64,000 bases of DNA from Aureimonas frigidaquae (lineage in GTDB: Bacteria; Pseudomonadota; Alphaproteobacteria; Rhizobiales; Rhizobiaceae). Below the pieces are notes generated by a model, which saw nothing but the letters and a program-made list of their open reading frames with translations, was not told the DNA's origin and did no database searches. The translations under genes were made by a program, and so were the position numbers. Positions within the stretch are counted from its first letter, which is position 1. Each line of letters starts with the position of its first letter. Below, in pieces: positions 1-64,000 of this stretch. The stretch spans positions 496,001-560,000 of the forward strand of contig NZ_BBWR01000002.1 in NCBI RefSeq assembly GCF_001463905.1, given 5' to 3'.

Positions 1-135
1 ACGGTGTCAACGGCGGTGGTACTTGCATCAAAAAGCCTCATAATGGCCGGAACATCATGACCGGTCTGTCAAGCTGACGCCCGGTAGACGAAGCCGGCGG
101 AATGAGCGAATCGCATTGTGGGGGCCAGATTTAGC

Positions 136-1506
136 ATGAAACGCATTTTCGGCCGCTTTGCGCGTAACCTCGTCGTGGTGGGCTGCGCATTTGCGACGGG
201 GCTGATGCCCCTCGCCGCCGAGGCGCAGCAGCGGTCCAGATTGCCCGTGGTGCGTGATGCGCAGATAGAGGACCTGATCCGTGACTATGCCGAACCGCTC
301 CTGAAGGCGGCCGGCGTGCCCTCAAACCGGGTCGAGATCGTGCTCGTGAACGATCTGTCGTTCAACGCCTTCGTGGCCGGCCGCCGCATCTTCATCAATA
401 CGGGCACGATCCTGAACTCCGAAACGCCCAACGAAACCGTCGGCGTGATTGCGCATGAGATCGGCCATCTGGCTGGCGGGCACCAGGAGCGCTTGCGCGA
501 CCAGCTCGCCCGCGCGCAGGTGATCGCCATCGTTGCCGGGCTGCTGGGTGCCGGCGTGGCGGTGGCGGGCGCGGCCGGCAGCTCGCGGGAGGCGGCGGGC
601 CTTGGTGCGGGCGTCATGATGAGCGGCGGCGGCATCGCACGGCGCGGCCTCATGTCCTATCAGCGGACGGAGGAGATCACCGCCGATCGCTCCGCGCTGA
701 CCTATCTGCGCAAGACGGGCCAGTCACCCAAGGGCCTTTTGGACAGTTTCGAGGGGCTCCTGCGCAACAACATGCTCTCCGGGCGCGGCACCGACCGGTA
801 CCTGTCCTCCCATCCAGCGCCGCAGGACCGCATCGGCTTCCTGCAGACGGCGGCGCGTGAAAGCCCTTACTTCGACCGCAAGGATCCGCCCGAGCTGCAG
901 CTTCGCCACGATCTGGCCCGCGCCAAGATCGCCGCCTATAACGGCGGAGCCACCCTCGTGCGGCAGACCTTCGGGCGCGATCTGCACAGCCAGCCTGCCC
1001 AGTACGGAGATGCCATTTCCACGCAGCTTTCCGGCGCGCCCTCCGGCGCGCTGGGCAAGATCGACCGACTGATCCAGGCCAGCCCGCGCAATCCGTGGTT
1101 CCATGAAGTCCGTGGCGAGATCCTGATGGAGGCGGGCCGCGGCCGTGAAGCCGCCGCCAGTTTCCGCAAGGCGGCGGAACTGGCGCCGGGGCGTTCCGGC
1201 CTGCTTCAGGCATCCATCGGGCAGGCGCTCGTGACGACGGGGGATCCGTCCGTCATGAAGCAGGCCATCACCGAGATCCGGAAGGGCCTCGACGTGGAGC
1301 CGAACAACTACAATGCCTATCGCTTCCTCGCCATGGCCTACGGCCAGACGGGCGATGTAGGCGCCGCCGAGCTTGCCACGGCTGAAGGTTACTGGCAGGC
1401 CGGGAACTTCCGGGAGGCCAAGGTCTTCGCGGCGCGGGCACAGCAGAAGTTGCGTCCCGGCACGCCGCAATGGCAACAGGCACAGGACATCATCGCCACG
1501 CGCTGA
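136..1506 (+). CDS. Periplasmic M48 zinc metalloprotease with TPR-like C-terminus (BepA/YfgC type)
   Basis: Proteases of this family act in the periplasm on misfolded or stalled outer-membrane proteins. Residues 1-30 look like a Sec signal peptide ending near AEA. The zinc site is HEIGH at 107-111, with the third ligand in EITAD (Glu180); a Gly/Ala-rich hydrophobic loop (about 128-165) lies between them. The C-terminal part (about 290-440) is helical and TPR-like. I use the ATG at 136, which has a GGGG run 11 nt upstream and gives a clean signal peptide; an in-frame GTG at 118 would add six residues. It heads a same-strand run with dsbA-like, accB, accC and aat. Positions 1-135 hold no gene I can support. 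Confidence 0.88.
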   Translation: MKRIFGRFARNLVVVGCAFATGLMPLAAEAQQRSRLPVVRDAQIEDLIRDYAEPLLKAAGVPSNRVEIVLVNDLSFNAFVAGRRIFINTGTILNSETPNETVGVIAHEIGHLAGGHQERLRDQLARAQVIAIVAGLLGAGVAVAGAAGSSREAAGLGAGVMMSGGGIARRGLMSYQRTEEITADRSALTYLRKTGQSPKGLLDSFEGLLRNNMLSGRGTDRYLSSHPAPQDRIGFLQTAARESPYFDRKDPPELQLRHDLARAKIAAYNGGATLVRQTFGRDLHSQPAQYGDAISTQLSGAPSGALGKIDRLIQASPRNPWFHEVRGEILMEAGRGREAAASFRKAAELAPGRSGLLQASIGQALVTTGDPSVMKQAITEIRKGLDVEPNNYNAYRFLAMAYGQTGDVGAAELATAEGYWQAGNFREAKVFAARAQQKLRPGTPQWQQAQDIIATR

Positions 1507-1543
1507 CCGGCGCACGGCGCCACGGGTTTAAAGGACCACGCAT

Positions 1544-2299
1544 TTGAAGAAACGTCTCGTGACCGCCACCGCCCTGGCGCTTCTCGCATCCGCCCCGGCG
1601 CACGCGCAGGAGTTCTCCGACACGCAGAAGAAGGAGATCTGGAACACGGTGCGCGAGTACCTCGTGGCCAATCCGGAAGTCCTCCTGGAGGCGATGGCCG
1701 CGCTGGAAAGCAAACGGGCTGCCCAGACGCGCGACCAGCAAAAGGTGGCGATCGCAGGGGCCAAGGATACGCTGTATGCGGCGCCGGAGGGCGCCACGCT
1801 CGGCAATCCGGAGGGCGACGTGACGCTGGTCGAGTTCTTCGATTACAATTGCGGCTACTGCAAACGTGCCCATGCCGACATGAATGCCCTTCTGGAGAGC
1901 GATCCCAACTTGCGCGTCGTCTTGCACGAGATCCCGGTCCTGGGGCCGGAATCGGTTGCGGCCAGCAAGGTGAGCCTTGCCTTCCGCAACCTGCATCCGA
2001 CGCAGTATGGCGCCTTCCAGTCGCAACTCCTGATGTCCCGGTCGACGGCCGACGAGGCGCGCGCCATCACCGTCGCCAAGGAACTCGGCGCCGACGAAAA
2101 GGCTTTGCGCGCCGCCATGGCCGACCCGGCCATCGAGGCCGAACTCGATTCGGCCGCGCAACTGGCCATGGCGCTCCAGATCTCCGGAACCCCCTCCTAT
2201 GTGATCGGTGACGAAATGGTTCCGGGGGCGGTCGGTGCTGACGCGCTGGCGGCCCGCATCGCCAACATGCGCGATTGCGGCAGCGCCAGCTGTTCCTGA
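1544..2299 (+). CDS. DsbA-family thiol:disulfide oxidoreductase, secreted
   Basis: A periplasmic thioredoxin-fold protein of the DsbA/Com1 type, expected to form or isomerise disulfides in exported proteins. A signal peptide covers about residues 1-21 (AHA-QE). The active site is CGYC at 103-106 and the cis-proline is in GTPSY (Pro217). The start is a TTG at 1544 with AAGGA 8 nt upstream; no ATG lies nearby in frame. Two further cysteines sit near the C-terminus (CGSASCS). It lies 37 nt after the M48 protease gene, so the two may be co-transcribed as an envelope quality-control pair. Confidence 0.9.
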   Translation: MKKRLVTATALALLASAPAHAQEFSDTQKKEIWNTVREYLVANPEVLLEAMAALESKRAAQTRDQQKVAIAGAKDTLYAAPEGATLGNPEGDVTLVEFFDYNCGYCKRAHADMNALLESDPNLRVVLHEIPVLGPESVAASKVSLAFRNLHPTQYGAFQSQLLMSRSTADEARAITVAKELGADEKALRAAMADPAIEAELDSAAQLAMALQISGTPSYVIGDEMVPGAVGADALAARIANMRDCGSASCS

Positions 2300-2388
2300 T
2301 CCCGCAAGATTTGACCCGCACACTTTTTTCCGGCGGCGCAATGCTCTATACGGCTGCAACGCAACGCACGGGCTCGCAAGGATAAGAA

Positions 2389-2877
2389 ATGTCGAAGGAA
2401 GACAACGTCGTGGACCGGTCTCTCGTTCGTGAACTGGCCGATATTCTGAAAGATACCGACCTGACCGAAATCGAAGTCGAACAGGGCGAGCTGCGTATCC
2501 GCGTGTCGCGTCAGAAGGAATTTGCCGGCGGCGGCAACTACATTACGGCCATGCCGCAAATGGCGCCGCAATACGCTCCCCAGCCGGTTCCCGCCGGTGT
2601 TCCGTCCGCTGCTCCCGCGGCTCCCGCTGCGGCGGGCCCGGAAGCCGGCTCCGTCCCCTCGCCCATGGTCGGCACCGTCTACCTGGCGTCGGCGCCGGGT
2701 GCCAAGAACTTCGTGGAAGTCGGCCAGAGCGTGAAGGAGGGCGAGACGCTCCTGATCATCGAAGCCATGAAGACCATGAACCAGATCCCCGCTCCGCGCG
2801 CCGGAACGGTCAAGCGCATCTGCGTAGAGAACGGACAGCCGGTCGAGTACGGCGAAGCGCTCGTCGTCATCGGCTGA
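2389..2877 (+). CDS. accB: Acetyl-CoA carboxylase biotin carboxyl carrier protein
   Basis: The biotinylated subunit of acetyl-CoA carboxylase, which carries CO2 from biotin carboxylase to the carboxyltransferase in fatty acid synthesis. The biotinyl domain fills residues about 88-162, with the biotin-accepting Lys128 in EAMKTMNQ; Thr after the lysine is common in Rhizobiales. A Pro/Ala-rich linker (about 55-88) separates it from an N-terminal helical region. At 162 aa it has the normal length. It is followed by accC after an 85-nt gap that contains a GC-rich hairpin. Confidence 0.96.
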
Positions 2878-2890
2878 GGCACGCCGCACC

Positions 2891-2910
2891 GGCCGGGCCG
2901 AGGCCCGGCC
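2891..2910. repeat. GC-rich perfect hairpin between accB and accC
   Basis: A 9-bp perfect inverted repeat (GGCCGGGCC / GGCCCGGCC) with two bases between the arms, followed by the tandem words GGCCCGACG and GGCCCGACC. No T-tract follows, so it is not a standard terminator. It may tune the ratio of AccB to AccC or protect the accB 3' end. The role is inferred. Confidence 0.5.
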
Positions 2911-2962
2911 CGACGCCAGGCCCGACCGGGGCTTTCGACCGGAAATCGGCGGAAAGGTTTTT

Positions 2963-4315
2963 ATGTTCAACAAGGTCCTCATCGCCAATCGCGGAGAGAT
3001 CGCCCTTCGTGTCCTGCGCGCCTGCAAGGAACTCGGCATCCCCACGGTGGCCGTTCATTCCACGGCCGACAATGCGGCCATGCATGTGCGCCTGGCGGAC
3101 GAAAGCGTCTGCATCGGCCCGCCGCCGGCCCGTGACAGCTACCTGAACATCCCGCAGATCCTGGCAGCCTGCGAGATTTCGGGCGCGGATGCGGTCCATC
3201 CGGGCTATGGCTTCCTGTCCGAGAATGCCCGCTTCGCCGACATTCTGGAAGCGCACAACATCACCTTCATCGGTCCGCGCGCCAGCGATATCCGCACCAT
3301 GGGTGACAAGATCGAAGCCAAGCGGACCGCGCAGGCGCTCGGCATTCCCGTCGTCCCGGGCTCGCCCGGCGCGGTGACGGAAGATGCCGAAGCCATGCGC
3401 ATTGCGGCCGATATCGGCTACCCCGTCCTCGTCAAGGCTTCGGCCGGCGGCGGCGGGCGCGGCATGAAGGTGGCCCATACGGCGGAGGACCTGCCGCTGG
3501 CGCTCGCCACCGCCCGCTCCGAAGCCGCCGCGGCCTTCGGTGACGATTCGGTCTATATCGAGAAATACCTCGGCAAGCCCCGCCACATCGAAATCCAGGT
3601 CTTCGGTGATGGCGAAGGCAATGCGATCCATCTGGGCGAGCGCGACTGCTCGCTCCAGCGCCGGCACCAGAAGGTCTGGGAAGAGGCCCGTTCGCCGGCC
3701 CTGACCGACGAGCAGCGCGAGCGGATCGGCGAAATCTGCGCCGATGCCATGCGCAAGATGAAGTATCGCGGCGCCGGGACGATCGAGTTCCTGTACGAGA
3801 ATGGCGAGTTCTATTTCATCGAAATGAACACCCGCCTGCAGGTGGAGCACCCCGTCACCGAGGCGATCACCGGGCTGGACCTCGTCCACGAGCAGATCCG
3901 CGTCGCGTCCGGCCAGGGCCTGTCCCTGACGCAGGATCAGGTCACCTTCTTCGGCCATGCGATCGAATGCCGGATCAACGCCGAGGATCCGCAGACCTTC
4001 GCGCCCTCTCCCGGCCAGATCAGCTACTACCATGCGCCGGGCGGCCTCGGCATCCGGATCGATTCCGGCGTCTATCAGGGCTATACGATCCCGCCCTTCT
4101 ACGACAGCCTCATCGGCAAGCTCATCGTGCATGGCCGGACCCGCCAGGAATGCCTGATGCGGCTGCGCCGGGCGCTGGACGAAATCATCGTGGACGGCGT
4201 CAAGACGACCCTGCCGCTCTTCCAGCGCCTCGTCGACACGCCGGACATCCAGGCCGGCAATTACGACATCCATTGGCTGGAGCAGTTCCTGGCCGATCCG
4301 TCCAAGACGGCGTGA
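2963..4315 (+). CDS. accC: Acetyl-CoA carboxylase, biotin carboxylase subunit
   Basis: An ATP-grasp enzyme that carboxylates the biotin on AccB with bicarbonate and ATP, the first half of the acetyl-CoA carboxylase reaction. The N-terminal domain starts at [14 protein letters not shown]. The glycine-rich ATP loop GGGGRGMK is at about 162-169, and the catalytic strip [14 protein letters not shown] at about 287-300 carries the metal-binding Glu/Asn and catalytic Arg. The length of 450 aa matches the family. GGAAAGG lies 5 nt before the ATG. aat follows after 4 nt. Confidence 0.97.
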
Positions 4316-4319
4316 CCCT

Positions 4320-4997
4320 ATGCCGGGGGGCCGCGGCGTCGAACCTGCGATAACGCCCCGGCTGCTCCTGCGAGCCTATGCCAACGGCATATTCCCCATG
4401 GCGCAATCCGCGGACGATCCGCGGATTCACTGGATCGACCCGACCGAACGCGGCATCCTTCCCCTGTCGGACGTGCATGTTCCGCGCCGCCTGGCGCGGC
4501 GGCTGCGGGCGCGGCCCTACGACATACGCTTCGATACGGCCTTCCCGGCGGTCGTCGACGGTTGCGCGGAACCCGCCCCCGGGCGGATGGATACCTGGAT
4601 CAACGCGCAGATCCGATCGCTCTATCTCGACCTCTTCCGGATGGGCCATGCCCACAGCGTGGAAGCCTGGGACGGGAGCGAGCTTGTCGGAGGGCTCTAT
4701 GGGGTGAGCCTTGGCGGCGCCTTCTTTGGTGAAAGCATGTTCTCGCGGCGGACCGACGCGTCCAAGCTGGCGCTTCTGTATCTGTGCAACTGCCTGATCC
4801 GCTCGGGATACCAGCTTCTGGATACGCAGTTCCTGACCGCGCATCTGGTGCAGTTCGGCGCGGTGGAAATTCCCCGGCGGCGCTATCGCGCCCTTCTGGA
4901 GGCTGCACTGATGCAGGACGCCACATTCAATCCCGAGCCTCTGGCCGAGCCGGACGGCGTGATCGCCAGCCTGCGGCAGGCGGCAGACCAAGCCTGA
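4320..4997 (+). CDS. aat: Leucyl/phenylalanyl-tRNA--protein transferase
   Basis: Transfers Leu or Phe from aminoacyl-tRNA to proteins with N-terminal Arg or Lys, marking them for ClpAP (N-end rule). Family landmarks are [18 protein letters not shown] near residue 15, [12 protein letters not shown], the [24 protein letters not shown] core (about 120-143), and the [20 protein letters not shown] region. The length of 225 aa is usual. Its position after accC is typical of Rhizobiales. It ends 4 nt before the stop of a convergent outer-membrane protein gene. Confidence 0.95.
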
Positions 4998-5001
4998 CGG
5001 A

Positions 5002-5649
5002 TCAGAATTTCAACGCGACCCCGGCGCGGATCGAATGCTCGTCATAGCCGGAGGAAATCGTGACATTGCCAAGATCGTAATCACGGCGGTTGAAGTCCGT
5101 GTAGCGATACTCGACGCGGGAGGTCACATTGTCCCGCAAGGCCGCTTCGACACCCGCACCGATCGTCCAGCCGACATGGGTCGCGCTGTCGCTGGCGCCG
5201 GGCACCGAGAGCTCATTGTTCGCCACGGCGATGCCGCCGGTCGCGAACAGGAGGATCGGATCGTAGGTCACGCCAAGGCGGGCGCGGATCGATCCGAAGG
5301 CGTTGCCGCTAACGTCGAGCGGCGCGCCGCCGGAGCCCACAGACGCAGAACCGTCGGCGCCGCTCAGGCCTGCATCACCCTCCACGCCATAGACGATGCG
5401 GTCGGTCTGCAGATTGTAGCCCGCATAGATCCCGCCGATGAACCCATCGCCGCGCACCGTGCCACCGGCCGGCGCATCGAAATCGGCACGGCTGTACCCG
5501 ACGAAGGCGCCGGCATAGGGCCCCGTCCAGATATACAGGTTCTGGGGTGCCGGCAGGGCATCGGCCGGCGCTGCGGGCGCCGGGTCGGCAGCCAGGGCCG
5601 GTCCCAGTCCGAGGCAGGCGGCGATAGCCAGGGAAACAAGCCGGATCAT
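5002..5649 (-). CDS. Outer-membrane beta-barrel protein (Omp25/Omp31-like porin family)
   Basis: A secreted 8-strand-type barrel of the small outer-membrane protein family common in Rhizobiales. The signal peptide is residues 1-21 (ending LAA-DP), then a short Pro/Ala-rich stretch, then the typical first strand WTGPYAGAFVGYS. Alternating hydrophobic strands and Gly-rich turns follow, and the chain ends in the expected terminal phenylalanine (ALKF). The ATG at 5649 is chosen because it begins the signal peptide; longer in-frame starts upstream would bury it. It is divergent from uvrC. Exact function is unknown. Confidence 0.8.
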   Translation of the reverse strand: MIRLVSLAIAACLGLGPALAADPAPAAPADALPAPQNLYIWTGPYAGAFVGYSRADFDAPAGGTVRGDGFIGGIYAGYNLQTDRIVYGVEGDAGLSGADGSASVGSGGAPLDVSGNAFGSIRARLGVTYDPILLFATGGIAVANNELSVPGASDSATHVGWTIGAGVEAALRDNVTSRVEYRYTDFNRRDYDLGNVTISSGYDEHSIRAGVALKF

Positions 5650-5814
5650 AACCAGACGATGCTCCACGCAAGCCTCACGCAAGGCTCGATCACGGGCTAT
5701 CGTTATGCTGACAGCCCGTCGCTGCCAATTGCAGCAAAGCGACACTCTCCGGAAAAGCTCGTCCATGCCGACAGCGCGCCGTCCGATGGCTGCTTTTGGC
5801 GGACGCAACGCTTA

Positions 5815-5820
5815 TATGAT
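5815..5820 (+). promoter_or_regulatory. Candidate -10 element for uvrC
   Basis: TATGAT matches the sigma-70 -10 consensus at five of six positions and ends five bases before the uvrC ATG. This would put transcription start at or next to the A of the ATG, giving a leaderless mRNA. I see no good -35 and no Shine-Dalgarno before either possible ATG (5826, 5850). Confidence 0.3.
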
Positions 5821-5825
5821 GCCCC

Positions 5826-7871
5826 ATGACGTCCCATCCCGATGCCCGCATGACCAAGACCGACGACGACGAGCCCATGGTCGAGGACGACCTGGAATCG
5901 GAGGAGGAGATCGCCGAGGAACCGTCCGAGGACGCCTCCGCGCGACCGCAGATCCAATGGGACGATGCCGGGCGGGGAATCGACCAGGCGTTGCGCGGCG
6001 CAGAGCTGATCGCGGCGCTGGCGCGGCGGCTGCCCAATTCGCCGGGCGTCTACCGCATGTTCGACAGCGCCAACGAGGTTCTCTATGTGGGCAAGGCGCG
6101 CTCCCTGAAGAAGCGCGTCTCCAGCTATACGCGGATGGGCGGCCATACGAACCGCATTGCCCGGATGATCCGCGCCACGGCGCATATGGAGTTCGTCACC
6201 ACGCGGACGGAAACGGAAGCCCTGCTTCTGGAAGCCAACCTCATCAAGCGCCTGCGCCCGCGCTTCAACGTCCTTCTGCGCGACGACAAGAGCTTTCCCT
6301 ATATTTTCGTGCCGGCCGATCACGAGGCGCCGCCCATCCTGAAGCATCGCGGCGCGCGCGCGCGCAAGGGCAACTATTTCGGACCCTTCGCCTCGGCCGG
6401 CGCAGTCAGCCGGACGGTAAACGCCCTGCAGCGCGCCTTCCTGCTGCGCACCTGCACGGACAGTGTCTACCAGACGCGCACCCGCCCCTGCCTCCTGTAC
6501 CAGATCAAGCGCTGTGCCGGCCCCTGCACGCGCGAAATCCCGCTGGACGAGTATGCGACCCTGGTTGCGGAGGCCAAGGGCTTCCTGTCGGGCCGCTCGA
6601 GCCAGGTAAAGCAGAGCCTGGCGCAGGCCATGCAGGATGCCTCGGCCGAGCTCGACTTCGAGCGCGCGGCCATCTACCGCGACCGCTTATCCGCTTTGTC
6701 GCATATCCAGAGCCATCAGGGCATCAACCCACAGGGCGTCGACGAGGCCGATGTCTTCGCCATGCATCAGGAAGGCGGCCTGACCTGCATTCAGGTCTTC
6801 TTCTTCCGGACCGGCCAGAACTGGGGCAACCGCGCCTACTTCCCGAAGGCCGACCCCAGCATCGAACCGTCGGAGGTGCTGTCAGCCTTTCTGGCGCAGT
6901 TCTATGACGACAAGCCACCGGCAGCGCTGATCCTCCTTCCCATCGAGGTCGAGGAAGAGGAGCTTCTGTCCGAGGCCTTGTCCAGCCGCGCCGGCCGCCG
7001 CGTGCGCATCAGCGTTCCGGCGCGCGGCGAAAAGCGGGACCTCGTGGCCCATGCGAGCGCCAATGCCAAGGAAGCCCTTGGGCGGCGGCTTGCCGAAACC
7101 TCCACGCAGACCCGCCTTCTGGAAGGCTTGAAGGAGACTTTCGCCCTGCCCTGGACGCCGCGGCGGATCGAGGTTTTCGACAACTCCCACATTATGGGCA
7201 ACCAGGCCGTGGGCGCGATGATCGTGGCGGGGCCGCTGGGTTTTGCCAAGAATCAGTACCGCAAGTTCAACATCCGCAGCACGGACATAACGCCCGGCGA
7301 CGATTTCGGCATGATGCGCGAGGTCATGAACCGCCGCTTCGCGCGGCTGATCCGCGAGCATGGCGAAGCCGGCCCCGTGGCGCCGGCCGCCGACGCCGAC
7401 AGCGACGCGGAAATGCCGGCCTGGCCCGATCTCGTGCTCATCGATGGCGGCAAGGGACAGATCGCCGCCGTGCGTGCGATTCTGGAGGAGCTGTCCATCG
7501 CTGACAAGGTTCTGACCATCGGCGTTGCCAAGGGCGTCGACCGCGATGCCGGGCGGGAGCGTTTCGTTGTCCCCGGGCGCGAGCCCTTCACCCTGCCGCC
7601 GCGCGATCCGGTCCTCTACTTCGTCCAGCGCCTGCGGGACGAGGCCCACCGGTTTGCCATCGGCACCCACCGCGCCCGCCGGTCCAAGGAACTCGTCCGC
7701 AATCCGCTGGACGAGATCGCCGGTATCGGCCCGGCCCGCAAGCGTGCACTCCTGCACCATTTCGGCACCGCAAAGGCCGTATCGCGCGCCGCGCTGAACG
7801 ACCTGCGCAAGGTGGAGGGCATTTCCGAGGCGATGGCGCGCCTCGTCTACAATCACTTCAACGGGTCCTGA
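5826..7871 (+). CDS. uvrC: Excinuclease ABC subunit C
   Basis: The nuclease of nucleotide excision repair, cutting on both sides of a lesion held by UvrB. In order: an acidic N-terminal extension (about 1-45, with [11 protein letters not shown]); a GIY-YIG nuclease ([11 protein letters not shown] through [12 protein letters not shown]); a UVR motif that contacts UvrB (about 255-290); the RNase H-like nuclease with [10 protein letters not shown] and VLIDGGKGQ; and C-terminal helix-hairpin-helix motifs ([24 protein letters not shown]). At 681 aa it is slightly long because of the extension. The extension begins at the ATG at 5826; a second in-frame ATG is at 5850. Confidence 0.96.
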
Positions 7872-7946
7872 TTTGAGCTGCCGCGAGCCTTGACGTGGCG
7901 GCTTGCGGACGGTTCAAAGGACACGCGCGAAACCGGACAAGCATCT

Positions 7947-8528
7947 ATGGCATCCAAGGCCCTCAACCTGCCGAACATCCTGACCTATGCGCGCATCGTC
8001 GCCGTGCCGCTGGTCGTGCTCTGCTTCTTCGTGGAAGGCCGGTTGCACGGCTCCGACACGGCCCGCTGGTGGGCTGTCTTCCTGTTCGTGGCGGCCAGCC
8101 TGACCGACTGGCTCGACGGTTACCTTGCCCGGGCCTGGCAGCAGACCTCCACCATTGGCCGGATGCTCGACCCGATCGCCGACAAGCTCCTGGTGGCCGC
8201 GGCGCTGCTCGTGCTGACCGCGGACCGCACCATCGCCGACTGGTCGATCTGGGCCGCCATCGTCATCCTGTGCCGTGAAATCCTCGTTTCCGGCCTGCGC
8301 GAATATCTCGCGGCCCTGAAGGTCAGCGTGCCGGTGACGCGGCTTGCCAAGTGGAAGACGGCCGCGCAGATGGTCGCCATCTCCTTCCTGCTCGCCGGCC
8401 CGGCCGGCGACGTGATCTTCCCTTACACGACCCTTCTCGGAAACATCTTCCTCTGGATCGCGGCGATCATCACCCTTTATACCGGGTATGATTATTTCCG
8501 CGCGGGGCTGCGGCACATCGACAGCTGA
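7947..8528 (+). CDS. pgsA: CDP-diacylglycerol--glycerol-3-phosphate 3-phosphatidyltransferase
   Basis: An inner-membrane enzyme making phosphatidylglycerophosphate, the first committed step to phosphatidylglycerol and cardiolipin. The CDP-alcohol phosphotransferase signature is present as DGYLAR followed by GRMLDPIADK. Several membrane helices are visible (for example around WAVFLFVAASL and the C-terminal LLGNIFLWIAAIITLYTGY). The ATG at 7947 gives 193 aa, the usual size; an in-frame TTG at 7890 would add a non-conserved leader. It lies between uvrC and moaD, as in other Rhizobiales. Confidence 0.94.
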   Translation: MASKALNLPNILTYARIVAVPLVVLCFFVEGRLHGSDTARWWAVFLFVAASLTDWLDGYLARAWQQTSTIGRMLDPIADKLLVAAALLVLTADRTIADWSIWAAIVILCREILVSGLREYLAALKVSVPVTRLAKWKTAAQMVAISFLLAGPAGDVIFPYTTLLGNIFLWIAAIITLYTGYDYFRAGLRHIDS

Positions 8529-8554
8529 AAGCCCCGTGCGCCGGAGGGCGCATC

Positions 8555-8806
8555 ATGAAGCTCGCTTACTTCGCCTCCATTCGCGAGACGATCGGCCTTG
8601 GCGACGAGGATGTCGCCCTGCCGGCTGGCGTTCAGACGGTGGACGATCTCATCCGCTGGCTGAAGACGCGTGGTGACAACTATGCCGATGCGCTGCATCC
8701 GCCGGAGCGCGTGCGCGTGGCGCTGGATCAGGAGCATGCGGGGCAGGATGCGCCGCTGCAGGGCGTGACCGAGGTCGCCTTCTTTCCACCCATGACGGGC
8801 GGCTGA
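8555..8806 (+). CDS. moaD: Molybdopterin synthase sulfur-carrier subunit
   Basis: The small ubiquitin-like subunit whose C-terminal Gly-Gly is converted to a thiocarboxylate and supplies sulfur for molybdopterin. The protein is 83 aa and ends in PPMTGG, as required. GGAGGG sits 6 nt upstream of the ATG. moaE starts one base after its stop, so the two subunits are translationally coupled. Confidence 0.95.
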   Translation: MKLAYFASIRETIGLGDEDVALPAGVQTVDDLIRWLKTRGDNYADALHPPERVRVALDQEHAGQDAPLQGVTEVAFFPPMTGG

Positions 8807-8807
8807 C

Positions 8808-9263
8808 ATGAGCTGCGTCAGTGTCACGCCGGACCGCATCGATTTGGCAGCAGAGACACAGGGCCTGGGCAGCGATGGGGCACATGGCGCGCTCGTCACC
8901 TTCACCGGCTTCTGCCGCGACGAGGGTGGGCGCCTGTCGGCGCTGGAGCTCGAACACTACCCCGGCATGGCCGAGCGTGAGATCGAGCGAATCCTGGAAC
9001 AGGCGCGCGCCCGCTGGACGCTTCTTGCCTGCCGGATCGTCCATCGCTACGGCCGCATCCTGCCGGGCGAGGAAATCGTCTTCGTCGCCTGTGCATCGAC
9101 GCATCGCCAGGCGGCCTTCGAGGCGGCCGGCTTCATCATGGATTTCATGAAGACGCGCGCGCCCTTCTGGAAGCGCGAACACCTCAAGGACGGAACCGTC
9201 GGCGGCTGGGTCAGCGCGCGTGATACGGACGACGCGGCGACCGATCGCTGGCACCGCCTGTGA
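8808..9263 (+). CDS. moaE: Molybdopterin synthase catalytic subunit
   Basis: The large subunit of molybdopterin synthase, converting cyclic pyranopterin monophosphate to molybdopterin with sulfur from MoaD. Landmarks are GALVTFTGFCRD near residue 27, LELEHYPGMAEREI, the HRYGRILPGEEIV stretch, and the lysine-containing active-site segment MKTRAPFWKRE near residue 111. It is 151 aa, normal for the family. It converges on ndk across a shared bidirectional terminator. Other cofactor genes (moaA, mobA) lie about 42-46 kb downstream. Confidence 0.96.
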   Translation: MSCVSVTPDRIDLAAETQGLGSDGAHGALVTFTGFCRDEGGRLSALELEHYPGMAEREIERILEQARARWTLLACRIVHRYGRILPGEEIVFVACASTHRQAAFEAAGFIMDFMKTRAPFWKREHLKDGTVGGWVSARDTDDAATDRWHRL

Positions 9264-9277
9264 CCCGGGCATAGAAA

Positions 9278-9302
9278 AGCCCCGCCGTCGGACGGCGGGG
9301 CT
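9278..9302. terminator. Bidirectional terminator between moaE and ndk
   Basis: A perfect 12-bp inverted repeat (AGCCCCGCCGTC / GACGGCGGGGCT) with a single central base, so the real loop is about five bases. Read on the minus strand it is followed by TTTTC, a good ndk terminator. On the plus strand it is followed by CTCTCTT, a weaker terminator for moaE. Confidence 0.85.
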
Positions 9303-9333
9303 CTCTTAAATGATGTGACGCGGTGACTGAACG

Positions 9334-9756
9334 TCAGCCGACGATTTCGGTCTCGGCGAACCAGTAGGCGATTTCCTGCTTGGCGGTTTCCGGCGCGTCG
9401 GAGCCATGCACGGAGTTTTCGCCGATCGACAGGGCGAAGGTCTTGCGGATCGTGCCCTCGGCCGCGTCGGCCGGATTGGTGGCACCCATGATCTCACGGT
9501 TCTTGAGGATCGCGTTCTCGCCTTCCAGCACCTGGACGACCGTCGGGCCGCTCGTCATGCCTTCGACCAGCTCGCCGAAGAAGGGACGCGCCTTGTGGAC
9601 GGCGTAGAAGCCTTCCGCCTCACGCTGGCTCATCCACACGCGCTTGGACGCGACGACGCGCAGGCCCGCCTCTTCCAGCTTCTGCGTGATCGCACCCGTC
9701 AGGTTGCGGCGGGTCGCGTCGGGCTTGATCATGGAGAAGGTGCGCTCGATGGCCAT
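9334..9756 (-). CDS. ndk: Nucleoside diphosphate kinase
   Basis: Balances NTP and dNTP pools by transferring the gamma phosphate through a phosphohistidine. The catalytic His117 is in [10 protein letters not shown]. The N-terminus [14 protein letters not shown] and the segment [14 protein letters not shown] are family signatures. It is 140 aa, the standard length. AAAGGA precedes the ATG. It is convergent with moaE. Confidence 0.97.
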
Positions 9757-9845
9757 GGATTGTCCTTTATGCCTTGGATCAGTCGGAAAAGATGCCGCTC
9801 TATAGAGCCTGGTCCGGCGCGCGGCAAGAGCGCCGCCGCCGCGGA

Positions 9846-10535
9846 TCAGGCGGCGGGAACGTTCCGCCCTTCCCCATCATGCAGGTCGAGGCACCGGCCG
9901 AACCAGCCCATAATCGCATCGTCCTGAGCAAGGGGCTGGAAGGTGGAGACGACACGCAACCACTGGAACGCGCCGAAAACGATATAGTCGGCAAAGCCCG
10001 GCTCGGCGCCGCTGATCCAGGGCTGGGCCTTCAACGTGGCGCGCAGCGGCTGCAACGCGCGGGAGAATGCCTCCACATGTTCGGGATCGCGGTGGACGAT
10101 CTCTTCCAGTGGCATGCCGAAGAAGGCCTCCCGCGTCTTGCGGAAATGCTCCCGGTCCGCCTCGTCCAGGAGGGTGTAGATGTCCATCAGCGCCACGGAG
10201 GTGACGAAGGGATGGATCGTCCGCTGCGACCAGGACTCCACGAAGCGGGCCGCCCCGCGCCCTGCCTCGCTCCCGAAGAGCGGCTTGCCGTCCGGATAGG
10301 TCGCCTCCAGATATTCGGCTATGGCGAAGCTGTCCTGAACGACGTTCGGCCCGTCCCGCAGCACCGGCACCGTCCGGTCGAAGCCGCCTTCCACATGCCG
10401 CACCTTGGTGAAGGGCACCGCTTCGGTGCGGAAGGCCAGCCCCTTGTGCCGCAGCGCCATGCGGATTTTCCAGCAATGGGGCGAAAAGGGGCGTGTCGTG
10501 TCGTGCCCGACGAGTTCGTAGAGAATGATGTCCAT
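9846..10535 (-). CDS. Glutathione S-transferase family protein
   Basis: A cytosolic GST-fold protein. The N-terminal thioredoxin-like domain begins [10 protein letters not shown] and contains [17 protein letters not shown], a pattern seen in the LigE-like (beta-etherase-related) branch of GSTs rather than in general detoxifying GSTs. The glutathione-binding turn [20 protein letters not shown] follows, then an all-helical C-terminal domain to residue 229. I start at the ATG at 10535, the conserved start of the fold; an in-frame ATG 39 bases upstream is unlikely. The substrate cannot be told from sequence. Confidence 0.82.
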
Positions 10536-10645
10536 CTGCCTGCCGTTCGAACGGTGACCGTTGCCCATGGCCATAGCATGGCATGGCCGTCCCGACAGGG
10601 GGGCCGCCCCCTTTCTTCACCGGCTGACCCGTGGCAAAAGCGGTC

Positions 10646-12532
10646 ATGCTTCAGATCAGCGATATTTCGGCGCGCGTCGCCGGCCGGCTCCTCATCGACC
10701 ATGCCAGCCTGACCATCCCGACCGGGACAAAGGCCGGCCTGGTGGGGCGGAACGGCACGGGCAAGTCCACCCTCTTCCGCATCATCACGGGTGACCTCGC
10801 GGCCGAGACGGGAGAGGTTTCCGTCCCGCGCAACACCCGAATCGGACAGGTGGCGCAGGAAGCGCCCGGCACGCAGGACAGCCTGATCGAGGTTGTCCTG
10901 AAGGCCGATCTGGAGCGGGTCGCGCTGCTGGCGGAGGCCGAGACGGCGAGCGATCCGCACCGGATCGCCGAAATCCACACGCGGCTGGCCGATATCGACA
11001 GCCATTCGGCCGAGGCGCGGGCGGCCGCCATCCTGGACGGGCTCGGCTTCGACGCCGCCGCACAGGCCCGGCCGGTGGCCTCCTATTCGGGCGGCTGGCG
11101 CATGCGGGTGGCCCTGGCGGCGGTACTTTTCGCCCGGCCCGATCTCCTGCTCCTGGACGAGCCGACCAACTATCTGGACCTCGAAGGCACGCTCTGGCTG
11201 GAAAACTTCGTATCGCGCTACCCGCATACGGTCCTCATCATCAGCCATGACCGCGATGTGTTGAACAACGCGGTCGATTCCATCATCCATCTGGACCAGA
11301 AGAAGCTGAACTTCTATCGCGGCTCCTACGATTCCTTCGAGCGTCAGCGGGCCGAGAAGCTCGAACTGATGCAGAAGCAGATCGTCAAGCAGCAGGCCGA
11401 GCGCAAGCATATGGAAGCCTTCGTGGAGCGCTTCCGCGCCAAGGCGAGCAAGGCGCGCCAGGCCCAGAGCCGCCTGAAGGCGCTGGAGCGCATGCAGCCG
11501 CTCGCCGCCATTCTGGAAGAGCATGTGACGCCCTTCGTCTTCGAGGCGCCGGAAAAGGTCCTCGCATCGCCCATCATCCGAATGGAAGGCGTCGCCGTCG
11601 GCTATGAGAGCCGGTCCATCCTGCGCGGCCTGAACCTGCGCATCGACCATGACGACCGCATCGCGCTGCTCGGCGCCAACGGCAATGGCAAGTCCACCTT
11701 CGCCAAGCTCCTGGCCGAGCGGCTGCAGCCCCAGGCGGGGGAAATCACCCGCGCCCCTGGGCTCAAGGTCGCCTTCTTCGCGCAGCATCAGATCGACGAT
11801 CTGCGGCCCGACGAGACGGCCGTCCAGCATGTGCGGCGCCACATGCCGCAGGCGCCGGAGGCCAAGGTCCGGGCCCGCGTGGCACGCATGGGGCTCAGCA
11901 CCGAAAAGATGGATACGGTCGCCGACAAGCTGTCGGGCGGGGAAAAGGCGCGGCTCCTGATGGGCCTCGCCACGCTCGACGCGCCGAACCTTCTGATCCT
12001 GGACGAACCCACCAACCACCTGGACATCGAAGCCCGCGAAAGCCTCGTGCGCGCGCTCAACGACTTTCCCGGCGCGGTCATCCTGATCAGCCATGACCGG
12101 CATATGGTCGAGGCAACCATGGACCGTTTGTGGCTGGTCGGCGACGGCACCGTCGCGCGCTATGACGGCGATCTTGAGGATTACAAGAAGCTGATCTTGT
12201 CCGGGCGGCGGAGCGGGTCGGGCACCGAAGCGGTCGAGGTGGCGGAACCCGTCCAGTCACGGGCGGATCAACGGCGCAGCGCCGCGGAAAAGCGCGAAGC
12301 CCTGAAGCCCCTGCGCAAGAAGATCTCGGCTCTCGAAATCCAGATGACCCGCCTGCAAAAGACGATCACGGAGCTGGACGCCCAGCTTGCCGACCCCGCA
12401 CTCTACACGCGGGAGGCGTCCAAGGCGGCCGACCTCGGCAAGCAGAAGGCGCATGCCGCGCGCACGCTGGAAAAGGCCGAGGAAGAATGGCTCGCGCTCA
12501 CCGAAGAGCACGAGGCGGCGATGGCGGACTGA
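10646..12532 (+). CDS. ABC-F family ATPase (tandem ATP-binding cassettes, ribosome-associated type)
   Basis: A soluble protein with two ABC domains and no membrane segment, as in the ABC-F family (Uup, EttA, YheS) that acts on the ribosome. The first cassette has GRNGTGKST, signature YSGGWRMR and LLLLDEPTNYLDLEG. The linker is long and charged (about 235-300). The second cassette has GANGNGKST, LSGGEKARL and LLILDEPTNHLDIEA. A C-terminal coiled coil (about 545-625) favours the Uup/YheS side. I prefer the ATG at 10646; an in-frame GTG at 10631 would add five residues. It is divergent from the GST gene. Confidence 0.92.
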   Translation: MLQISDISARVAGRLLIDHASLTIPTGTKAGLVGRNGTGKSTLFRIITGDLAAETGEVSVPRNTRIGQVAQEAPGTQDSLIEVVLKADLERVALLAEAETASDPHRIAEIHTRLADIDSHSAEARAAAILDGLGFDAAAQARPVASYSGGWRMRVALAAVLFARPDLLLLDEPTNYLDLEGTLWLENFVSRYPHTVLIISHDRDVLNNAVDSIIHLDQKKLNFYRGSYDSFERQRAEKLELMQKQIVKQQAERKHMEAFVERFRAKASKARQAQSRLKALERMQPLAAILEEHVTPFVFEAPEKVLASPIIRMEGVAVGYESRSILRGLNLRIDHDDRIALLGANGNGKSTFAKLLAERLQPQAGEITRAPGLKVAFFAQHQIDDLRPDETAVQHVRRHMPQAPEAKVRARVARMGLSTEKMDTVADKLSGGEKARLLMGLATLDAPNLLILDEPTNHLDIEARESLVRALNDFPGAVILISHDRHMVEATMDRLWLVGDGTVARYDGDLEDYKKLILSGRRSGSGTEAVEVAEPVQSRADQRRSAAEKREALKPLRKKISALEIQMTRLQKTITELDAQLADPALYTREASKAADLGKQKAHAARTLEKAEEEWLALTEEHEAAMAD

Positions 12533-12575
12533 CCCCCGGCCGGCCGTCAGACCGTCTCACCCCACGGGCCAGCCG

Positions 12576-13028
12576 TCAGGCCTTCTTCACCCAACGCCTG
12601 TCTTCGGATTGCTGCCAGTAGGTCACCATATGGCCGGCGGCCTTCTCCACCTTCCACCGCGCGCGCGCAGCCGATAGCTGCTCCTCGTCCAGCCCGTCGA
12701 ACAGATAGACGCCGCGCTCATAGGGGGAGAGGTCCTGCGGAACTGCGCCCTCCACCATGAAGCGCACATGCGCGTCGTTGGCCCGCTGCGCCGGATCGAT
12801 GGTGATGAGGATCGGCTGCAGCGCAGCCGATCCTTCAGCGTCCGAGCCATGCGGCAGGAACGCATCGTCGCGGAAGACCCAGAGATGCTGGTCCAGTGCA
12901 TTGCGGCGCTCTTCCGTCGCGGTCTGGACCACGACGCGCCAGGCGCGCGCCAGGCACCGTTCGAGAAGATCGGGAAGCGCATCCTCCATCCGGCTTTCGG
13001 TCAGATGATAGAAGAGCACCTCGGCCAT
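12576..13028 (-). CDS. holC: DNA polymerase III chi subunit
   Basis: The clamp-loader-associated chi subunit, which links the replicase to SSB. The N-terminus MAEVLFYHLTES is typical, as are LLERCLARAWRVVVQ and LDQHLWVFRDDAFLPHG. It is 150 aa, a normal length. It starts 7 nt after the pepA stop with no clear Shine-Dalgarno, so translation is probably coupled to pepA. The pepA-holC pair is widely conserved. Confidence 0.93.
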   Translation of the reverse strand: MAEVLFYHLTESRMEDALPDLLERCLARAWRVVVQTATEERRNALDQHLWVFRDDAFLPHGSDAEGSAALQPILITIDPAQRANDAHVRFMVEGAVPQDLSPYERGVYLFDGLDEEQLSAARARWKVEKAAGHMVTYWQQSEDRRWVKKA

Positions 13029-13035
13029 GGCGGGC

Positions 13036-14529
13036 TCAGCGCGCTTCGTAATGGTCCGCCACGAGGCGGTTCAGCAGACGGACGCCGAAGCCCGATGCCC
13101 AGGACTGGTTGTACTCGTTGGAGGGCGAGCCCATCGCCGTGCCCGCCACGTCCAGATGCGCCCAGGGAACATCGTTGACGAAGCGCTTGAGGAACTGTGC
13201 GGCGGTGATGGACCCGGCCGCACGACCGCCGCCGATATTGCGGATATCGGCGAATTTGCCCTCGATCATCTTGTCGTATTCCTTGGCGAGCGGCAGGCGC
13301 CACACCTTCTCGCCGGTGGCGTCGCCGGCCGCGGACAGGCGCTGCGCCAGCGTATCGTCATTGGCGAAGAGCCCGGCATAATGATTGCCGAGCGCCACGA
13401 TGATCGCGCCCGTCAGGGTGGCGAGGTTGACCATGAATTGCGGCTTGAAGCGGTCCTGCGTGTACCAGAGCGCGTCGGCCAGGACGAGGCGGCCCTCCGC
13501 GTCGGTGTTCAGCACCTCGATGGTCGTGCCGGACATGGCGCGCACGATATCGCCCGGGCGCTGCGCCCGGCCATCGACGGCATTCTCCACCAGCCCGACC
13601 ACGCCGACGGCGTTGACCTTCGCCTTGCGGCCGGCCAGCGCCCGCATCAGGCCGACGACGGCGGCCGAGCCGCCCATGTCGCCCTTCATGTCTTCCATTC
13701 CGGCCGCCGGCTTGATGGAGATGCCGCCCGTGTCGAAGACGACGCCCTTGCCCACGAAGGCGAGCGGCGCCTCGCCCTCCGCACCGCCGTTCCAGCGGAT
13801 GATCGCCATCCGTGCGGGCGAATCCGACCCCTGCGCCACGCCCAGAAGCGCGAACATCTTTAAAGCGCGCATGGCGTCTTCGTCGAGGATCTCGACCTCG
13901 AGCCCGAAGTCACGCAGTTCCTCGATACGGCGGGCATACTCGACCGTGGTCAGGATGTTGGCCGGCTCGTTCACCAGGTTGCGCGCCAGGACGACGCCCT
14001 CACCCACCGGCTCCACCACCGCGTAGGCGGCACGGGCGGCATCGGCGGCGTCCAGCTGGAAGCTCAGCGTCGACGGCGCATCCTTGGGCTTGTCGTCGGC
14101 CTGCTCGCCTTCCGTGGGTTTGCGGCTCTTGTAGATATCGAAATCATAGGCGCGCAGGATCGCGCCCTGTGCCAGCAACGCCGCCTCCTGGGCGCCATAG
14201 GCGCCGGCGATGGTCACGCTCGAGGCGCCCTTGCTGTGGGCGACGATGCTTCCGCCGAGCTTGAGCCAGTCTTCTTCCGTCAGGGGTTCCTGCCCCTTGA
14301 TGCCGAGGAGAACGAGCTTGTCGAGGGCCCCGTCCGCCGGCGACAGGATTTCGGCCGAGGACAGGAGCTTGCCCTTGAACTTCGCAGCGCCTGCGGCGCG
14401 CGTGACGAGATCGCCGAAAGAGGCGGCCATATGGGCGGGGACGTCGAGGCCTTCGCCGACCAGGAGGACGAGGACACCCTCTACCGGAACGGAAGGCGCG
14501 GAAAAGGCGACGGATGGCGTGAGGGCCAT
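13036..14529 (-). CDS. pepA: Leucyl aminopeptidase (M17)
   Basis: A cytosolic two-metal aminopeptidase that removes N-terminal Leu and other residues. The M17 signature NTDAEGRL is present (about residue 340), preceded by VGKGVVFDTGGISIKPAAGM with metal-binding Asp and active-site Lys, and EDMKGDMGGSAAV. It is 497 aa, the usual size. AGGGAG precedes the ATG at 14529. It forms an operon with holC and is divergent from lptF across 242 nt. Confidence 0.96.
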   Translation of the reverse strand: MALTPSVAFSAPSVPVEGVLVLLVGEGLDVPAHMAASFGDLVTRAAGAAKFKGKLLSSAEILSPADGALDKLVLLGIKGQEPLTEEDWLKLGGSIVAHSKGASSVTIAGAYGAQEAALLAQGAILRAYDFDIYKSRKPTEGEQADDKPKDAPSTLSFQLDAADAARAAYAVVEPVGEGVVLARNLVNEPANILTTVEYARRIEELRDFGLEVEILDEDAMRALKMFALLGVAQGSDSPARMAIIRWNGGAEGEAPLAFVGKGVVFDTGGISIKPAAGMEDMKGDMGGSAAVVGLMRALAGRKAKVNAVGVVGLVENAVDGRAQRPGDIVRAMSGTTIEVLNTDAEGRLVLADALWYTQDRFKPQFMVNLATLTGAIIVALGNHYAGLFANDDTLAQRLSAAGDATGEKVWRLPLAKEYDKMIEGKFADIRNIGGGRAAGSITAAQFLKRFVNDVPWAHLDVAGTAMGSPSNEYNQSWASGFGVRLLNRLVADHYEAR

Positions 14530-14771
14530 GGAATGCTCCCTATGGATGGGGAATCAGTCTGCGAAGGGCGGATCCCTGTGAACGCCTATCTTGGAAATGA
14601 CGCGGGCCATTGCAAGGGAGGCGCGCGCCGCGCGCTCGTTAAGCTTGTTCCTTTGCCCTTCTTTAGCCAAGCTCCCGCAATCTAAGGTTGAGCCCACCCA
14701 CCGCCCGAACGGCGCATGTCATTGGAGAGACCCCTGCACAGGCGCGACGGAAGCGGATATAGGGACGGGCG

Positions 14772-15962
14772 ATGAACATTCTGGAACGCTATATCCTGCG
14801 TCGCGCGGCCCTGTTCAGCGCCGCCTCGCTGGTCGCGCTCGTGCTGGTGGTCTGGGTTGTCCAGGTTCTCCAACGCGTGGATCTGGTGCGCTCGACGCTC
14901 GGCGCCGTCGGGGACATTCTGTGGATCGCCCTGATGCTGATGCCGGACCTTGCGGCCGGCGTCCTGCCCTTCGCCATCCTGATCGGCGCGATCCAGGCCC
15001 TGAATGCCTTCAATACCGATTCCGAGCGCTCCGTCATGGCGGCCGCCGGCGCCTCGCAATATGTGATCGCCCGGCCGATCCTTCTGATCGGCGCGGTTGC
15101 GGCGGGCCTCGTGCTCTTCAACTCCAACATTGTCGGGCCGGCCGCCTCAAAGGCGTTCCAGGATGGCGTGCGCTCCATCAACGCCAACGCCATTTCGCTC
15201 TTCCTCCAGCCCGGTCGGTTCGAACGGGTGCAGGACGGGCTGGTTATCAGCGTCGCGGATATGCGCGGCCCGACGATCGAGGGCCTGTTCCTGGCCGATA
15301 CGCGGGACCCGGCGCTCGACGTCGCCTATTTCGCGCAGGAGGCCAATGTCGTCGACCTGAGCGGCGAATCCTACCTCGTCCTGAAGAACGGGCAGTTGCA
15401 CCGCCGCACGACCAACGATGACGCGCTGTCGGTCATCGAGTTCCAGACCTACGCCTTCGACCTGGCGGATCTGCGGCCCGTATCGGCGCGGGACTGGATC
15501 CGCATGTCCGAGCGCAGCACCCGGGACCTGGCCAATCCCGATCCGAGCGATCCCCTGTACCAGACCCATCCCAACCGCTTCATCGAGGAACTGGCACTGC
15601 GCTGGAGCGACTGGCTCTATCCCATCGCCTTTGCGCTGTGGGCGGTGGTGGTCGCCGGCCCGCCGCGCACCAACCGCCAGGGAACCGGGCCGGCCATGCT
15701 GATCGGGCTGGGCGGCGGGCTCGTTCTGAAAGCGCTGGGCTTCGTGTCCCTTTCCCTCGTGGAGGCGAACCCGGCTTTCACGCCGCTCGTCTTCGGCCTG
15801 CCCTTCCTGTCGATCGTGACGAGCGCCGTGCTTCTGGCACGCAACACGAATGTCGTGGAATCGCGCTTCGTGCGCAGCGTGTCCGACAGGCTGCAGCAGC
15901 TTGCGGCCGCCGTCGCGCGCCTGTTCCCGCAGCGCCGGCGCACCGGAAGGCACGCAGCATGA
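14772..15962 (+). CDS. lptF: LPS export ABC transporter permease LptF
   Basis: An inner-membrane permease of the LptB2FG transporter that pulls LPS from the membrane into the Lpt bridge. It starts MNILERYILRRAALFSAASL. There are three N-terminal membrane helices, a large periplasmic beta-jellyroll domain (about 115-270) and three C-terminal helices. The stop overlaps the start of lptG by ATGA. It is 396 aa. It heads the lptF-lptG-lptD-surA-pdxA-rsmA series. Confidence 0.94.
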   Translation: MNILERYILRRAALFSAASLVALVLVVWVVQVLQRVDLVRSTLGAVGDILWIALMLMPDLAAGVLPFAILIGAIQALNAFNTDSERSVMAAAGASQYVIARPILLIGAVAAGLVLFNSNIVGPAASKAFQDGVRSINANAISLFLQPGRFERVQDGLVISVADMRGPTIEGLFLADTRDPALDVAYFAQEANVVDLSGESYLVLKNGQLHRRTTNDDALSVIEFQTYAFDLADLRPVSARDWIRMSERSTRDLANPDPSDPLYQTHPNRFIEELALRWSDWLYPIAFALWAVVVAGPPRTNRQGTGPAMLIGLGGGLVLKALGFVSLSLVEANPAFTPLVFGLPFLSIVTSAVLLARNTNVVESRFVRSVSDRLQQLAAAVARLFPQRRRTGRHAA

Positions 15963-17041
15963 GCCGCATGACGCTCAACCGGTATTTCCTGAAACTCTAT
16001 CTGAAAAGCGTCGCCGGAACGCTGATGATGGTGTTTGGCCTGGCCTATCTGGTCGACCTGATCGAGCTCAGCCGCCGGGGCCGCTTCGACGATATCAGCT
16101 TCGGCACGCTGGCCGCGATCTCGGCGTTTCGCGTCCCGTCCTTTCTGGAACAGGCCTTCCCCTTCGTCATCCTGTTCGCGTCCATCTTCACGCTCGTATC
16201 CCTGAACCGGCGCATGGAGCTGGTGGTGACGCGGGCCGCCGGCATATCGATCTGGCAGATCCTGGCGCCGTTCCTTTTCGGCTCGCTGCTGCTCGGCATC
16301 TTTGCGACCACGGTCTACAATCCGCTGGCCAGCCTTGCGCAGATGCATTCGGCGCAGATAGAGACGCTCGTTGCGGGCGACCGCGCCGACGACAATGCCG
16401 ACCGCACCCCCTGGTTGCGGCAATCGGGAGACGGGGTCAGCTCGATCCTCGGCGCCAAGGCGGTGTCGTCCGGCGGGATCGAGCTCGGCGGTGTCACCGC
16501 CTTCGTCCTGACGGATGACGGCGTTGCGCGCGAGCGGATCGATGCACCCCGCGCGACCCTGACCAACGGCGCCTGGGAACTGGCCGATCCGGTCGTGACG
16601 GTGATCGGCCAGCCGCCGGAAAAGCGGGCGTCCTACCGCCTGCCGACGACGCTTCTGCCGGAATATATCGAGCAGCGCCTTGCCGATCCGAACACGATCT
16701 CGGTGTGGGAGCTGCCCTCCAAGATCGAGGTGGCCCGCTCGCTCGGCTATAATGCAGACGCTTTTTCCATGCGTCTTTACACACTGTTGGCAAAACCTGC
16801 ACTATTCATGGCAATGACGCTTCTTGCAGCCACGGTTGCGGTCCGCTACTCCCGCCTCGGGCAGTCCGGACCGGCCATCGTCGGTGGTGTCGCAGCCGGG
16901 TTCGTGCTCTACGTGGCCACGTTCCTTGCGCAGGCATTGGGCAGCAATTCCGTGGTATCGCCCGTTCTGGCGGCGTGGTTCCCGGTCGTGGCAGCAGGAC
17001 TGTTCGGGGCGACATTCCTGCTCCATCAGGAGGATGGTTAG
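15959..17041 (+). CDS. lptG: LPS export ABC transporter permease LptG
   Basis: The second permease of the LptB2FG complex, paralogous to LptF. It begins MSRMTLNRYFLKLYLKS, has membrane helices at about 15-35, 55-80 and 95-120, then a periplasmic domain and three C-terminal helices. The ATG at 15959 overlaps the lptF stop. The same frame is open upstream into lptF, but that stretch reads as a shadow of lptF. It is 360 aa, normal for LptG. lptD begins 1 nt after its stop. Confidence 0.94.
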   Translation: MSRMTLNRYFLKLYLKSVAGTLMMVFGLAYLVDLIELSRRGRFDDISFGTLAAISAFRVPSFLEQAFPFVILFASIFTLVSLNRRMELVVTRAAGISIWQILAPFLFGSLLLGIFATTVYNPLASLAQMHSAQIETLVAGDRADDNADRTPWLRQSGDGVSSILGAKAVSSGGIELGGVTAFVLTDDGVARERIDAPRATLTNGAWELADPVVTVIGQPPEKRASYRLPTTLLPEYIEQRLADPNTISVWELPSKIEVARSLGYNADAFSMRLYTLLAKPALFMAMTLLAATVAVRYSRLGQSGPAIVGGVAAGFVLYVATFLAQALGSNSVVSPVLAAWFPVVAAGLFGATFLLHQEDG

Positions 17042-17042
17042 T

Positions 17043-19490
17043 ATGATTGCGAGGGGGGCCTCGCGCCGCAGCGGGATCGGGGGACGATCCACCTTGAGCG
17101 GCGTTTTGCTGGCAAGCGCGGCCCTGTGCGCCATACTGGCGCATGGCGGCTCGGCAATGGCGCAGGAATCCCTCGGCGGGCTCGGCGTCAACGTGAACGT
17201 GAACGAGAGCGATCAGCTCTTCCTGGAAGCCGATACCGTCTCCTACGACAGCGACGCCGCGACGGTCACCGCCAGCGGTGGCGTGCAGATCGATTACGGC
17301 CAGTACAAGCTCGTCGCCCGGCAGATCGTCTACGACCAGCGCCTGCGGCGCCTGGTGGCGGCGGGCGATGTGGAACTGGTCGAGCCGGGCGGCAACCGCA
17401 TCTATGCCGATGCGCTCGATGTCACCGACGATTTCGGCAACGGTTTCATCCGTGCCCTGCGCATCGAAACGCCCGAAAACACCCGCCTGGCCGCCGCAGA
17501 AGCGGTGCGGGAGGGTGATTCCGTCACGACGTTCGAACGGGGCGTCTACACGGCGTGCGAGGCCTGCGAGAAGAACCCGGACCGGCCGCCACTGTGGCAG
17601 GTCAAGGCGCGGCGCATCGTCTGGGACCAGCAGGAGCAGGTGATCCGCTATTACGGCGCGCGCTTCGAGCTCTTCGGCGCACCGCTTGCCTACCTGCCCT
17701 ATTTCGCGACGCCGGATCCGACCGTCAAACGCCGCAGCGGTTTCCTGGCGCCATCCTACCAGCAGTCTGACAAGACCGGCTTCGGCCTGCGCGTGCCATA
17801 CTATCTGGCCCTGTCGGACAGTTACGACGCCACGGTGGCGGGCACCTATTATTCCAAGCAGGGCTTCCTCGGCGAGGTCGAGTACCGGCAGGCCTTCGAG
17901 AACGGCTACTTCACGCTGCAGGCGGCCGGCATCTCCCAGAACAACCCGGAGGAGTTCGACGACTTCTGGTCCGACGGCGTCACCTTCCGGCCGGACATTC
18001 CACCCGAACAGCGCGGCATGGTCGGCACGACGGGCCGTTTTGCCATTAACGAGAACTGGACCTTCGGCTGGGATGCCCTCCTGCAGACCGATCCCAACTT
18101 CTCCAACACCTACGATATCGCCAATTTCGACGAGGTCTATCGCTCGTCGGAAGTCTACCTGACAGGGCTCGGCACGCAGAGCTTCTTCGACCTGCGGGCG
18201 CAGAAGTTCGAGGTCCAGACACAGAACACCTTCAACGAGGAAGTGCAGCCCTATGTGCTGCCCTCGCTGGACTACGAGTATATCGCCGAAGATACCGTCT
18301 ATGGCGGCCAGGTGCAGTTCAACGCCAATGTCACGCATATCCGGCGCGACGACAGCTCCCCGGCCTCCCTGCTCCTGTGCGAGCCGGGAAACTACAGCGA
18401 CGGTATTTGCAGCAGCCCGGAAGGCTTTCCCTACCGGACGGACGAGTTCCGGCGCAACATCCTGACCGGCAATTACAGCCGCGGCACGACAGAGGCGAGC
18501 TGGACGCGCGAGTTCATCACCAATGGCGGCCTGGTGCTGACGCCGTCGGGCAAGCTGCGGGGCGATGTCTACAGCGCCGACATGGGCGTGGACGGCTTCG
18601 ACTACGGCACCACCTATTCCGACCTCGGCGCCTATTCGGTCGACAAGACGGGCGTGCGCGGCATGGCGACGGCGGCCATCGAGGCGCGCTACCCATACCT
18701 GATCCAGACGCAGAACACCTCCCACCTGATCGAGCCCATCGCGCAGCTTCTGGTGCGTCCCGACGCGGCGGAAGCCGGCATTCTCCCCAACGAGGATGCG
18801 CAAACGCTCGTCTTCAGTGCGGCGAACCTGTTTTCACACGACAAGTTCACCGGCTATGACCGGATCGAAGGCGGTACGCGGGCCAATCTCGGCGTGCAAT
18901 ATTCGGGCACCTTCGGCACCGGCTATTTCGTGAACGCCGTTGCCGGCCAGTCCTTCCACCTCGCCGGCACCAACCCCTACGCCATCGAGAACCTGGCTTT
19001 GGTGGGCTATGATTCGGGCCTGGAAACCGACCGCTCCGACTATGTGACAGGGCTTGCCCTGACCGTTCCGCTCGGCGTCACCCTGAGCGCCCAGGGCCGC
19101 TTCGACGAGGAAGACCTCGACCTGAAGCGCATGGACGTGACGAGCACCTTCAGTGCCGGCCGTGTCGGAGGATCGGTCACCTATTCGCAGATTGCCGCAC
19201 AGCCCATTTACGGCCTGCCGGTGGACCGGCAGCAGGTGTCCACCTCGGCCAATGTCCGGCTGACGGATTCCATCCGCGCCTTCGGCTCTATCGGCTACGA
19301 CATCGAGAACGAATCCATCATCTCGCGCAGCTTCGGCGTCGGCTATGCCGACGAGTGCTTCAGCCTGATCGCCCAGTATCAGAGCACCGACAGCCGCTAC
19401 CAGCTCACCTCGTCGGAGAGCAAGGTGATGGTGACGCTGAGCCTGCGCACCCTGGTGGAAACGGATTTCAACTACAATCTGGGCGACTGA
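17043..19490 (+). CDS. lptD: LPS assembly outer-membrane protein LptD
   Basis: The essential outer-membrane barrel that, with LptE, places LPS on the cell surface. A signal peptide ends near AMA-QE (about residue 40). An OstA/LptA-like jellyroll follows (about 55-130, starting FLEADTVSYD), then a long LptD C-terminal barrel with many alternating strands to residue 815. Cysteine pairs are visible near CEACE in the N-terminal part and CEPGNYSDGIC in the barrel. The ATG at 17043 starts 1 nt after the lptG stop, implying coupling. Confidence 0.94.
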   Translation: MIARGASRRSGIGGRSTLSGVLLASAALCAILAHGGSAMAQESLGGLGVNVNVNESDQLFLEADTVSYDSDAATVTASGGVQIDYGQYKLVARQIVYDQRLRRLVAAGDVELVEPGGNRIYADALDVTDDFGNGFIRALRIETPENTRLAAAEAVREGDSVTTFERGVYTACEACEKNPDRPPLWQVKARRIVWDQQEQVIRYYGARFELFGAPLAYLPYFATPDPTVKRRSGFLAPSYQQSDKTGFGLRVPYYLALSDSYDATVAGTYYSKQGFLGEVEYRQAFENGYFTLQAAGISQNNPEEFDDFWSDGVTFRPDIPPEQRGMVGTTGRFAINENWTFGWDALLQTDPNFSNTYDIANFDEVYRSSEVYLTGLGTQSFFDLRAQKFEVQTQNTFNEEVQPYVLPSLDYEYIAEDTVYGGQVQFNANVTHIRRDDSSPASLLLCEPGNYSDGICSSPEGFPYRTDEFRRNILTGNYSRGTTEASWTREFITNGGLVLTPSGKLRGDVYSADMGVDGFDYGTTYSDLGAYSVDKTGVRGMATAAIEARYPYLIQTQNTSHLIEPIAQLLVRPDAAEAGILPNEDAQTLVFSAANLFSHDKFTGYDRIEGGTRANLGVQYSGTFGTGYFVNAVAGQSFHLAGTNPYAIENLALVGYDSGLETDRSDYVTGLALTVPLGVTLSAQGRFDEEDLDLKRMDVTSTFSAGRVGGSVTYSQIAAQPIYGLPVDRQQVSTSANVRLTDSIRAFGSIGYDIENESIISRSFGVGYADECFSLIAQYQSTDSRYQLTSSESKVMVTLSLRTLVETDFNYNLGD

Positions 19491-19506
19491 GCGCGGCAAC
19501 CGGGGC

Positions 19507-19536
19507 TTGACCATTCTTTTGCCAAAGCTGTTTGAT
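19507..19536 (+). promoter_or_regulatory. Candidate promoter for surA-pdxA-rsmA
   Basis: TTGACC (19507-19512) and TTTGAT (19531-19536) are spaced by 18 bases in the 105-nt gap between lptD and the SurA-like gene. They match the sigma-70 boxes at five of six and four of six positions. It could give the downstream genes expression independent of the lpt genes. Read from sequence only. Confidence 0.4.
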
Positions 19537-19595
19537 AAACGGCATGATGTGGTTAAAACACCGGCTGAACGGATGAACGGGAGCCCAAGACGTCG

Positions 19596-20525
19596 ATGAG
19601 CATGAAGCGCCTTTTCGTGAGTGCGGCCCTCGCCTCCGTGGCCACCTTCGCCGCATTGGGCCCGGTGCCGATCATCGCTCCGGCCGCGCAGGCAGCGAGC
19701 GAGGTGAAGGTCGTCGTCAATCGTCAGGCGATCACCTCCTACCAGATCCAGCTTCGGCAGGCCTTCCTGCGGCTGCGCCGCGCCCCCGCCACCGCGGAGG
19801 CCGCCACCAAGGAGCTGATCGACGAAGCCGTGAAGAAGCAGGAGGTCCGGCGCCGGGGCATCAATATTCCCGATGCAGCCGTGGACCAGGCCTATGCGAA
19901 CTTCGCGCAGCAGAACGGCTTGAGCCTGGCGCAGCTTGGCCAGCTTTTCGGTCAGGCCGGCTTCAGCGGAGAGGCGTTCAAGGATTACATCCGCGTTCAG
20001 ATGGGTTGGGGCCAGGCCGTTCGCATGAACGTGCAGCAGGCCGAGCGGCTGAGCGAGCAGGACGTCGTGCAGCGCATGCTGCAGCAGGGCGGCGCGAAGC
20101 CCTCCACCACCGAATACACGCTGCAGCAGGTCATCTTCGTTCTGCCGCAGGGCGCCTCGCGGGAGCGGCGCACGACCGAAGCCAACAACATGCGTCAGCG
20201 CTTCCGCGGCTGCGACAACACCTTCCAGCTCGCGCAGGGCCTGCGCGACGTGACGGTGCGTGATCTCGGCCGTGTCGCCCAGCCGGAGCTGCCGCCCCGC
20301 TGGAAGGACGAGATTTCCCGCCTGTCGGCCGGCAACACCACGCGCCCGCAGGTCACCGAGCGCGGCGTTGAGTTCATCGCCGTCTGCAACACGCGCAAGA
20401 TCTCGGACGATCATGCCGCACAGCTCGTCTACCAGGCCAAGGATCTGGAAAGCCTCAGCTCCCAGGAGCCGGACGCAGCGCTTCTGAAGAAGCTGCGTGA
20501 CGCCGCCACCATCGTGCGGCGCTAA
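19596..20525 (+). CDS. SurA-like periplasmic chaperone / peptidyl-prolyl isomerase
   Basis: An exported SurA-family chaperone expected to escort outer-membrane proteins such as LptD. A signal peptide ends near AAQAAS (residue 34). The SurA N-terminal segment follows (VKVVVNRQAITSYQIQLRQA), then a helical chaperone region and a single parvulin-like domain (about 165-270, QQVIFVLPQ through FIAVCNTRK). At 309 aa it is shorter than E. coli SurA, which has two parvulin domains; one domain is usual in Rhizobiales. It sits between lptD and pdxA, the classic surA place. Confidence 0.88.
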   Translation: MSMKRLFVSAALASVATFAALGPVPIIAPAAQAASEVKVVVNRQAITSYQIQLRQAFLRLRRAPATAEAATKELIDEAVKKQEVRRRGINIPDAAVDQAYANFAQQNGLSLAQLGQLFGQAGFSGEAFKDYIRVQMGWGQAVRMNVQQAERLSEQDVVQRMLQQGGAKPSTTEYTLQQVIFVLPQGASRERRTTEANNMRQRFRGCDNTFQLAQGLRDVTVRDLGRVAQPELPPRWKDEISRLSAGNTTRPQVTERGVEFIAVCNTRKISDDHAAQLVYQAKDLESLSSQEPDAALLKKLRDAATIVRR

Positions 20526-20531
20526 GCCGCC

Positions 20532-21569
20532 ATGCCGCAGCCGGCTCCCCTTCCGCTTGCCGTATCGGTCGGCGAGCCATCCGGGGTCGGCCCGGACCTG
20601 ATCCTCGCCTGCCATCACAACCGGCGTCTCTTCGGCCTGCCGCCCTTCTTCGTGGTGGCCGATGCCGACATGCTGGCCAGCCGCGCCGAACGGCTCGGCC
20701 TGCCTGCTTCCGTTGCGCGGATCGACCAGGCGGCCGATGCTGTGTCCGTCTTCGACGAAGCGCTGCCCGTGCTTCCCCTTGCAGCTGCCCATATGGACAC
20801 GCCGGGCGAAACGCATGCCGACAATGCGGCCGGCACCATCGAATCCATCGAGCGGGCCACGGCCGAAGTGCTGGACGGGCGGGCCGGTGCGCTCGTCACG
20901 GCCCCCATCGAAAAGAAGGCGCTCTACGATGCCGGCTTCCGGCATCCGGGACATACCGAGTTCCTGGCCGCCCTGTGCGAGACGCGGCATCGCCGCGCCT
21001 ATCTGCCCGTCATGCTCCTGACCGGGCCCGAGCTATCCACGGTTCCCGTCACCATCCATATCCCCCTGGCCGATGTTCCCGCTCAGCTGACGGAGGAAGC
21101 GATCGTGCAGACGGCGCGCATTGTCGCGCATCATCTGAAGATGGATTTCGGGCTCGATCATCCGCGGCTTGCCGTGTCCGGCCTGAACCCCCATGCCGGG
21201 GAACAGGGCGCCATGGGTACGGAAGACCTCCGGATCGTCCAGCCGGCTGTCGAGCGCCTGCTCGGCGAAGGGCTCGACGTCATCGGCCCCATGCCCGCCG
21301 ACACCATGTTCCATGCCGAGGCCCGCAGCCGCTACGACGTGGCGCTCTGCATGTATCACGACCAGGCGCTGATCCCGGTCAAGACCCTCGGCTTCGACGA
21401 GGCCGTCAACGTGACGCTCGGCCTGCCGATCATCCGCACCTCGCCTGATCACGGCACAGCCGCCGCCCTTGCAGGAACGGGCAAGGCCCGCGCATCGAGC
21501 TTTATCGCCGCGCTCAACCTGGCGGCCCGCATGGCCCGCATCCGCGCCGGCAACAGACAGGACGCATGA
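20532..21569 (+). CDS. pdxA: 4-hydroxythreonine-4-phosphate dehydrogenase
   Basis: An NAD- and metal-dependent enzyme of pyridoxal 5'-phosphate synthesis by the DXP-dependent route. The start reads [15 protein letters not shown]. Metal-binding histidines are in HPGHTEFLA, in VAHHLKMDF and in [11 protein letters not shown], and the C-terminal RTSPDHGTA completes the active site. It is 345 aa, a normal length. The gene starts 6 nt after the surA-like stop and overlaps rsmA by ATGA, the same order as in E. coli. Confidence 0.95.
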
Positions 21570-22423
21570 CCCAGATCGACATGCTGCCGCCGCTGCGCGA
21601 GGTGCTTGCCGCGCATGACCTGGAGCCCAGGAAGGCGCTCGGACAGAACTTCCTGCTCGATCTGAACCTGACCGCCAAGATCGCGCGGCAGGCTGCGCCG
21701 CTCGACGAGACGACCGTGGTGGAGATCGGCCCGGGACCGGGTGGCCTCACACGCGCCCTTTTGGCCGAAGGCGCCCGACGCGTCATTGCCATCGAGAAGG
21801 ACACGCGCTGCCTGCCGGCCCTGCAGGAAATCGCAGACGCCTATCCAGGGCGCCTTGACATCCTGTCCGGCGATGCGCTTGCCATCGATATTGCGCAGCA
21901 GGCCAGCGGGCGCTTCAAGCTGGTGGCGAACCTTCCCTACAATGTCGGAACCCAGATCCTCCTGAACCTCGTGACCACAGCGCTCTGGCCACCGCAATGG
22001 GACTCGCTCACCCTGATGTTCCAGCGCGAGGTTGCCCACCGCATCGTCGCCCGTGCGGGCGACGACCATTACGGACGCCTGGGCGTCCTGTGCGGCTGGC
22101 GCACGGAGGCCGAGATCCTTTTCGACGTGCCGCCGCAGGCCTTCACGCCGCCGCCCAAGGTCACCTCCTCCGTCGTTCGATTGATCCCCCGGCCCGCCCC
22201 GGCGCAGGCATCACTCGCCACGCTTGAGGTTGTCACGGCGAACGCCTTCGGGCAAAGGCGCAAGATGCTGCGGCAAAGCCTCAAGGCGCTGGGCGGCGAA
22301 GCGCTGCTCCAGGCCGCGGGGATCGATCCGCAGCGGCGCGCCGAGACGCTGTCCGTTGCCGAATTCGTGACCCTCGCCAATCTGGTGGACCAGCGCAGGA
22401 CGGCGAATTCAAAGGAAGGCTGA
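21566..22423 (+). CDS. rsmA: 16S rRNA dimethyladenosine transferase
   Basis: Dimethylates two adjacent adenines in helix 45 of 16S rRNA using S-adenosylmethionine (KsgA). Motifs are [10 protein letters not shown], the SAM loop [26 protein letters not shown], and the catalytic [11 protein letters not shown]. It is 285 aa. Its last 15 bases overlap the end of nth on the other strand. It overlaps pdxA at its start. Confidence 0.96.
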
Positions 22424-23083
22424 GCGGCGCACGGCCAGGCAATAGCGGTTCAGGAAGCAGCTTTCGCAAAGCGGACGGCGCGCCAGGCAGACGGACTTGC
22501 CGAACTGGATCAGCCAGAAATGGCCGTCGCGCAGCGCCCATTCAGGCGCCCGCTCTTCCAGCTCTTCGGCGGTGCGGTCCGCCGTCGTCTGGTGCGTCAG
22601 GCCAAGCCGGTTGCAGACGCGGAAGACATGCGTGTCCACGGCGATGACGGGGCGATCGAAGCAGAAGGACAGAACGATGTCGGCGCACTTGCGGCCGATG
22701 CCGGGCAGTAGCATCAGCGCCGCCCGGTCCGCCGGGACCTGTCCGCCATGACGTTCGATCAGTGCTGCGACAAGGCGCTTCAGGTTGCGCGCCTTGGCAT
22801 TGTACAGGCCGCATGGCCGGATCGCCTCGGCAATTTGCGCTTCGTCCAGCGCCAGCAAGGTTTCGGGTGTATTGGCGCAGGCAAACAGCGCCTCTGCGGC
22901 AAGGGCCGTGTTGGCATCCCGGCTCTGGGCGGACAGGACGCAGGCGACCAGGGTGCGGAACCGGTCCGGCTGGCCCTTGGGGCCTTTCGCATCGGGCGTG
23001 CGCCCCGGCATGTGCTCCGCCAGCAGGCGGAAGACGGCCTCCACCTCGGCCTTGGTCAGACGGAGCGGCGGCGCGCGCGTCAC
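22409..23083 (-). CDS. nth: Endonuclease III
   Basis: A base-excision-repair glycosylase/AP lyase for oxidised pyrimidines. The helix-hairpin-helix [14 protein letters not shown] carries the catalytic lysine, and AVDTHVFRV the catalytic aspartate. The [4Fe-4S] cluster ligands follow the C-x6-C-x2-C-x5-C pattern in [17 protein letters not shown]. It is 224 aa. It lies 8 nt after gmk and converges on rsmA with a 15-base 3' overlap. Confidence 0.95.
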
Positions 23084-23091
23084 AGGGGGCG

Positions 23092-23765
<674 letters not shown>

Positions 23766-23769
<4 letters not shown>

Positions 23770-24653
23770 TCGATATTTTGAACCTGTTCCCTGAATTGGT
23801 CCACCACCACCTTCAGCTGCAGGCCGATGGCCGTCAGCGACGTGGCATTCGATTTGGCGCAGAGTGTATTCGATTCCCGGTTAAATTCCTGTGAGAGAAA
23901 ATCGAGCCTGCGTCCAATGGGCCCACCCTCGGCCAAGAGGCTGCGCCCGGCTTCGATATGCGCGCGGAGCCGATCGATCTCTTCGCGGATATCGGCCCGG
24001 GTCGCAAGCAAGGCCGCTTCCTGCGCAAGGCGACCTTCGTCGAGATGAAGGCCAGTGCCAAGCAGAAGTTGCACCTGCTCGGTCAGACGCGCGCGGATCG
24101 ATTCTGCGCTGCGGGACGGATCTTCCTCCGCCTCACCTGTCAGCGCGGCGATCTCGTCGAGCCGCTGGCGCAGCACCTGCGCGGTGGCGGCCCCCTCCTG
24201 CGCGCGCATTGCGATCAACGCTTCCAGGCTTGCGTCGAAGGCATCGAGCGCCACCTGCGCCATTGGCGCGTCGCAGACAGGCGTGTCGGCCTCTCCGGCA
24301 TCCAATACGCCCTTGAGGCCAAGGAGCCCGTCGGCCGTCGGCGGCGCGGCATGTCCTTCGGAAACCAGAAGGCGAGCCTGTGCGACATAGGCCGACAGGA
24401 CGTCCCGGTTGATGGCACGGCCGATCGTCCCGCCATCGCGCTGGATCTGGAGGGTGATCTGCACATTCCCACGTGACAGGCGCGATGCCGCCCGGCGGCG
24501 CGCTTCGGCCTCCACGGGCTCGAAGCCGGGCGGCAGCCGCCAGCGCAGATCGAGTCCCTTGCCGTTGACGGACCTGAGCTCCCACACGATGCGCCAGTCG
24601 CCAAAGGTTGCGTCCTGGCGGGCGAAGCCCGTCATGCTGCAAACGGGCTTCAC
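23766..24653 (-). CDS. YicC/YloC-family endoribonuclease
   Basis: A YicC-family protein; members are endoribonucleases linked to RNA turnover and stationary-phase survival. The family start CSMTGFARQ lies near the N-terminus, followed by [18 protein letters not shown], and the conserved C-terminal block [23 protein letters not shown] choose a GTG at 24653 because GGAAAGG lies exactly 7 nt upstream and family members carry a few residues before SMT. The ATG at 24635 is an alternative but has no Shine-Dalgarno. This gives 295 aa. It overlaps gmk. Confidence 0.9.
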
Positions 24654-24675
24654 GGGGCCGCCTTTCCTCGATGTG

Positions 24676-25794
24676 CTACTCGACGAGATCGGCGTCCTCC
24701 GCGGCGGCGGCATCCGCCGCGCCCTGCTGCCGCATGACCTCGCGGTAGCGCGCCACGTTGCGGTTGTGCTCGGCCAGGCTCGGTGCGAAGGCGTGCCCGC
24801 CCGTGCCATCGGCGACAAAGTAGAGATCGTCCGTATCAAGCGGATGGGCGACCGCCTCCAGCGCGGCGCGCCCGGGATTGGCGATCGGACCGGGCGGCAG
24901 GCCGTTGATCACATAGGTGTTGTACGGCGTGTTGCTCTGAATGTGGGAGCGCCGCAGCGGCTCGCCCGAAGGCTTTCCGGCGCCGCCCCAAATTCCGTAG
25001 ATAAAGGTCGGGTCCGACTGCAGCCGCATGCCCTGGCGCAGGCGGTTGACGAAGACCGACGCGACATGCGGCCGTTCGGCATCCACCCCGGTTTCGCGTT
25101 CGACGATGGATGCGAGCGTGACGAACTCGTCCTTCGTTTCCACCGGCAGCCCCTCGGTCCGTCCTGCCCAGATCTCGTCCACGAGCCGCGCTTGCGCGGC
25201 GGCCATCTGCGAAACGATCTCGCCGCGGCTGGTTCCACGCGTGAAGGTGTATGTCTCCGGCAGGAGTGTTCCTTCGGCGGGCATGGGCGGCAGGTTCCCG
25301 ACCAGCGTTTCATCGCCTTCCAGCCGGGCATAGATCTGCGCAACGGTCCAGCCTTCGGGGATCGTGACGGAATGCATGATGGAACGCCCGCTTTCGAGCT
25401 TCTCCATCACGCCCTGCATCGAGGTTCCGGGCGCGAAGGCGTATTCGCCGGCCTTCAACTGCCCGGCGGCGCCGGACATGCGCACGCCGGCCTGGAAGAT
25501 CAGCGCATTGGAGACGATACCGGCCGCTTCGAGCCCGTCCGCGATGGAGGACAGCCCGCCGCCGCGCGACACCATGAAGGTGGCTTCCTGCGTGAGCGGA
25601 CCACGGCGCTCGAACTGGAACTTGCCCCAGTAGAACGCGGCGGCGCCGCCCAGGACGGCGATGACGAGAAGGCTAAAGAAGAAGTTCAGGAAGACGACCA
25701 CGGCGCCCCGGGAACGGCGGGATGGCGTCCTGCGCCCGCGCTTCGGCCCCTCGGACTGCGTTGGCGTCATCGTGCCCTTGGTCACATCGCTCAC
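24676..25794 (-). CDS. mltG: Endolytic peptidoglycan transglycosylase MltG
   Basis: An inner-membrane lytic transglycosylase that cuts nascent glycan strands and so sets their length. A basic cytoplasmic tail (about 1-28) is followed by one membrane helix (VVVFLNFFFSLLVIAVLGG, about 29-50), then a LysM-like part and the YceG domain. The catalytic glutamate is in LASIVERETGV. PYNTYVINGLPPGPIANPG near residue 310 is a family signature. It is 372 aa. It lies 207 nt after fabF, a common pairing. Confidence 0.94.
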   Translation of the reverse strand: MSDVTKGTMTPTQSEGPKRGRRTPSRRSRGAVVVFLNFFFSLLVIAVLGGAAAFYWGKFQFERRGPLTQEATFMVSRGGGLSSIADGLEAAGIVSNALIFQAGVRMSGAAGQLKAGEYAFAPGTSMQGVMEKLESGRSIMHSVTIPEGWTVAQIYARLEGDETLVGNLPPMPAEGTLLPETYTFTRGTSRGEIVSQMAAAQARLVDEIWAGRTEGLPVETKDEFVTLASIVERETGVDAERPHVASVFVNRLRQGMRLQSDPTFIYGIWGGAGKPSGEPLRRSHIQSNTPYNTYVINGLPPGPIANPGRAALEAVAHPLDTDDLYFVADGTGGHAFAPSLAEHNRNVARYREVMRQQGAADAAAAEDADLVE

Positions 25795-26001
25795 GGGTTG
25801 CTGGCCCTCAGGTCTGCAGTTTCGTTACAGGCGAAGCATGCGGCTCGGCCTTGCCGCCCGCGACGGACGGCGCGGTATCGAACCGGCGAGGCAATCCGCT
25901 ACGCGACGCGCAAGCGACGGTGTACCCGCCCAATATGGCGAAAGGCAGGAGGATCGGCGCGCTGGCCAGCGTGATCCCGATCCCAGCCTGCGGATCTGCG
26001 C
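25795..26001. other. Spacer between fabF and mltG
   Basis: About 207 bases with no open frame I can support on either strand and no clear terminator. It probably belongs to the fabF-mltG transcript. Confidence 0.4.
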
Positions 26002-27264
26002 CTAATCGACCAGCCGCTTCAGCACCAGCGAGGCGTTGGTGCCGCCGAACCCGAAGGAATTGGACAGGGCGACATCGATCTGGCGCTCCCGCTTCACATG
26101 GGGGACGAGATCGATTTTCGTTTCGACGGCCGGCGTGTCCAGGTTGAGCGTCGGCGGGGCGACATTGTCGCGGATGGCCAGCGTCGAGAAGATCGCCTCC
26201 ACCGCACCCGCAGCCCCGAGCAGATGGCCGATGGACGACTTGGTGGACGACATCGACACGCGCGACGCGCCAGCCCCGAGCAAGCGCTCGACGGCGCCGA
26301 GTTCGATCGTGTCGGCCATGGTCGATGTGCCATGGGCGTTCACATAGTCGATATCGGACGGATCCAGCCCGGCGCGCTTGAGCGCCGCGCGCATGCAGCG
26401 CTCGGCGCCTTCGCCATGCTCGGACGGCGCGGTGATGTGGTAGGCATCGCCCGACAGGCCGTAGCCCACCACTTCCGCGTAGATCTTCGCGCCTCGACGG
26501 CGCGCATGCTCCAGTTCCTCGAGCACCACGATGCCGGCACCCTCGCCCATCACGAAGCCATCGCGATCGGCATCATAGGGGCGCGAAGCGCGGGTCGGAT
26601 CGTCGTTGCGGCCCGTGGACAATGCCTTGCAGGCGGCAAAGCCGGCCAGGGCGATCCGGCAGACGGGCGATTCCGTGCCGCCGGCCACCATCACGTCGGC
26701 ATCGTCCAGCGCGATCAGCCGCGCGGCGTCGCCGATCGCATGGGCGCCCGTCGAGCAGGCGGTCACGACCGAGTGGTTCGGGCCGCGCAAATGATGGCGG
26801 ATCGAAACATGACCCGATGCCAGGTTGATCAGCCGGCCCGGGATGAAAAAAGGTGACAGGCGGCGCGGACCACGGTCGCGCAGCGTGTAGCCGGCCTCCA
26901 CGATGCCTTCGAGACCGCCGATGCCGGAGCCGATCAGAACGCCGGTGCGGGTCTGATCCTCGTCCGTCTCGGGCGCCCAGCCGGCATCGGCCAGGGCCTC
27001 GTCGGCGGCGCCGACGGCGTAGATGATGAAGGGGTCAACCTTGCGCTGCTCTTTCGGCTCCATGACGGAGTCGGCATTGAAGGTGCCGTCGGTGCCATCG
27101 CCCTTGGGGATCTGGCAGGCGATCTGGCAGGCGAGATCGTCGACGTCGAAATCGGTGACCCGCTGGGCGCCGCTCTGGCCGGCCAGAAGACGGCTCCAGC
27201 TATGCTCCACCCCATTGGCCAGCGGCGACACCATGCCAAGGCCGGTTATGACGACTCGCCTCAT
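26002..27264 (-). CDS. fabF: Beta-ketoacyl-ACP synthase II
   Basis: Condenses malonyl-ACP with acyl-ACP in fatty acid elongation. The catalytic cysteine is in TACSTGAHA, and the two histidines are in VNAHGTST and SIGHLLGAAG. It ends in the usual FGFGGTNASLVLKR. It is 420 aa. AAGGAA precedes the ATG. The gene is separated from acpP by 237 nt of structured sequence, longer than usual. Confidence 0.96.
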   Translation of the reverse strand: MRRVVITGLGMVSPLANGVEHSWSRLLAGQSGAQRVTDFDVDDLACQIACQIPKGDGTDGTFNADSVMEPKEQRKVDPFIIYAVGAADEALADAGWAPETDEDQTRTGVLIGSGIGGLEGIVEAGYTLRDRGPRRLSPFFIPGRLINLASGHVSIRHHLRGPNHSVVTACSTGAHAIGDAARLIALDDADVMVAGGTESPVCRIALAGFAACKALSTGRNDDPTRASRPYDADRDGFVMGEGAGIVVLEELEHARRRGAKIYAEVVGYGLSGDAYHITAPSEHGEGAERCMRAALKRAGLDPSDIDYVNAHGTSTMADTIELGAVERLLGAGASRVSMSSTKSSIGHLLGAAGAVEAIFSTLAIRDNVAPPTLNLDTPAVETKIDLVPHVKRERQIDVALSNSFGFGGTNASLVLKRLVD

Positions 27265-27501
27265 GCTGATTCCTTCGATGCGAACCTTGGGATCGGGCGT
27301 GTGACCCGCTCCGTCGGCCCGGACGGCGGGGCGCCGCGGGTGCGGGCATCGACCGCCTCATAAGAGGGTTTGCCCTTTCGGCGGGCGGCGCTTGAGGGCG
27401 CCATGCCCGCCGAACTGGTTCTGGGAACCGAACCCGTGGGCCGCCGCGACATGTCGCACGGCCTCATGGCCGCGCGGCGGCCGGTCCGGTCGGGTCGAGC
27501 C
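27265..27501. other. Structured spacer between acpP and fabF
   Basis: 237 bases without a supported gene. A perfect 10-bp inverted repeat (27439-27448 GGCCGCCGCG and 27473-27482 CGCGGCGGCC) encloses a smaller GGCC-TCAT-GGCC hairpin at 27460-27471. No T-tract follows on the minus strand, so it is not a clean terminator. It could attenuate reading from the very highly expressed acpP into fabF. Confidence 0.45.
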
Positions 27502-27738
27502 TTAGCTCTGGTTCTTCTCGATGAACTTCACGGCGTCGCCGACGGTCAGAATCGTCTCGGCGGCATCGTCCGGGATTTCCACGCCGAACTCTTCCTCGAA
27601 GGCCATGACGAGTTCGACCGTGTCCAGGCTGTCGGCGCCGAGATCGTCGATGAAGCTGGCGTTCTCCGTCACCTTCTCCTGCTCGACACCGAGATGTTCG
27701 ACGACGATCTTCTTCACCCGTTCAGCGGTATCGCTCAT
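27502..27738 (-). CDS. acpP: Acyl carrier protein
   Basis: Carries growing acyl chains on a 4'-phosphopantetheine attached to Ser37 in [11 protein letters not shown]. It is 78 aa and acidic, the standard form. The ATG at 27738 begins MSDTAERV and has AGAGGA 6 nt upstream; longer in-frame starts are not conserved. It is flanked by a fabG terminator upstream and the structured spacer downstream, so it probably has its own promoter. Confidence 0.97.
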
Positions 27739-27843
27739 ATTAAATCCTCTAATGAGATGGGTTTCGCCGTTTTCGTTAGACGCCGCCGGACGGTTAATCA
27801 AGCGGTCAGGCTGCGGAGAGCTGGCGTTTGGCGGCTCCGAACC

Positions 27844-27880
27844 AAAAAACAACGCAATATCGGGCCGCATTGCGGCCCGA
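27844..27880 (-). terminator. Terminator after fabG
   Basis: A perfect 9-bp stem (TCGGGCCGC / GCGGCCCGA) with a three-base loop lies at 27860-27880. On the minus strand six T's follow about 10 bases later (27844-27849). It ends the fabD-fabG transcript before the acpP promoter region, possibly only partly because the T-tract is offset. Confidence 0.65.
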
Positions 27881-27888
27881 CATTCCTA

Positions 27889-28626
27889 TCAGATCATGGC
27901 CATGCCGCCATTCACATGAATTGTCTGGCCGGTAACATAACCGGCCTCCTGCGACGCCAGGAACAGCGCCGCAGCCGCGATCTCGTCCGGGGCACCCATG
28001 CGCTTCATGGGAATCGCGGACATGATCTGGTCCTTCTGCTTGTCGTTGAGCTTGCCCGTCATGGCGCTTTCGATGAAGCCGGGCGCGATGCAGTTGACCG
28101 TGACATTGCGCGAGGCGATTTCCTGCGCAAGCGATTTGGAGAAGCCGATCATGCCGGCCTTGGCCGCGCAGTAATTGGCCTGCCCGGGATTGCCCGTCAC
28201 GCCGACGATCGAGGTGATGTTGATGATCCGCCCGTAGCGGCGGCGCATCATCTGATGGGTCAGCCCACGCGTGAGCCGGAAGGTGGCCGTCAGGTCGACC
28301 TCGATCACGCGGTCCCAGTCCTCGTCGGACATGCGCACGAAGAGCCCGTCCTTGGTGATGCCGGCGTTGTTGACCAGGATGTCGACGCCGCCGAGCTCCT
28401 GATCGGCCGCTTCGGCCAGGGCCGTCTGGTCGGCGCGCGAGCCGAGATCCGCCGGGAAGACGAGCGCCCGCTCGCCGAGCTCGGCCGCCAGGGCCTCCAG
28501 CTTCTCGCGCCGGGTGCCATGCAGGCCGACCGTCGCGCCCGCCGCGTGGAGCACGCGGGCGATGGCTTCGCCGATTCCGCCGCTGGCGCCGGTGACCAGC
28601 GCCTTGCGCCCCGACAGATCGAACAT
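27889..28626 (-). CDS. fabG: 3-oxoacyl-ACP reductase
   Basis: An NADPH-dependent SDR that reduces beta-ketoacyl-ACP. The nucleotide motif is TGASGGIGEA, then NNAGITKDGL, and the catalytic YCAAKAG with Tyr and Lys. It ends GGMAMI, as usual. Two ATGs compete: the one at 28626 (MFDLSGRKAL) has AGGGGG seven bases upstream, while the one at 28632 has no room for ribosome binding. I use 28626, giving 245 aa. The Shine-Dalgarno is inside the end of fabD. Confidence 0.96.
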   Translation of the reverse strand: MFDLSGRKALVTGASGGIGEAIARVLHAAGATVGLHGTRREKLEALAAELGERALVFPADLGSRADQTALAEAADQELGGVDILVNNAGITKDGLFVRMSDEDWDRVIEVDLTATFRLTRGLTHQMMRRRYGRIINITSIVGVTGNPGQANYCAAKAGMIGFSKSLAQEIASRNVTVNCIAPGFIESAMTGKLNDKQKDQIMSAIPMKRMGAPDEIAAAALFLASQEAGYVTGQTIHVNGGMAMI

Positions 28627-28628
28627 TC

Positions 28629-29573
28629 TCATTCCCCCTGAAGCTTCGTCATGGCTGCTTCCACATCGGCCGACGTGCCGACCGATTGCGCGGAAAGCCG
28701 CTTGTCGATGCGGCGCGCCAGCCCCGATAGCACCTTACCGGCCCCCACTTCAAACAGCATGTCGACGCCGTCCTCGGCAAGGAAGGTCATGCTCTCGCGC
28801 CAGCGCACCTGGCCGGTCACCTGTTCGACGAGCTGCGCGCGGATGCGCTCGGGGTCGGAAACGGGCGCCGCCAGCACATTGGCGATCAGCGGAACCTTCG
28901 GCGTGCGGATATCCACCGCGATCAATGCTTCGGCCATGCGGTCGGCGGCCGGATGCATCAGGGCGCTGTGGAACGGCGCCGAAACCTGCAGGGCGATGGC
29001 CCGCTTGGCGCCCCGCGCGCTGGCCAGGGCCATGGCCCGCTCGACCGCCGCCTTGTCGCCCGAAACGACGAGCTGGCCGCCGCCATTGTCGTTGGCGATC
29101 TGCACGCTGCCGCCCTCTGCCGCTTCCACGCACAGGGCCGCGACATCGTCGTGCTCCAGGCCGATGATGGCGGCCATGGCGCCGGCCCCGGGCGGGACCG
29201 CGGCCTGCATGGCTTCCCCGCGGATGCGCAGGAGACGTGCCGTCTCACCGATATCGAGCGAGCCTGCCGCCGCCAGCGCCGAATATTCCCCCAGCGAATG
29301 GCCGGCCACATAGGCCGCGCTGGCGACATCGAAGCCACGGGCTTCCATGGCGCGGAGCGCCGCCAGCGACACCGCCATCAGCGCGGGCTGGGCATTGGCC
29401 GTCAGGGTCAGCGCGTCCTCCGGCCCTTCGAAGATCAGCGTGCTCAGCTTCTCTCCCAGCGCGTCGTCCACCGCATCGAACACCGCGCGGCTCGCCGGCA
29501 CGGTGTCGTAAAGGTCACGGCCCATGCCAACGGCCTGGCTGCCCTGCCCCGGAAATACCAATGCGAACGTCAT
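28629..29573 (-). CDS. fabD: Malonyl-CoA:ACP transacylase
   Basis: Loads malonyl groups onto ACP. The nucleophile Ser93 is in GHSLGEYSAL, with FPGQGSQ at the N-terminus and the catalytic histidine in SAPFHSALM. It is 314 aa. GAAGGA precedes the ATG. It is the first gene of the minus-strand fatty-acid cluster and divergent from rpsF. Confidence 0.96.
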   Translation of the reverse strand: MTFALVFPGQGSQAVGMGRDLYDTVPASRAVFDAVDDALGEKLSTLIFEGPEDALTLTANAQPALMAVSLAALRAMEARGFDVASAAYVAGHSLGEYSALAAAGSLDIGETARLLRIRGEAMQAAVPPGAGAMAAIIGLEHDDVAALCVEAAEGGSVQIANDNGGGQLVVSGDKAAVERAMALASARGAKRAIALQVSAPFHSALMHPAADRMAEALIAVDIRTPKVPLIANVLAAPVSDPERIRAQLVEQVTGQVRWRESMTFLAEDGVDMLFEVGAGKVLSGLARRIDKRLSAQSVGTSADVEAAMTKLQGE

Positions 29574-29909
29574 GCGGATCCTTCTTCGAAAAGCGCCTCG
29601 TTACGGCCGGTCATTCAAGGAATGCAGCCCGGCATGTCAACCTTCCATGGCCGCCGAGCCTTGCGAAGGCATGAAAATTGGCGTAAGGGACGCGCCGTCA
29701 ATGCCCGGATTTTGGCCGGGGGCTGAACGGAAGGGCGGCATAACATGCCGTCGGGGCCAACGCCCTGCTTCCCGTGTCCCCGCTCTCGACCGTCTCGCTA
29801 GACGCGCCTTTCCATGTTCGGCCTGCCTGGCCGCTTTCAGGGGGAGTCGCAGAGGCTTAGCCGCCGAAGCCCGGGCATAGAACGAAAGACAACACGGAAA
29901 GGCAAGAAC
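29574..29909 (+). promoter_or_regulatory. fabD/rpsF divergent intergenic region with possible S6:S18 leader
   Basis: 336 bases without a gene. It must hold the promoters of fabD and rpsF, but I see no strong sigma-70 match. Possible RNA structure in the rpsF leader: CCCGG/CCGGG at 29704-29720, and a small hairpin GGCTT/AAGCC at 29854-29871 whose loop is AGCCGCCG. Many bacteria regulate rpsF through an S6:S18-binding hairpin presenting a CCG trinucleotide; the second hairpin has CCG in its loop, so it is a candidate. GGAAAGG at 29896-29902 is the rpsF ribosome binding site. Confidence 0.3.
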
Positions 29910-30344
29910 ATGGCGCTCTACGAGCACGTTTTCCTTGCCCGCCAGGACATCAGCAGCCAGCAGGTCGACGCCCTCGTCGATCAGTATCGCGGCGTGCTGG
30001 AAGCCAATGGCGGCAAGGTCGGCAAGGTCGAGAACTGGGGTCTGAAGACCCTCTCGTACCGCATCAAGAAGAACCGCAAGGCCTATTACACGCTGGTCAA
30101 CATCGACGCCCCTTCCGCCGCGGTGGAAGAGATGGAGCGTCAGATGCGGTTTAACGAAGATATCCTGCGCTACATCACCATCCGCGTCGAAGAGCACGAA
30201 GACGCGCCTTCGGCCATGATGCAGAAGCGTGACGACCGTCCGCGCCGCGGCGACCGCGAAGGCGGCGACCGTGGTGACCGTGGCGACCGCGGTGGAGATC
30301 GTGGCGGCCGTGGCCGTCGCGAGCGCAATGAGGAGGCCGTCTGA
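29910..30344 (+). CDS. rpsF: 30S ribosomal protein S6
   Basis: A primary partner of S18 on the central domain of 16S rRNA. The S6 fold is residues 1-95 ([15 protein letters not shown] through [11 protein letters not shown]). A tail of about 38 residues follows, built of repeated Arg-Gly-Asp units ([12 protein letters not shown]). The ATG at 29910 has GGAAAGG 7 nt upstream. It is 144 aa and overlaps rpsR by one base (TGATG). Confidence 0.96.
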
Positions 30345-30592
30345 TGGTCGATATCGCACAGCTCCCGACCCGTCGCCCGTTCCATCGGCGCCGCAAGTCG
30401 GACCCGTTCGCGGCGAGTGATTCGCCGAAGATCGACTACAAGGACGTCCGTCTTCTGCAGCGCTACATTTCCGAGCGCGGCAAGATCGTCCCTTCGCGCA
30501 TCACCGCCGTCTCGCAGAAGAACCAGCGTGAGCTGGCCCGTGCGATCAAGCGCGCGCGCTTCCTGGGCCTCCTGCCCTACGTCCTGAAGTAA
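30344..30592 (+). CDS. rpsR: 30S ribosomal protein S18
   Basis: Binds with S6 to the small-subunit platform. The conserved block [18 protein letters not shown] and the C-terminal [14 protein letters not shown] are diagnostic. It is 82 aa. It overlaps the rpsF stop, so the two proteins are coupled in translation. A strong terminator follows directly. Confidence 0.97.
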
Positions 30593-30600
30593 TCATGCGT

Positions 30601-30636
30601 CGGCGGCGGGCCCGGACGGGTCCGCCGCCGCGTTTT
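30601..30636 (+). terminator. Intrinsic terminator after rpsR
   Basis: A 13-bp stem (30601-30613 with 30618-30630, one G-T wobble) and a GGAC loop, followed by CGTTTT. It lies 9 bases after the rpsR stop and should end or attenuate the rpsF-rpsR transcript before the DUF2232 gene. Confidence 0.85.
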
Positions 30637-30726
30637 GCGCACCCTTCGGCAAGGCGCGTGACCGCAAACTTCCATGCCGAGTTGGGGCCATGCCCCTAAC
30701 TGCGACAAGCAGGACAGCGACACCCT

Positions 30727-31677
30727 ATGCAGAAATCCGCAATCCTCGTTTCCATTGCCGCCGGCCTTGCCAGCGCGCTCCTGTTCGCAGGCCTGATTGG
30801 CCAGGCGGCAGGCGGATTGCTGCTGCCCTTGTTGACCCCCCTCCCCATCTTCATCGCAAGCCTCGGCTGGGGCAGCGTCGCCGGATTCGTCTCCGTCGCC
30901 GTGGCGGCGACCGCCGTCAGCGCGGCCACCGGCTCGCTCATGGTCAGCATCCCGCTGCTGGTCGCCATGGGCATCCCCGCCGCCTGGATCGGCCATCTGG
31001 CGGGCCTGTCGCGCCTGCGCTCCGATATTCCCGCCCCGGCCAATGACGCGCGCCCGGCGCTGGACTGGTATCCGCTCTCACGCATCCTGATGGCGATCGT
31101 CGGCGCGGCCATCGCCGCCTGCGTGATTCTCGGCTGGATCATCGGCTTCAACCCGCAGGAGTTCGGCCCGGTGCTGGCCGAAGCGCTCGGCTCGCAAGCC
31201 GCGCTCGGCCCGGACAGCGAGGCCCAGCTCCAGGAACTCGGCGCGCTGGTGGTCCGGCTCGTGCCCTTCGTGCAGCCGGCGCTGCTCGTTGCCATGCTGG
31301 CCGGCCTTCTCTACCTGGCCGCGGCGCTGACGCGGGCCAGCGGCAAGCTTCCGCGCCCGCGGGACGATATCCCCTCCGCCGCGGGGCTGCCCCGCATTGC
31401 CCTGCCGATCTTTGCCGGCGCCCTGGCCTTTTCCTTCCTGGACGGTCTCGTCGGCCTTCTCGGCGCGGTGGTGGCGGGGGCCTTCGGCATGGCGTTCACG
31501 CTTGTCGGCCTGGCCGCGATGCATCGGCGCACGCGGGGCATGGCGGCGCGCGGGCTGCTTCTCTTCAGCGCCTATGCGGCGATCCTGCTTCTCTCCATTC
31601 CCCTCTTCGCCTTCCTGATTCTGGGGGCGGTCGATGTCGCCCGGTCCGGGACGGCGCCAGAGGGAAAACCATCCTGA
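30727..31677 (+). CDS. DUF2232 multi-pass membrane protein
   Basis: An integral membrane protein of 316 aa with about eight hydrophobic helices, including ILVSIAAGLASALLFAGLI at the start, FVSVAVAATAVSAATGSL, ILMAIVGAAIAACVILGW and LLLFSAYAAILLLSIPLF. The family has no settled function. Its place between rpsR and rplI is conserved in Rhizobiales and similar to related genes near ribosomal or dnaB loci in other phyla. The gene follows a terminator, so it may have its own promoter. rplI follows after 30 nt. Confidence 0.8.
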   Translation: MQKSAILVSIAAGLASALLFAGLIGQAAGGLLLPLLTPLPIFIASLGWGSVAGFVSVAVAATAVSAATGSLMVSIPLLVAMGIPAAWIGHLAGLSRLRSDIPAPANDARPALDWYPLSRILMAIVGAAIAACVILGWIIGFNPQEFGPVLAEALGSQAALGPDSEAQLQELGALVVRLVPFVQPALLVAMLAGLLYLAAALTRASGKLPRPRDDIPSAAGLPRIALPIFAGALAFSFLDGLVGLLGAVVAGAFGMAFTLVGLAAMHRRTRGMAARGLLLFSAYAAILLLSIPLFAFLILGAVDVARSGTAPEGKPS

Positions 31678-31707
31678 TTTTCGGAACAAGACTGAAAGGA
31701 TCCGATC

Positions 31708-32298
31708 ATGGAAGTCATCCTCCTCGAGCGCATCGCGCGCCTTGGCCAGCTCGGCGATACCGTCCGCGTGCGCGACGGCTATGCCCGCAACTACCTTCTG
31801 CCGACGGGCCGCGCCCTGCGTGCCAACGACGCCAACCGCGCCCGCTTCGAAGCGCAGAAGGCTCAGCTCGTCGCCCGTAACGAAGAGCGCAAGAGCGAAG
31901 CCCAGTCGATCGCCGAGCAGCTCAACGGCAAGCGCTTCGTCATCGTCCGCTCGGCCGGCGAGACCGGCCAGCTCTACGGCTCCGTCTCGGCGCGCGACAT
32001 CGCCGAACTGGTGCGTGCCGAGGGCTATGCCATCAACCGCAACGCGGTCGAGCTGAACCTGCCGATCAAGGCCATCGGCCTCCACACGGTGGCCATCGTC
32101 CTGCATCCGGAAGTCGAATCGCGCATCGAGCTGAACATCGCCCGCTCGCAGGACGAGGCAGAGCGCCAGGCCCGCGGCGAGACGCTGACCTCGGCCGACG
32201 CCATCTACGGCCGTGACGAGGACGAAGACCTGGCGGACGAAGACGCCGAGGGCGAAGAGGACGAGGCCGAAACCGAGTCCGACGACGCCCGCGCCTGA
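31708..32298 (+). CDS. rplI: 50S ribosomal protein L9
   Basis: Binds domain V of 23S rRNA and reaches from the L1 stalk region. The N-terminal signature [19 protein letters not shown] and [14 protein letters not shown] is followed by the connecting helix and the C-terminal domain to about residue 150. A 40-residue highly acidic tail ([19 protein letters not shown]) extends it to 196 aa, longer than the E. coli protein but seen in Rhizobiales. AAAGGA precedes the ATG. Confidence 0.95.
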
Positions 32299-32306
32299 TG
32301 CGCGCC

Positions 32307-32328
32307 GATCGCCCCGTTGCGGGCGATC
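32307..32328. repeat. Perfect 8-bp hairpin after rplI
   Basis: GATCGCCC and GGGCGATC enclose a six-base loop just after the rplI stop. No T-tract follows. It abuts a DnaA-box-like word, GATCCACA at 32325-32332. Confidence 0.55.
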
Positions 32329-32334
32329 CACAGC

Positions 32335-32407
32335 TTATCCACATGCGCAAGGCCGGTCCCGACGGGGCCGGCCTTGCGTGTGCCGGGCCTTCCTCATTTT
32401 TTCCACA
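32335..32407 (+). promoter_or_regulatory. DnaA-box pair upstream of dnaB
   Basis: TTATCCACA at 32335-32343 is an exact match to the DnaA 9-mer consensus. TTTTCCACA at 32399-32407 differs at one base, and GATCCACA at 32325-32332 is a partial third copy, all in the same orientation. They lie in the 238-base gap before the replicative helicase gene. DnaA control of dnaB, or titration of DnaA, is a reasonable inference; the site is too small and too GC-rich for an origin. Confidence 0.5.
32346..32378. repeat. 15-bp hairpin between rplI and dnaB
   Basis: Fifteen base pairs (one G-T wobble) with a three-base GAC loop, lying between the two DnaA boxes. A run of six T's begins only about 18 bases later, so it is an atypical terminator at best. 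It is the most stable structure in this gap. Confidence 0.6.
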
Positions 32408-32536
32408 CAGGTGGAGAAAACCCATGTATTTCGATGGTGAGGATCGTGCCATGGGCATGTTGCGGCCATCGTGTCGGCCTCGCTGACCCGCTAGGGTACC
32501 ATTTTCGACGGCTCGGATCAGGAAAGGGCTTGGCGC

Positions 32537-34018
32537 ATGGCCGATGCGGCGCGCAAGATCGACGAGAACGGCCCCGCCTACCGCGAGGCGCCCTCCAACA
32601 TCGAGGCGGAGCAGGCGCTGCTGGGCGCCATTCTCGTCAACAACGACGCCTATTACATCGTCCATGACTTCCTGAAGCCCGAACACTTCCACGAGCCGCT
32701 GCACCGCGAGATTTTCGGCAAGGCATCGGAAATGATCCGGATGGGCAAGATCGCCAATCCTGTCACGATCAAGACCTTCATGGCCGCGAACGACCGGGTC
32801 GGCGACATCACCATCGCCCAGTACCTGGCCAGGCTGGCGGCCGAAGCCACGACCATCATCAACGCGGCCGATTACGGCCGGGGCATCTATGACCTGGCGC
32901 TGCGGCGCAGCCTCATCCGCATCGGCGAGGAAATGGTCAACGATGCCTTCGATGCGCCGCTGGACCTCGAGCCCAAGAAGCAGATCGAGGAGTCCGAGCG
33001 CAAGCTTTTCGAGCTTGCCGAAACCGGGCGCTATGACGGCGGGTTCCAGGCCTTTTCCGATGCCATGGCACTGGCCATCGAGATGGCCGGCGCGGCCAAG
33101 GACCGCGATGGCGGCCTGTCGGGCATCTCCTCCGGCATCCGGGAGATGGACCGGCGCATGGGCGGGTTGCAGCCTTCCGATCTGATCATCCTGGCCGGGC
33201 GTCCGGCCATGGGAAAAACCTCGCTGGCCACCAACATCGCCTTCAACATTGCCTCCGCCTACGAGCCGGCCGAACAGGCGGATGGCAGCTTCAAAGCCAA
33301 GAATGGCGGCGTCGTCGCCTTCTTCTCGCTGGAAATGTCGGCCGAGCAGCTGGCAACGCGTATCATTTCCGAGCAGAGCGAGGTGTCCTCCTCCAAGATC
33401 CGGCGCGGCAACATCACCGATGCCGAATATGCCAAGCTGGTCGCCTGTACCGAGATGATGCAGCGCGCCCCGCTCTATATCGACCAGACGGGCGGCATCT
33501 CGATCGCGCAGCTTTCGGCCCGTGCGCGCAGGCTGAAGCGCCAGCGCGGCCTGGACGTGATGGTGATCGACTATGTCCAGCTGATGCAGGGATCGTCCAA
33601 GAAGTCCGACAACCGCGTGCAGGAAATCACCGAGATCACCACCGGGTTGAAGGCCCTGGCCAAAGAGCTTTCGGTGCCGATCATCGCCCTGTCGCAGCTG
33701 TCGCGCCAGGTCGAATCGCGCGAGGACAAACGCCCGCAGCTCTCCGACCTTCGCGAATCGGGCTCCATCGAGCAGGACGCCGACGTCGTGCTCTTCGTGT
33801 ATCGCGATGAGTACTACCTGCAGAACAAGGAGCCGAAGGCCGGCACGGAAGAGCATCTGAAGTGGCAGCAGCAGATGAACGAATCACGCGGCAAGGCTGA
33901 AGTCATCATCGCCAAGCAGCGCCACGGCCCGACCGGCACCATCCCCCTGGCCTTCCAGGCGGAGTTCACGCGCTTCACGGACCTTGCGGAAGAATCGCAT
34001 CTTCCGGAACGGTTCTGA
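32537..34018 (+). CDS. dnaB: Replicative DNA helicase DnaB
   Basis: The hexameric helicase that opens the replication fork. The N-terminal DnaB domain starts REAPSNIEAEQALLGAIL. The RecA-like motor has Walker A GRPAMGKTSLA (about 222-232), Walker B with MVIDYVQLM, and the C-terminal LRESGSIEQDADVVLFVYR with DnaB motif 4. No intein is present. It is 493 aa. GGAAAGGG lies 8 nt upstream of the ATG. Confidence 0.97.
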   Translation: MADAARKIDENGPAYREAPSNIEAEQALLGAILVNNDAYYIVHDFLKPEHFHEPLHREIFGKASEMIRMGKIANPVTIKTFMAANDRVGDITIAQYLARLAAEATTIINAADYGRGIYDLALRRSLIRIGEEMVNDAFDAPLDLEPKKQIEESERKLFELAETGRYDGGFQAFSDAMALAIEMAGAAKDRDGGLSGISSGIREMDRRMGGLQPSDLIILAGRPAMGKTSLATNIAFNIASAYEPAEQADGSFKAKNGGVVAFFSLEMSAEQLATRIISEQSEVSSSKIRRGNITDAEYAKLVACTEMMQRAPLYIDQTGGISIAQLSARARRLKRQRGLDVMVIDYVQLMQGSSKKSDNRVQEITEITTGLKALAKELSVPIIALSQLSRQVESREDKRPQLSDLRESGSIEQDADVVLFVYRDEYYLQNKEPKAGTEEHLKWQQQMNESRGKAEVIIAKQRHGPTGTIPLAFQAEFTRFTDLAEESHLPERF

Positions 34019-34056
34019 GCGCGACCGCGCCCAATTTCGCCTGTAACGAGCAGATC

Positions 34057-35184
34057 ATGTCGCAAGCAAGCTTTCGTGGGCGCCGTCCCTTCGTCGAGAT
34101 CGATTCCTGGGCCCTGAAATCCAACTGGCGTTCGCTGGCCATGCAGGCGCCGGACGCCCGCACCGGCGCGGCCGTCAAGGCCGATGGCTACGGGCTCGGC
34201 GGCGTCATCGCCGCCAAGGCGCTGTTTGCCGCGGGCTGCCGGGACTTCTTCGTAGCCTGGGCCGAGGAAGGCGCCGCGATCCGCGAGGCCATGCCGGGCA
34301 AGAACTGCCGCATCTTCGTGCTGCAGGGCCTCGACACCGAGGCTGCCCGCCTGTGCCGCGAGTATTTCCTCATCCCGATCCTGTCCACGCCGGAAGACGT
34401 CGATCTGTGGGCCGTGGCCGAGGGTGCGCGCGACCTGCCAGGCGTCGCCGGCCTGCAACTGGAAACCGGCATGCACCGGCTCGGCCTGAACGATGTGCAG
34501 TCCCGGCGCGCAGCCGAGCTGTCGGCCAGCGGCACGCTGGATCTGGCCCTTGTCATGAGCCATCTGGCCAGCGCCGACGAGCCGGCATCCAGCCTGCCTG
34601 AGGAACAGCTGGGCGAGTTTCGCAAGCGCGCGAACCGCTTTCCCTATGTGGCGCGGTCGCTTGCCAATACGGCGGCGATCTTCCGTGACCCGGCCTTCCA
34701 TTTCGACCTGACCCGGCCGGGCATCGGCCTGTATGGCGGCGCGACGGAGCTCGATCCGAGCGGCGCATTGCGGGCGGTGCCGCGCCTCGTCGGCCATGTC
34801 CTGCAGGTGGCGGATGTAAAGCGCGGCGAACATGTCGGCTATGGCGGGACGGTGAAGCTGAAGCGCGCCGCCCGGATCGCGACGGTGGGCCTTGGCTATG
34901 CCGACGGCTATCCGCGCAGCGCCAACGAACCCGCGCGCACGGACGGCGCGCCCGTGCCGCGCGTCTTCCTGGCGGGCAGTTCCGCCCCGCTGATCGGCCG
35001 CCTGTCCATGGATATGAGCATGGTGGACGTGACGCAGCTCCCCGTGGATGCGGTTCGGCCGGGAACCGAAGTGGAGTTTTACGGCCCGAACGTGCCGATC
35101 GACGAGGTCGCGCAGCGGGCGGGCACCATCGCCTACGAGCTCCTGACCGCCATCGGCACGCGCGTCGCGCGGATCTGGATCTGA
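34057..35184 (+). CDS. alr: Alanine racemase
   Basis: A PLP enzyme making D-alanine for peptidoglycan. The PLP lysine is Lys41 in AAVKADGYGLG, and the second catalytic tyrosine is in HVGYGGT. GLGYADGYPRS and LIGRLSMDMSMVDV are family marks. It is 375 aa. It lies between dnaB and radA, as in other Rhizobiales. Confidence 0.95.
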   Translation: MSQASFRGRRPFVEIDSWALKSNWRSLAMQAPDARTGAAVKADGYGLGGVIAAKALFAAGCRDFFVAWAEEGAAIREAMPGKNCRIFVLQGLDTEAARLCREYFLIPILSTPEDVDLWAVAEGARDLPGVAGLQLETGMHRLGLNDVQSRRAAELSASGTLDLALVMSHLASADEPASSLPEEQLGEFRKRANRFPYVARSLANTAAIFRDPAFHFDLTRPGIGLYGGATELDPSGALRAVPRLVGHVLQVADVKRGEHVGYGGTVKLKRAARIATVGLGYADGYPRSANEPARTDGAPVPRVFLAGSSAPLIGRLSMDMSMVDVTQLPVDAVRPGTEVEFYGPNVPIDEVAQRAGTIAYELLTAIGTRVARIWI

Positions 35185-35189
35185 GCCCC

Positions 35190-36581
35190 ATGGCCAAGGC
35201 GAAGGTCAACTTCATCTGCCAGAATTGCGGCGCGGTCTATAATCGCTGGCAGGGCAAATGCGATGCCTGCGGCGAATGGAACACCATCGTCGAGGAAAGC
35301 CAGAGCGGCGGCATCGGCGGCGGTCCGGCCACGGCCGGGCGGCGCAAGGGCCGCGCTTCGGCCCTGTTCCCCCTGTCGGGCGAAACCGAGGAAGCCCCGC
35401 GCATCGTGTCGGGCATCGACGAGTTGGACCGCGTCACCGGCGGCGGCTTCGTGCGCGGCTCCGCGCTGCTCGTCGGCGGCGATCCCGGCATCGGCAAGTC
35501 CACCCTGCTCATGCAGGCGGCCGCGTCGCTGGCGCGGCGGGGGCACAGCATCGTCTATGTTTCGGGCGAGGAAGCCGTCGCGCAGGTACGCCTGCGGGCG
35601 CAGCGGCTGAAGGCCGCCGATACAAGCGTGCAGCTGATGGCCGAAACCAATATCGAGGATATCCTCGCCACCCTGTCGGCCAACGGCAAGCCGGACCTTG
35701 TCATCATCGACTCCATCCAGACCATCTGGACCGACCTTGCCGATTCCGCCCCTGGTACGGTGACGCAGGTCCGCTCGGCGGCGCAGGCGCTGATCCGCTA
35801 TGCCAAGTCGACCGGTACCGCAGTCATCCTTGTCGGTCATGTCACCAAGGAGGGGCAGATTGCCGGGCCGCGTGTGGTCGAGCACATGGTGGACGGCGTT
35901 CTGTACTTCGAGGGTGAAGGCGGCCACCATTTCCGCATCCTGCGCACCGTCAAGAACCGCTTCGGCCCGACGGACGAGATCGGCGTCTTCGAAATGGGCG
36001 ATGGCGGCCTGCGCGAGGTTCCCAACCCTTCCGAACTCTTCCTGGGCGAGCGGAACGAAAAGGCGCCGGGCGCCGCCGTTTTTGCCGCTATCGAAGGCAC
36101 GCGCCCCGTGTTGGTCGAAATCCAGGCGCTTGTCGCGCCCTCGCCGCTCGGCACGCCGCGCCGCTCCGTCCTTGGCTGGGACCAGCCGCGCCTTGCCATG
36201 GTGCTGGCGGTGCTGGAGGCCCATTGCGGTGTGCGGCTGGCGCAGCATGACGTCTATTTGAACGTGGCGGGCGGCTACCGCATCAACGAGCCGGCAGCGG
36301 ACGTGGCCGTGGCGGCGGCACTCGTATCCTCCCTTGCGCAATCGGCCCTGCCGGCGGACTGCGTCTATTTCGGAGAGGTCAGCCTGTCCGGGGCGGTGCG
36401 GCCCGTGGCCCATGCCAATCTGCGGCTCAAGGAGGCCGAGAAGCTTGGCTTCCGGCGCGCCGTACTGCCGCATTCGGGCACGGACGCGCCGCGCGGCGGC
36501 AGTGTCTCGATCACGGAAGTCTCAGCGCTCGCCGATCTCGTGGCGCGGATCGCCAGCGGTCAGGACAAAAGCAATGCTTGA
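35190..36581 (+). CDS. radA: DNA repair protein RadA
   Basis: A RecA-related ATPase/helicase that drives branch migration during recombination. A four-cysteine zinc finger opens the protein (CQNCGAVYNRWQGKCDACG, residues 10-28). Walker A is GDPGIGKSTLL, the RadA-specific KNRFG motif is in TVKNRFGPTDEIG, and a Lon-protease-like C-terminal domain follows (about 290-450). It is 463 aa. It starts 5 nt after alr. Confidence 0.96.
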   Translation: MAKAKVNFICQNCGAVYNRWQGKCDACGEWNTIVEESQSGGIGGGPATAGRRKGRASALFPLSGETEEAPRIVSGIDELDRVTGGGFVRGSALLVGGDPGIGKSTLLMQAAASLARRGHSIVYVSGEEAVAQVRLRAQRLKAADTSVQLMAETNIEDILATLSANGKPDLVIIDSIQTIWTDLADSAPGTVTQVRSAAQALIRYAKSTGTAVILVGHVTKEGQIAGPRVVEHMVDGVLYFEGEGGHHFRILRTVKNRFGPTDEIGVFEMGDGGLREVPNPSELFLGERNEKAPGAAVFAAIEGTRPVLVEIQALVAPSPLGTPRRSVLGWDQPRLAMVLAVLEAHCGVRLAQHDVYLNVAGGYRINEPAADVAVAAALVSSLAQSALPADCVYFGEVSLSGAVRPVAHANLRLKEAEKLGFRRAVLPHSGTDAPRGGSVSITEVSALADLVARIASGQDKSNA

Positions 36582-36644
36582 TTTTCGCACCATCCGCGAG
36601 TGTAAGACTGGCTACGGAACTGAGCGCCAAGTCCAAGGAACGGC

Positions 36645-37259
36645 ATGACCATCACCCTGCTCGACGTCGCCCTCGTCGTCATCACCCTTATTTCGGCGAT
36701 CCTGGCCATGGTGCGCGGCTTCTCGCGCGAGGTGCTGTCCATCGTCAGCTGGGTCGTGGCCGCCGCGGCGGCTTGGTATTTCTTCCCTCAGCTCACGCCC
36801 TTCACCGCCCAGTATATCGACAATCACACGCTCGCCATGGCGGTCACCGCGCTGGCGATCTTCCTTGTGGTGCTGATCGTCGTCTCGCTGATCACCATGC
36901 ACATCGCCGACTTCATCATCGACAGCCGGGTCGGCGCGGTCGACCGTATCCTCGGCTTCCTGTTCGGCGCGGCGCGCGGCGTCCTCCTGATGGTGGTGGC
37001 GGTCGTCTTCCTGAACTGGCTCAACCCCGACCAGCAGCACCCGCAGATCGCCGATGCGCGCTCCAAGCCCTTCCTGGACGATCTGGGTGCGGACCTCGTC
37101 GGCAGCATGGACGGGCTCGTCCAGTATGTGAACCGGCAGCTCGGACCGCCCCCGGCGGTAGAGACCGAAGCCGTCGGCGCGCAACCGGCGGAAGCACCGG
37201 CCGAGCCGGGATCGGTCGAAGACGCAATCACCGGTGCGCAGCAGCCTCAAGCCAATTGA
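36645..37259 (+). CDS. CvpA family membrane protein
   Basis: An inner-membrane protein of the CvpA (colicin V production) family, whose exact role is unsettled. About four membrane helices are visible: LDVALVVITLISAILAMV, VLSIVSWVVAAAAAWYFF, AMAVTALAIFLVVLIVVSLI, and ILGFLFGAARGVLLMVV. The C-terminal tail is Pro/Ala/Glu rich. It is 204 aa. Its place before purF is conserved widely in proteobacteria. A terminator follows. Confidence 0.88.
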   Translation: MTITLLDVALVVITLISAILAMVRGFSREVLSIVSWVVAAAAAWYFFPQLTPFTAQYIDNHTLAMAVTALAIFLVVLIVVSLITMHIADFIIDSRVGAVDRILGFLFGAARGVLLMVVAVVFLNWLNPDQQHPQIADARSKPFLDDLGADLVGSMDGLVQYVNRQLGPPPAVETEAVGAQPAEAPAEPGSVEDAITGAQQPQAN

Positions 37260-37274
37260 CGTTGCGGCCCGCCT

Positions 37275-37288
37275 GAGGCAAAAGCCTC
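37275..37288. repeat. Small hairpin after cvpA
   Basis: GAGGC-AAAA-GCCTC, a 5-bp stem without a T-tract, 15 bases after the cvpA stop and upstream of a better terminator. Confidence 0.4.
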
Positions 37289-37312
37289 TTGTGGAGAGGG
37301 AAGTCATGAATG

Positions 37313-37344
37313 GGCGCGACACTATCGCGCCTGTTTCGTTTTTC
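37313..37344 (+). terminator. Intrinsic terminator after cvpA
   Basis: GGCGCGA and TCGCGCC pair perfectly around a CACTA loop (37313-37331), followed by TGTTTCGTTTTTC. It should separate the dnaB-alr-radA-cvpA group from purF. The remaining 160 bases before purF show no gene. Confidence 0.8.
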
Positions 37345-37508
37345 AGGTCGCGAATGCGCGGCGGGCCCACCATATGAGCCCGAGGGACCCGCGTGATGGT
37401 GCATCGGGGTCGGTTCGACCGGGCACCGGGCGTTTCCTGCCATAAGCAGGCTCGCCGCCGCGGCAAGCGGACCGCTCCAAGGGCCTTCGAGCCAGGAACG
37501 AGAGTGAC

Positions 37509-38990
37509 ATGGGCGAGACTCCTTTCGACGACATGGACGGCGACACGCTGCACGAAGAGTGCGGCGTCTTCGGCATTCTGGGCCATCCCGATGCCGCAAC
37601 GCTGACCGCCCTGGGCCTGCATGCGCTGCAGCATCGCGGCCAGGAGGCGGCCGGCCTCGTCTGCTTCGACGGGCAGCAGTTCCATTCCGAGCGTCGGATG
37701 GGCCTGGTCGGCGATCATTATACCGACCCGGCCGTGCTGGCCCGCCTGCCCGGCGCCATGGCGATCGGCCATGTCCGCTATTCGACCACCGGGGAGACGG
37801 CGCTTCGCAACGTCCAGCCGCTCTTTGCCGAGCTGGAGGTCGGTGGCATCGCGATCGCCCATAATGGCAACTTCACCAACGGGCTGACGCTACGGCGCCA
37901 GCTCATCGCCGATGGCGCCATCTGCCAGTCGACCTCCGATACCGAGGTGGTGCTGCACCTGATCGCCCGGTCGCGGCAGACCCACTCGTCGGATCGCTTC
38001 ATCGATGCGATCCGCCAGGTGGAGGGCGGCTACTCCATGGTGGCGCTGACGCGCACCAAGCTGATCGCGGCGCGCGACCCGATCGGCATCCGCCCGCTGG
38101 TGATGGGCGAGCTCGACGGCAAGCCCATCTTCTGTTCGGAAACCTGCGCGCTGGATATCATCGGCGCGAAGTATATCCGCGACGTGGAAAACGGCGAAGT
38201 CATCATCTGCGAGATCCAGCCGGACGGCTCCATCACGGTGGACAGCCGCAAAGCCGAGAAGCCGCAGCCCGAACGCCTCTGCCTCTTCGAATATGTCTAT
38301 TTCGCGCGGCCGGACTCGGTCGTCGGCGGCCGCAACGTCTATGTGGCCCGCAAGGCCATGGGCCGGCATCTGGCGCAGGAAGCCCCGGTCGAGGCGGATG
38401 TCGTCGTTCCGGTGCCCGATGGCGGCACGCCCGCGGCAATCGGCTTTGCGCAGGAATCGGGTATTCCCTTCGAGCTCGGCATCATCCGCAACCACTATGT
38501 CGGCCGCACCTTCATCGAGCCGACGCAGCAGATCCGCGCCTTCGGCGTGAAGCTCAAACACTCGGCCAACCGCGCCATGATCGAGGGCAAGCGCGTCGTG
38601 CTCGTCGACGATTCCATCGTGCGCGGCACGACATCGGTGAAGATCGTGCAGATGATCCGGGATGCCGGGGCAACGGAAGTGCATATCCGCGTCGCCAGCC
38701 CGATGATCTTCTATCCGGACTTCTACGGCATCGACACGCCCGATGCCGACAAGCTCCTGGCCAATCAATATTCGTCGCTGGATGCCATGTGCCGCTTCAT
38801 CGGCGCCGACAGCCTGGCTTTCCTGTCGCTGGACGGGCTCTACCATGCGGTCGGCGGAGAGAGCCGCAATGACAAAGCACCGCAATTCACCGACCACTAT
38901 TTCACGGGCGATTATCCGACCCGGCTTCTGGACCGGGAAGCCCCGGTCAACAACGTGCATCGGCTCGCCGTCATGGCGAACCACGGCTGA
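37509..38990 (+). CDS. purF: Amidophosphoribosyltransferase
   Basis: Catalyses the first step of purine synthesis, making phosphoribosylamine from PRPP and glutamine. It is made with a propeptide: the catalytic cysteine is Cys18 in EECGVFGI, exposed by removal of residues 1-17. The glutaminase half has HVRYSTTG and AHNGNFTN; the C-terminal PRTase half has the PRPP loop VVLVDDSIVRGTT. Cysteines that could bind an Fe-S cluster are present (for example around 205 and near the C-terminus). It is 493 aa. Confidence 0.96.
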   Translation: MGETPFDDMDGDTLHEECGVFGILGHPDAATLTALGLHALQHRGQEAAGLVCFDGQQFHSERRMGLVGDHYTDPAVLARLPGAMAIGHVRYSTTGETALRNVQPLFAELEVGGIAIAHNGNFTNGLTLRRQLIADGAICQSTSDTEVVLHLIARSRQTHSSDRFIDAIRQVEGGYSMVALTRTKLIAARDPIGIRPLVMGELDGKPIFCSETCALDIIGAKYIRDVENGEVIICEIQPDGSITVDSRKAEKPQPERLCLFEYVYFARPDSVVGGRNVYVARKAMGRHLAQEAPVEADVVVPVPDGGTPAAIGFAQESGIPFELGIIRNHYVGRTFIEPTQQIRAFGVKLKHSANRAMIEGKRVVLVDDSIVRGTTSVKIVQMIRDAGATEVHIRVASPMIFYPDFYGIDTPDADKLLANQYSSLDAMCRFIGADSLAFLSLDGLYHAVGGESRNDKAPQFTDHYFTGDYPTRLLDREAPVNNVHRLAVMANHG

Positions 38991-39019
38991 AGCCGGCCGA
39001 GGGGGGACGAAGGACTGGC

Positions 39020-39760
39020 ATGACGGGTAGGTTGCAAGGGCGCGTTGCGCTGGTCACCGGCGCATCGCGCGGCATCGGCTATTTCTTGGCGAAGGCTCTG
39101 GCTGCGGAAGGCGCCCATATCATCGCCGTGGCACGCACCGTCGGCGGGCTCGAGGAACTGGACGACGAGATCCAGTCCGCAGGCGGCTCCGCTACGCTGG
39201 TTCCGCTCGATCTGATGGACATGCCGGGCATCGACCGGCTGGGCGGAGCGATCCACGAGCGCTGGGGCAAGCTCGACGTCCTGGTGTTGAATGCCGGCGC
39301 GCTCGGCGTGCTGGCGCCGCTCGGCCATATCGAGGCCAAGACCTTCGACAAGACCATGCGCATCAACGTGGATGCGACCTGGCGGCTGATCCGCACGACG
39401 GACCCTCTGCTGCGCGCGTCCGATGCCGGCCGCGCTATCTACCTGTCGTCGGGTGCCGCCCATTCGACCAAGGCCTATTGGGGCCTCTACGCCGCAACCA
39501 AGGCTGCGGGCGAGGCGATGATCAAATCCTGGGCGAACGAAACGCGCAACCTGGCGCTGCGCGTCAACTCGGTTAATCCGGGCGCCACGCGCACGGCGAT
39601 GCGGGCTTTGGCCATGCCGGGCGAAAACCCGGACACGCTTCCGCGCCCGGCCGATGTTGCGGCAAAGATCCTGCCCCTCGCCTTCCCCGATCTCACCGAG
39701 ACGGGGCGGCTTTTCGACGTGCGGCAGGATCGTTTCCTTACCTACCACATGCCCGACTGA
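39020..39760 (+). CDS. Short-chain dehydrogenase/reductase
   Basis: A classical SDR. The nucleotide-binding motif is TGASRGIGY (about 14-22), NAGALG marks the central loop, and the catalytic Ser and Tyr-x3-Lys are in LSSGAAHS and YAATKAAGE. It is 246 aa, the usual size. AAGGA lies before the ATG. It follows purF by 29 nt, a neighbourhood seen in other Rhizobiales. The substrate is unknown. Confidence 0.9.
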   Translation: MTGRLQGRVALVTGASRGIGYFLAKALAAEGAHIIAVARTVGGLEELDDEIQSAGGSATLVPLDLMDMPGIDRLGGAIHERWGKLDVLVLNAGALGVLAPLGHIEAKTFDKTMRINVDATWRLIRTTDPLLRASDAGRAIYLSSGAAHSTKAYWGLYAATKAAGEAMIKSWANETRNLALRVNSVNPGATRTAMRALAMPGENPDTLPRPADVAAKILPLAFPDLTETGRLFDVRQDRFLTYHMPD

Positions 39761-39773
39761 ACCACCGGCCCCG

Positions 39774-40577
39774 TCAGCTCTGGCGGTGGGCCTGATCGGC
39801 TTTGCGAAAGGCGCGGATCGCGAAGGGCATGGTGAGGTAATAGGCGACGACGGACAGCGTCAGCGTTTCCCAGAAGTAGCTGAGCAGCAGCCCGATATAG
39901 AGGACGACCACCAGCACGACGGGCACGACGAAGTCGCGCCGTATGGGAATGCTGACCGTCTTGCCGGAATAGGTCGGGATGCGGCTGGCCATGAGCAGTC
40001 CGACGACGACGAGGTAGACGGCGGAGAACATGGCCGTCACCTGCGGGAAGCCCGTCGCTTCGCCACTGAAGCCGACATAGACGGGAAACAGCGCCAGCGC
40101 CGCGCCGGCCGGAGCCGGCACGCCGACGAAGAAGGCGCTTTTCCAGGCCGGGCGGTTCGGCTCGTCCAGCATGGTGTTGAAGCGCGCCAGCCGCAGGGCC
40201 GAGCCGCTGGCATAGAGCAGAGCCGCGATCCAGCCGATGGCCCCGGCATCGTGCAGTGTATAGGCGTAGAGAAGAAGCGCCGGCGCCACGCCGAAGTTCA
40301 CGACGTCGGCGAGCGAATCCATCTCGGCGCCGAACCGGCTCTGCCCGTTGACGAGCCGCGCGATGCGCCCGTCGATCCCGTCCAGGAATGCCGCGCCCAG
40401 AACCAGCACCACGGCCAGTTCGAAACGGCCTTCGAAAGCATAGCGGATCCCCGTCATGCCGGCGCAGATCGACAGGATGGTGATGAGGTTCGGCAGGATA
40501 TGCCGCAGCGGAATGCGCGAGTAATAGCGCACGCCGCTCGGCGGCTCGTCACGTGATGTCGTGTTGGTCGGCTCCAT
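39774..40577 (-). CDS. pssA: CDP-diacylglycerol--serine O-phosphatidyltransferase
   Basis: An inner-membrane enzyme making phosphatidylserine. The CDP-alcohol phosphotransferase signature is DGIDGRIARL followed by GAEMDSLADVVNFG. Several helices follow (for example LVVVGLLMASRIP and VLVVVLYIGLLLSYFW). It is 267 aa from the ATG at 40577, which has AAGGAGG 4 nt upstream. It follows psd by 10 nt; together they make phosphatidylethanolamine. Confidence 0.95.
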   Translation of the reverse strand: MEPTNTTSRDEPPSGVRYYSRIPLRHILPNLITILSICAGMTGIRYAFEGRFELAVVLVLGAAFLDGIDGRIARLVNGQSRFGAEMDSLADVVNFGVAPALLLYAYTLHDAGAIGWIAALLYASGSALRLARFNTMLDEPNRPAWKSAFFVGVPAPAGAALALFPVYVGFSGEATGFPQVTAMFSAVYLVVVGLLMASRIPTYSGKTVSIPIRRDFVVPVVLVVVLYIGLLLSYFWETLTLSVVAYYLTMPFAIRAFRKADQAHRQS

Positions 40578-40587
40578 CGGCCCTCCT

Positions 40588-41286
40588 TCAGTCGCGGCGT
40601 GCCGGCCAGGTGGCCAGGCCGTCGCCATGTTCGGCGATGATCGTCTCGCCGGCAATGGCGCGCTGCCCCTCTGCCACGCGGGGAACGGTGCCGTCGGGAA
40701 GGTAGATGTCCAGCCGGGAACCGAAGCGTATCAGGCCGTAACGCTCCCCGGCCTCGAGCGATCCGCCCGCCCGCACAAAACTGACGATGCGCCGCGCGAC
40801 CGCGCCGGCGATCTGAACGACGCCGACCTCTCCGAACGGACCGTTGATGACCATGGAGGACCGCTCGTTCACCTCGCTCGCCTTGTCGAGCTCGGCATTC
40901 TTGAACTGGCCTTCCCGGTAGCTGATCCGCAGGATGCCGCCGCGCACCGGCGCGCGGTTGATGTGGCAGTCGAAGACATTCATGAAGATGGAGATGCGCA
41001 GCAGCGGCTCGTCGCCGAGCTGCAGCTCCGCCGGCGGCACGACATGGCCGACGAGCGAGACGTGGCCGTCCGCCGGGCTGATGACGAGATGATCGGCCTG
41101 CGGCACGAGCCGCTCGGGATCGCGGAAGAAGTAGGCGCACCAGATCGTCAGGATCAGGAAAAGCCAGAAGAGCGGCTGCCACAGGAGGCCGAGCAGCAGC
41201 CCGGCCACGAAGAAGGCCGCGATGAAGGGATACCCCGCCCGGTGCACCGGCACGAGAGCGTTTCGGATCGACTGGATCATATCCAT
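40588..41286 (-). CDS. psd: Phosphatidylserine decarboxylase proenzyme
   Basis: Converts phosphatidylserine to phosphatidylethanolamine. This is the short form (232 aa). The self-cleavage site that makes the pyruvoyl group is the Gly-Ser in [12 protein letters not shown] near residue 190. Hydrophobic helices at about 15-45 anchor it ([18 protein letters not shown]). SPADGHVS and the histidine-containing [12 protein letters not shown] are family marks. Confidence 0.94.
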
Positions 41287-41348
41287 GAAATACCGTGGTC
41301 CTTCCTGACAGTCCGGCAGCGCGAGGGCTTGGCCGGGGTGTAGAGTGC

Positions 41349-43256
41349 TTACCGCCGCGGTTCAAGCGGATCGGCCGGGGCGCGCCGCTCGATAACGCCG
41401 AGCTGATCGGCTTCCCGGGCACGCCTGAGCGCTTCCTCGGCCTCGGTCGCCTCACGCTGCATCGCCCACATTTCCGCATAAAGCCCGTTTGCGGCCAGGA
41501 GCGTGCGGTGGCTGCCGCGCTCGACGATCTGACCCGCCCGCAGCACCAGGATTTCGTCCGCATCGATGATGGTGGACAGGCGGTGCGCGATGGTCAGCGT
41601 GGTGCGCTCGGCCGAGACGAGGCTGAGCGCCGACTGGATGTCCTGTTCCGTATGGGTATCGAGCGCCGATGTCGCCTCGTCCAGCACCAGGATGGGCGGG
41701 GCCTTCAGGATCGTCCGCGCAATCGCGACACGCTGCTTTTCGCCGCCGGACAGCTTGAGCCCACGCTCGCCGACCGTCGTGCGGTAACCGTCGGGCAGGC
41801 TTTCGATGAAGCTATGGATCTGCGCCAGTTCGGCAGCGTGACGAACCTCTTCGTCGGTGGCATCGACGCGGCCGTAGCGGATATTGTAGGCGATGGTATC
41901 GTTGAAGAGCACCGTATCCTGCGGGACGATGCCGATGGCGCCGCGTAGGCTGTCCTGCCGCACCGCCGCGATATCCTGTCCGTCCACCGTTATCCGCCCG
42001 GACGAAACGTCGTAGAAGCGGAAGAGCAGGCGCGAAATGGTGGACTTGCCCGCGCCGGACGGCCCGACGATCGCCACGGAACGGCCGGCCGGAACCTCGA
42101 AGCTGATGCCCTTCAGGATTTCCCGTCCGCTGTCATAAGAAAAGCGCACATCTTCGAAGCGGATCGTGCCGGCCGTCACGGCCAGCGCGGGCGCGCCGGG
42201 CGTGTCGCGCACTTCCTCGCTGACCTGCAGGAGGTCGAACATCTGCTCCATATCCGTCAGCCCCTGGCGGATTTCGCGGTAGACGAAGCCGATGAAGTTG
42301 AGCGGGATGGACAGCTGCATCAGGAGCGCGTTGATGAAGACGAAATCGCCCAGGCTCTGCGTCCCCGCCATCACCTCGCGCGCGGACATGACCATGGCGA
42401 CGCCCATGCCGATCGAGAAGATGACGCCCTGGCCGAAGTTCAGCCAGCCGAGCGAGGTCCATGTTCGCGTGGCGGCATTCTCGTAACGCGCCATGGACTG
42501 GTCGAAGCGCTCGGCCTCCATCGCCTCATTGCCGAAATATTTGACGGTTTCGAAGTTCAGGAGCGAGTCGATGGCCTTGGTGTTGGCCTCGGTATCGCTG
42601 TCGTTCATTTCGCGGCGAATGTGGATGCGCCAGTCGCTCGCGCGGATGGTGAAGACGGAATAGGCGATGACCGTCAGCGCGACGACGAGGACATAGGCGA
42701 TCCCGTAGGTCACGCCAAAGATCACCGCCGTGAGCAGGAACTCGATGAGCGTCGGCACCGAATTGAGGATCGTGAAGCGCACGATCGTCTCGATGCCCTT
42801 GGTGCCGCGCTCGATGATGCGCGACAAGCCGCCGGTGCGGCGCTCCAGATGGAAGCGCAGCGACAGAGCGTGCATGTGGACGAAGGTCTTGTAGGCCAAC
42901 CGTCTGACGGCATACTGGCCGACGCTGGCAAAGAGCGCGTCGCGCAGCTGGTTGAAGGCCACCGAAACGATCCGCGCCACATTATAGGCGACGACGAGCG
43001 TCACCGCGCCGGTCAGGACCAGCGGCAGCCAGGCAAGGCCTGACGTGTCGCCATCCAGCGCGTCGGTCGCCCATTTGTAGAAATAGGGGACGCCGACCGT
43101 CAGGAGCTTGGCCAGGATCAGGTAGAAGCTGGCCCACAGGACGCGGGCGCGCAGGTCCGGGCGCTCCTGCGGCCACATATAGGGCCAGAGATTGCGCAAC
43201 GTCCTGAACGTCGCGCCACTGTCGCCGGATACGGCGCGGGAAGTGGTATCGGTCAC
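41349..43256 (-). CDS. Atm1-type ABC exporter (fused permease and ATPase)
   Basis: A half-transporter with six membrane helices and one ATPase domain, of the Atm1/heavy-metal-tolerance branch of ABC exporters, which move glutathione-linked metals or sulfur compounds. The membrane domain contains [21 protein letters not shown], typical of this group. The ATPase has GPSGAGKST, signature [13 protein letters not shown] and [12 protein letters not shown]. No ATG lies near the start; I take the GTG at 43256 (635 aa), with a TTG at 43298 as alternative. It lies upstream of psd-pssA. Confidence 0.88.
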
Positions 43257-43359
43257 GTGAGTTGAGTTCCGGGAGCATACGGCGCGGTGCGCGCACAAGG
43301 CGCGCGGCGTAGAGCCGCTTACCTAATGTCAGGCATGGCCTTGCGCCAGTGGTGCCGGA

Positions 43360-44592
43360 TCAGCCGCCGGCAGCCTCGTTCGTCACGGGCATGCGGAAGA
43401 TTTGGCCGGGATAGATGAGGTCTGGATTGCGGATCTGATCGCCATTGGCAAGGTAGATGACCGTGTAGCGGCTGCCCGACCCGTAATTCTCGCGCGAGAT
43501 GCGCCAGAGCGTATCGCCCTTGCGGATGATGACGCGCCCGTCCACCGGCTGCAACGCGCCGTCGGCGCCATCCGCCTCCCGCGTGATGGAGGGATCGAGC
43601 TTTTCGGCGGCGGACATGCCCGGCAAGGCCGGAGAGGCCGCGACCGCGGCGACACGCTCGCCGTCCGGGCGGCTGAAGGGGACTTCGGCCCGGCTGACGA
43701 CATTGCCGGCCCTGTCCAGCACATCGGCGCGAACCACATGCTGGCCGACCGGCACGTCCTGCGTGGCCGATGCCAGGAATTCCTTCTTGTCGCCAACGGC
43801 CGTCTCGGCGACGAAGGCGTCGTTCAGATAGAGGCGGACCTTCTGGCCGGCCTTCGCCGTACCGGCGATGAAGAGGTGATCGCCCTCGATCTCGACCGCG
43901 CCGATTGCCGGCGCGTCGGGATTGGCTGCTGCGGCAACCCGGGCAGCCTTGTCCTGTGAGGGCATGGGCGGTTCAGCAGCGGCGGCCGGGGTCTGCGCCG
44001 CCGCAACCTCAAGCGCTTGCCCGGTACGGGGCGCCGCGATCAGGCGCGAGGGAGCATCCGGCGCTTCGAGCATGACGAGGAGTTCGGACTCGCGGCCCGG
44101 CATCGGTACGCTGATCACCGCGCGCTGTTCGGACAGGCGCTCACCATCCCCCTCGCCGGCGACGAGCCGCAGCTCGTGATCGCCGATGGCGAGATTCTGC
44201 GGCAGGGTCAGCGCAAACTCGCCCTGCGCATTGCTGCGCCCCTGCGCCACCACGCGCTCACCGTCGAGAATGCGCAGGGCCGTATCAGGCTCCATGCGTC
44301 CGGCGATGAGGGTTGCGCCATCGGGCTCCACCCGGATCACGTCGAAGCTCGGCGCGAGCGGGTCCGGCGCGGTCTTGTTGGCCGTCGTCGCCGCGGCGGG
44401 TGCGGCCGGCGCCGCATCGGCCGCGGGCGCGGCGTCCGGCAGGGCCGCCGGCACGGTCGGCGCGGTGCTGGCCAGGGCAACGCTTTCGGTCGCCACCGTT
44501 TCAGGGGCGCCGAAGTGCCAGTATCCGATGGCAAGCCCCGTCAGGGCGACGACACCGGTCGTGCTAAGGAGGACACCGCTCTTGCGTTTCAT
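43360..44592 (-). CDS. LysM-domain envelope protein with Pro/Ala-rich linker
   Basis: A 410-residue protein with one N-terminal membrane anchor (about 7-27, VLLSTTGVVALTGLAIGYW), a long Ala/Pro-rich stretch (about 40-75), two beta-rich segments that look like Ig-like or big-domain repeats (about 85-170 and 230-300), and a C-terminal LysM domain (RKGDTLWRISRENYG to YPGQIFRMP, about 350-402) that should bind peptidoglycan. GGAG precedes the ATG at 44592. The Rhizobiales neighbour order LysM gene, ABC exporter, psd, pssA is kept. Function is unknown. Confidence 0.82.
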   Translation of the reverse strand: MKRKSGVLLSTTGVVALTGLAIGYWHFGAPETVATESVALASTAPTVPAALPDAAPAADAAPAAPAAATTANKTAPDPLAPSFDVIRVEPDGATLIAGRMEPDTALRILDGERVVAQGRSNAQGEFALTLPQNLAIGDHELRLVAGEGDGERLSEQRAVISVPMPGRESELLVMLEAPDAPSRLIAAPRTGQALEVAAAQTPAAAAEPPMPSQDKAARVAAAANPDAPAIGAVEIEGDHLFIAGTAKAGQKVRLYLNDAFVAETAVGDKKEFLASATQDVPVGQHVVRADVLDRAGNVVSRAEVPFSRPDGERVAAVAASPALPGMSAAEKLDPSITREADGADGALQPVDGRVIIRKGDTLWRISRENYGSGSRYTVIYLANGDQIRNPDLIYPGQIFRMPVTNEAAGG

Positions 44593-44648
44593 GCTAACTC
44601 CGCCGAGGGGCGTTCGTGCCGCGACTGCCGTTTCCGGCTTCAAGCGGC

Positions 44649-44678
44649 ATTTTAACAAATCAATTGGCCCGGCAACAA
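44649..44678 (-). promoter_or_regulatory. Candidate promoter of the LysM protein gene
   Basis: On the minus strand TTGTTG (44678-44673) and TAAAAT (44654-44649) are spaced by 18 bases. The -10 matches five of six positions. The predicted transcript would have a leader of about 50 bases. Confidence 0.45.
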
Positions 44679-44792
44679 GATGCGGGACCATGAGTCCTTC
44701 GACGGAAGACGACAAGCAGTCGGCACCCCCGTGTGCAACGGGCCCATAGCGCATATGTAGCACGGAACAGGCACGCAAGGCGAGGCAGCGGA

Positions 44793-46175
44793 ATGGACTC
44801 TCGGCACGGCTGGCTAACGATCGTCCGGCTGGCCCTGGCGCAGACCGCCATTGGAGCGATCGTCGTGCTGACGACCTCGACGCTGAACCGGGTCATGATC
44901 GTGGAGCTGGGGCTGGCGGCGACGCTGCCGAGCTTTCTGATCTCGCTCCATTATACCGTGCAGCTCTCGCGCCCCCGCTTCGGCCACGCATCCGATGTCG
45001 GCATGCGCCGCACGCCCTGGATCCTGGGCGGTATCGCCCTCCTTGCCTGCGGCGCGCTCCTGGCAGCCTGCGCAACCGGCATCATGCGCACGGCCCCGAT
45101 ACCCGGCTATGCGCTGGCGCTCGTCGCCTTTCTGATCATCGGCGCGGGCGTCGGTGCCTCGGGGACCGCCCTCCTGACGCTGGCCGCCGCCATCGTGACG
45201 CCGGAGCGCCGCGGACCGGCGGCGACACTCATGTTCACCATGATGATCGCCGGCTTCGCACTGACCACGTCGCTCGCCGCGCGTTTTCTGGAGCCCTTCT
45301 CGATGATGCGGCTCATCGCCGTCACCGGCACGGTGGGCCTGTGCGCCCTCGTCTCCGCAACGCTCGCGCTCTGGCGGCTCGAAGGACAGGGCAGGACCGC
45401 CGCGCAACCCACTGAAGCACGGACCGGAGGCTTCAGCGGCGCCTTCGCCGGCGTCTGGCAGGAGCGCAGGACGCGCGGCTTTGCCTATTTCGTCTTCCTG
45501 TCGATGCTGGCCTATAGCGGCCAGGATGTCGTGCTGGAGCCGTTCGGTGGCATCGCCTTCGGCCTGTCGCCCGCAGGGACGACCCGCCTGGCTGCCTGGC
45601 AGAATGGCGGGACCTTCCTCGGCATGCTGGTGGTGGCGCTGGCCGGGGGGCTTCTGGGCCGGCGCTACCCCGATATTCTGCGTTGGACGGCCATTCTGGG
45701 CTGTGTCCTGTCCACCGCGTGTCTTCTGGCCCTCGCCGCAGCCCCGCTGGACGCTCAACGCTTTCCGATCTTCGGCGTCGGTGCCGTCCTCGGCTTCGGC
45801 CTCGGCGCCTTCACCATTTCGGCGATCGGCGCCATGATGGCCATGGCGGGTGGAACTTCCGGGCCTGAAGGCGACGGGCGACAGGGCCTGCGCATGGGTG
45901 TCTGGGGCGCGGCGCAGGCCATGGCCTTCGCCGGCGGCGGGCTGGCCGCGGGGCTGATGGTCGATATTGCAGGCTATGTCGGCGGCTCGGCCGTCATCGG
46001 CTATATGACGGTCTTCCTGTGCGAGGCAGCGCTGTTCGTGATCGCCGGCCTCCTGGCCCGCCGGGCGATCCGCACCGATCCCGCGCGCGCGACCGCGGCC
46101 TTTAGGAGCTCGCCCATCACGCAGCCGCAACCGGACGTGACAAACGTGAAGCCCCCGCACAGCCGCTCCACTTGA
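44793..46175 (+). CDS. PucC/BCD-family major facilitator (bacteriochlorophyll delivery family)
   Basis: A 460-residue membrane protein with about 12 helices. Its start matches the PucC family, which includes PucC, LhaA and the ORF427/Bch2 proteins that help insert bacteriochlorophyll into light-harvesting complexes: TSTLNRVMIVELGLAATLP, then LSRPRFGHASDVGMRRTPW between helices 2 and 3, and GVWGAAQAMAFAGGGLAAG near residue 370. No other photosynthesis gene is in the window. I start at the ATG at 44793; a longer in-frame start at 44733 is not conserved. It is divergent from the LysM gene and 77 nt before an aminotransferase gene. A related non-pigment MFS role is possible. Confidence 0.72.
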   Translation: MDSRHGWLTIVRLALAQTAIGAIVVLTTSTLNRVMIVELGLAATLPSFLISLHYTVQLSRPRFGHASDVGMRRTPWILGGIALLACGALLAACATGIMRTAPIPGYALALVAFLIIGAGVGASGTALLTLAAAIVTPERRGPAATLMFTMMIAGFALTTSLAARFLEPFSMMRLIAVTGTVGLCALVSATLALWRLEGQGRTAAQPTEARTGGFSGAFAGVWQERRTRGFAYFVFLSMLAYSGQDVVLEPFGGIAFGLSPAGTTRLAAWQNGGTFLGMLVVALAGGLLGRRYPDILRWTAILGCVLSTACLLALAAAPLDAQRFPIFGVGAVLGFGLGAFTISAIGAMMAMAGGTSGPEGDGRQGLRMGVWGAAQAMAFAGGGLAAGLMVDIAGYVGGSAVIGYMTVFLCEAALFVIAGLLARRAIRTDPARATAAFRSSPITQPQPDVTNVKPPHSRST

Positions 46176-46252
46176 CCCCGGCCGCAGATACGGTAGCCCT
46201 CCGCGCAGGGCGCGAAGCTTCAGGCACAGCGTCATCTGCGAGGACAGCCACC

Positions 46253-47401
46253 ATGCAAGACCCGATTTCCTTCATCGACCTGGCAGCGCAGCAGCGGCGC
46301 ATTCGTGACCGCATCGATGCGCGGCTCGCCCGCATCATGGATACGGGCGCCTATATTCTGGGCCCGGATGTGAAGGAGCTCGAAGCGGCCTTGTCCGACT
46401 ATGCCGGCCTGGCGCATACGCTGGGTTGCGCGTCCGGCACGGATGCCCTGATGCTGCCGCTGATGGCCTGGCAGATCGGGCCGGGCGATGCGGTCTTCGT
46501 GCCGAGCTTCACCTTCGCCGCAACGGCGGAGGTCGTCGCGCTGGTGGGTGCGAGCCCGGTTTTCGTGGACGTCCTTCCCGACACGTTCAACATGGACCCG
46601 GAAAGCCTGGACCGGGCCATTCTGCAGATCCGCGATGCCGGGAAGCTGACCCCCAAAGCGATCATCGCGGTGGACCTGTTCGGGCAGATTGCCGACTACC
46701 CCTCCATTCGCGCCATTGCCGACACCTACGGCCTCAAACTGATTTCCGACGCGGCACAGGGTTTCGGCTCGACGCTGAACGGCGAGCAGGCCGGCCGGTT
46801 CGCCGACGTGGTCGCGACGAGCTTCTACCCGGCCAAGCCGCTCGGCTGTTATGGCGATGGCGGCGCCGTCCAGACGGACGATGCCGAGCTGGATGCCATC
46901 ATGCGCTCGCTCCATGTGCATGGCCAGGGTACGGACCGCTACGACAATGTCCGGATCGGCATTACCGGGCGTCTCGACACGTTCCAGGCGGCGGTTCTTC
47001 TGGAAAAGCTGCCGCTCTTCGACGAAGAGATCGCCGCCCGCCAGCGCGTGGCCGAAATCTATGAAAAGGGCCTGCGGGACCTCGTCATCACGCCGGAGAT
47101 CATGGACGGGGCCGTATCCACCTATGCCCAGTACACGATCCGCATCCGGGGCGGGCGGCGCGCGCAGTTCATGGCCCGCATGCGAGACGCCGGCGTTCCA
47201 ACCGTGATCTATTACGGCAAGCCGCTGCACAAGCAGACGGCCTATCTCTCCTACCCGGTCGAGTCGGGCGCCCTGCCCGTCTGCGACGCGCTTTGCGAGG
47301 AGGTGGTGAGTCTCCCGATGCACCCGTACCTCGAGCGTGATACGCAGCAGCGAATCATCGACGCGGCCCGCGCGGCCCTGGACGACGCACGCGCTGCCTG
47401 A
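46253..47401 (+). CDS. DegT/DnrJ/EryC1/StrS family PLP aminotransferase
   Basis: A sugar-type aminotransferase of the family that adds amino groups to NDP-keto-sugars. The start FIDLAAQQRRIRDRI, the GCASGTDAL turn, the PLP phosphate/aspartate region LISDAAQGFGST and the PLP lysine in SFYPAKPLGCYGDGGA (about residue 193) are all intact. It is 382 aa. GAGGA precedes the ATG at 46253. No sugar nucleotide or glycosyltransferase genes lie nearby, so the substrate cannot be inferred from context. Confidence 0.88.
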   Translation: MQDPISFIDLAAQQRRIRDRIDARLARIMDTGAYILGPDVKELEAALSDYAGLAHTLGCASGTDALMLPLMAWQIGPGDAVFVPSFTFAATAEVVALVGASPVFVDVLPDTFNMDPESLDRAILQIRDAGKLTPKAIIAVDLFGQIADYPSIRAIADTYGLKLISDAAQGFGSTLNGEQAGRFADVVATSFYPAKPLGCYGDGGAVQTDDAELDAIMRSLHVHGQGTDRYDNVRIGITGRLDTFQAAVLLEKLPLFDEEIAARQRVAEIYEKGLRDLVITPEIMDGAVSTYAQYTIRIRGGRRAQFMARMRDAGVPTVIYYGKPLHKQTAYLSYPVESGALPVCDALCEEVVSLPMHPYLERDTQQRIIDAARAALDDARAA

Positions 47402-47420
47402 CGGGCCGGCAGATCGTGCG

Positions 47421-47449
47421 GCAGGCTGCCTAAGCCGTGGGCAGCCTGC
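47421..47449. repeat. 10-bp hairpin after the DegT aminotransferase gene
   Basis: GCAGGCTGCC and GGCAGCCTGC pair perfectly around a nine-base loop, 20 bases after the stop. No T-tract follows. It may still end the transcript or protect its 3' end. Confidence 0.5.
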
Positions 47450-47581
47450 TACCCGCGGTCTATTGCCACCTTACAAAAAGGGATAAGGCCCCATTATCGG
47501 GCTTGGCTTTTGCCGTCGGTGCGACATTCTCAACATATCGTCGTCCATCATGCGGCGCGGGACCAATGGGGATTATGCCGA

Positions 47582-48991
47582 ATGCCATTCGATGAGATGC
47601 TGGTGGATAATGGCACGGTGCGCGCCCCTTACACGCGCTTCCAACGATGGTTCGAGCAGCAGGACCCGCAGGCGCTGGCCAGCAAGGCCGGCGAGGCCGA
47701 GGGCTTCTTTCGGCGCACGGGGATCACCTTCAACGTCTATGGCCAGCAGGAAGCCGCCGAACGGCTGATCCCGTTCGACCTCGTGCCGCGGATCATATCG
47801 GGCGCCGAATGGGCGCCGCTCGCGGAAGGCATCGAGCAGCGCGTGAACGCGCTCAACGCCTTCCTGCACGATATCTACCACGATCAGGAGGTCGTCCGGG
47901 CCGGGGTTGTCCCCGCCAGCCTGATCGAGCGCAATGCCGCCTACCTGCCGCAGATGGAGGGCTTCAGCCCGCCGGGTGGGGTCTACACGCACATTATCGG
48001 CGTCGATCTGGTGCGGACGGGCGAAGGCCAGTTCTACGTCCTGGAAGACAATGCCCGCACACCGTCGGGCGTGTCCTACATGATCGAGAACCGCGAAACG
48101 ATGATGCAGATGTTTCCCGAGCTCTTCGCGCAGAACCGCGTGCGCCCGGTCGAAAACTACCCGCGCCATCTGCGCCACTCCTTGTCCCGCGTGGCGCCCA
48201 GCGCCTGCGGCGGCACGCCGCGCATCGCCGTCCTGACGCCGGGCATCCACAATTCCGCCTATTACGAACATGCCTTCCTGGCCGATCAGATGGGCGTGGA
48301 ACTGGTCGAGGGATCGGACCTCAAGAAGATCGACGGCCGCATCGCCATGCGCACGACGCAGGGCTATCTGCCGATCGACGTCCTGTACCGCCGGGTCGAC
48401 GACGCCTTCCTGGACCCGCTCGCCTTCAATCCCGATTCGCTGCTGGGCGTGCCCGGCATCATGGAGGTGTACCGCAACGGCGGAATCACCATCGCCAACG
48501 CGCCGGGGACCGGCATCGCCGACGACAAGGCCATCTACTCCTACATGCCCGAGATCGTCCGCTTCTATACGGGCCGCGATGCCATACTGGAGAACGTGCC
48601 GACGCATCGGTGCGCCGAACCCGATACGCTGGCCTATGTCCTGGAAAATCTGGCCGAACTGGTGGTCAAGGAAGTTCACGGTTCCGGCGGCTACGGCATG
48701 CTCGTCGGACCGGCCGCCAGCCGCGAAGAGCGCGAGACCTTCGCCGCCAAGCTGCGCGCCAATCCGCACAATTACATCGCACAGCCGACCCTGGCGCTGT
48801 CCACCGTGCCCATCCTGGCCGAAGCCGGGTTGGCGCCCCGTCATGTGGACCTGCGGCCCTTCGTGCTCGTCAGCGACAAGGTGAAGATCATACCCGGCGG
48901 GCTCACCCGCGTGGCCTTGAAGGAAGGCTCCCTGGTCGTCAATTCGAGCCAGGGCGGCGGCACCAAGGACACCTGGGTTCTGGAGGACTGA
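47582..48991 (+). CDS. Circularly permuted ATP-grasp protein (type 2)
   Basis: A 469-residue member of the circularly permuted ATP-grasp family predicted to be a peptide or amino-acid ligase (Iyer and colleagues' ATP-grasp/alpha-E systems). Landmarks are VYGQQEAAERLIPFDLVPR, the acidic metal site FYVLEDNARTPSGVSYM (about 155-171), PDAGH-like LTPGIHNSAYYEHAFLA, and the nucleotide loop VVKEVHGSGGYGMLVGP near residue 365. The ATG at 47582 is the conserved start. A weak promoter (TTGCCG 47510, CATATC 47534) may lie upstream. The alpha-E gene starts 1 nt after its stop. Confidence 0.88.
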   Translation: MPFDEMLVDNGTVRAPYTRFQRWFEQQDPQALASKAGEAEGFFRRTGITFNVYGQQEAAERLIPFDLVPRIISGAEWAPLAEGIEQRVNALNAFLHDIYHDQEVVRAGVVPASLIERNAAYLPQMEGFSPPGGVYTHIIGVDLVRTGEGQFYVLEDNARTPSGVSYMIENRETMMQMFPELFAQNRVRPVENYPRHLRHSLSRVAPSACGGTPRIAVLTPGIHNSAYYEHAFLADQMGVELVEGSDLKKIDGRIAMRTTQGYLPIDVLYRRVDDAFLDPLAFNPDSLLGVPGIMEVYRNGGITIANAPGTGIADDKAIYSYMPEIVRFYTGRDAILENVPTHRCAEPDTLAYVLENLAELVVKEVHGSGGYGMLVGPAASREERETFAAKLRANPHNYIAQPTLALSTVPILAEAGLAPRHVDLRPFVLVSDKVKIIPGGLTRVALKEGSLVVNSSQGGGTKDTWVLED

Positions 48992-48992
48992 C

Positions 48993-49934
48993 ATGCCGCT
49001 TTTGGGACGTACTGCAAACGGGCTGTTCTGGATGCAGCGCTATATCGAGCGCGCCGAGAACACGGCCCGGCTGATGGATGCCGGGCTGCGCCTTTCCCTG
49101 ACCAACCTGTCCAGCGAGGCGGAGGAATGGAACTCCATTCTGGTCACGACCGGCGTTCTCGACGATTACAAGGCCCAGCACACGGAGTTTGACGCCGCCA
49201 CGATCACCGAGTTCATGCTGCGTGACCCGGCCAATCCGTCGAGCATCCTGAACTCCATGGCCATTGCCCGGACCAACGGGCGCATGGTCCGCACCGCCCT
49301 CACGCGGGAGACGTGGGAAGCGATCAACGAAAGCTGGATGCTGCTGCGCGACAAGCTTTCGCGCCCGGTGGACGACCTGCCGGCGCTCCTGGAACTGGTC
49401 AAGCAGCGCTGCGCCCTGATCCGCGGTTCCTTCTACGGAACGATGCTGCGCAACGAGATCTTCGATTTCTGCAATCTCGGGACTTTCCTGGAGCGGGCGG
49501 ACAATACGGCCCGCATCATGGACGTGAAATACTGGGTGCTGCTGCCGCAGCATTCCTCGGTCGGATCCTCGCTCGACAATTACCAGTGGGGCTCGATCCT
49601 GCGCTCCGTATCGGCCCTGCGCTCCTATGCCTGGGAATACGACGCGGAGTTCAAGGCCGTGGACATCATGGATTTCCTGATCCTGAACCGCCGCATGCCG
49701 CGATCGCTCGCCTATTGCTACCGGCTGATCGAGGAGAGCCTGGGCTATCTCAGCCGCGTCCACGACGGCGAGGTGGAAGCCCATGCGACCGCACGCCGGA
49801 TCGCCCAGCGCCTGGAAGAAGCCAGTGTGACGGATATCATCGATGGCGGGCTGCACGAGTTCCTCGAAGCCTTTATCGTCGACAACAACCGCCTGTCGGA
49901 CGAAATTGCCCGCGCATATCGTTTTCACAGTTGA
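48993..49934 (+). CDS. Alpha-E domain protein
   Basis: An all-helical 313-residue protein of the alpha-E family, always found with circularly permuted ATP-grasp proteins and probably working with them. The signature WMQRYIERAENTARLMDAG is at residues 14-32, and ERADNTARIMDVKYW repeats the motif near residue 168, so the protein looks like two related halves. GGAGG lies inside the end of the ATP-grasp gene. It is 114 nt from the Anbu gene. Confidence 0.9.
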   Translation: MPLLGRTANGLFWMQRYIERAENTARLMDAGLRLSLTNLSSEAEEWNSILVTTGVLDDYKAQHTEFDAATITEFMLRDPANPSSILNSMAIARTNGRMVRTALTRETWEAINESWMLLRDKLSRPVDDLPALLELVKQRCALIRGSFYGTMLRNEIFDFCNLGTFLERADNTARIMDVKYWVLLPQHSSVGSSLDNYQWGSILRSVSALRSYAWEYDAEFKAVDIMDFLILNRRMPRSLAYCYRLIEESLGYLSRVHDGEVEAHATARRIAQRLEEASVTDIIDGGLHEFLEAFIVDNNRLSDEIARAYRFHS

Positions 49935-50048
49935 AGCTCTGTGGAGACACCCTGTGGATTGCTGGAATGAGCGGCCCGCCTGGCCTATAGATCATGAGGA
50001 TGGCCTGCCGGGGCCATGCGTCCGCTTTTCCTGCGCAGGTTCAAGACC

Positions 50049-50789
50049 ATGACCTATTGCGTCGGCCTTCTTCTGAACAAGGGCCTCGTCTTCATGTCCG
50101 ACACCCGCACCAATGCGGGGGTGGACAACATTTCCACCGTGACCAAGATGAAAGTCTGGTCGCGTCCGGGCGACCGGTTCCTCTGCCTCCTGTCGGCCGG
50201 CAACCTGGCCACCACGCAAGCGACGATCTCGCTCCTGGAAGAGCGGGGGCTGCACCCGTCCCAGCGCAACCCTTCGCTCTTCGAGCAGCCGTCCATGTTC
50301 CAGACGGCGATGCTGGTGGGCGAGACTCTGAAGGAAGTCATTTCCTACACGACGCCGACGGGGCAGCAGGCCGACAGCCGCTTTGCCGGCACGTTCCTGC
50401 TCGGCGGTCAGATCAAGGGCGGTAAGCCGCGCCTGTTCATGATCTACCCGGAGGGGAACTTCATCGAGGCCGGAGAGGACAACCCCTTCTTCCAGATCGG
50501 TGAGCACAAATACGGCCGTCCGATCATCGTGCGGACCTACGATCCCAACATGTCGGTCGAGAATGCGGTCAAGCTGATGCTCGTGTCTTTCGATTCGACC
50601 ATAAAGTCCAACCTGTCCGTCGGAATGCCCATCGATCTGCAGACCTATCGCACCGATGCGCTCGAGGCGGGGTATCACCAGCGTTTCGACGAGCGGGACC
50701 CCTACTACCAGACCATTGCGAACGGATGGTCCTTCGCGCTCAAGGATGCGTTCGACAGGCTCCCCCCCTTCGTTCCGAAGGACGCTTAG
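50049..50789 (+). CDS. Anbu-type proteasome-like peptidase
   Basis: A bacterial proteasome-beta homologue of the Anbu group, 246 aa. With the start at 50049 the protein begins Met-Thr, so removal of Met exposes the Thr1 nucleophile (TYCVGLLL). Asp17 in MSDTRTNAG and Lys32 in TVTKMKVW complete the expected Thr-Asp-Lys site. FAGTFLLGGQIKGGKPRLFMIYPEGNF is the family core. An in-frame ATG at 50016 would add 11 residues in front of the Thr. It is convergent with, and overlaps by 4 bases, a DUF971 gene. Confidence 0.9.
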   Translation: MTYCVGLLLNKGLVFMSDTRTNAGVDNISTVTKMKVWSRPGDRFLCLLSAGNLATTQATISLLEERGLHPSQRNPSLFEQPSMFQTAMLVGETLKEVISYTTPTGQQADSRFAGTFLLGGQIKGGKPRLFMIYPEGNFIEAGEDNPFFQIGEHKYGRPIIVRTYDPNMSVENAVKLMLVSFDSTIKSNLSVGMPIDLQTYRTDALEAGYHQRFDERDPYYQTIANGWSFALKDAFDRLPPFVPKDA

Positions 50790-51145
50790 CGAGACAGGCC
50801 CTTGGCCGCCAGCGCCTCCAGATACGCATTCCAGACCGCCTCCTGCCGGCCGGCCAGGTCGTGGAAGTAGGACCAGGTGAAGAGGCCCGTATCGTGCCCG
50901 TCGTCGAAGACGATGCGGATTGCGTAATGGCCCACGGGCAGGACATCGCGAATCGTCACGTCGCGCTTGCCGGCGACGGTGACGCGCTGCTCGGGTGAAT
51001 GGCCCTGCACCTCCGCCGAGGGCGAACTCACCCGTAGAAGTTCGGCGGCAAATGTATTTTCCCGGCCCTCGGCGTCGATCAGCTTCAGGCTCCTGCGGTC
51101 CCGCGATACCACGATCCCCTTGGGCGGCGGTACGGTCTGGCTCAT
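50786..51145 (-). CDS. DUF971 / gamma-butyrobetaine hydroxylase N-terminal-like protein
   Basis: A 119-residue protein with the DUF971 fold: [37 protein letters not shown] and [11 protein letters not shown] are its conserved blocks. The domain also forms the zinc-binding N-terminus of gamma-butyrobetaine hydroxylase, and stand-alone forms are linked to iron-sulfur or molybdenum cofactor genes. It is divergent from moaA, 119 bases away, which fits that link. Start at the ATG at 51145. Confidence 0.85.
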
Positions 51146-51264
51146 CACTCTTTTCCCTTCCGGGCGGTCGCGCACGGACCCGCACCTTGACCCCGGCCTA
51201 CCGCGCTTCCAAATTCAGGACAAGTTCGCGACCTTTGGGAGCCTGCGTGGCGCATTTTCCGGCA

Positions 51265-52287
51265 ATGACAGATACCCCGCCCCGCCCCGGACTCGTCGAT
51301 CCGTTCGGCCGGGCGATTACCTATCTGCGCGTCTCCGTGACGGATCGCTGCGATCTGCGCTGCGTCTACTGCATGCCGGAGCATATGGAGTTCCTGCCCC
51401 GCAAAGACCTTCTGACGCTGGAAGAGATCGATCGCCTGGCCTCCGCCTTCATCGAGCGCGGCGTCAAGCGTCTGCGCCTGACGGGTGGCGAACCGCTGGT
51501 ACGCAAGAACCTGATGAGCCTTGTCCGCTCGCTGTCCCGTCACCGCGTCACCGGTGCGCTGCAGGAGTTGACCCTGACGACCAACGGCACGCAACTCGAA
51601 CGCCATGCGGCCGAACTGGCCGATTGCGGCGTGGAGCGCCTGAACATTTCTCTCGACACGCTGGATCATCACAAGTTCCGGCAGATCACGCGCTGGGGCG
51701 ACCTTTCCCGCGTCATGGCCGGCATCGACGCCGCCCAGGCGGCCGGCATCGCGGTAAAGATCAACACCGTGGCCCTGAAGAACTTCAACCAGGGTGAAAT
51801 CCCCCACATGATCCGCTGGGCGCACGGCCGTGGCATGGGGCTGACGCTCATCGAAACCATGCCGCTCGGCGAAACGGGCGAGGACCGGACCGACAGCTAC
51901 CTGCCGCTTTCGCATCTGCGCGCCAGCCTGCAGGAGCGGCACGGCATGTCCTTGCGGGAATCGACCTATCGCAGCGGCGGGCCGGCGCGGTATTTCGAGG
52001 TTGCCGAGACCGGCGGCCGGCTCGGCTTCATCACGCCCATGACGCACAATTTCTGCGAAGGGTGCAATCGCGTCCGCGTGACCTGCACCGGCACCCTGTA
52101 CCTGTGCCTCGGCCAGGAGGACAAGGCGGACCTGCGCGGCCCCCTGCGCGCATCGGAAGCCGACGACGCGCTCCACGCCGCCATTGATTCGGCCATTGCG
52201 ACCAAACCCAAGGGGCATGATTTCGTCATCGACCGCGCGACGCGGCAGCCGGCGACGTCGCGAACCATGTCGCTCACCGGCGGTTGA
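51265..52287 (+). CDS. moaA: GTP 3',8-cyclase
   Basis: A radical-SAM enzyme that starts molybdenum cofactor synthesis by converting GTP to 3',8-cyclo-GTP. The SAM cluster cysteines are in CDLRCVYC (about 31-38). The second, GTP-binding cluster is [18 protein letters not shown] near residue 270. The chain ends in the required Gly-Gly (MSLTGG). The ATG at 51265 gives 340 aa; a GTG at 51247 is possible. moaD, moaE and mobA are elsewhere in the window. Confidence 0.95.
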
Positions 52288-52432
52288 GACCGTCGCGCAC
52301 ACCGCCGCCCCATTTTATCCGCATTGCTTGCACACTTATCCGTGTTGGAACGTGTGGGGGACTCTGCCGTTCCGCGGACAGCGCCCGCATCGGGCGGCAC
52401 ACACATTGGACCCCAGGGGAGTTCTCAGCACT

Positions 52433-52645
52433 ATGAAGAAGTCTATCAAGCCCGTCCTGGCTCTCGCAGCCGTCGTCATGATCACCGCCGGCTGCACGCA
52501 GACCGAGCGTACGGTGAGCGGCGCGGCGATCGGTGGCGTCGGCGGTGCGGCGATCGGCAATGCCGTCGGCGGTGGCACCGGTGCCCTGATCGGCGGCCTG
52601 GGCGGCGCCGGCGCAGGCGCCCTGATCGGCCGCAACACCTACTGA
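52433..52645 (+). CDS. Small glycine-zipper lipoprotein
   Basis: A 70-residue protein. The signal peptide ends in a lipobox, ITAGC, so Cys20 or thereabouts is lipidated. The mature part is almost entirely a glycine zipper (AAIGGVGGAAIGNAVGGG then GALIGGLGGAGAGALIG), which packs as membrane helices, and it ends RNTY. CAGGGGAG lies upstream of the ATG. Related proteins are common in Rhizobiales envelopes; function is not established. Confidence 0.85.
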   Translation: MKKSIKPVLALAAVVMITAGCTQTERTVSGAAIGGVGGAAIGNAVGGGTGALIGGLGGAGAGALIGRNTY

Positions 52646-52709
52646 TATGGCGGTGGCACGCGGGCCTGCCCCGCGCGCCGTGCCGTCCTGCACCTATGTC
52701 GTGCCGATC

Positions 52710-52737
52710 ATGCCGCCGCTTTCGTGGCGGCATTTTT
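52710..52737 (+). terminator. Intrinsic terminator after the lipoprotein gene
   Basis: ATGCCGCC and GGCGGCAT pair perfectly over an eight-base loop and are followed directly by TTTT. The rest of the 254-base gap before the next gene (52646-52899) shows no gene. Confidence 0.85.
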
Positions 52738-52899
52738 CGTATCTGGCTCTCGCCCTAGCCGCGATTAGATCGTAAGACTTATCAGTGGCGGCCCGTTCGG
52801 GCACTTGCGTTCCGCAAAGCCTTCCATCGGAGCCCCGTTTCCGCCCTCGGGAGGCGGCATGGGGCGGTTTTTCACGCTCGCCGCGCCCAAGGTGCATTC

Positions 52900-53823
52900 G
52901 TGTCCACCCTCCGCCCCTCCGTCGAAGGCGCCAGTGCCGGCGACAATCTGAATGCCAGCCTGTTGATGATGGGGTCGACGGCGCTCTTCGTCATCAACGA
53001 TACGCTGACCAAGATCGTGATGCAGGATCTGCCTCTGGCGCAGGTCATCGCCATGCGCGGCGTCATGGTCTGCCTTCTGCTCTTCGCCATCGCCTGGGTG
53101 CGCGGCGTCCTCCCCTCGCTCAGCGTCCTGAGCAATCCCTACGTCATCCTGCGCACGATCGCCGATGCCGTGACGACCTTCCTGTACATGCTGGCGCTGG
53201 CCAACATTCCGATCGGCAACGCCTCGGCCATCTACCAGGCCCTGCCCCTGGTCGTGACCGTCGGCGCCGCGATCTTCCTGGGCGAAAGCGTCGGGTGGCG
53301 CCGCTGGGTGGCGACCTTCATCGGCTTCATCGGGGTCATCATCATCGTGCGGCCGGGCATGGAGGGCTTCTCCATCTATTCCATCGCCGTTCTCCTGTCG
53401 GTGGTGTCCTCGGCCGCGCGTGACCTGGCGACCCGCCGCATGCCCCGCGGCCTGTCGTCCATCACCGTGGCGGCCATCACGGCGACCGCCATCACCGCGC
53501 TCGGCTGGATCGCCCTGCCCTTCGTCGGCATGGCGCCCTTCGAGCCCCTCCACGTGACCTTCATGGCGGTGGCGGCGGTGCTTCTGTCCTGCGGCTACAT
53601 CCTGATCGTCGCGGCCATGCGGCGCGGGGATGTAGGCTTCGTCGCTCCGTTCCGCTACGCGGCGCTGGTCTTCGCGGTGCTGATGGGCTTCCTCGTCTTC
53701 AATGAACTGCCCGACCTCTGGGAGGTCGTCGGCTCGATCATCGTGGTCGGCTCCGGCCTCTACACCATCTATCGCGAGCGTCGACGGCGCGTCGTCAAGC
53801 CGATCAAAGCACAGGTTCACTGA
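52900..53823 (+). CDS. DMT-superfamily (EamA) transporter
   Basis: A 307-residue membrane protein with about ten helices in two EamA repeats (about 20-150 and 165-295), for example AVLLSVVSSAARDLATRR between the halves. EamA proteins export amino acids, nucleosides or other metabolites. The start is a GTG at 52900 with AAGG about 9 nt upstream; no ATG is available before the first helix. Its stop overlaps the next transporter's ATG. Confidence 0.85.
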   Translation: MSTLRPSVEGASAGDNLNASLLMMGSTALFVINDTLTKIVMQDLPLAQVIAMRGVMVCLLLFAIAWVRGVLPSLSVLSNPYVILRTIADAVTTFLYMLALANIPIGNASAIYQALPLVVTVGAAIFLGESVGWRRWVATFIGFIGVIIIVRPGMEGFSIYSIAVLLSVVSSAARDLATRRMPRGLSSITVAAITATAITALGWIALPFVGMAPFEPLHVTFMAVAAVLLSCGYILIVAAMRRGDVGFVAPFRYAALVFAVLMGFLVFNELPDLWEVVGSIIVVGSGLYTIYRERRRRVVKPIKAQVH

Positions 53824-55022
53824 TGGATATGCGATCCGCACAGGCGCTGAAGTCCGTTCGGCAGGAACGCCCGCCCGCCCTTCTGGTTTTGGCGCTCGTG
53901 CTTGCCTCGGCCCTGTCGCCGCTCGCCATCAACATCTTCATTCCCTCCATGGCGTCGATCGCGGGCGATCTGTCGGCTTCCGCATCCACCGTGGCGCTGG
54001 GGCTTTCCCTGTACCTCGTCACGGTGGCCACGGTGCAGCTGATCGCAGGTCCCCTGTCCGATCGCTATGGCCGCCGGCCCGTCATGCTGGCGGGAATGGT
54101 GCTCTTCCTCATCGGCACGCTTATGTGCATCTATGCGGATAGCGCCGCCCTGTTCCTGGCCGGCCGCATCGTGCAGGCGGGCAGCGCCACCGGCATCGTC
54201 GTATCCCGGGCCATCGTGCGGGATCTCTTCGCCCGTGATCGTGCGGCCAGCATGATCGGCTACGTCACCATGGGGCTGGCGGTCGCCCCGCTGATCGGCC
54301 CGGCCATCGGCGGCATCATGGACAGCGCCTTCGGCTGGCAGTCCGTCTTCTGGCTGCTGGCCGCCTTCGGCGTGGTCACGCTGGCGATGATCGTGGCCAA
54401 GCTGCCGGAAACGGCGCACTCCATCGGCGCGCCGGTGCTCGTCCAGTTCGGGGCCTATCGCCTGCTCCTGCGTTCGGCCGCCTTCTGGCGCTACGCCGGC
54501 ACGGCCACGCTCATCTCTGCCGTCTTCTTCGCCTTTCTGGGCGGAGCGCCCTTCATCGCCTCGCATCGCCTTGCCATGAGCCCGGCCGGCTACGGCATCT
54601 GGTTCATGGCCTGCTCGCTCGGCTATATTCTCGGCAACTTCCTGACCGGGCGCCTTTCGTCCCGCCTCGGCATCGAACGCCTCATGCGCGCCGGCACCTG
54701 GGTCTCCTTCCTGGCGACCCTGCCGCCACTCGTCCTCTTCCTCGGTGGGCACCTGTCGGCGGCAGCGCTGTTCCTGCCCATGCTGCTGGTCGGGCTCGGC
54801 AACGGGCTCGCCGTCCCGACCTCCACCGCCGGCGGCGTTTCGGTGCGGCCCCAGGCGGCGGGCGCCGCAGCCGGGCTTCTGGGCGCGGTGCAGATCGGCG
54901 GCGGGGCGGCAGCCTCCGCCATGGCCTCCGCCCTGTCGCACTCACATGTCGCGGTGGCGGCGCTCATGGCCGTCTTCGGGATCGGCGCCGTCCTGTGCGC
55001 CCATTGGCGGCCATCGGCATGA
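53823..55022 (+). CDS. Bcr/CflA-type MFS multidrug efflux transporter
   Basis: A 399-residue, 12-helix major facilitator. The MFS motif A is GPLSDRYGRRPVMLAG between helices 2 and 3, and helix 5 holds GLAVAPLIGPAIGGIMDSAFG, typical of the Bcr/CflA drug exporters. It overlaps the DMT transporter gene at its start and mobA at its end, so all three are translationally coupled. The substrate is unknown. Confidence 0.88.
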   Translation: MDMRSAQALKSVRQERPPALLVLALVLASALSPLAINIFIPSMASIAGDLSASASTVALGLSLYLVTVATVQLIAGPLSDRYGRRPVMLAGMVLFLIGTLMCIYADSAALFLAGRIVQAGSATGIVVSRAIVRDLFARDRAASMIGYVTMGLAVAPLIGPAIGGIMDSAFGWQSVFWLLAAFGVVTLAMIVAKLPETAHSIGAPVLVQFGAYRLLLRSAAFWRYAGTATLISAVFFAFLGGAPFIASHRLAMSPAGYGIWFMACSLGYILGNFLTGRLSSRLGIERLMRAGTWVSFLATLPPLVLFLGGHLSAAALFLPMLLVGLGNGLAVPTSTAGGVSVRPQAAGAAAGLLGAVQIGGGAAASAMASALSHSHVAVAALMAVFGIGAVLCAHWRPSA

Positions 55023-55624
55023 TGATCGCCGGCCTGGTGCTCGCAGGCGGTGCCGGCACACGCATGGGCACGCCGCACCGTCTCAAGCCTCTGACGCTCC
55101 TGCACGGGCGGCCCCTCGCGGCCCATGCCGCCGGTGCGCTGGCCGGGCTCGATCCGATCCTTGTCAGCGGCCCCGCAGGCAGAGGGCTCGAAGCGCTCGG
55201 CTGGCCGGTCATCCGTGATCTGCGGGCATCGAGCCATGGGCCCCTGGCCGGGCTGGAAGCAGCCTATGCACACCTGTCCACGGCTTTTCCACAGGTAACC
55301 CACATTCTGTCCGTGCCCGGCGACACGCCCTTTCTGCCGCGCGATCTCGTCAGCGCCATGACCACGGGCACGGACGGGCGGATCGCCGTCGCGGCCAGCG
55401 GCGGCCAACTGCACCCGACGGCGGCGCTGTGGCCCATGACCGTTCTGGCCGGGTTGCGGACATGGATGGACGGCACCGAACGGCGGGCCTTGCGGGCCTT
55501 CATCGGCGCTGAGGAGTGGCGCGTCGTGGACTTCCCGGTGGCCGGGCCGATCGATCCCTTCTTCAACGTCAACACGCCGCAGGATCTTGCCGTCGCGGCC
55601 AGTGTGCCGCCACGGAACGCCTGA
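55019..55624 (+). CDS. mobA: Molybdenum cofactor guanylyltransferase
   Basis: Attaches GMP to molybdopterin to form the MGD cofactor. The nucleotide loop is LAGGAGTRMG; the usual G-x-DK that follows is replaced by TPHRLKPL, retaining a lysine. VPGDTPFLPRDLV, QLHPTAALWPM and DPFFNVNTPQDLA are MobA signatures. The ATG at 55019 overlaps the exporter stop by ATGA; an ATG at 55022 is an alternative. It is 201 aa. Confidence 0.9.
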   Translation: MMIAGLVLAGGAGTRMGTPHRLKPLTLLHGRPLAAHAAGALAGLDPILVSGPAGRGLEALGWPVIRDLRASSHGPLAGLEAAYAHLSTAFPQVTHILSVPGDTPFLPRDLVSAMTTGTDGRIAVAASGGQLHPTAALWPMTVLAGLRTWMDGTERRALRAFIGAEEWRVVDFPVAGPIDPFFNVNTPQDLAVAASVPPRNA

Positions 55625-55729
55625 GCCGAGTCGGCTTGCCATTTGGCGCAGAAACGGCACTATCGCACCATTCTGCGGCACGCTTACAAACCGTGCCGAA
55701 CCGCAGCAAAGATCATGAGGTACGACCCT

Positions 55730-56527
55730 ATGCGCCTGATCCAACGGCTCCTGGTGGCCGCCGCGGCAATCGCCGTTCTTTCCGGTCCCGCCAGCGCGCA
55801 GGACTCCGACGCGGACAAGACCTGGACCGAAGTCCGGATCGGCACGGAAGGTGCCTACCCACCCTTCAACTTCATCAACGCGGCCGGTGAGGTCGAGGGC
55901 TTCGACGTCGATATCGCCAAGGCGCTCTGCGCGCAGATGAAGGTGACCTGCACCTTCGTCACCTCCGACTGGGACGGCATCATCCCGGCTTTGCAGAACG
56001 GCCGCTTCGACGCCATCGTCGCCTCCATGTCGATCACGCCCGAGCGTTCCGAGCAGGTCCTGTTCACCAACAAATACTACAACACGCCCGGCGCCATCGC
56101 CGTGCCCAAGGACAGCGAGCTGACGGAGGCGACGCCGCAGTCCCTTGCCGGCAAGACCATCGGCGCCCAGGGCGGGACGACCCATGCTCAGGCCGCGGAA
56201 GCCTACTTCCCGGATGCGGATGTGCGGGTCTACCCGACGGCCGAGGAATACAAGCTCGACATCGAGAACGGCCGTGTCGATGCCGTGACGGACGATATCG
56301 TCGTCCTGACCGACTGGCTGAAGAGCGATGCCGGCGCCTGCTGCAAGCTCCTGACCCAGCTTCCCGTCAAGGAAGAGATCTATGGCCCCGGCCTCGGCAT
56401 CGCCTTGCGCAAGGGCAATGACAAGCTGAAGGCCATGTTCGACGAGGCCATCGTCGCCATCCGTGAGAATGGCGAATACAAGAAGGTCCAGGACAAGTAT
56501 TTCGACTTCGACGTCTACGGCGAATGA
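55730..56527 (+). CDS. Polar amino-acid ABC transporter substrate-binding protein
   Basis: A periplasmic type-II binding protein of the lysine/arginine/ornithine/histidine family. A signal peptide ends near ASAQDS (about residue 24). Ligand-site landmarks are EGAYPPFNFIN, GFDVDIAKALC, SDWDGIIPALQNGRFD, and MSITPERSEQVLFTNKYY. A near C-terminal pair of cysteines (ACC) is visible. The ATG at 55730 has GAGG 10 nt upstream; an ATG at 55715 is possible. Two permease genes follow after a strong hairpin. Confidence 0.9.
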   Translation: MRLIQRLLVAAAAIAVLSGPASAQDSDADKTWTEVRIGTEGAYPPFNFINAAGEVEGFDVDIAKALCAQMKVTCTFVTSDWDGIIPALQNGRFDAIVASMSITPERSEQVLFTNKYYNTPGAIAVPKDSELTEATPQSLAGKTIGAQGGTTHAQAAEAYFPDADVRVYPTAEEYKLDIENGRVDAVTDDIVVLTDWLKSDAGACCKLLTQLPVKEEIYGPGLGIALRKGNDKLKAMFDEAIVAIRENGEYKKVQDKYFDFDVYGE

Positions 56528-56533
56528 TCGAGC

Positions 56534-56565
56534 GCGCGGTGCGCGGGTTCGCCCGTGCACCGCGC
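56534..56565 (+). promoter_or_regulatory. TTCG-capped 14-bp hairpin between binding protein and permease genes
   Basis: Arms 56534-56547 and 56552-56565 pair over 14 positions with one G-T wobble and close on a TTCG tetraloop. It starts 6 bases after the binding-protein stop and has no T-tract. Such structures commonly stabilise the upstream message or block most transcription into permease genes, so that the binding protein is made in excess. Confidence 0.7.
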
Positions 56566-56599
56566 CGGCCTGGCCCCGCATGCAGATGAGGCTCCACCC

Positions 56600-57310
56600 A
56601 TGAACGAGCTGACGGCCCTCCTCGCCTATGGCGATGCAGGGTGGGGCGACGAGATCGTATCGGGCATCGTCATCACCGTCACCCTGGCGCTCGCGACACT
56701 GCCGCTGGGGCTCGTGGTGGGCCTCGTCATGGCGCTTGCCAAGCGCAGCGAGGATCCGGGCCTGCAGCTTTCGGCCAATATCTACACGACGATCTTCCGC
56801 GGCCTGCCCGAGCTTCTGACGCTGTTCCTCGTCTATTATGGCGGGCAATCGGCGCTGAACGCACTGACGGGGGCGAGCGGCCTGCCGGCGCTGACCATAT
56901 CCAGCTTCCTGGCGGGCATGCTGGCGCTCGGCCTCGTCTTTTCCGCCTATGCGTCGGAAGTCTTCCTGTCGGCCTTCCAGGCCATTCCGGCCGGTCAGGC
57001 CGAAGCCGGCCGCAGCCTCGGCCTGCACCGGTGGGCGATCTTCTACAGGATCACCTTCCCCCAGCTCATGCGCCATGCCCTGCCGGGGCTGACCAATTGC
57101 TGGCAGAACCTCCTGAAGGATACGGCGCTGGTATCGGTGATCGGCCTTGCGGATATTCTGCGCCAGACGGGCGTGGCGGCGCGTGTGACGCGCGAGCCCT
57201 TCCTGTTCTTCGGCCTTGCCTGTGTGATCTTCCTGGTTTTGACCTTCGTATCCAACATCGGGGTCGGCCGCATCGAGCGCTGGACCCGCCGCGGCGAGGT
57301 GGTCCGATGA
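56600..57310 (+). CDS. Polar amino-acid ABC transporter permease (HisQ-like)
   Basis: A 236-residue inner-membrane permease with about five helices. It has the His/Glu/Gln/Arg permease start GIVITVTLALATLPLGLVVG and the motif YTTIFRGLPELLTLFLVYYGG. The EAA loop that contacts the ATPase reads PAGQAEAGRSLGLHRWAIF. GAGG lies before the ATG at 56600. Its stop overlaps the second permease by ATGA. Confidence 0.92.
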   Translation: MNELTALLAYGDAGWGDEIVSGIVITVTLALATLPLGLVVGLVMALAKRSEDPGLQLSANIYTTIFRGLPELLTLFLVYYGGQSALNALTGASGLPALTISSFLAGMLALGLVFSAYASEVFLSAFQAIPAGQAEAGRSLGLHRWAIFYRITFPQLMRHALPGLTNCWQNLLKDTALVSVIGLADILRQTGVAARVTREPFLFFGLACVIFLVLTFVSNIGVGRIERWTRRGEVVR

Positions 57311-58098
57311 GCGCCGCCGCTTTGCGCCGTCGCCGCCCTGGCCTTGCCGGGGCGCTGGCCTTGAGCTTCTGGGCCGCTGTGGCGATCGGCATCGCCGTCT
57401 ATCTTCATGCCTCGTGGAACCCGGCCTTCCTGGCCAATTACGGCATGCGCTACCTCGATGGCCTTTGGGTCACGGTGCAATTCGTCGTCCTGTCCTTCCT
57501 GTGCGGGGCGGTGCTGTCGGTGCCGCTCGCCTTCGGCCGCATGTCCGGCAACCGGCTGATCCGGGGCATCGCCTATGCCTATGTCAGCTTCTTTCGCGGC
57601 ACGCCATTCATCGCGCAGATCTTCCTGATCTATTACGGCTTCGGCAGCTTTCGCGGCGCATTCGAAAGCGTCGGCCTGTGGTGGTTCTTCCGCGACGCCT
57701 GGTACTGCGCCATCTTCGCCATGTCCCTCAACACCGCCGCCTACCAGGGAGAGATCCTGCGTGGGGCGATCCGCAGCGTCCCGCGCGGCCAGTGGGAAGG
57801 AGCACGATCCCTCGGCATTTCCCCGTCGCTCGCCTTCGTGAAGATCATCCTGCCGCAGGCGCTCATGGTTGCGCTGCGGCCCTATGCCAACGAGGTGATC
57901 CTCGTCACCAAGGCGTCGGCGATCATCGCGATCATCACCATCTTCGATCTTTTCGGCGTGACGCGTCGGGCCTACAGCCAGACCTATGATTTCCAGGCCT
58001 ATGTCTGGGCGGCGCTGATCTACCTTCTGATCGTGGAAACGGTGCGGAACCTGACCGCCCTTGCCGAACGCCGGCTGACGCGGCATCTGAAGCGCTAG
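57307..58098 (+). CDS. Polar amino-acid ABC transporter permease (HisM-like)
   Basis: The 263-residue partner permease. GLWVTVQFVVLSFLCGAVLS and YVSFFRGTPFIAQIFLIYYG are its family blocks, and the ATPase-contact loop is PRGQWEGARSLGISPSLAF. About five helices are visible. It overlaps the first permease gene. No ATP-binding subunit gene follows, so the complex must use an ATPase from elsewhere. Confidence 0.92.
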   Translation: MSAAALRRRRPGLAGALALSFWAAVAIGIAVYLHASWNPAFLANYGMRYLDGLWVTVQFVVLSFLCGAVLSVPLAFGRMSGNRLIRGIAYAYVSFFRGTPFIAQIFLIYYGFGSFRGAFESVGLWWFFRDAWYCAIFAMSLNTAAYQGEILRGAIRSVPRGQWEGARSLGISPSLAFVKIILPQALMVALRPYANEVILVTKASAIIAIITIFDLFGVTRRAYSQTYDFQAYVWAALIYLLIVETVRNLTALAERRLTRHLKR

Positions 58099-58158
58099 AA
58101 GACGCCCTGCCCGCAACCGGCGGCGCGGCACAGACGATTTGCAAGGAAAGGTTCAATC

Positions 58159-59037
58159 ATGGCGAATGTTGCGTATATCGGCCTTGGGGTCATGGGGTTC
58201 CCGATGGCCGGTCACCTGGCTCGCAAGGGCGGGCACGATGTCGCCGTGTACAACCGCACTGCCGCCAAGGCCGAGAGCTGGGCCCAAACCTATGGTGGCC
58301 GCGCTGCCGAAACGCCGCGCGCCGCCGCTGAAGGAGCGGATTTCGTCTTCACCTGCGTCGGCAACGACGATGATGTGCGCTCGGTGGTCTATGGCGATGA
58401 TGGCATCCTTGCGGGCCTGAAGCCGGGCGCGATCCTGATCGACAACACCACGGCATCGGCCGAGTTGGCGCGTGAACTGGCCGAGGCCTGCCAGGCGCAG
58501 GATGCAGGCTTCCTGGACGCGCCCGTATCGGGCGGACAGGCCGGGGCGGAGAACGGCGTTCTCACCGTCATGGTGGGCGGGGAGCAATCGATCTTCGATA
58601 CGGCCCGTCCCGTCATCGATGCCTATGCCCGCATGGTCGGGCTTATGGGGCCGGCCGGCTCGGGCCAGCTCGCCAAGATGATGAACCAGATCTGCATTGC
58701 CGGCCTGGTCCAGGGCCTGGCGGAGGCGGTTCATTTCGGACGCAAGGCCGGGCTCGACATCGAGGCGGTCATCGCCGTCATCTCCAAGGGCGCGGCCGGT
58801 TCCTGGCAGATGGAAAACCGCCATGCCACGATGATCGAGCAGCGGTACGATTTCGGCTTCGCAGCCGAATGGATGCGCAAGGACCTCGGCATATGCCTGA
58901 ACGAGGCACGCAGCAACGGCGCGACGCTCCCGGTCACCGCACTCGTCGATCAGTTCTATGGAGAGGTGATCGCCATGGGGGGCCGGCGCTGGGATACCTC
59001 GTCCCTGCTGGCCCGGCTGGAGCGCAAAGACGATTGA
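58159..59037 (+). CDS. Beta-hydroxyacid dehydrogenase (3-hydroxyisobutyrate dehydrogenase family)
   Basis: An NAD(P)-dependent dehydrogenase of the 3-hydroxyisobutyrate / tartronate semialdehyde reductase family, 292 aa. The Rossmann motif is YIGLGVMGFPMAGHL, the substrate-binding loop is FLDAPVSGGQAGAENG, and the catalytic lysine is in GQLAKMMNQ (about 172). The C-terminal helical domain includes RKDLGICLNEA. GGAAAGG precedes the ATG. It follows the amino-acid transporter by 60 nt, suggesting joint use, though the substrate is not evident. Confidence 0.88.
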   Translation: MANVAYIGLGVMGFPMAGHLARKGGHDVAVYNRTAAKAESWAQTYGGRAAETPRAAAEGADFVFTCVGNDDDVRSVVYGDDGILAGLKPGAILIDNTTASAELARELAEACQAQDAGFLDAPVSGGQAGAENGVLTVMVGGEQSIFDTARPVIDAYARMVGLMGPAGSGQLAKMMNQICIAGLVQGLAEAVHFGRKAGLDIEAVIAVISKGAAGSWQMENRHATMIEQRYDFGFAAEWMRKDLGICLNEARSNGATLPVTALVDQFYGEVIAMGGRRWDTSSLLARLERKDD

Positions 59038-59055
59038 CGCAGCACGGCCGGGTCC

Positions 59056-59078
59056 GGGACGCCGTGGTCAGGCGTCCC
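59056..59078. repeat. 8-bp hairpin spanning the lrp stop codon
   Basis: GGGACGCC and GGCGTCCC pair perfectly around a seven-base loop that contains the stop codon of the Lrp gene (59068-59070, minus strand). It lies between two convergent genes and may act in both directions, though no T-tract is present. Confidence 0.45.
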
Positions 59079-59553
59079 GCTGATCCTTGTCCAGGATGAG
59101 ATAGTCGAGCGGCAGTTCGGTCGTGTACTTGATCTGCTCCATCGCGAAGGAGGAGGAGACGTCGCGGATCTCGATCTTGGCGATGAGGCGCTTGTAGAAA
59201 CTGTCATAGGCGGCGATATCCGGCACCACGACGCGCAGGAGATAGTCGATATCGCCACTCATCCGGTAGAATTCCGCAACCTCGGGAAACTCGGCCACCA
59301 CCTCGGAAAAGCGCAGCAGCCACTCATTGCTGTGCGAGGAGGTGCGAACCGACACGAAGACGGTCACCCGGGCATTCACCTTCTGCGGATCGAGGATCGC
59401 CACGCGGCGCTTGATGACGCCCTCTTCCTCGAGCTTCTGGATGCGCCGCCAGCAGGGTGTTGTCGAAAGGCCGACACGCTTTGCCACGTCGGCGACCGCA
59501 AGGGTGGCGTCTTCCTGCAGGAGGCGTAAAATCTTTTTATCCAGGCGATCCAT
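59068..59553 (-). CDS. Lrp/AsnC-family transcriptional regulator
   Basis: A 161-residue feast/famine regulator. The N-terminal winged helix-turn-helix spans about 1-60 (LDKKILRLLQEDATLAVADV, then VGLSTTPCWRRIQKLEEEG). The C-terminal RAM/AsnC ligand domain follows (about 66-150) with FYRMSGDIDYLLRVVVPD. It ends with a short acidic tail. It is convergent with the dehydrogenase gene and divergent from the retropepsin-like gene. Amino-acid-responsive control of the nearby transporter is plausible but not shown. Confidence 0.92.
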   Translation of the reverse strand: MDRLDKKILRLLQEDATLAVADVAKRVGLSTTPCWRRIQKLEEEGVIKRRVAILDPQKVNARVTVFVSVRTSSHSNEWLLRFSEVVAEFPEVAEFYRMSGDIDYLLRVVVPDIAAYDSFYKRLIAKIEIRDVSSSFAMEQIKYTTELPLDYLILDKDQRDA

Positions 59554-59712
59554 GGGCGTGTATCCGGTCGCGGCACGGGAAAATGATGTCCGCTTGTGCA
59601 TGGTTGAGGCTGCTTTCGCAAGCGCTGCCTTTGCCTCGAGCCCCGTCCATGCCTATCTGCAAAGATCATCGCACAGCCGGCGAGCGCCAGGACAGGGAAA
59701 CACGCAAGGATC

Positions 59713-60420
59713 ATGAGAAGCGGCGCAGTCCTCCTGTTCACCCTGGCGTTGATCGGCGCCGGCCTCTTCCTCCTCATCACCGATACGGATGGCATGATCG
59801 GCGGCCTGGCACAGGATGATTTCGCGCGGCTCGTCTATCTCGGCGCCATCGTCGCGGTGCTCGGCAGTTCCGTCATCGTCATGTTTCGCGGCCATCTCGG
59901 CACCGCAGTTCGCAATGCGTTGTTCTGGACGGGCGCCTTCGTGCTCCTGATCGGCGCCTATGCCTATGGAACCGAGTTCAAAGCCTTCGGTGAGCGCTTC
60001 ATGGGCGCGCTGGTGCCCGGCCATATGACGACGAGCCGTGAGGGAGACGCGCTTCAAGTGTCGGTCGGCCGGGGCTTCGACAATCACTTTCATGTCGATG
60101 CCGTCGTGAACGGGGTGGAGCTTCCCTTCCTGGTGGATACCGGCGCCAGCATGCTTGCCATGGACAGGGAGACGGCCCGCCGGATCGGCGTCGATCCGGA
60201 CAAGCTCTCCTACTCGGCGCAGGTGCGGACCGCCAATGGCATCGCCAATGCCGCGATGATCCGGCTCGAAACCGTTGCGGTGGGCCCGATCGAGCGGCGC
60301 AACGTCACGGCCCTCGTCACCGAAAACGATGCCATCGGCGTCGGCCTTCTCGGCATGAGCTTCCTCGGGCAGCTCGCCTCCGTCGAGTTCCGGGGCGACA
60401 GGATGATCCTGACGGACTGA
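59713..60420 (+). CDS. Membrane-anchored retropepsin-like aspartic protease
   Basis: A 235-residue protein. Three hydrophobic segments open it (about 4-22, 37-55 and 70-84), followed by a retropepsin-like domain with the catalytic motif FLVDTGASMLAMD (about 140-152) and the companion strand GLLGMSFLGQL near residue 218. Such single-domain proteins form dimeric active sites. This clade (clan AA, TIGR02281-like) is widespread in Alphaproteobacteria but poorly studied. AAGGA lies close before the ATG. Confidence 0.88.
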   Translation: MRSGAVLLFTLALIGAGLFLLITDTDGMIGGLAQDDFARLVYLGAIVAVLGSSVIVMFRGHLGTAVRNALFWTGAFVLLIGAYAYGTEFKAFGERFMGALVPGHMTTSREGDALQVSVGRGFDNHFHVDAVVNGVELPFLVDTGASMLAMDRETARRIGVDPDKLSYSAQVRTANGIANAAMIRLETVAVGPIERRNVTALVTENDAIGVGLLGMSFLGQLASVEFRGDRMILTD

Positions 60421-60442
60421 CCGGCAGGCGGATGGCCCTTCC

Positions 60443-61486
60443 TCAGGCGGCCTGGGACAGGTCCACATGTTCGAGGGCTTCGAACAGGAGCTCGGGTCCG
60501 GCCCCGGGCCGCACCGCGCGGTCCGACAGGGCCTGCCGCCATGCCCTAGCGCCTGGACGCCCCGCAAAAAGCCCCAGCATATGGCGCGTTACATGCGACA
60601 GCCGCCCGCCTGCTGCCAGATGGCGCTCGGCATAGTCGGCCATTGCGGCGACGACGGCCGCCGGGTCGCTTGTCGGCGCGGGCGCGTCGCCGAAAAGCGG
60701 ATCGACATTCATCAGATCCCCGGGGTTCTGGTAAGCCGCGCGTCCGAGCATGACGCCGTCCAGCCCTTCGGCGAGGCGGCGGCCTTCCGCGACCGAGCCG
60801 ATGCCGCCATTCAAGCCGATAAAGCGGTTCGGCAGCCGCGCTTTCAGGCGCCGGACGCGCTCGTAATCCAGGGGCGGTATCTCGCGGTTCTCCTTCGGGC
60901 TCAGGCCCTTGAGCCACGCCTTGCGCGCATGGACCCAAAGCCCGTCGGCAGACGCAGCAAAGACCGCATCCGCCACCCGGTCGAGCGCTTCTTCCGGATC
61001 CTGGTCATCCACACCGAGCCTGCATTTCACCGTAACCGGTATCGTCACCGCCGCCTTCATGGCGGCGACGAGCTCGCCGACCAGCTCCGGCTGCAGCATC
61101 AGGCAGGCACCGAAGGTGCCGGACTGCACGCGGTCGGACGGGCAACCGACATTGAGGTTGATCTCGTCATAGCCGAAGGATTCGCCGATCCGCGCAGCCG
61201 CCGCCAGCTTGGCGGGATCGGAGCCCCCGAGTTGCAGCACGACGGCATGCTCGCAAGGATCGAAGCCGAGCAACCGCTCGCGTGGGCCGTGGATCGCCGC
61301 ATCCGCCACCACCATCTCGGTAAACAGCACGGCATGCCGGGTCATCTGCCGGTGGAACGTGCGGCAGTGACGGTCCGTCCAGTCGATCATGGGCGCGACG
61401 GCGAAAAGTGGCAGACCGTCCTTGACACGATATGGCGTGCGGATGGATGGCGCAGCCCGGCTGGAAAGTGTATCAGGTGCAGACAT
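60443..61486 (-). CDS. dusA: tRNA-dihydrouridine(20/20a) synthase
   Basis: An FMN enzyme reducing uridine 20/20a in the tRNA D-loop. The start FAVAPMIDWTDRHCRTFHRQ, the NVGCPSDRVQSGTFGACLM block with the catalytic cysteine (about 114-132), VKCRLGVDDQD and GLNGGIGS are DusA marks. It is 347 aa. It is convergent with the retropepsin gene across 22 bases. Confidence 0.95.
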   Translation of the reverse strand: MSAPDTLSSRAAPSIRTPYRVKDGLPLFAVAPMIDWTDRHCRTFHRQMTRHAVLFTEMVVADAAIHGPRERLLGFDPCEHAVVLQLGGSDPAKLAAAARIGESFGYDEINLNVGCPSDRVQSGTFGACLMLQPELVGELVAAMKAAVTIPVTVKCRLGVDDQDPEEALDRVADAVFAASADGLWVHARKAWLKGLSPKENREIPPLDYERVRRLKARLPNRFIGLNGGIGSVAEGRRLAEGLDGVMLGRAAYQNPGDLMNVDPLFGDAPAPTSDPAAVVAAMADYAERHLAAGGRLSHVTRHMLGLFAGRPGARAWRQALSDRAVRPGAGPELLFEALEHVDLSQAA

Positions 61487-61631
61487 GCGCGCCTTTTAGC
61501 GCGTTTTCATCGTCCGCACGATAGCTGGAATGCCGGATGCCCCGCAGGCAGCGGGATGCGGCATGGATGCCGGGTTGCGAAATGGGCTCCCGATCCCCAT
61601 CTGAAGGGGGTCCCCCAAGAGGAAAATCACC

Positions 61632-61814
61632 ATGTCCATGGCACGCATGACGGCTGAAGGCCGTCGCCTGCTCGCAAGCCTCGTCAGAGAGCCGAGCGGC
61701 GAGGTCGATAAAGACTTTATCGCGACCTTGTCGCGGCTCGGCTTCGTGGAACGGCGCGATACGCGCTGGCATGCCACCAAGTCCGGCAAGGACTATCTGA
61801 AATCCCAGCGCTAG
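61632..61814 (+). CDS. Uncharacterised 60-residue protein, winged-helix-like
   Basis: A short basic protein with a good ribosome binding site (GAGGA, 61618-61622) and in-frame ATGs at 61632 and 61638. FIATLSRLGFVERRDTRWHAT resembles the recognition helix and wing of a winged-helix fold, followed by SGKDYLK. It lies alone between dusA and the photolyase gene. I do not recognise a named family. Codon use is like that of its neighbours. Confidence 0.65.
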   Translation: MSMARMTAEGRRLLASLVREPSGEVDKDFIATLSRLGFVERRDTRWHATKSGKDYLKSQR

Positions 61815-61900
61815 AAGCATGGCGTGCGGCCCCGGCCGTTTGCGGAACGGCACGCCGCCCTACTTGTCGGTGACGTTTCCACCATATAGGCCGCTTCACC

Positions 61901-63349
61901 ATGCGAGACGACGAGACTTCCCCGATCATCGTATGGCTGCGGCACGATCTGCGCCTCGACGACAATCCGGCATTGGCCCATGCCGCCGAAACCGGGCGCC
62001 CCGTCATCCCACTGTTCATCCTGCCCAAGGGCGACGGGGCCGTGCGCCCCTATGGCAGCGCGCATCTGTGGTGGCTGCACCATTCGCTCGAGGCCCTGGG
62101 CAAGGCGCTGGATGATTGCGGATCGCCCCTTGTCCTGAAGACGGGCGATACTCTGAAGATCCTGTCGCAGCTCACGCGTGAGACGGGTGCCGGTGCGCTC
62201 TACCTGAACCGGCGCTACGGGCCGGAGGCAAAGGCCATCGATGGTGCCCTGGCCGAGACGCTGGACGGCATCGAGATCGAGATTTTCGAGGCCAACCTCC
62301 TGCACGATCCCGATGCGGTGAAGACGGGCAGCGGCGGGTACTACAAGGTCTATACGCCGTTCATGCGCCAGGTCCTCGCGCGGCTGGACGAACAGCGCCA
62401 CGCCATCGATGCACCCGAGCGCCTGACGCCGCCGAAAAAACGTGTGGCATCCGACGCGCTCGCCGACTGGTCGCTCCTGCCGACGAAACCGGACTGGGCC
62501 ACGGGGTTCGGGCAATTGTGGACGCCGGGCGAGGCTGCGGCCAAGGAGCGGCTCGACACTTTCCTGGCCGAGGGGCTCGCCGACTATCCGAACGGCCGGA
62601 ACATGCCCTCTCAGGACCGAACCTCCCGGCTTTCGCCGCACCTCCATTTCGGCGAAATCACACCGCTGCGCATCCTGGAAACGCTCCGCTCCCGCGCCGG
62701 CCACGTTAAGGGCGTGACGGACGAGGACCGCGAGGTCTTCGTCAAGGAACTCATCTGGCGCGATTTCAACCATCATCTCCTGCACCACATGCCGGACATG
62801 GCCTCGAAGAACTTCAACAAGCGCTTCGACGCCCTGGACTGGCAGGCACCCGGCGCGGCGCTCAAACGCTGGCAGCGCGGACAGACGGGATATCCGATCG
62901 TCGATGCGGGCATGCGGCAGCTCTGGCAGCTCGGCTGGATGCACAACCGCGTGCGCATGATCGTCGGCTCTTTCCTGGCCAAGGACCTTTTGATCGACTG
63001 GCGCGAGGGCGAGGCCTGGTTCTGGGACACGCTGGTGGACGGGGACGAGGCGAACAACACGTCCCAATGGCAGTGGATCGCCGGCACGGGCGCGGATGCG
63101 CAGCCCTTCTTCCGCATCTTCAACCCGGTGACACAGAGCGAAAAGTTCGATCCGAGCGGCGATTACATCCGCCGCTTCGTGCCGGAGCTTGCCGAACTGC
63201 CCGACGATCTGATCCACGCGCCGTGGAAGGCCGACAAGGCCGCGTTGGGAAAGGCGGGCGTGACACTGGGCAAGACCTATCCCGAACCGATCGTCGATCA
63301 TGCGCAGGCGCGGGACCGCGCCAGCGCGGCCTTTCGCAAGCTGGGGTAA
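61901..63349 (+). CDS. phrB: Deoxyribodipyrimidine photolyase (cryptochrome/photolyase family)
   Basis: A light-driven repair enzyme for pyrimidine dimers, 482 aa. The N-terminal antenna domain starts [17 protein letters not shown]. The FAD domain contains [33 protein letters not shown], and the class I block [40 protein letters not shown] and [20 protein letters not shown]. The tryptophans for electron transfer fall in the expected places. CPD specificity is likely but not certain. Confidence 0.92.
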
Positions 63350-63446
63350 CGGCTTCTGCCTTGCCTCCCGCAAGATGCATCCATAGGCTGGCCACGATTC
63401 GAATTGCGCCGGCCGCATGGCCCCTTATCAAAGCCGGATAGACCGT

Positions 63447-64000
63447 ATGGAACGTAACCTTTCTGTCCTCGACACCATCGGGAATACGCCGCTCATCCGG
63501 CTGCGGCGCGCCAGCGAGGAGACCGGCTGCGAGATCTGGGGCAAGGCGGAGTTCATGAACCCCGGCCAGTCCATCAAGGACCGCGCGGGCCTCTTCATCA
63601 TCCGCGATGCAGAGGCGCGCGGCCTGATCAAGCCGGGCGGGATCATCGTGGAGGGGACGGCCGGCAATACGGGCATCGGCCTGACGCTCGTCGCCAATGC
63701 GCTCGGCTACCGCACCGTTATCGTCATTCCGCAGACGCAGTCGCAGGAAAAGAAGGATGCTCTGCGCCTGATGGGCGCCGAGTTGATCGAAGTTCCGGCG
63801 GTGCCCTACCGCAACCCCAACAACTACGTGAAACTGTCCGGCCGCCTGGCCGAACAGATTGCCCGGACGCATGAGCACGGGGCGATCTGGGCCAACCAGT
63901 TCGACAATGTCGCCAACCGTGACGGCCATATCGTCACCACGGCCGAGGAAATCTGGCAGCAGACGGGCGGAGAGATCGACGGCTTCATCTGCGCCGTGGG
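63447..64000 (+). CDS. cysK: Cysteine synthase A (partial, runs off the window)
   Basis: A PLP-dependent O-acetylserine sulfhydrylase. The visible 184 residues start MERNLSVLDTIGNTPLIRL, with the PLP lysine Lys44 in NPGQSIKDRAG, the phosphate-binding loop VEGTAGNTGIGL and VIPQTQSQEKKDALRLMGA. The insert VPYRNPNNYVKLSGRLAEQ suggests the longer alphaproteobacterial type. The 3' end is beyond position 64000. Threonine dehydratase or cystathionine beta-synthase are less likely. Confidence 0.9.
   Translation, partial: MERNLSVLDTIGNTPLIRLRRASEETGCEIWGKAEFMNPGQSIKDRAGLFIIRDAEARGLIKPGGIIVEGTAGNTGIGLTLVANALGYRTVIVIPQTQSQEKKDALRLMGAELIEVPAVPYRNPNNYVKLSGRLAEQIARTHEHGAIWANQFDNVANRDGHIVTTAEEIWQQTGGEIDGFICAV

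Follow-up and report, generated by a model that had tools for sequence, protein, structure and literature searches.

A transglutaminase-less form of the Anbu operon in the Aureimonas clade and its association with a second, DUF2126-containing system

Here we analysed a locus within a window of 64,000 nucleotides of Aureimonas frigidaquae (by window we mean the whole stretch of DNA analysed), whose genes and features are the following:

47582-48991, + strand: ATP-grasp ligase of the circularly permuted type, 469 aa when read from the ATG at 47582 (Pfam CP_ATPgrasp_2, 549 bits; PDB 3N6X, E = 1e-199)
48993-49934, + strand: Alpha-E protein, 313 aa, all-helical (Pfam Alpha-E, 304 bits; AlphaFold mean pLDDT 91.7)
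49935-50048, + strand: 114-nt gap at the site of the transglutaminase (TG) of relatives, with no TG remnant seen
50049-50789, + strand: Anbu, 246 aa, a proteasome-like Ntn hydrolase that retains Thr1, Asp17 and Lys32 (PDB chains; alignment A3)
50786-51175, - strand: neighbour with a GBBH-like N-terminal domain (Pfam PF06155) that faces Anbu

The three genes of the forward strand are intact, and the Pfam and PDB matches bear out the set that had been proposed from the sequence, with the same coordinates and with gaps of 1 nt between ATP-grasp and alpha-E and of 114 nt between alpha-E and Anbu. The reading frame of the ATP-grasp gene opens at 47510 and translation probably begins at the ATG at 47582, while the ATG at 50049 is the likely start of Anbu because the solved Anbu chains begin with the threonine that follows the methionine here. 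The Anbu protein matches the PDB Anbu chains 5LOY, 5NYJ, 5NYF, 5NYW and 5LOX (all E <= 2e-62), begins with MTYCVG and has D18 and K33 (counting the methionine) invariant in alignment A3; Thr1, Asp17 and Lys32/33 are presented as the candidate catalytic residues of Anbu in the pertinent passages of PMC6376114. For alpha-E, searches that included a sequence search yielded no clear relative with a known structure. The GBBH-like gene overlaps the stop of Anbu by 4 nt, and it is syntenic in the clade described below, being found in 25 of its 29 loci as against 1 of 132 other loci.

Anbu is described as occurring mainly in a four-gene operon made of ATP-grasp, alpha-E, transglutaminase and Anbu genes (Iyer et al. 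2009, as cited in PMC5666114 and PMC6376114). The window locus has three of these families in the same order, on the same strand and with the same tight spacing, and its Anbu and ATP-grasp proteins are close to solved members, but it has no TG, the ortholog of which is also missing from the rest of the genome. The original prediction that this is an Anbu system agrees with the family matches of the ATP-grasp, the adjacent alpha-E and the downstream Anbu, and its claim that the TG is absent between alpha-E and Anbu, in a gap too short to hold it, stood as well: tblastn of TGs against the 114-nt gap gave only chance matches (lowest E 0.057 among the matches listed), and the operon TG of relatives, with about 265 aa, is too large for the gap.

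Anbu was present in all 21 genomes of the genus, our own included, and the nearest Anbu genes among named contigs were those of Aureimonas, followed by those of Fulvimarina. Examination of 29 genomes of the clade (the 21 of the genus and one from each of eight sister genera) showed the TG to be missing at the loci of all 29; in the other genera of the family with fetched loci, the TG lies between alpha-E and Anbu. The absence is hence not peculiar to this locus but fixed across the clade, and because the layout is identical in all 20 other loci fetched from the genus it is not an accident of assembly. The 28 TG-less members whose triad is complete group as a single clade in the operon tree (support 1.0). 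In the named set (n = 80) the TG lies between alpha-E and Anbu in 73 cases, six are TG-less (five Aureimonas and one Fulvimarina) and one, Pelagimonas varians (L213), is arranged differently. A model built from 17 operon TGs (A2) reached 371-403 bits in each of nine control genomes that had not contributed to it, whereas its best score over the 29 TG-less genomes was 156 bits, which indicates that the TG ortholog is gone rather than relocated. Between genomes of the genus the median dN/dS was 0.11 in ATP-grasp, 0.19 in alpha-E and 0.16 in Anbu (20 of the 21 genomes, one Anbu being cut by a contig end; usable dS in 172-173 of 190 pairs). The three remaining genes are thus under purifying selection, pointing to a fixed variant and not to decay. 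The window locus represents an Anbu operon without TG, a form that is fixed throughout the Aureimonas clade, and no description of such an operon was found among the matches listed from the open-licence literature. Linkage has loosened in some sister genera, with other genes between alpha-E and Anbu in G302 and G297 and the two genes on different contigs in G287.

The genome (4.1 Mb in 30 contigs) contains two alpha-E genes, that of the window locus and one fused to an ATP-grasp on contig C10, and three matches to PF01841, two of them on C10 and the third an orphan TG on contig C5. C10 (L007) encodes, one after another, a TG-DUF2126 protein of 1151 aa, the fused ATP-grasp/alpha-E protein of 736 aa and a small TG. 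We call second system such a set of large TG-DUF2126, fused ATP-grasp/alpha-E and small TG, to which the two C10 matches belong; it was found on C10 and not at the window locus. The two systems have the ATP-grasp, alpha-E and TG domains in common, but the second differs in its fusion of ATP-grasp and alpha-E, in its additional DUF2126 putative amidoligase domain and in having no Anbu beside the C10 set. The earlier suggestion that the missing part may be elsewhere holds to the extent that TG-like proteins do exist in this genome, but none of them is the missing ortholog, since the best score with the A2 model was 121 bits against the 371-403 bits of the nine controls.

The original prediction was to be refuted by a TG adjoining another alpha-E copy, together with evidence that the window locus is a decayed duplicate. 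The first of these was found on C10, and ATP-grasp and alpha-E do occur in both sets; the second was not, because the two sets are distant paralogs (alpha-E 20% identity) and the three window genes are conserved and under purifying selection (dN/dS 0.11-0.19), so that a decaying duplicate of the second system is scarcely credible. It is also very improbable that the C5 orphan TG is the relocated partner of the operon or its replacement. In G186 a TG of the C5 type stands immediately before the ATP-grasp gene (45% identity), yet the C5 protein scores 67 bits with the Anbu-operon TG model and its distribution is patchy: a close copy (77%) occurs in only one other of the 21 genus members, a broken fragment with two stops, 73% identical to part of it, in a third (G245, contig C1, 698256-698480), and the next matches fall to 38-39%.

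The second system accompanies the loss of the operon TG well beyond this genome. DUF2126 was present in 29 of 29 clade genomes and in 9 of 10 other TG-less genomes, and a second alpha-E in 28 of the 29. To look at the association across operons, 143 complete triads were placed on a tree of the joined operon proteins, which is not a species tree. A total of 161 loci had been placed. Outside the 143 are L036, whose contig stops short of ATP-grasp, and 17 loci with an incomplete triad, 11 with DUF2126 and 6 lacking it; the 17 include second Anbu copies, G287 and the loci of G030, G126 and G196. L272 was moved by hand from the TG-less to the TG-bearing class on account of a TG in an inverted set beside Anbu. 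Among the 88 Anbu places of the class search, 12 of the 73 at >= 39% identity and the 15 weakest lay outside the fetched set. The operon TG was absent in 39 of the 143 operons (37 with DUF2126), present without its catalytic cysteine in seven (all seven with DUF2126) and intact in 97 (31 with DUF2126), so that the absent and Cys-less classes together account for 46 operons, 44 of them with DUF2126. These form 14 loss clades on the operon tree, some of which may not be independent, and 12 of the 14 have DUF2126. The two TG-less genomes without it are G220, a 1.3-Mb genome in which the set is arranged differently, and G040, which does have a fused ATP-grasp/alpha-E with a small TG. G124, scored as TG-absent, carries a TG of the operon type in a further ATP-grasp/alpha-E set that has no Anbu (L276), apart from its ATP-grasp/alpha-E/Anbu set without TG (L057).

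The Cys-less TGs belong to G068, G027, G373, G386, G340, G356 and G351, with the histidine changed too in two of them, and they still occupy their place as open frames (L052, L054, L122, L123, L126, L261 and L264); from their sequences they are likely pseudoenzymes. In a group of six genomes, the five with DUF2126 have a Cys-less TG and the one without it, G347, keeps the Cys-His-Asp residues. These five genomes were counted as four events, which would be fewer if the placement of G347 (support 0.65-0.92) were wrong.

The strength of this dependence varied with the definition of the trait. For presence or absence of the TG the association was significant with all tips but lost significance once the clade was represented by a single tip (p 0.055 to 0.18 in two prunings). 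When the trait was the loss of a functional TG, with the clade again as one tip, the likelihood ratio was 17.06 and the loss rate without DUF2126 was estimated as zero, this significance depending on the seven Cys-less TGs and on a trait redefined after they had been seen. None of 180 null simulations in which DUF2126 evolved independently (0/60 and 0/120) reached 17.06, the largest value being 14.0, and the dependence held when, in a smaller set, further groups were each collapsed to one tip (p 0.0008). Among intact TGs, tip branches relative to the operon were slightly longer with DUF2126 (n = 31) than without it (n = 64 of the 66, two having scored too low; p 0.018), as is expected under relaxed constraint.

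Physical links between the two systems were also found. A joint cluster occurs in G030, G126 and G196, which belong to one genus and therefore count as one event:

L277, L278 and L279 (6300-15900), one strand: second system together with a TG-less ATP-grasp/alpha-E pair, Anbu standing alone elsewhere (L039, L046, L049)

The row consists of the large TG (DUF2126), the fused ATP-grasp/alpha-E, the small TG, a separate ATP-grasp and a separate alpha-E, so that the small TG of the second system directly precedes the TG-less pair. In G016 a separate ATP-grasp/alpha-E pair and the DUF2126 gene face each other; G066 has its DUF2126 gene beside, and divergent from, a TG-less triad, and in G118 a second, lone Anbu is divergent from a TG-DUF2126 gene (L044, 3309-7771). 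A comparable grouping has been described in Burkholderia cenocepacia, where ATP-grasp (DUF404/407), alpha-E (DUF403), TG-like and large TG-like genes (I35_5080-83) form one NtrC-dependent cluster; it likewise brings these families together, but it encodes two TG-like proteins, one small and one large, and the passages of PMC5491218 that describe it name no Anbu and do not identify the large protein as DUF2126.

Another possible reading is redundancy of whole pathways, in which the second system makes the same product, the entire Anbu system is relaxed and the TG is simply the first part to go. The domains shared by the two systems, the separation of Anbu from alpha-E in three of nine clade genera and the lone Anbu genes of other DUF2126 genomes speak in its favour. 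We nonetheless consider it quite improbable, given that Anbu and alpha-E are each retained in 29 of 29 clade genomes, that ATP-grasp stands beside alpha-E in all 28 loci holding both, and that purifying selection acts on all three genes within the genus.

Placing these results into a model requires considering what each component may do. According to the passages of PMC6376114 on these proteins, the Anbu proteins tested had no peptidase activity on standard substrates, the operon proteins formed no stable complexes with each other, and the ATP-grasp protein released phosphate from ATP. In the model that we propose the ATP-grasp ligase would join amino-acid or peptide units, alpha-E may assist it as a scaffold or carrier, and Anbu would trim or hydrolyse the product of the ligase. 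The TG domains of the second system, acting on the product of the Anbu system, might perform the step of the operon TG in trans, in which case the operon TG alone would become dispensable and be lost. This supply in trans fits the data because a single component was lost, and one that has other copies in these genomes that look catalytically intact. The G-x-C motif was retained in all 36 TG frames of the 33 clade loci fetched, which cover part of the 90 PF01841 matches and include orphan TGs; in 8 of the 29 clade genomes PF01841 gives only two matches. Against it count the 31 DUF2126 genomes that keep an intact TG and the exceptions G220 and G040. On balance we favour, with modest confidence, the view that the step of the operon TG was taken over in trans by the TGs of the second system.

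The main competing explanation is that no TG step is needed, the ATP-grasp, alpha-E and Anbu being sufficient with Anbu as the hydrolase, and that the link with DUF2126 is indirect, for example through shared ecology or nitrogen regulation. The retained catalytic residues of Anbu, the origin of TG-less triads on several occasions and the same two exceptions agree with it, but it predicts neither DUF2126 in 12 of the 14 loss clades, nor the intact TG of G347 among Cys-less relatives, nor the joint cluster of G030, G126 and G196. We regard it as unlikely, though worth keeping in mind; the earlier idea that Anbu alone hydrolyses is possible and yet accounts for less of the comparative pattern. 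Taking supply in trans further, we tentatively propose, at somewhat less than even confidence, that the TGs of the second system accept the ligase product of the Anbu system, two peptide-making systems thereby sharing one TG step and the operon TG having become expendable in up to a dozen lineages, some having deleted it and others keeping it as a Cys-less pseudoenzyme.

If this were true, both systems would yield an amide-linked product that is identical or very similar, and exchangeable TGs would mean that their substrates are alike. A dependence on the DUF2126 system would be a testable link between two uncharacterised systems, while a lineage that runs the Anbu system without a TG of its own offers a natural minimal set and the Cys-less operon TGs may serve as natural inactive mutants.

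The Anbu operon is reported to be induced under nitrogen limitation (PMC5666114, PMC6376114). Sites resembling those of sigma-54 (<= 1 mismatch) were found upstream of ATP-grasp in none of 28 loci of the TG-less clade and in 14 of 103 TG-bearing loci, about 0.6 being expected from shuffles. Additional TGs were also observed: in L012 a TG of the C5 type (11001-11867) lies directly upstream of ATP-grasp, besides the usual TG, and in Litoreibacter albidus (L206) an extra TG occupies the same place.
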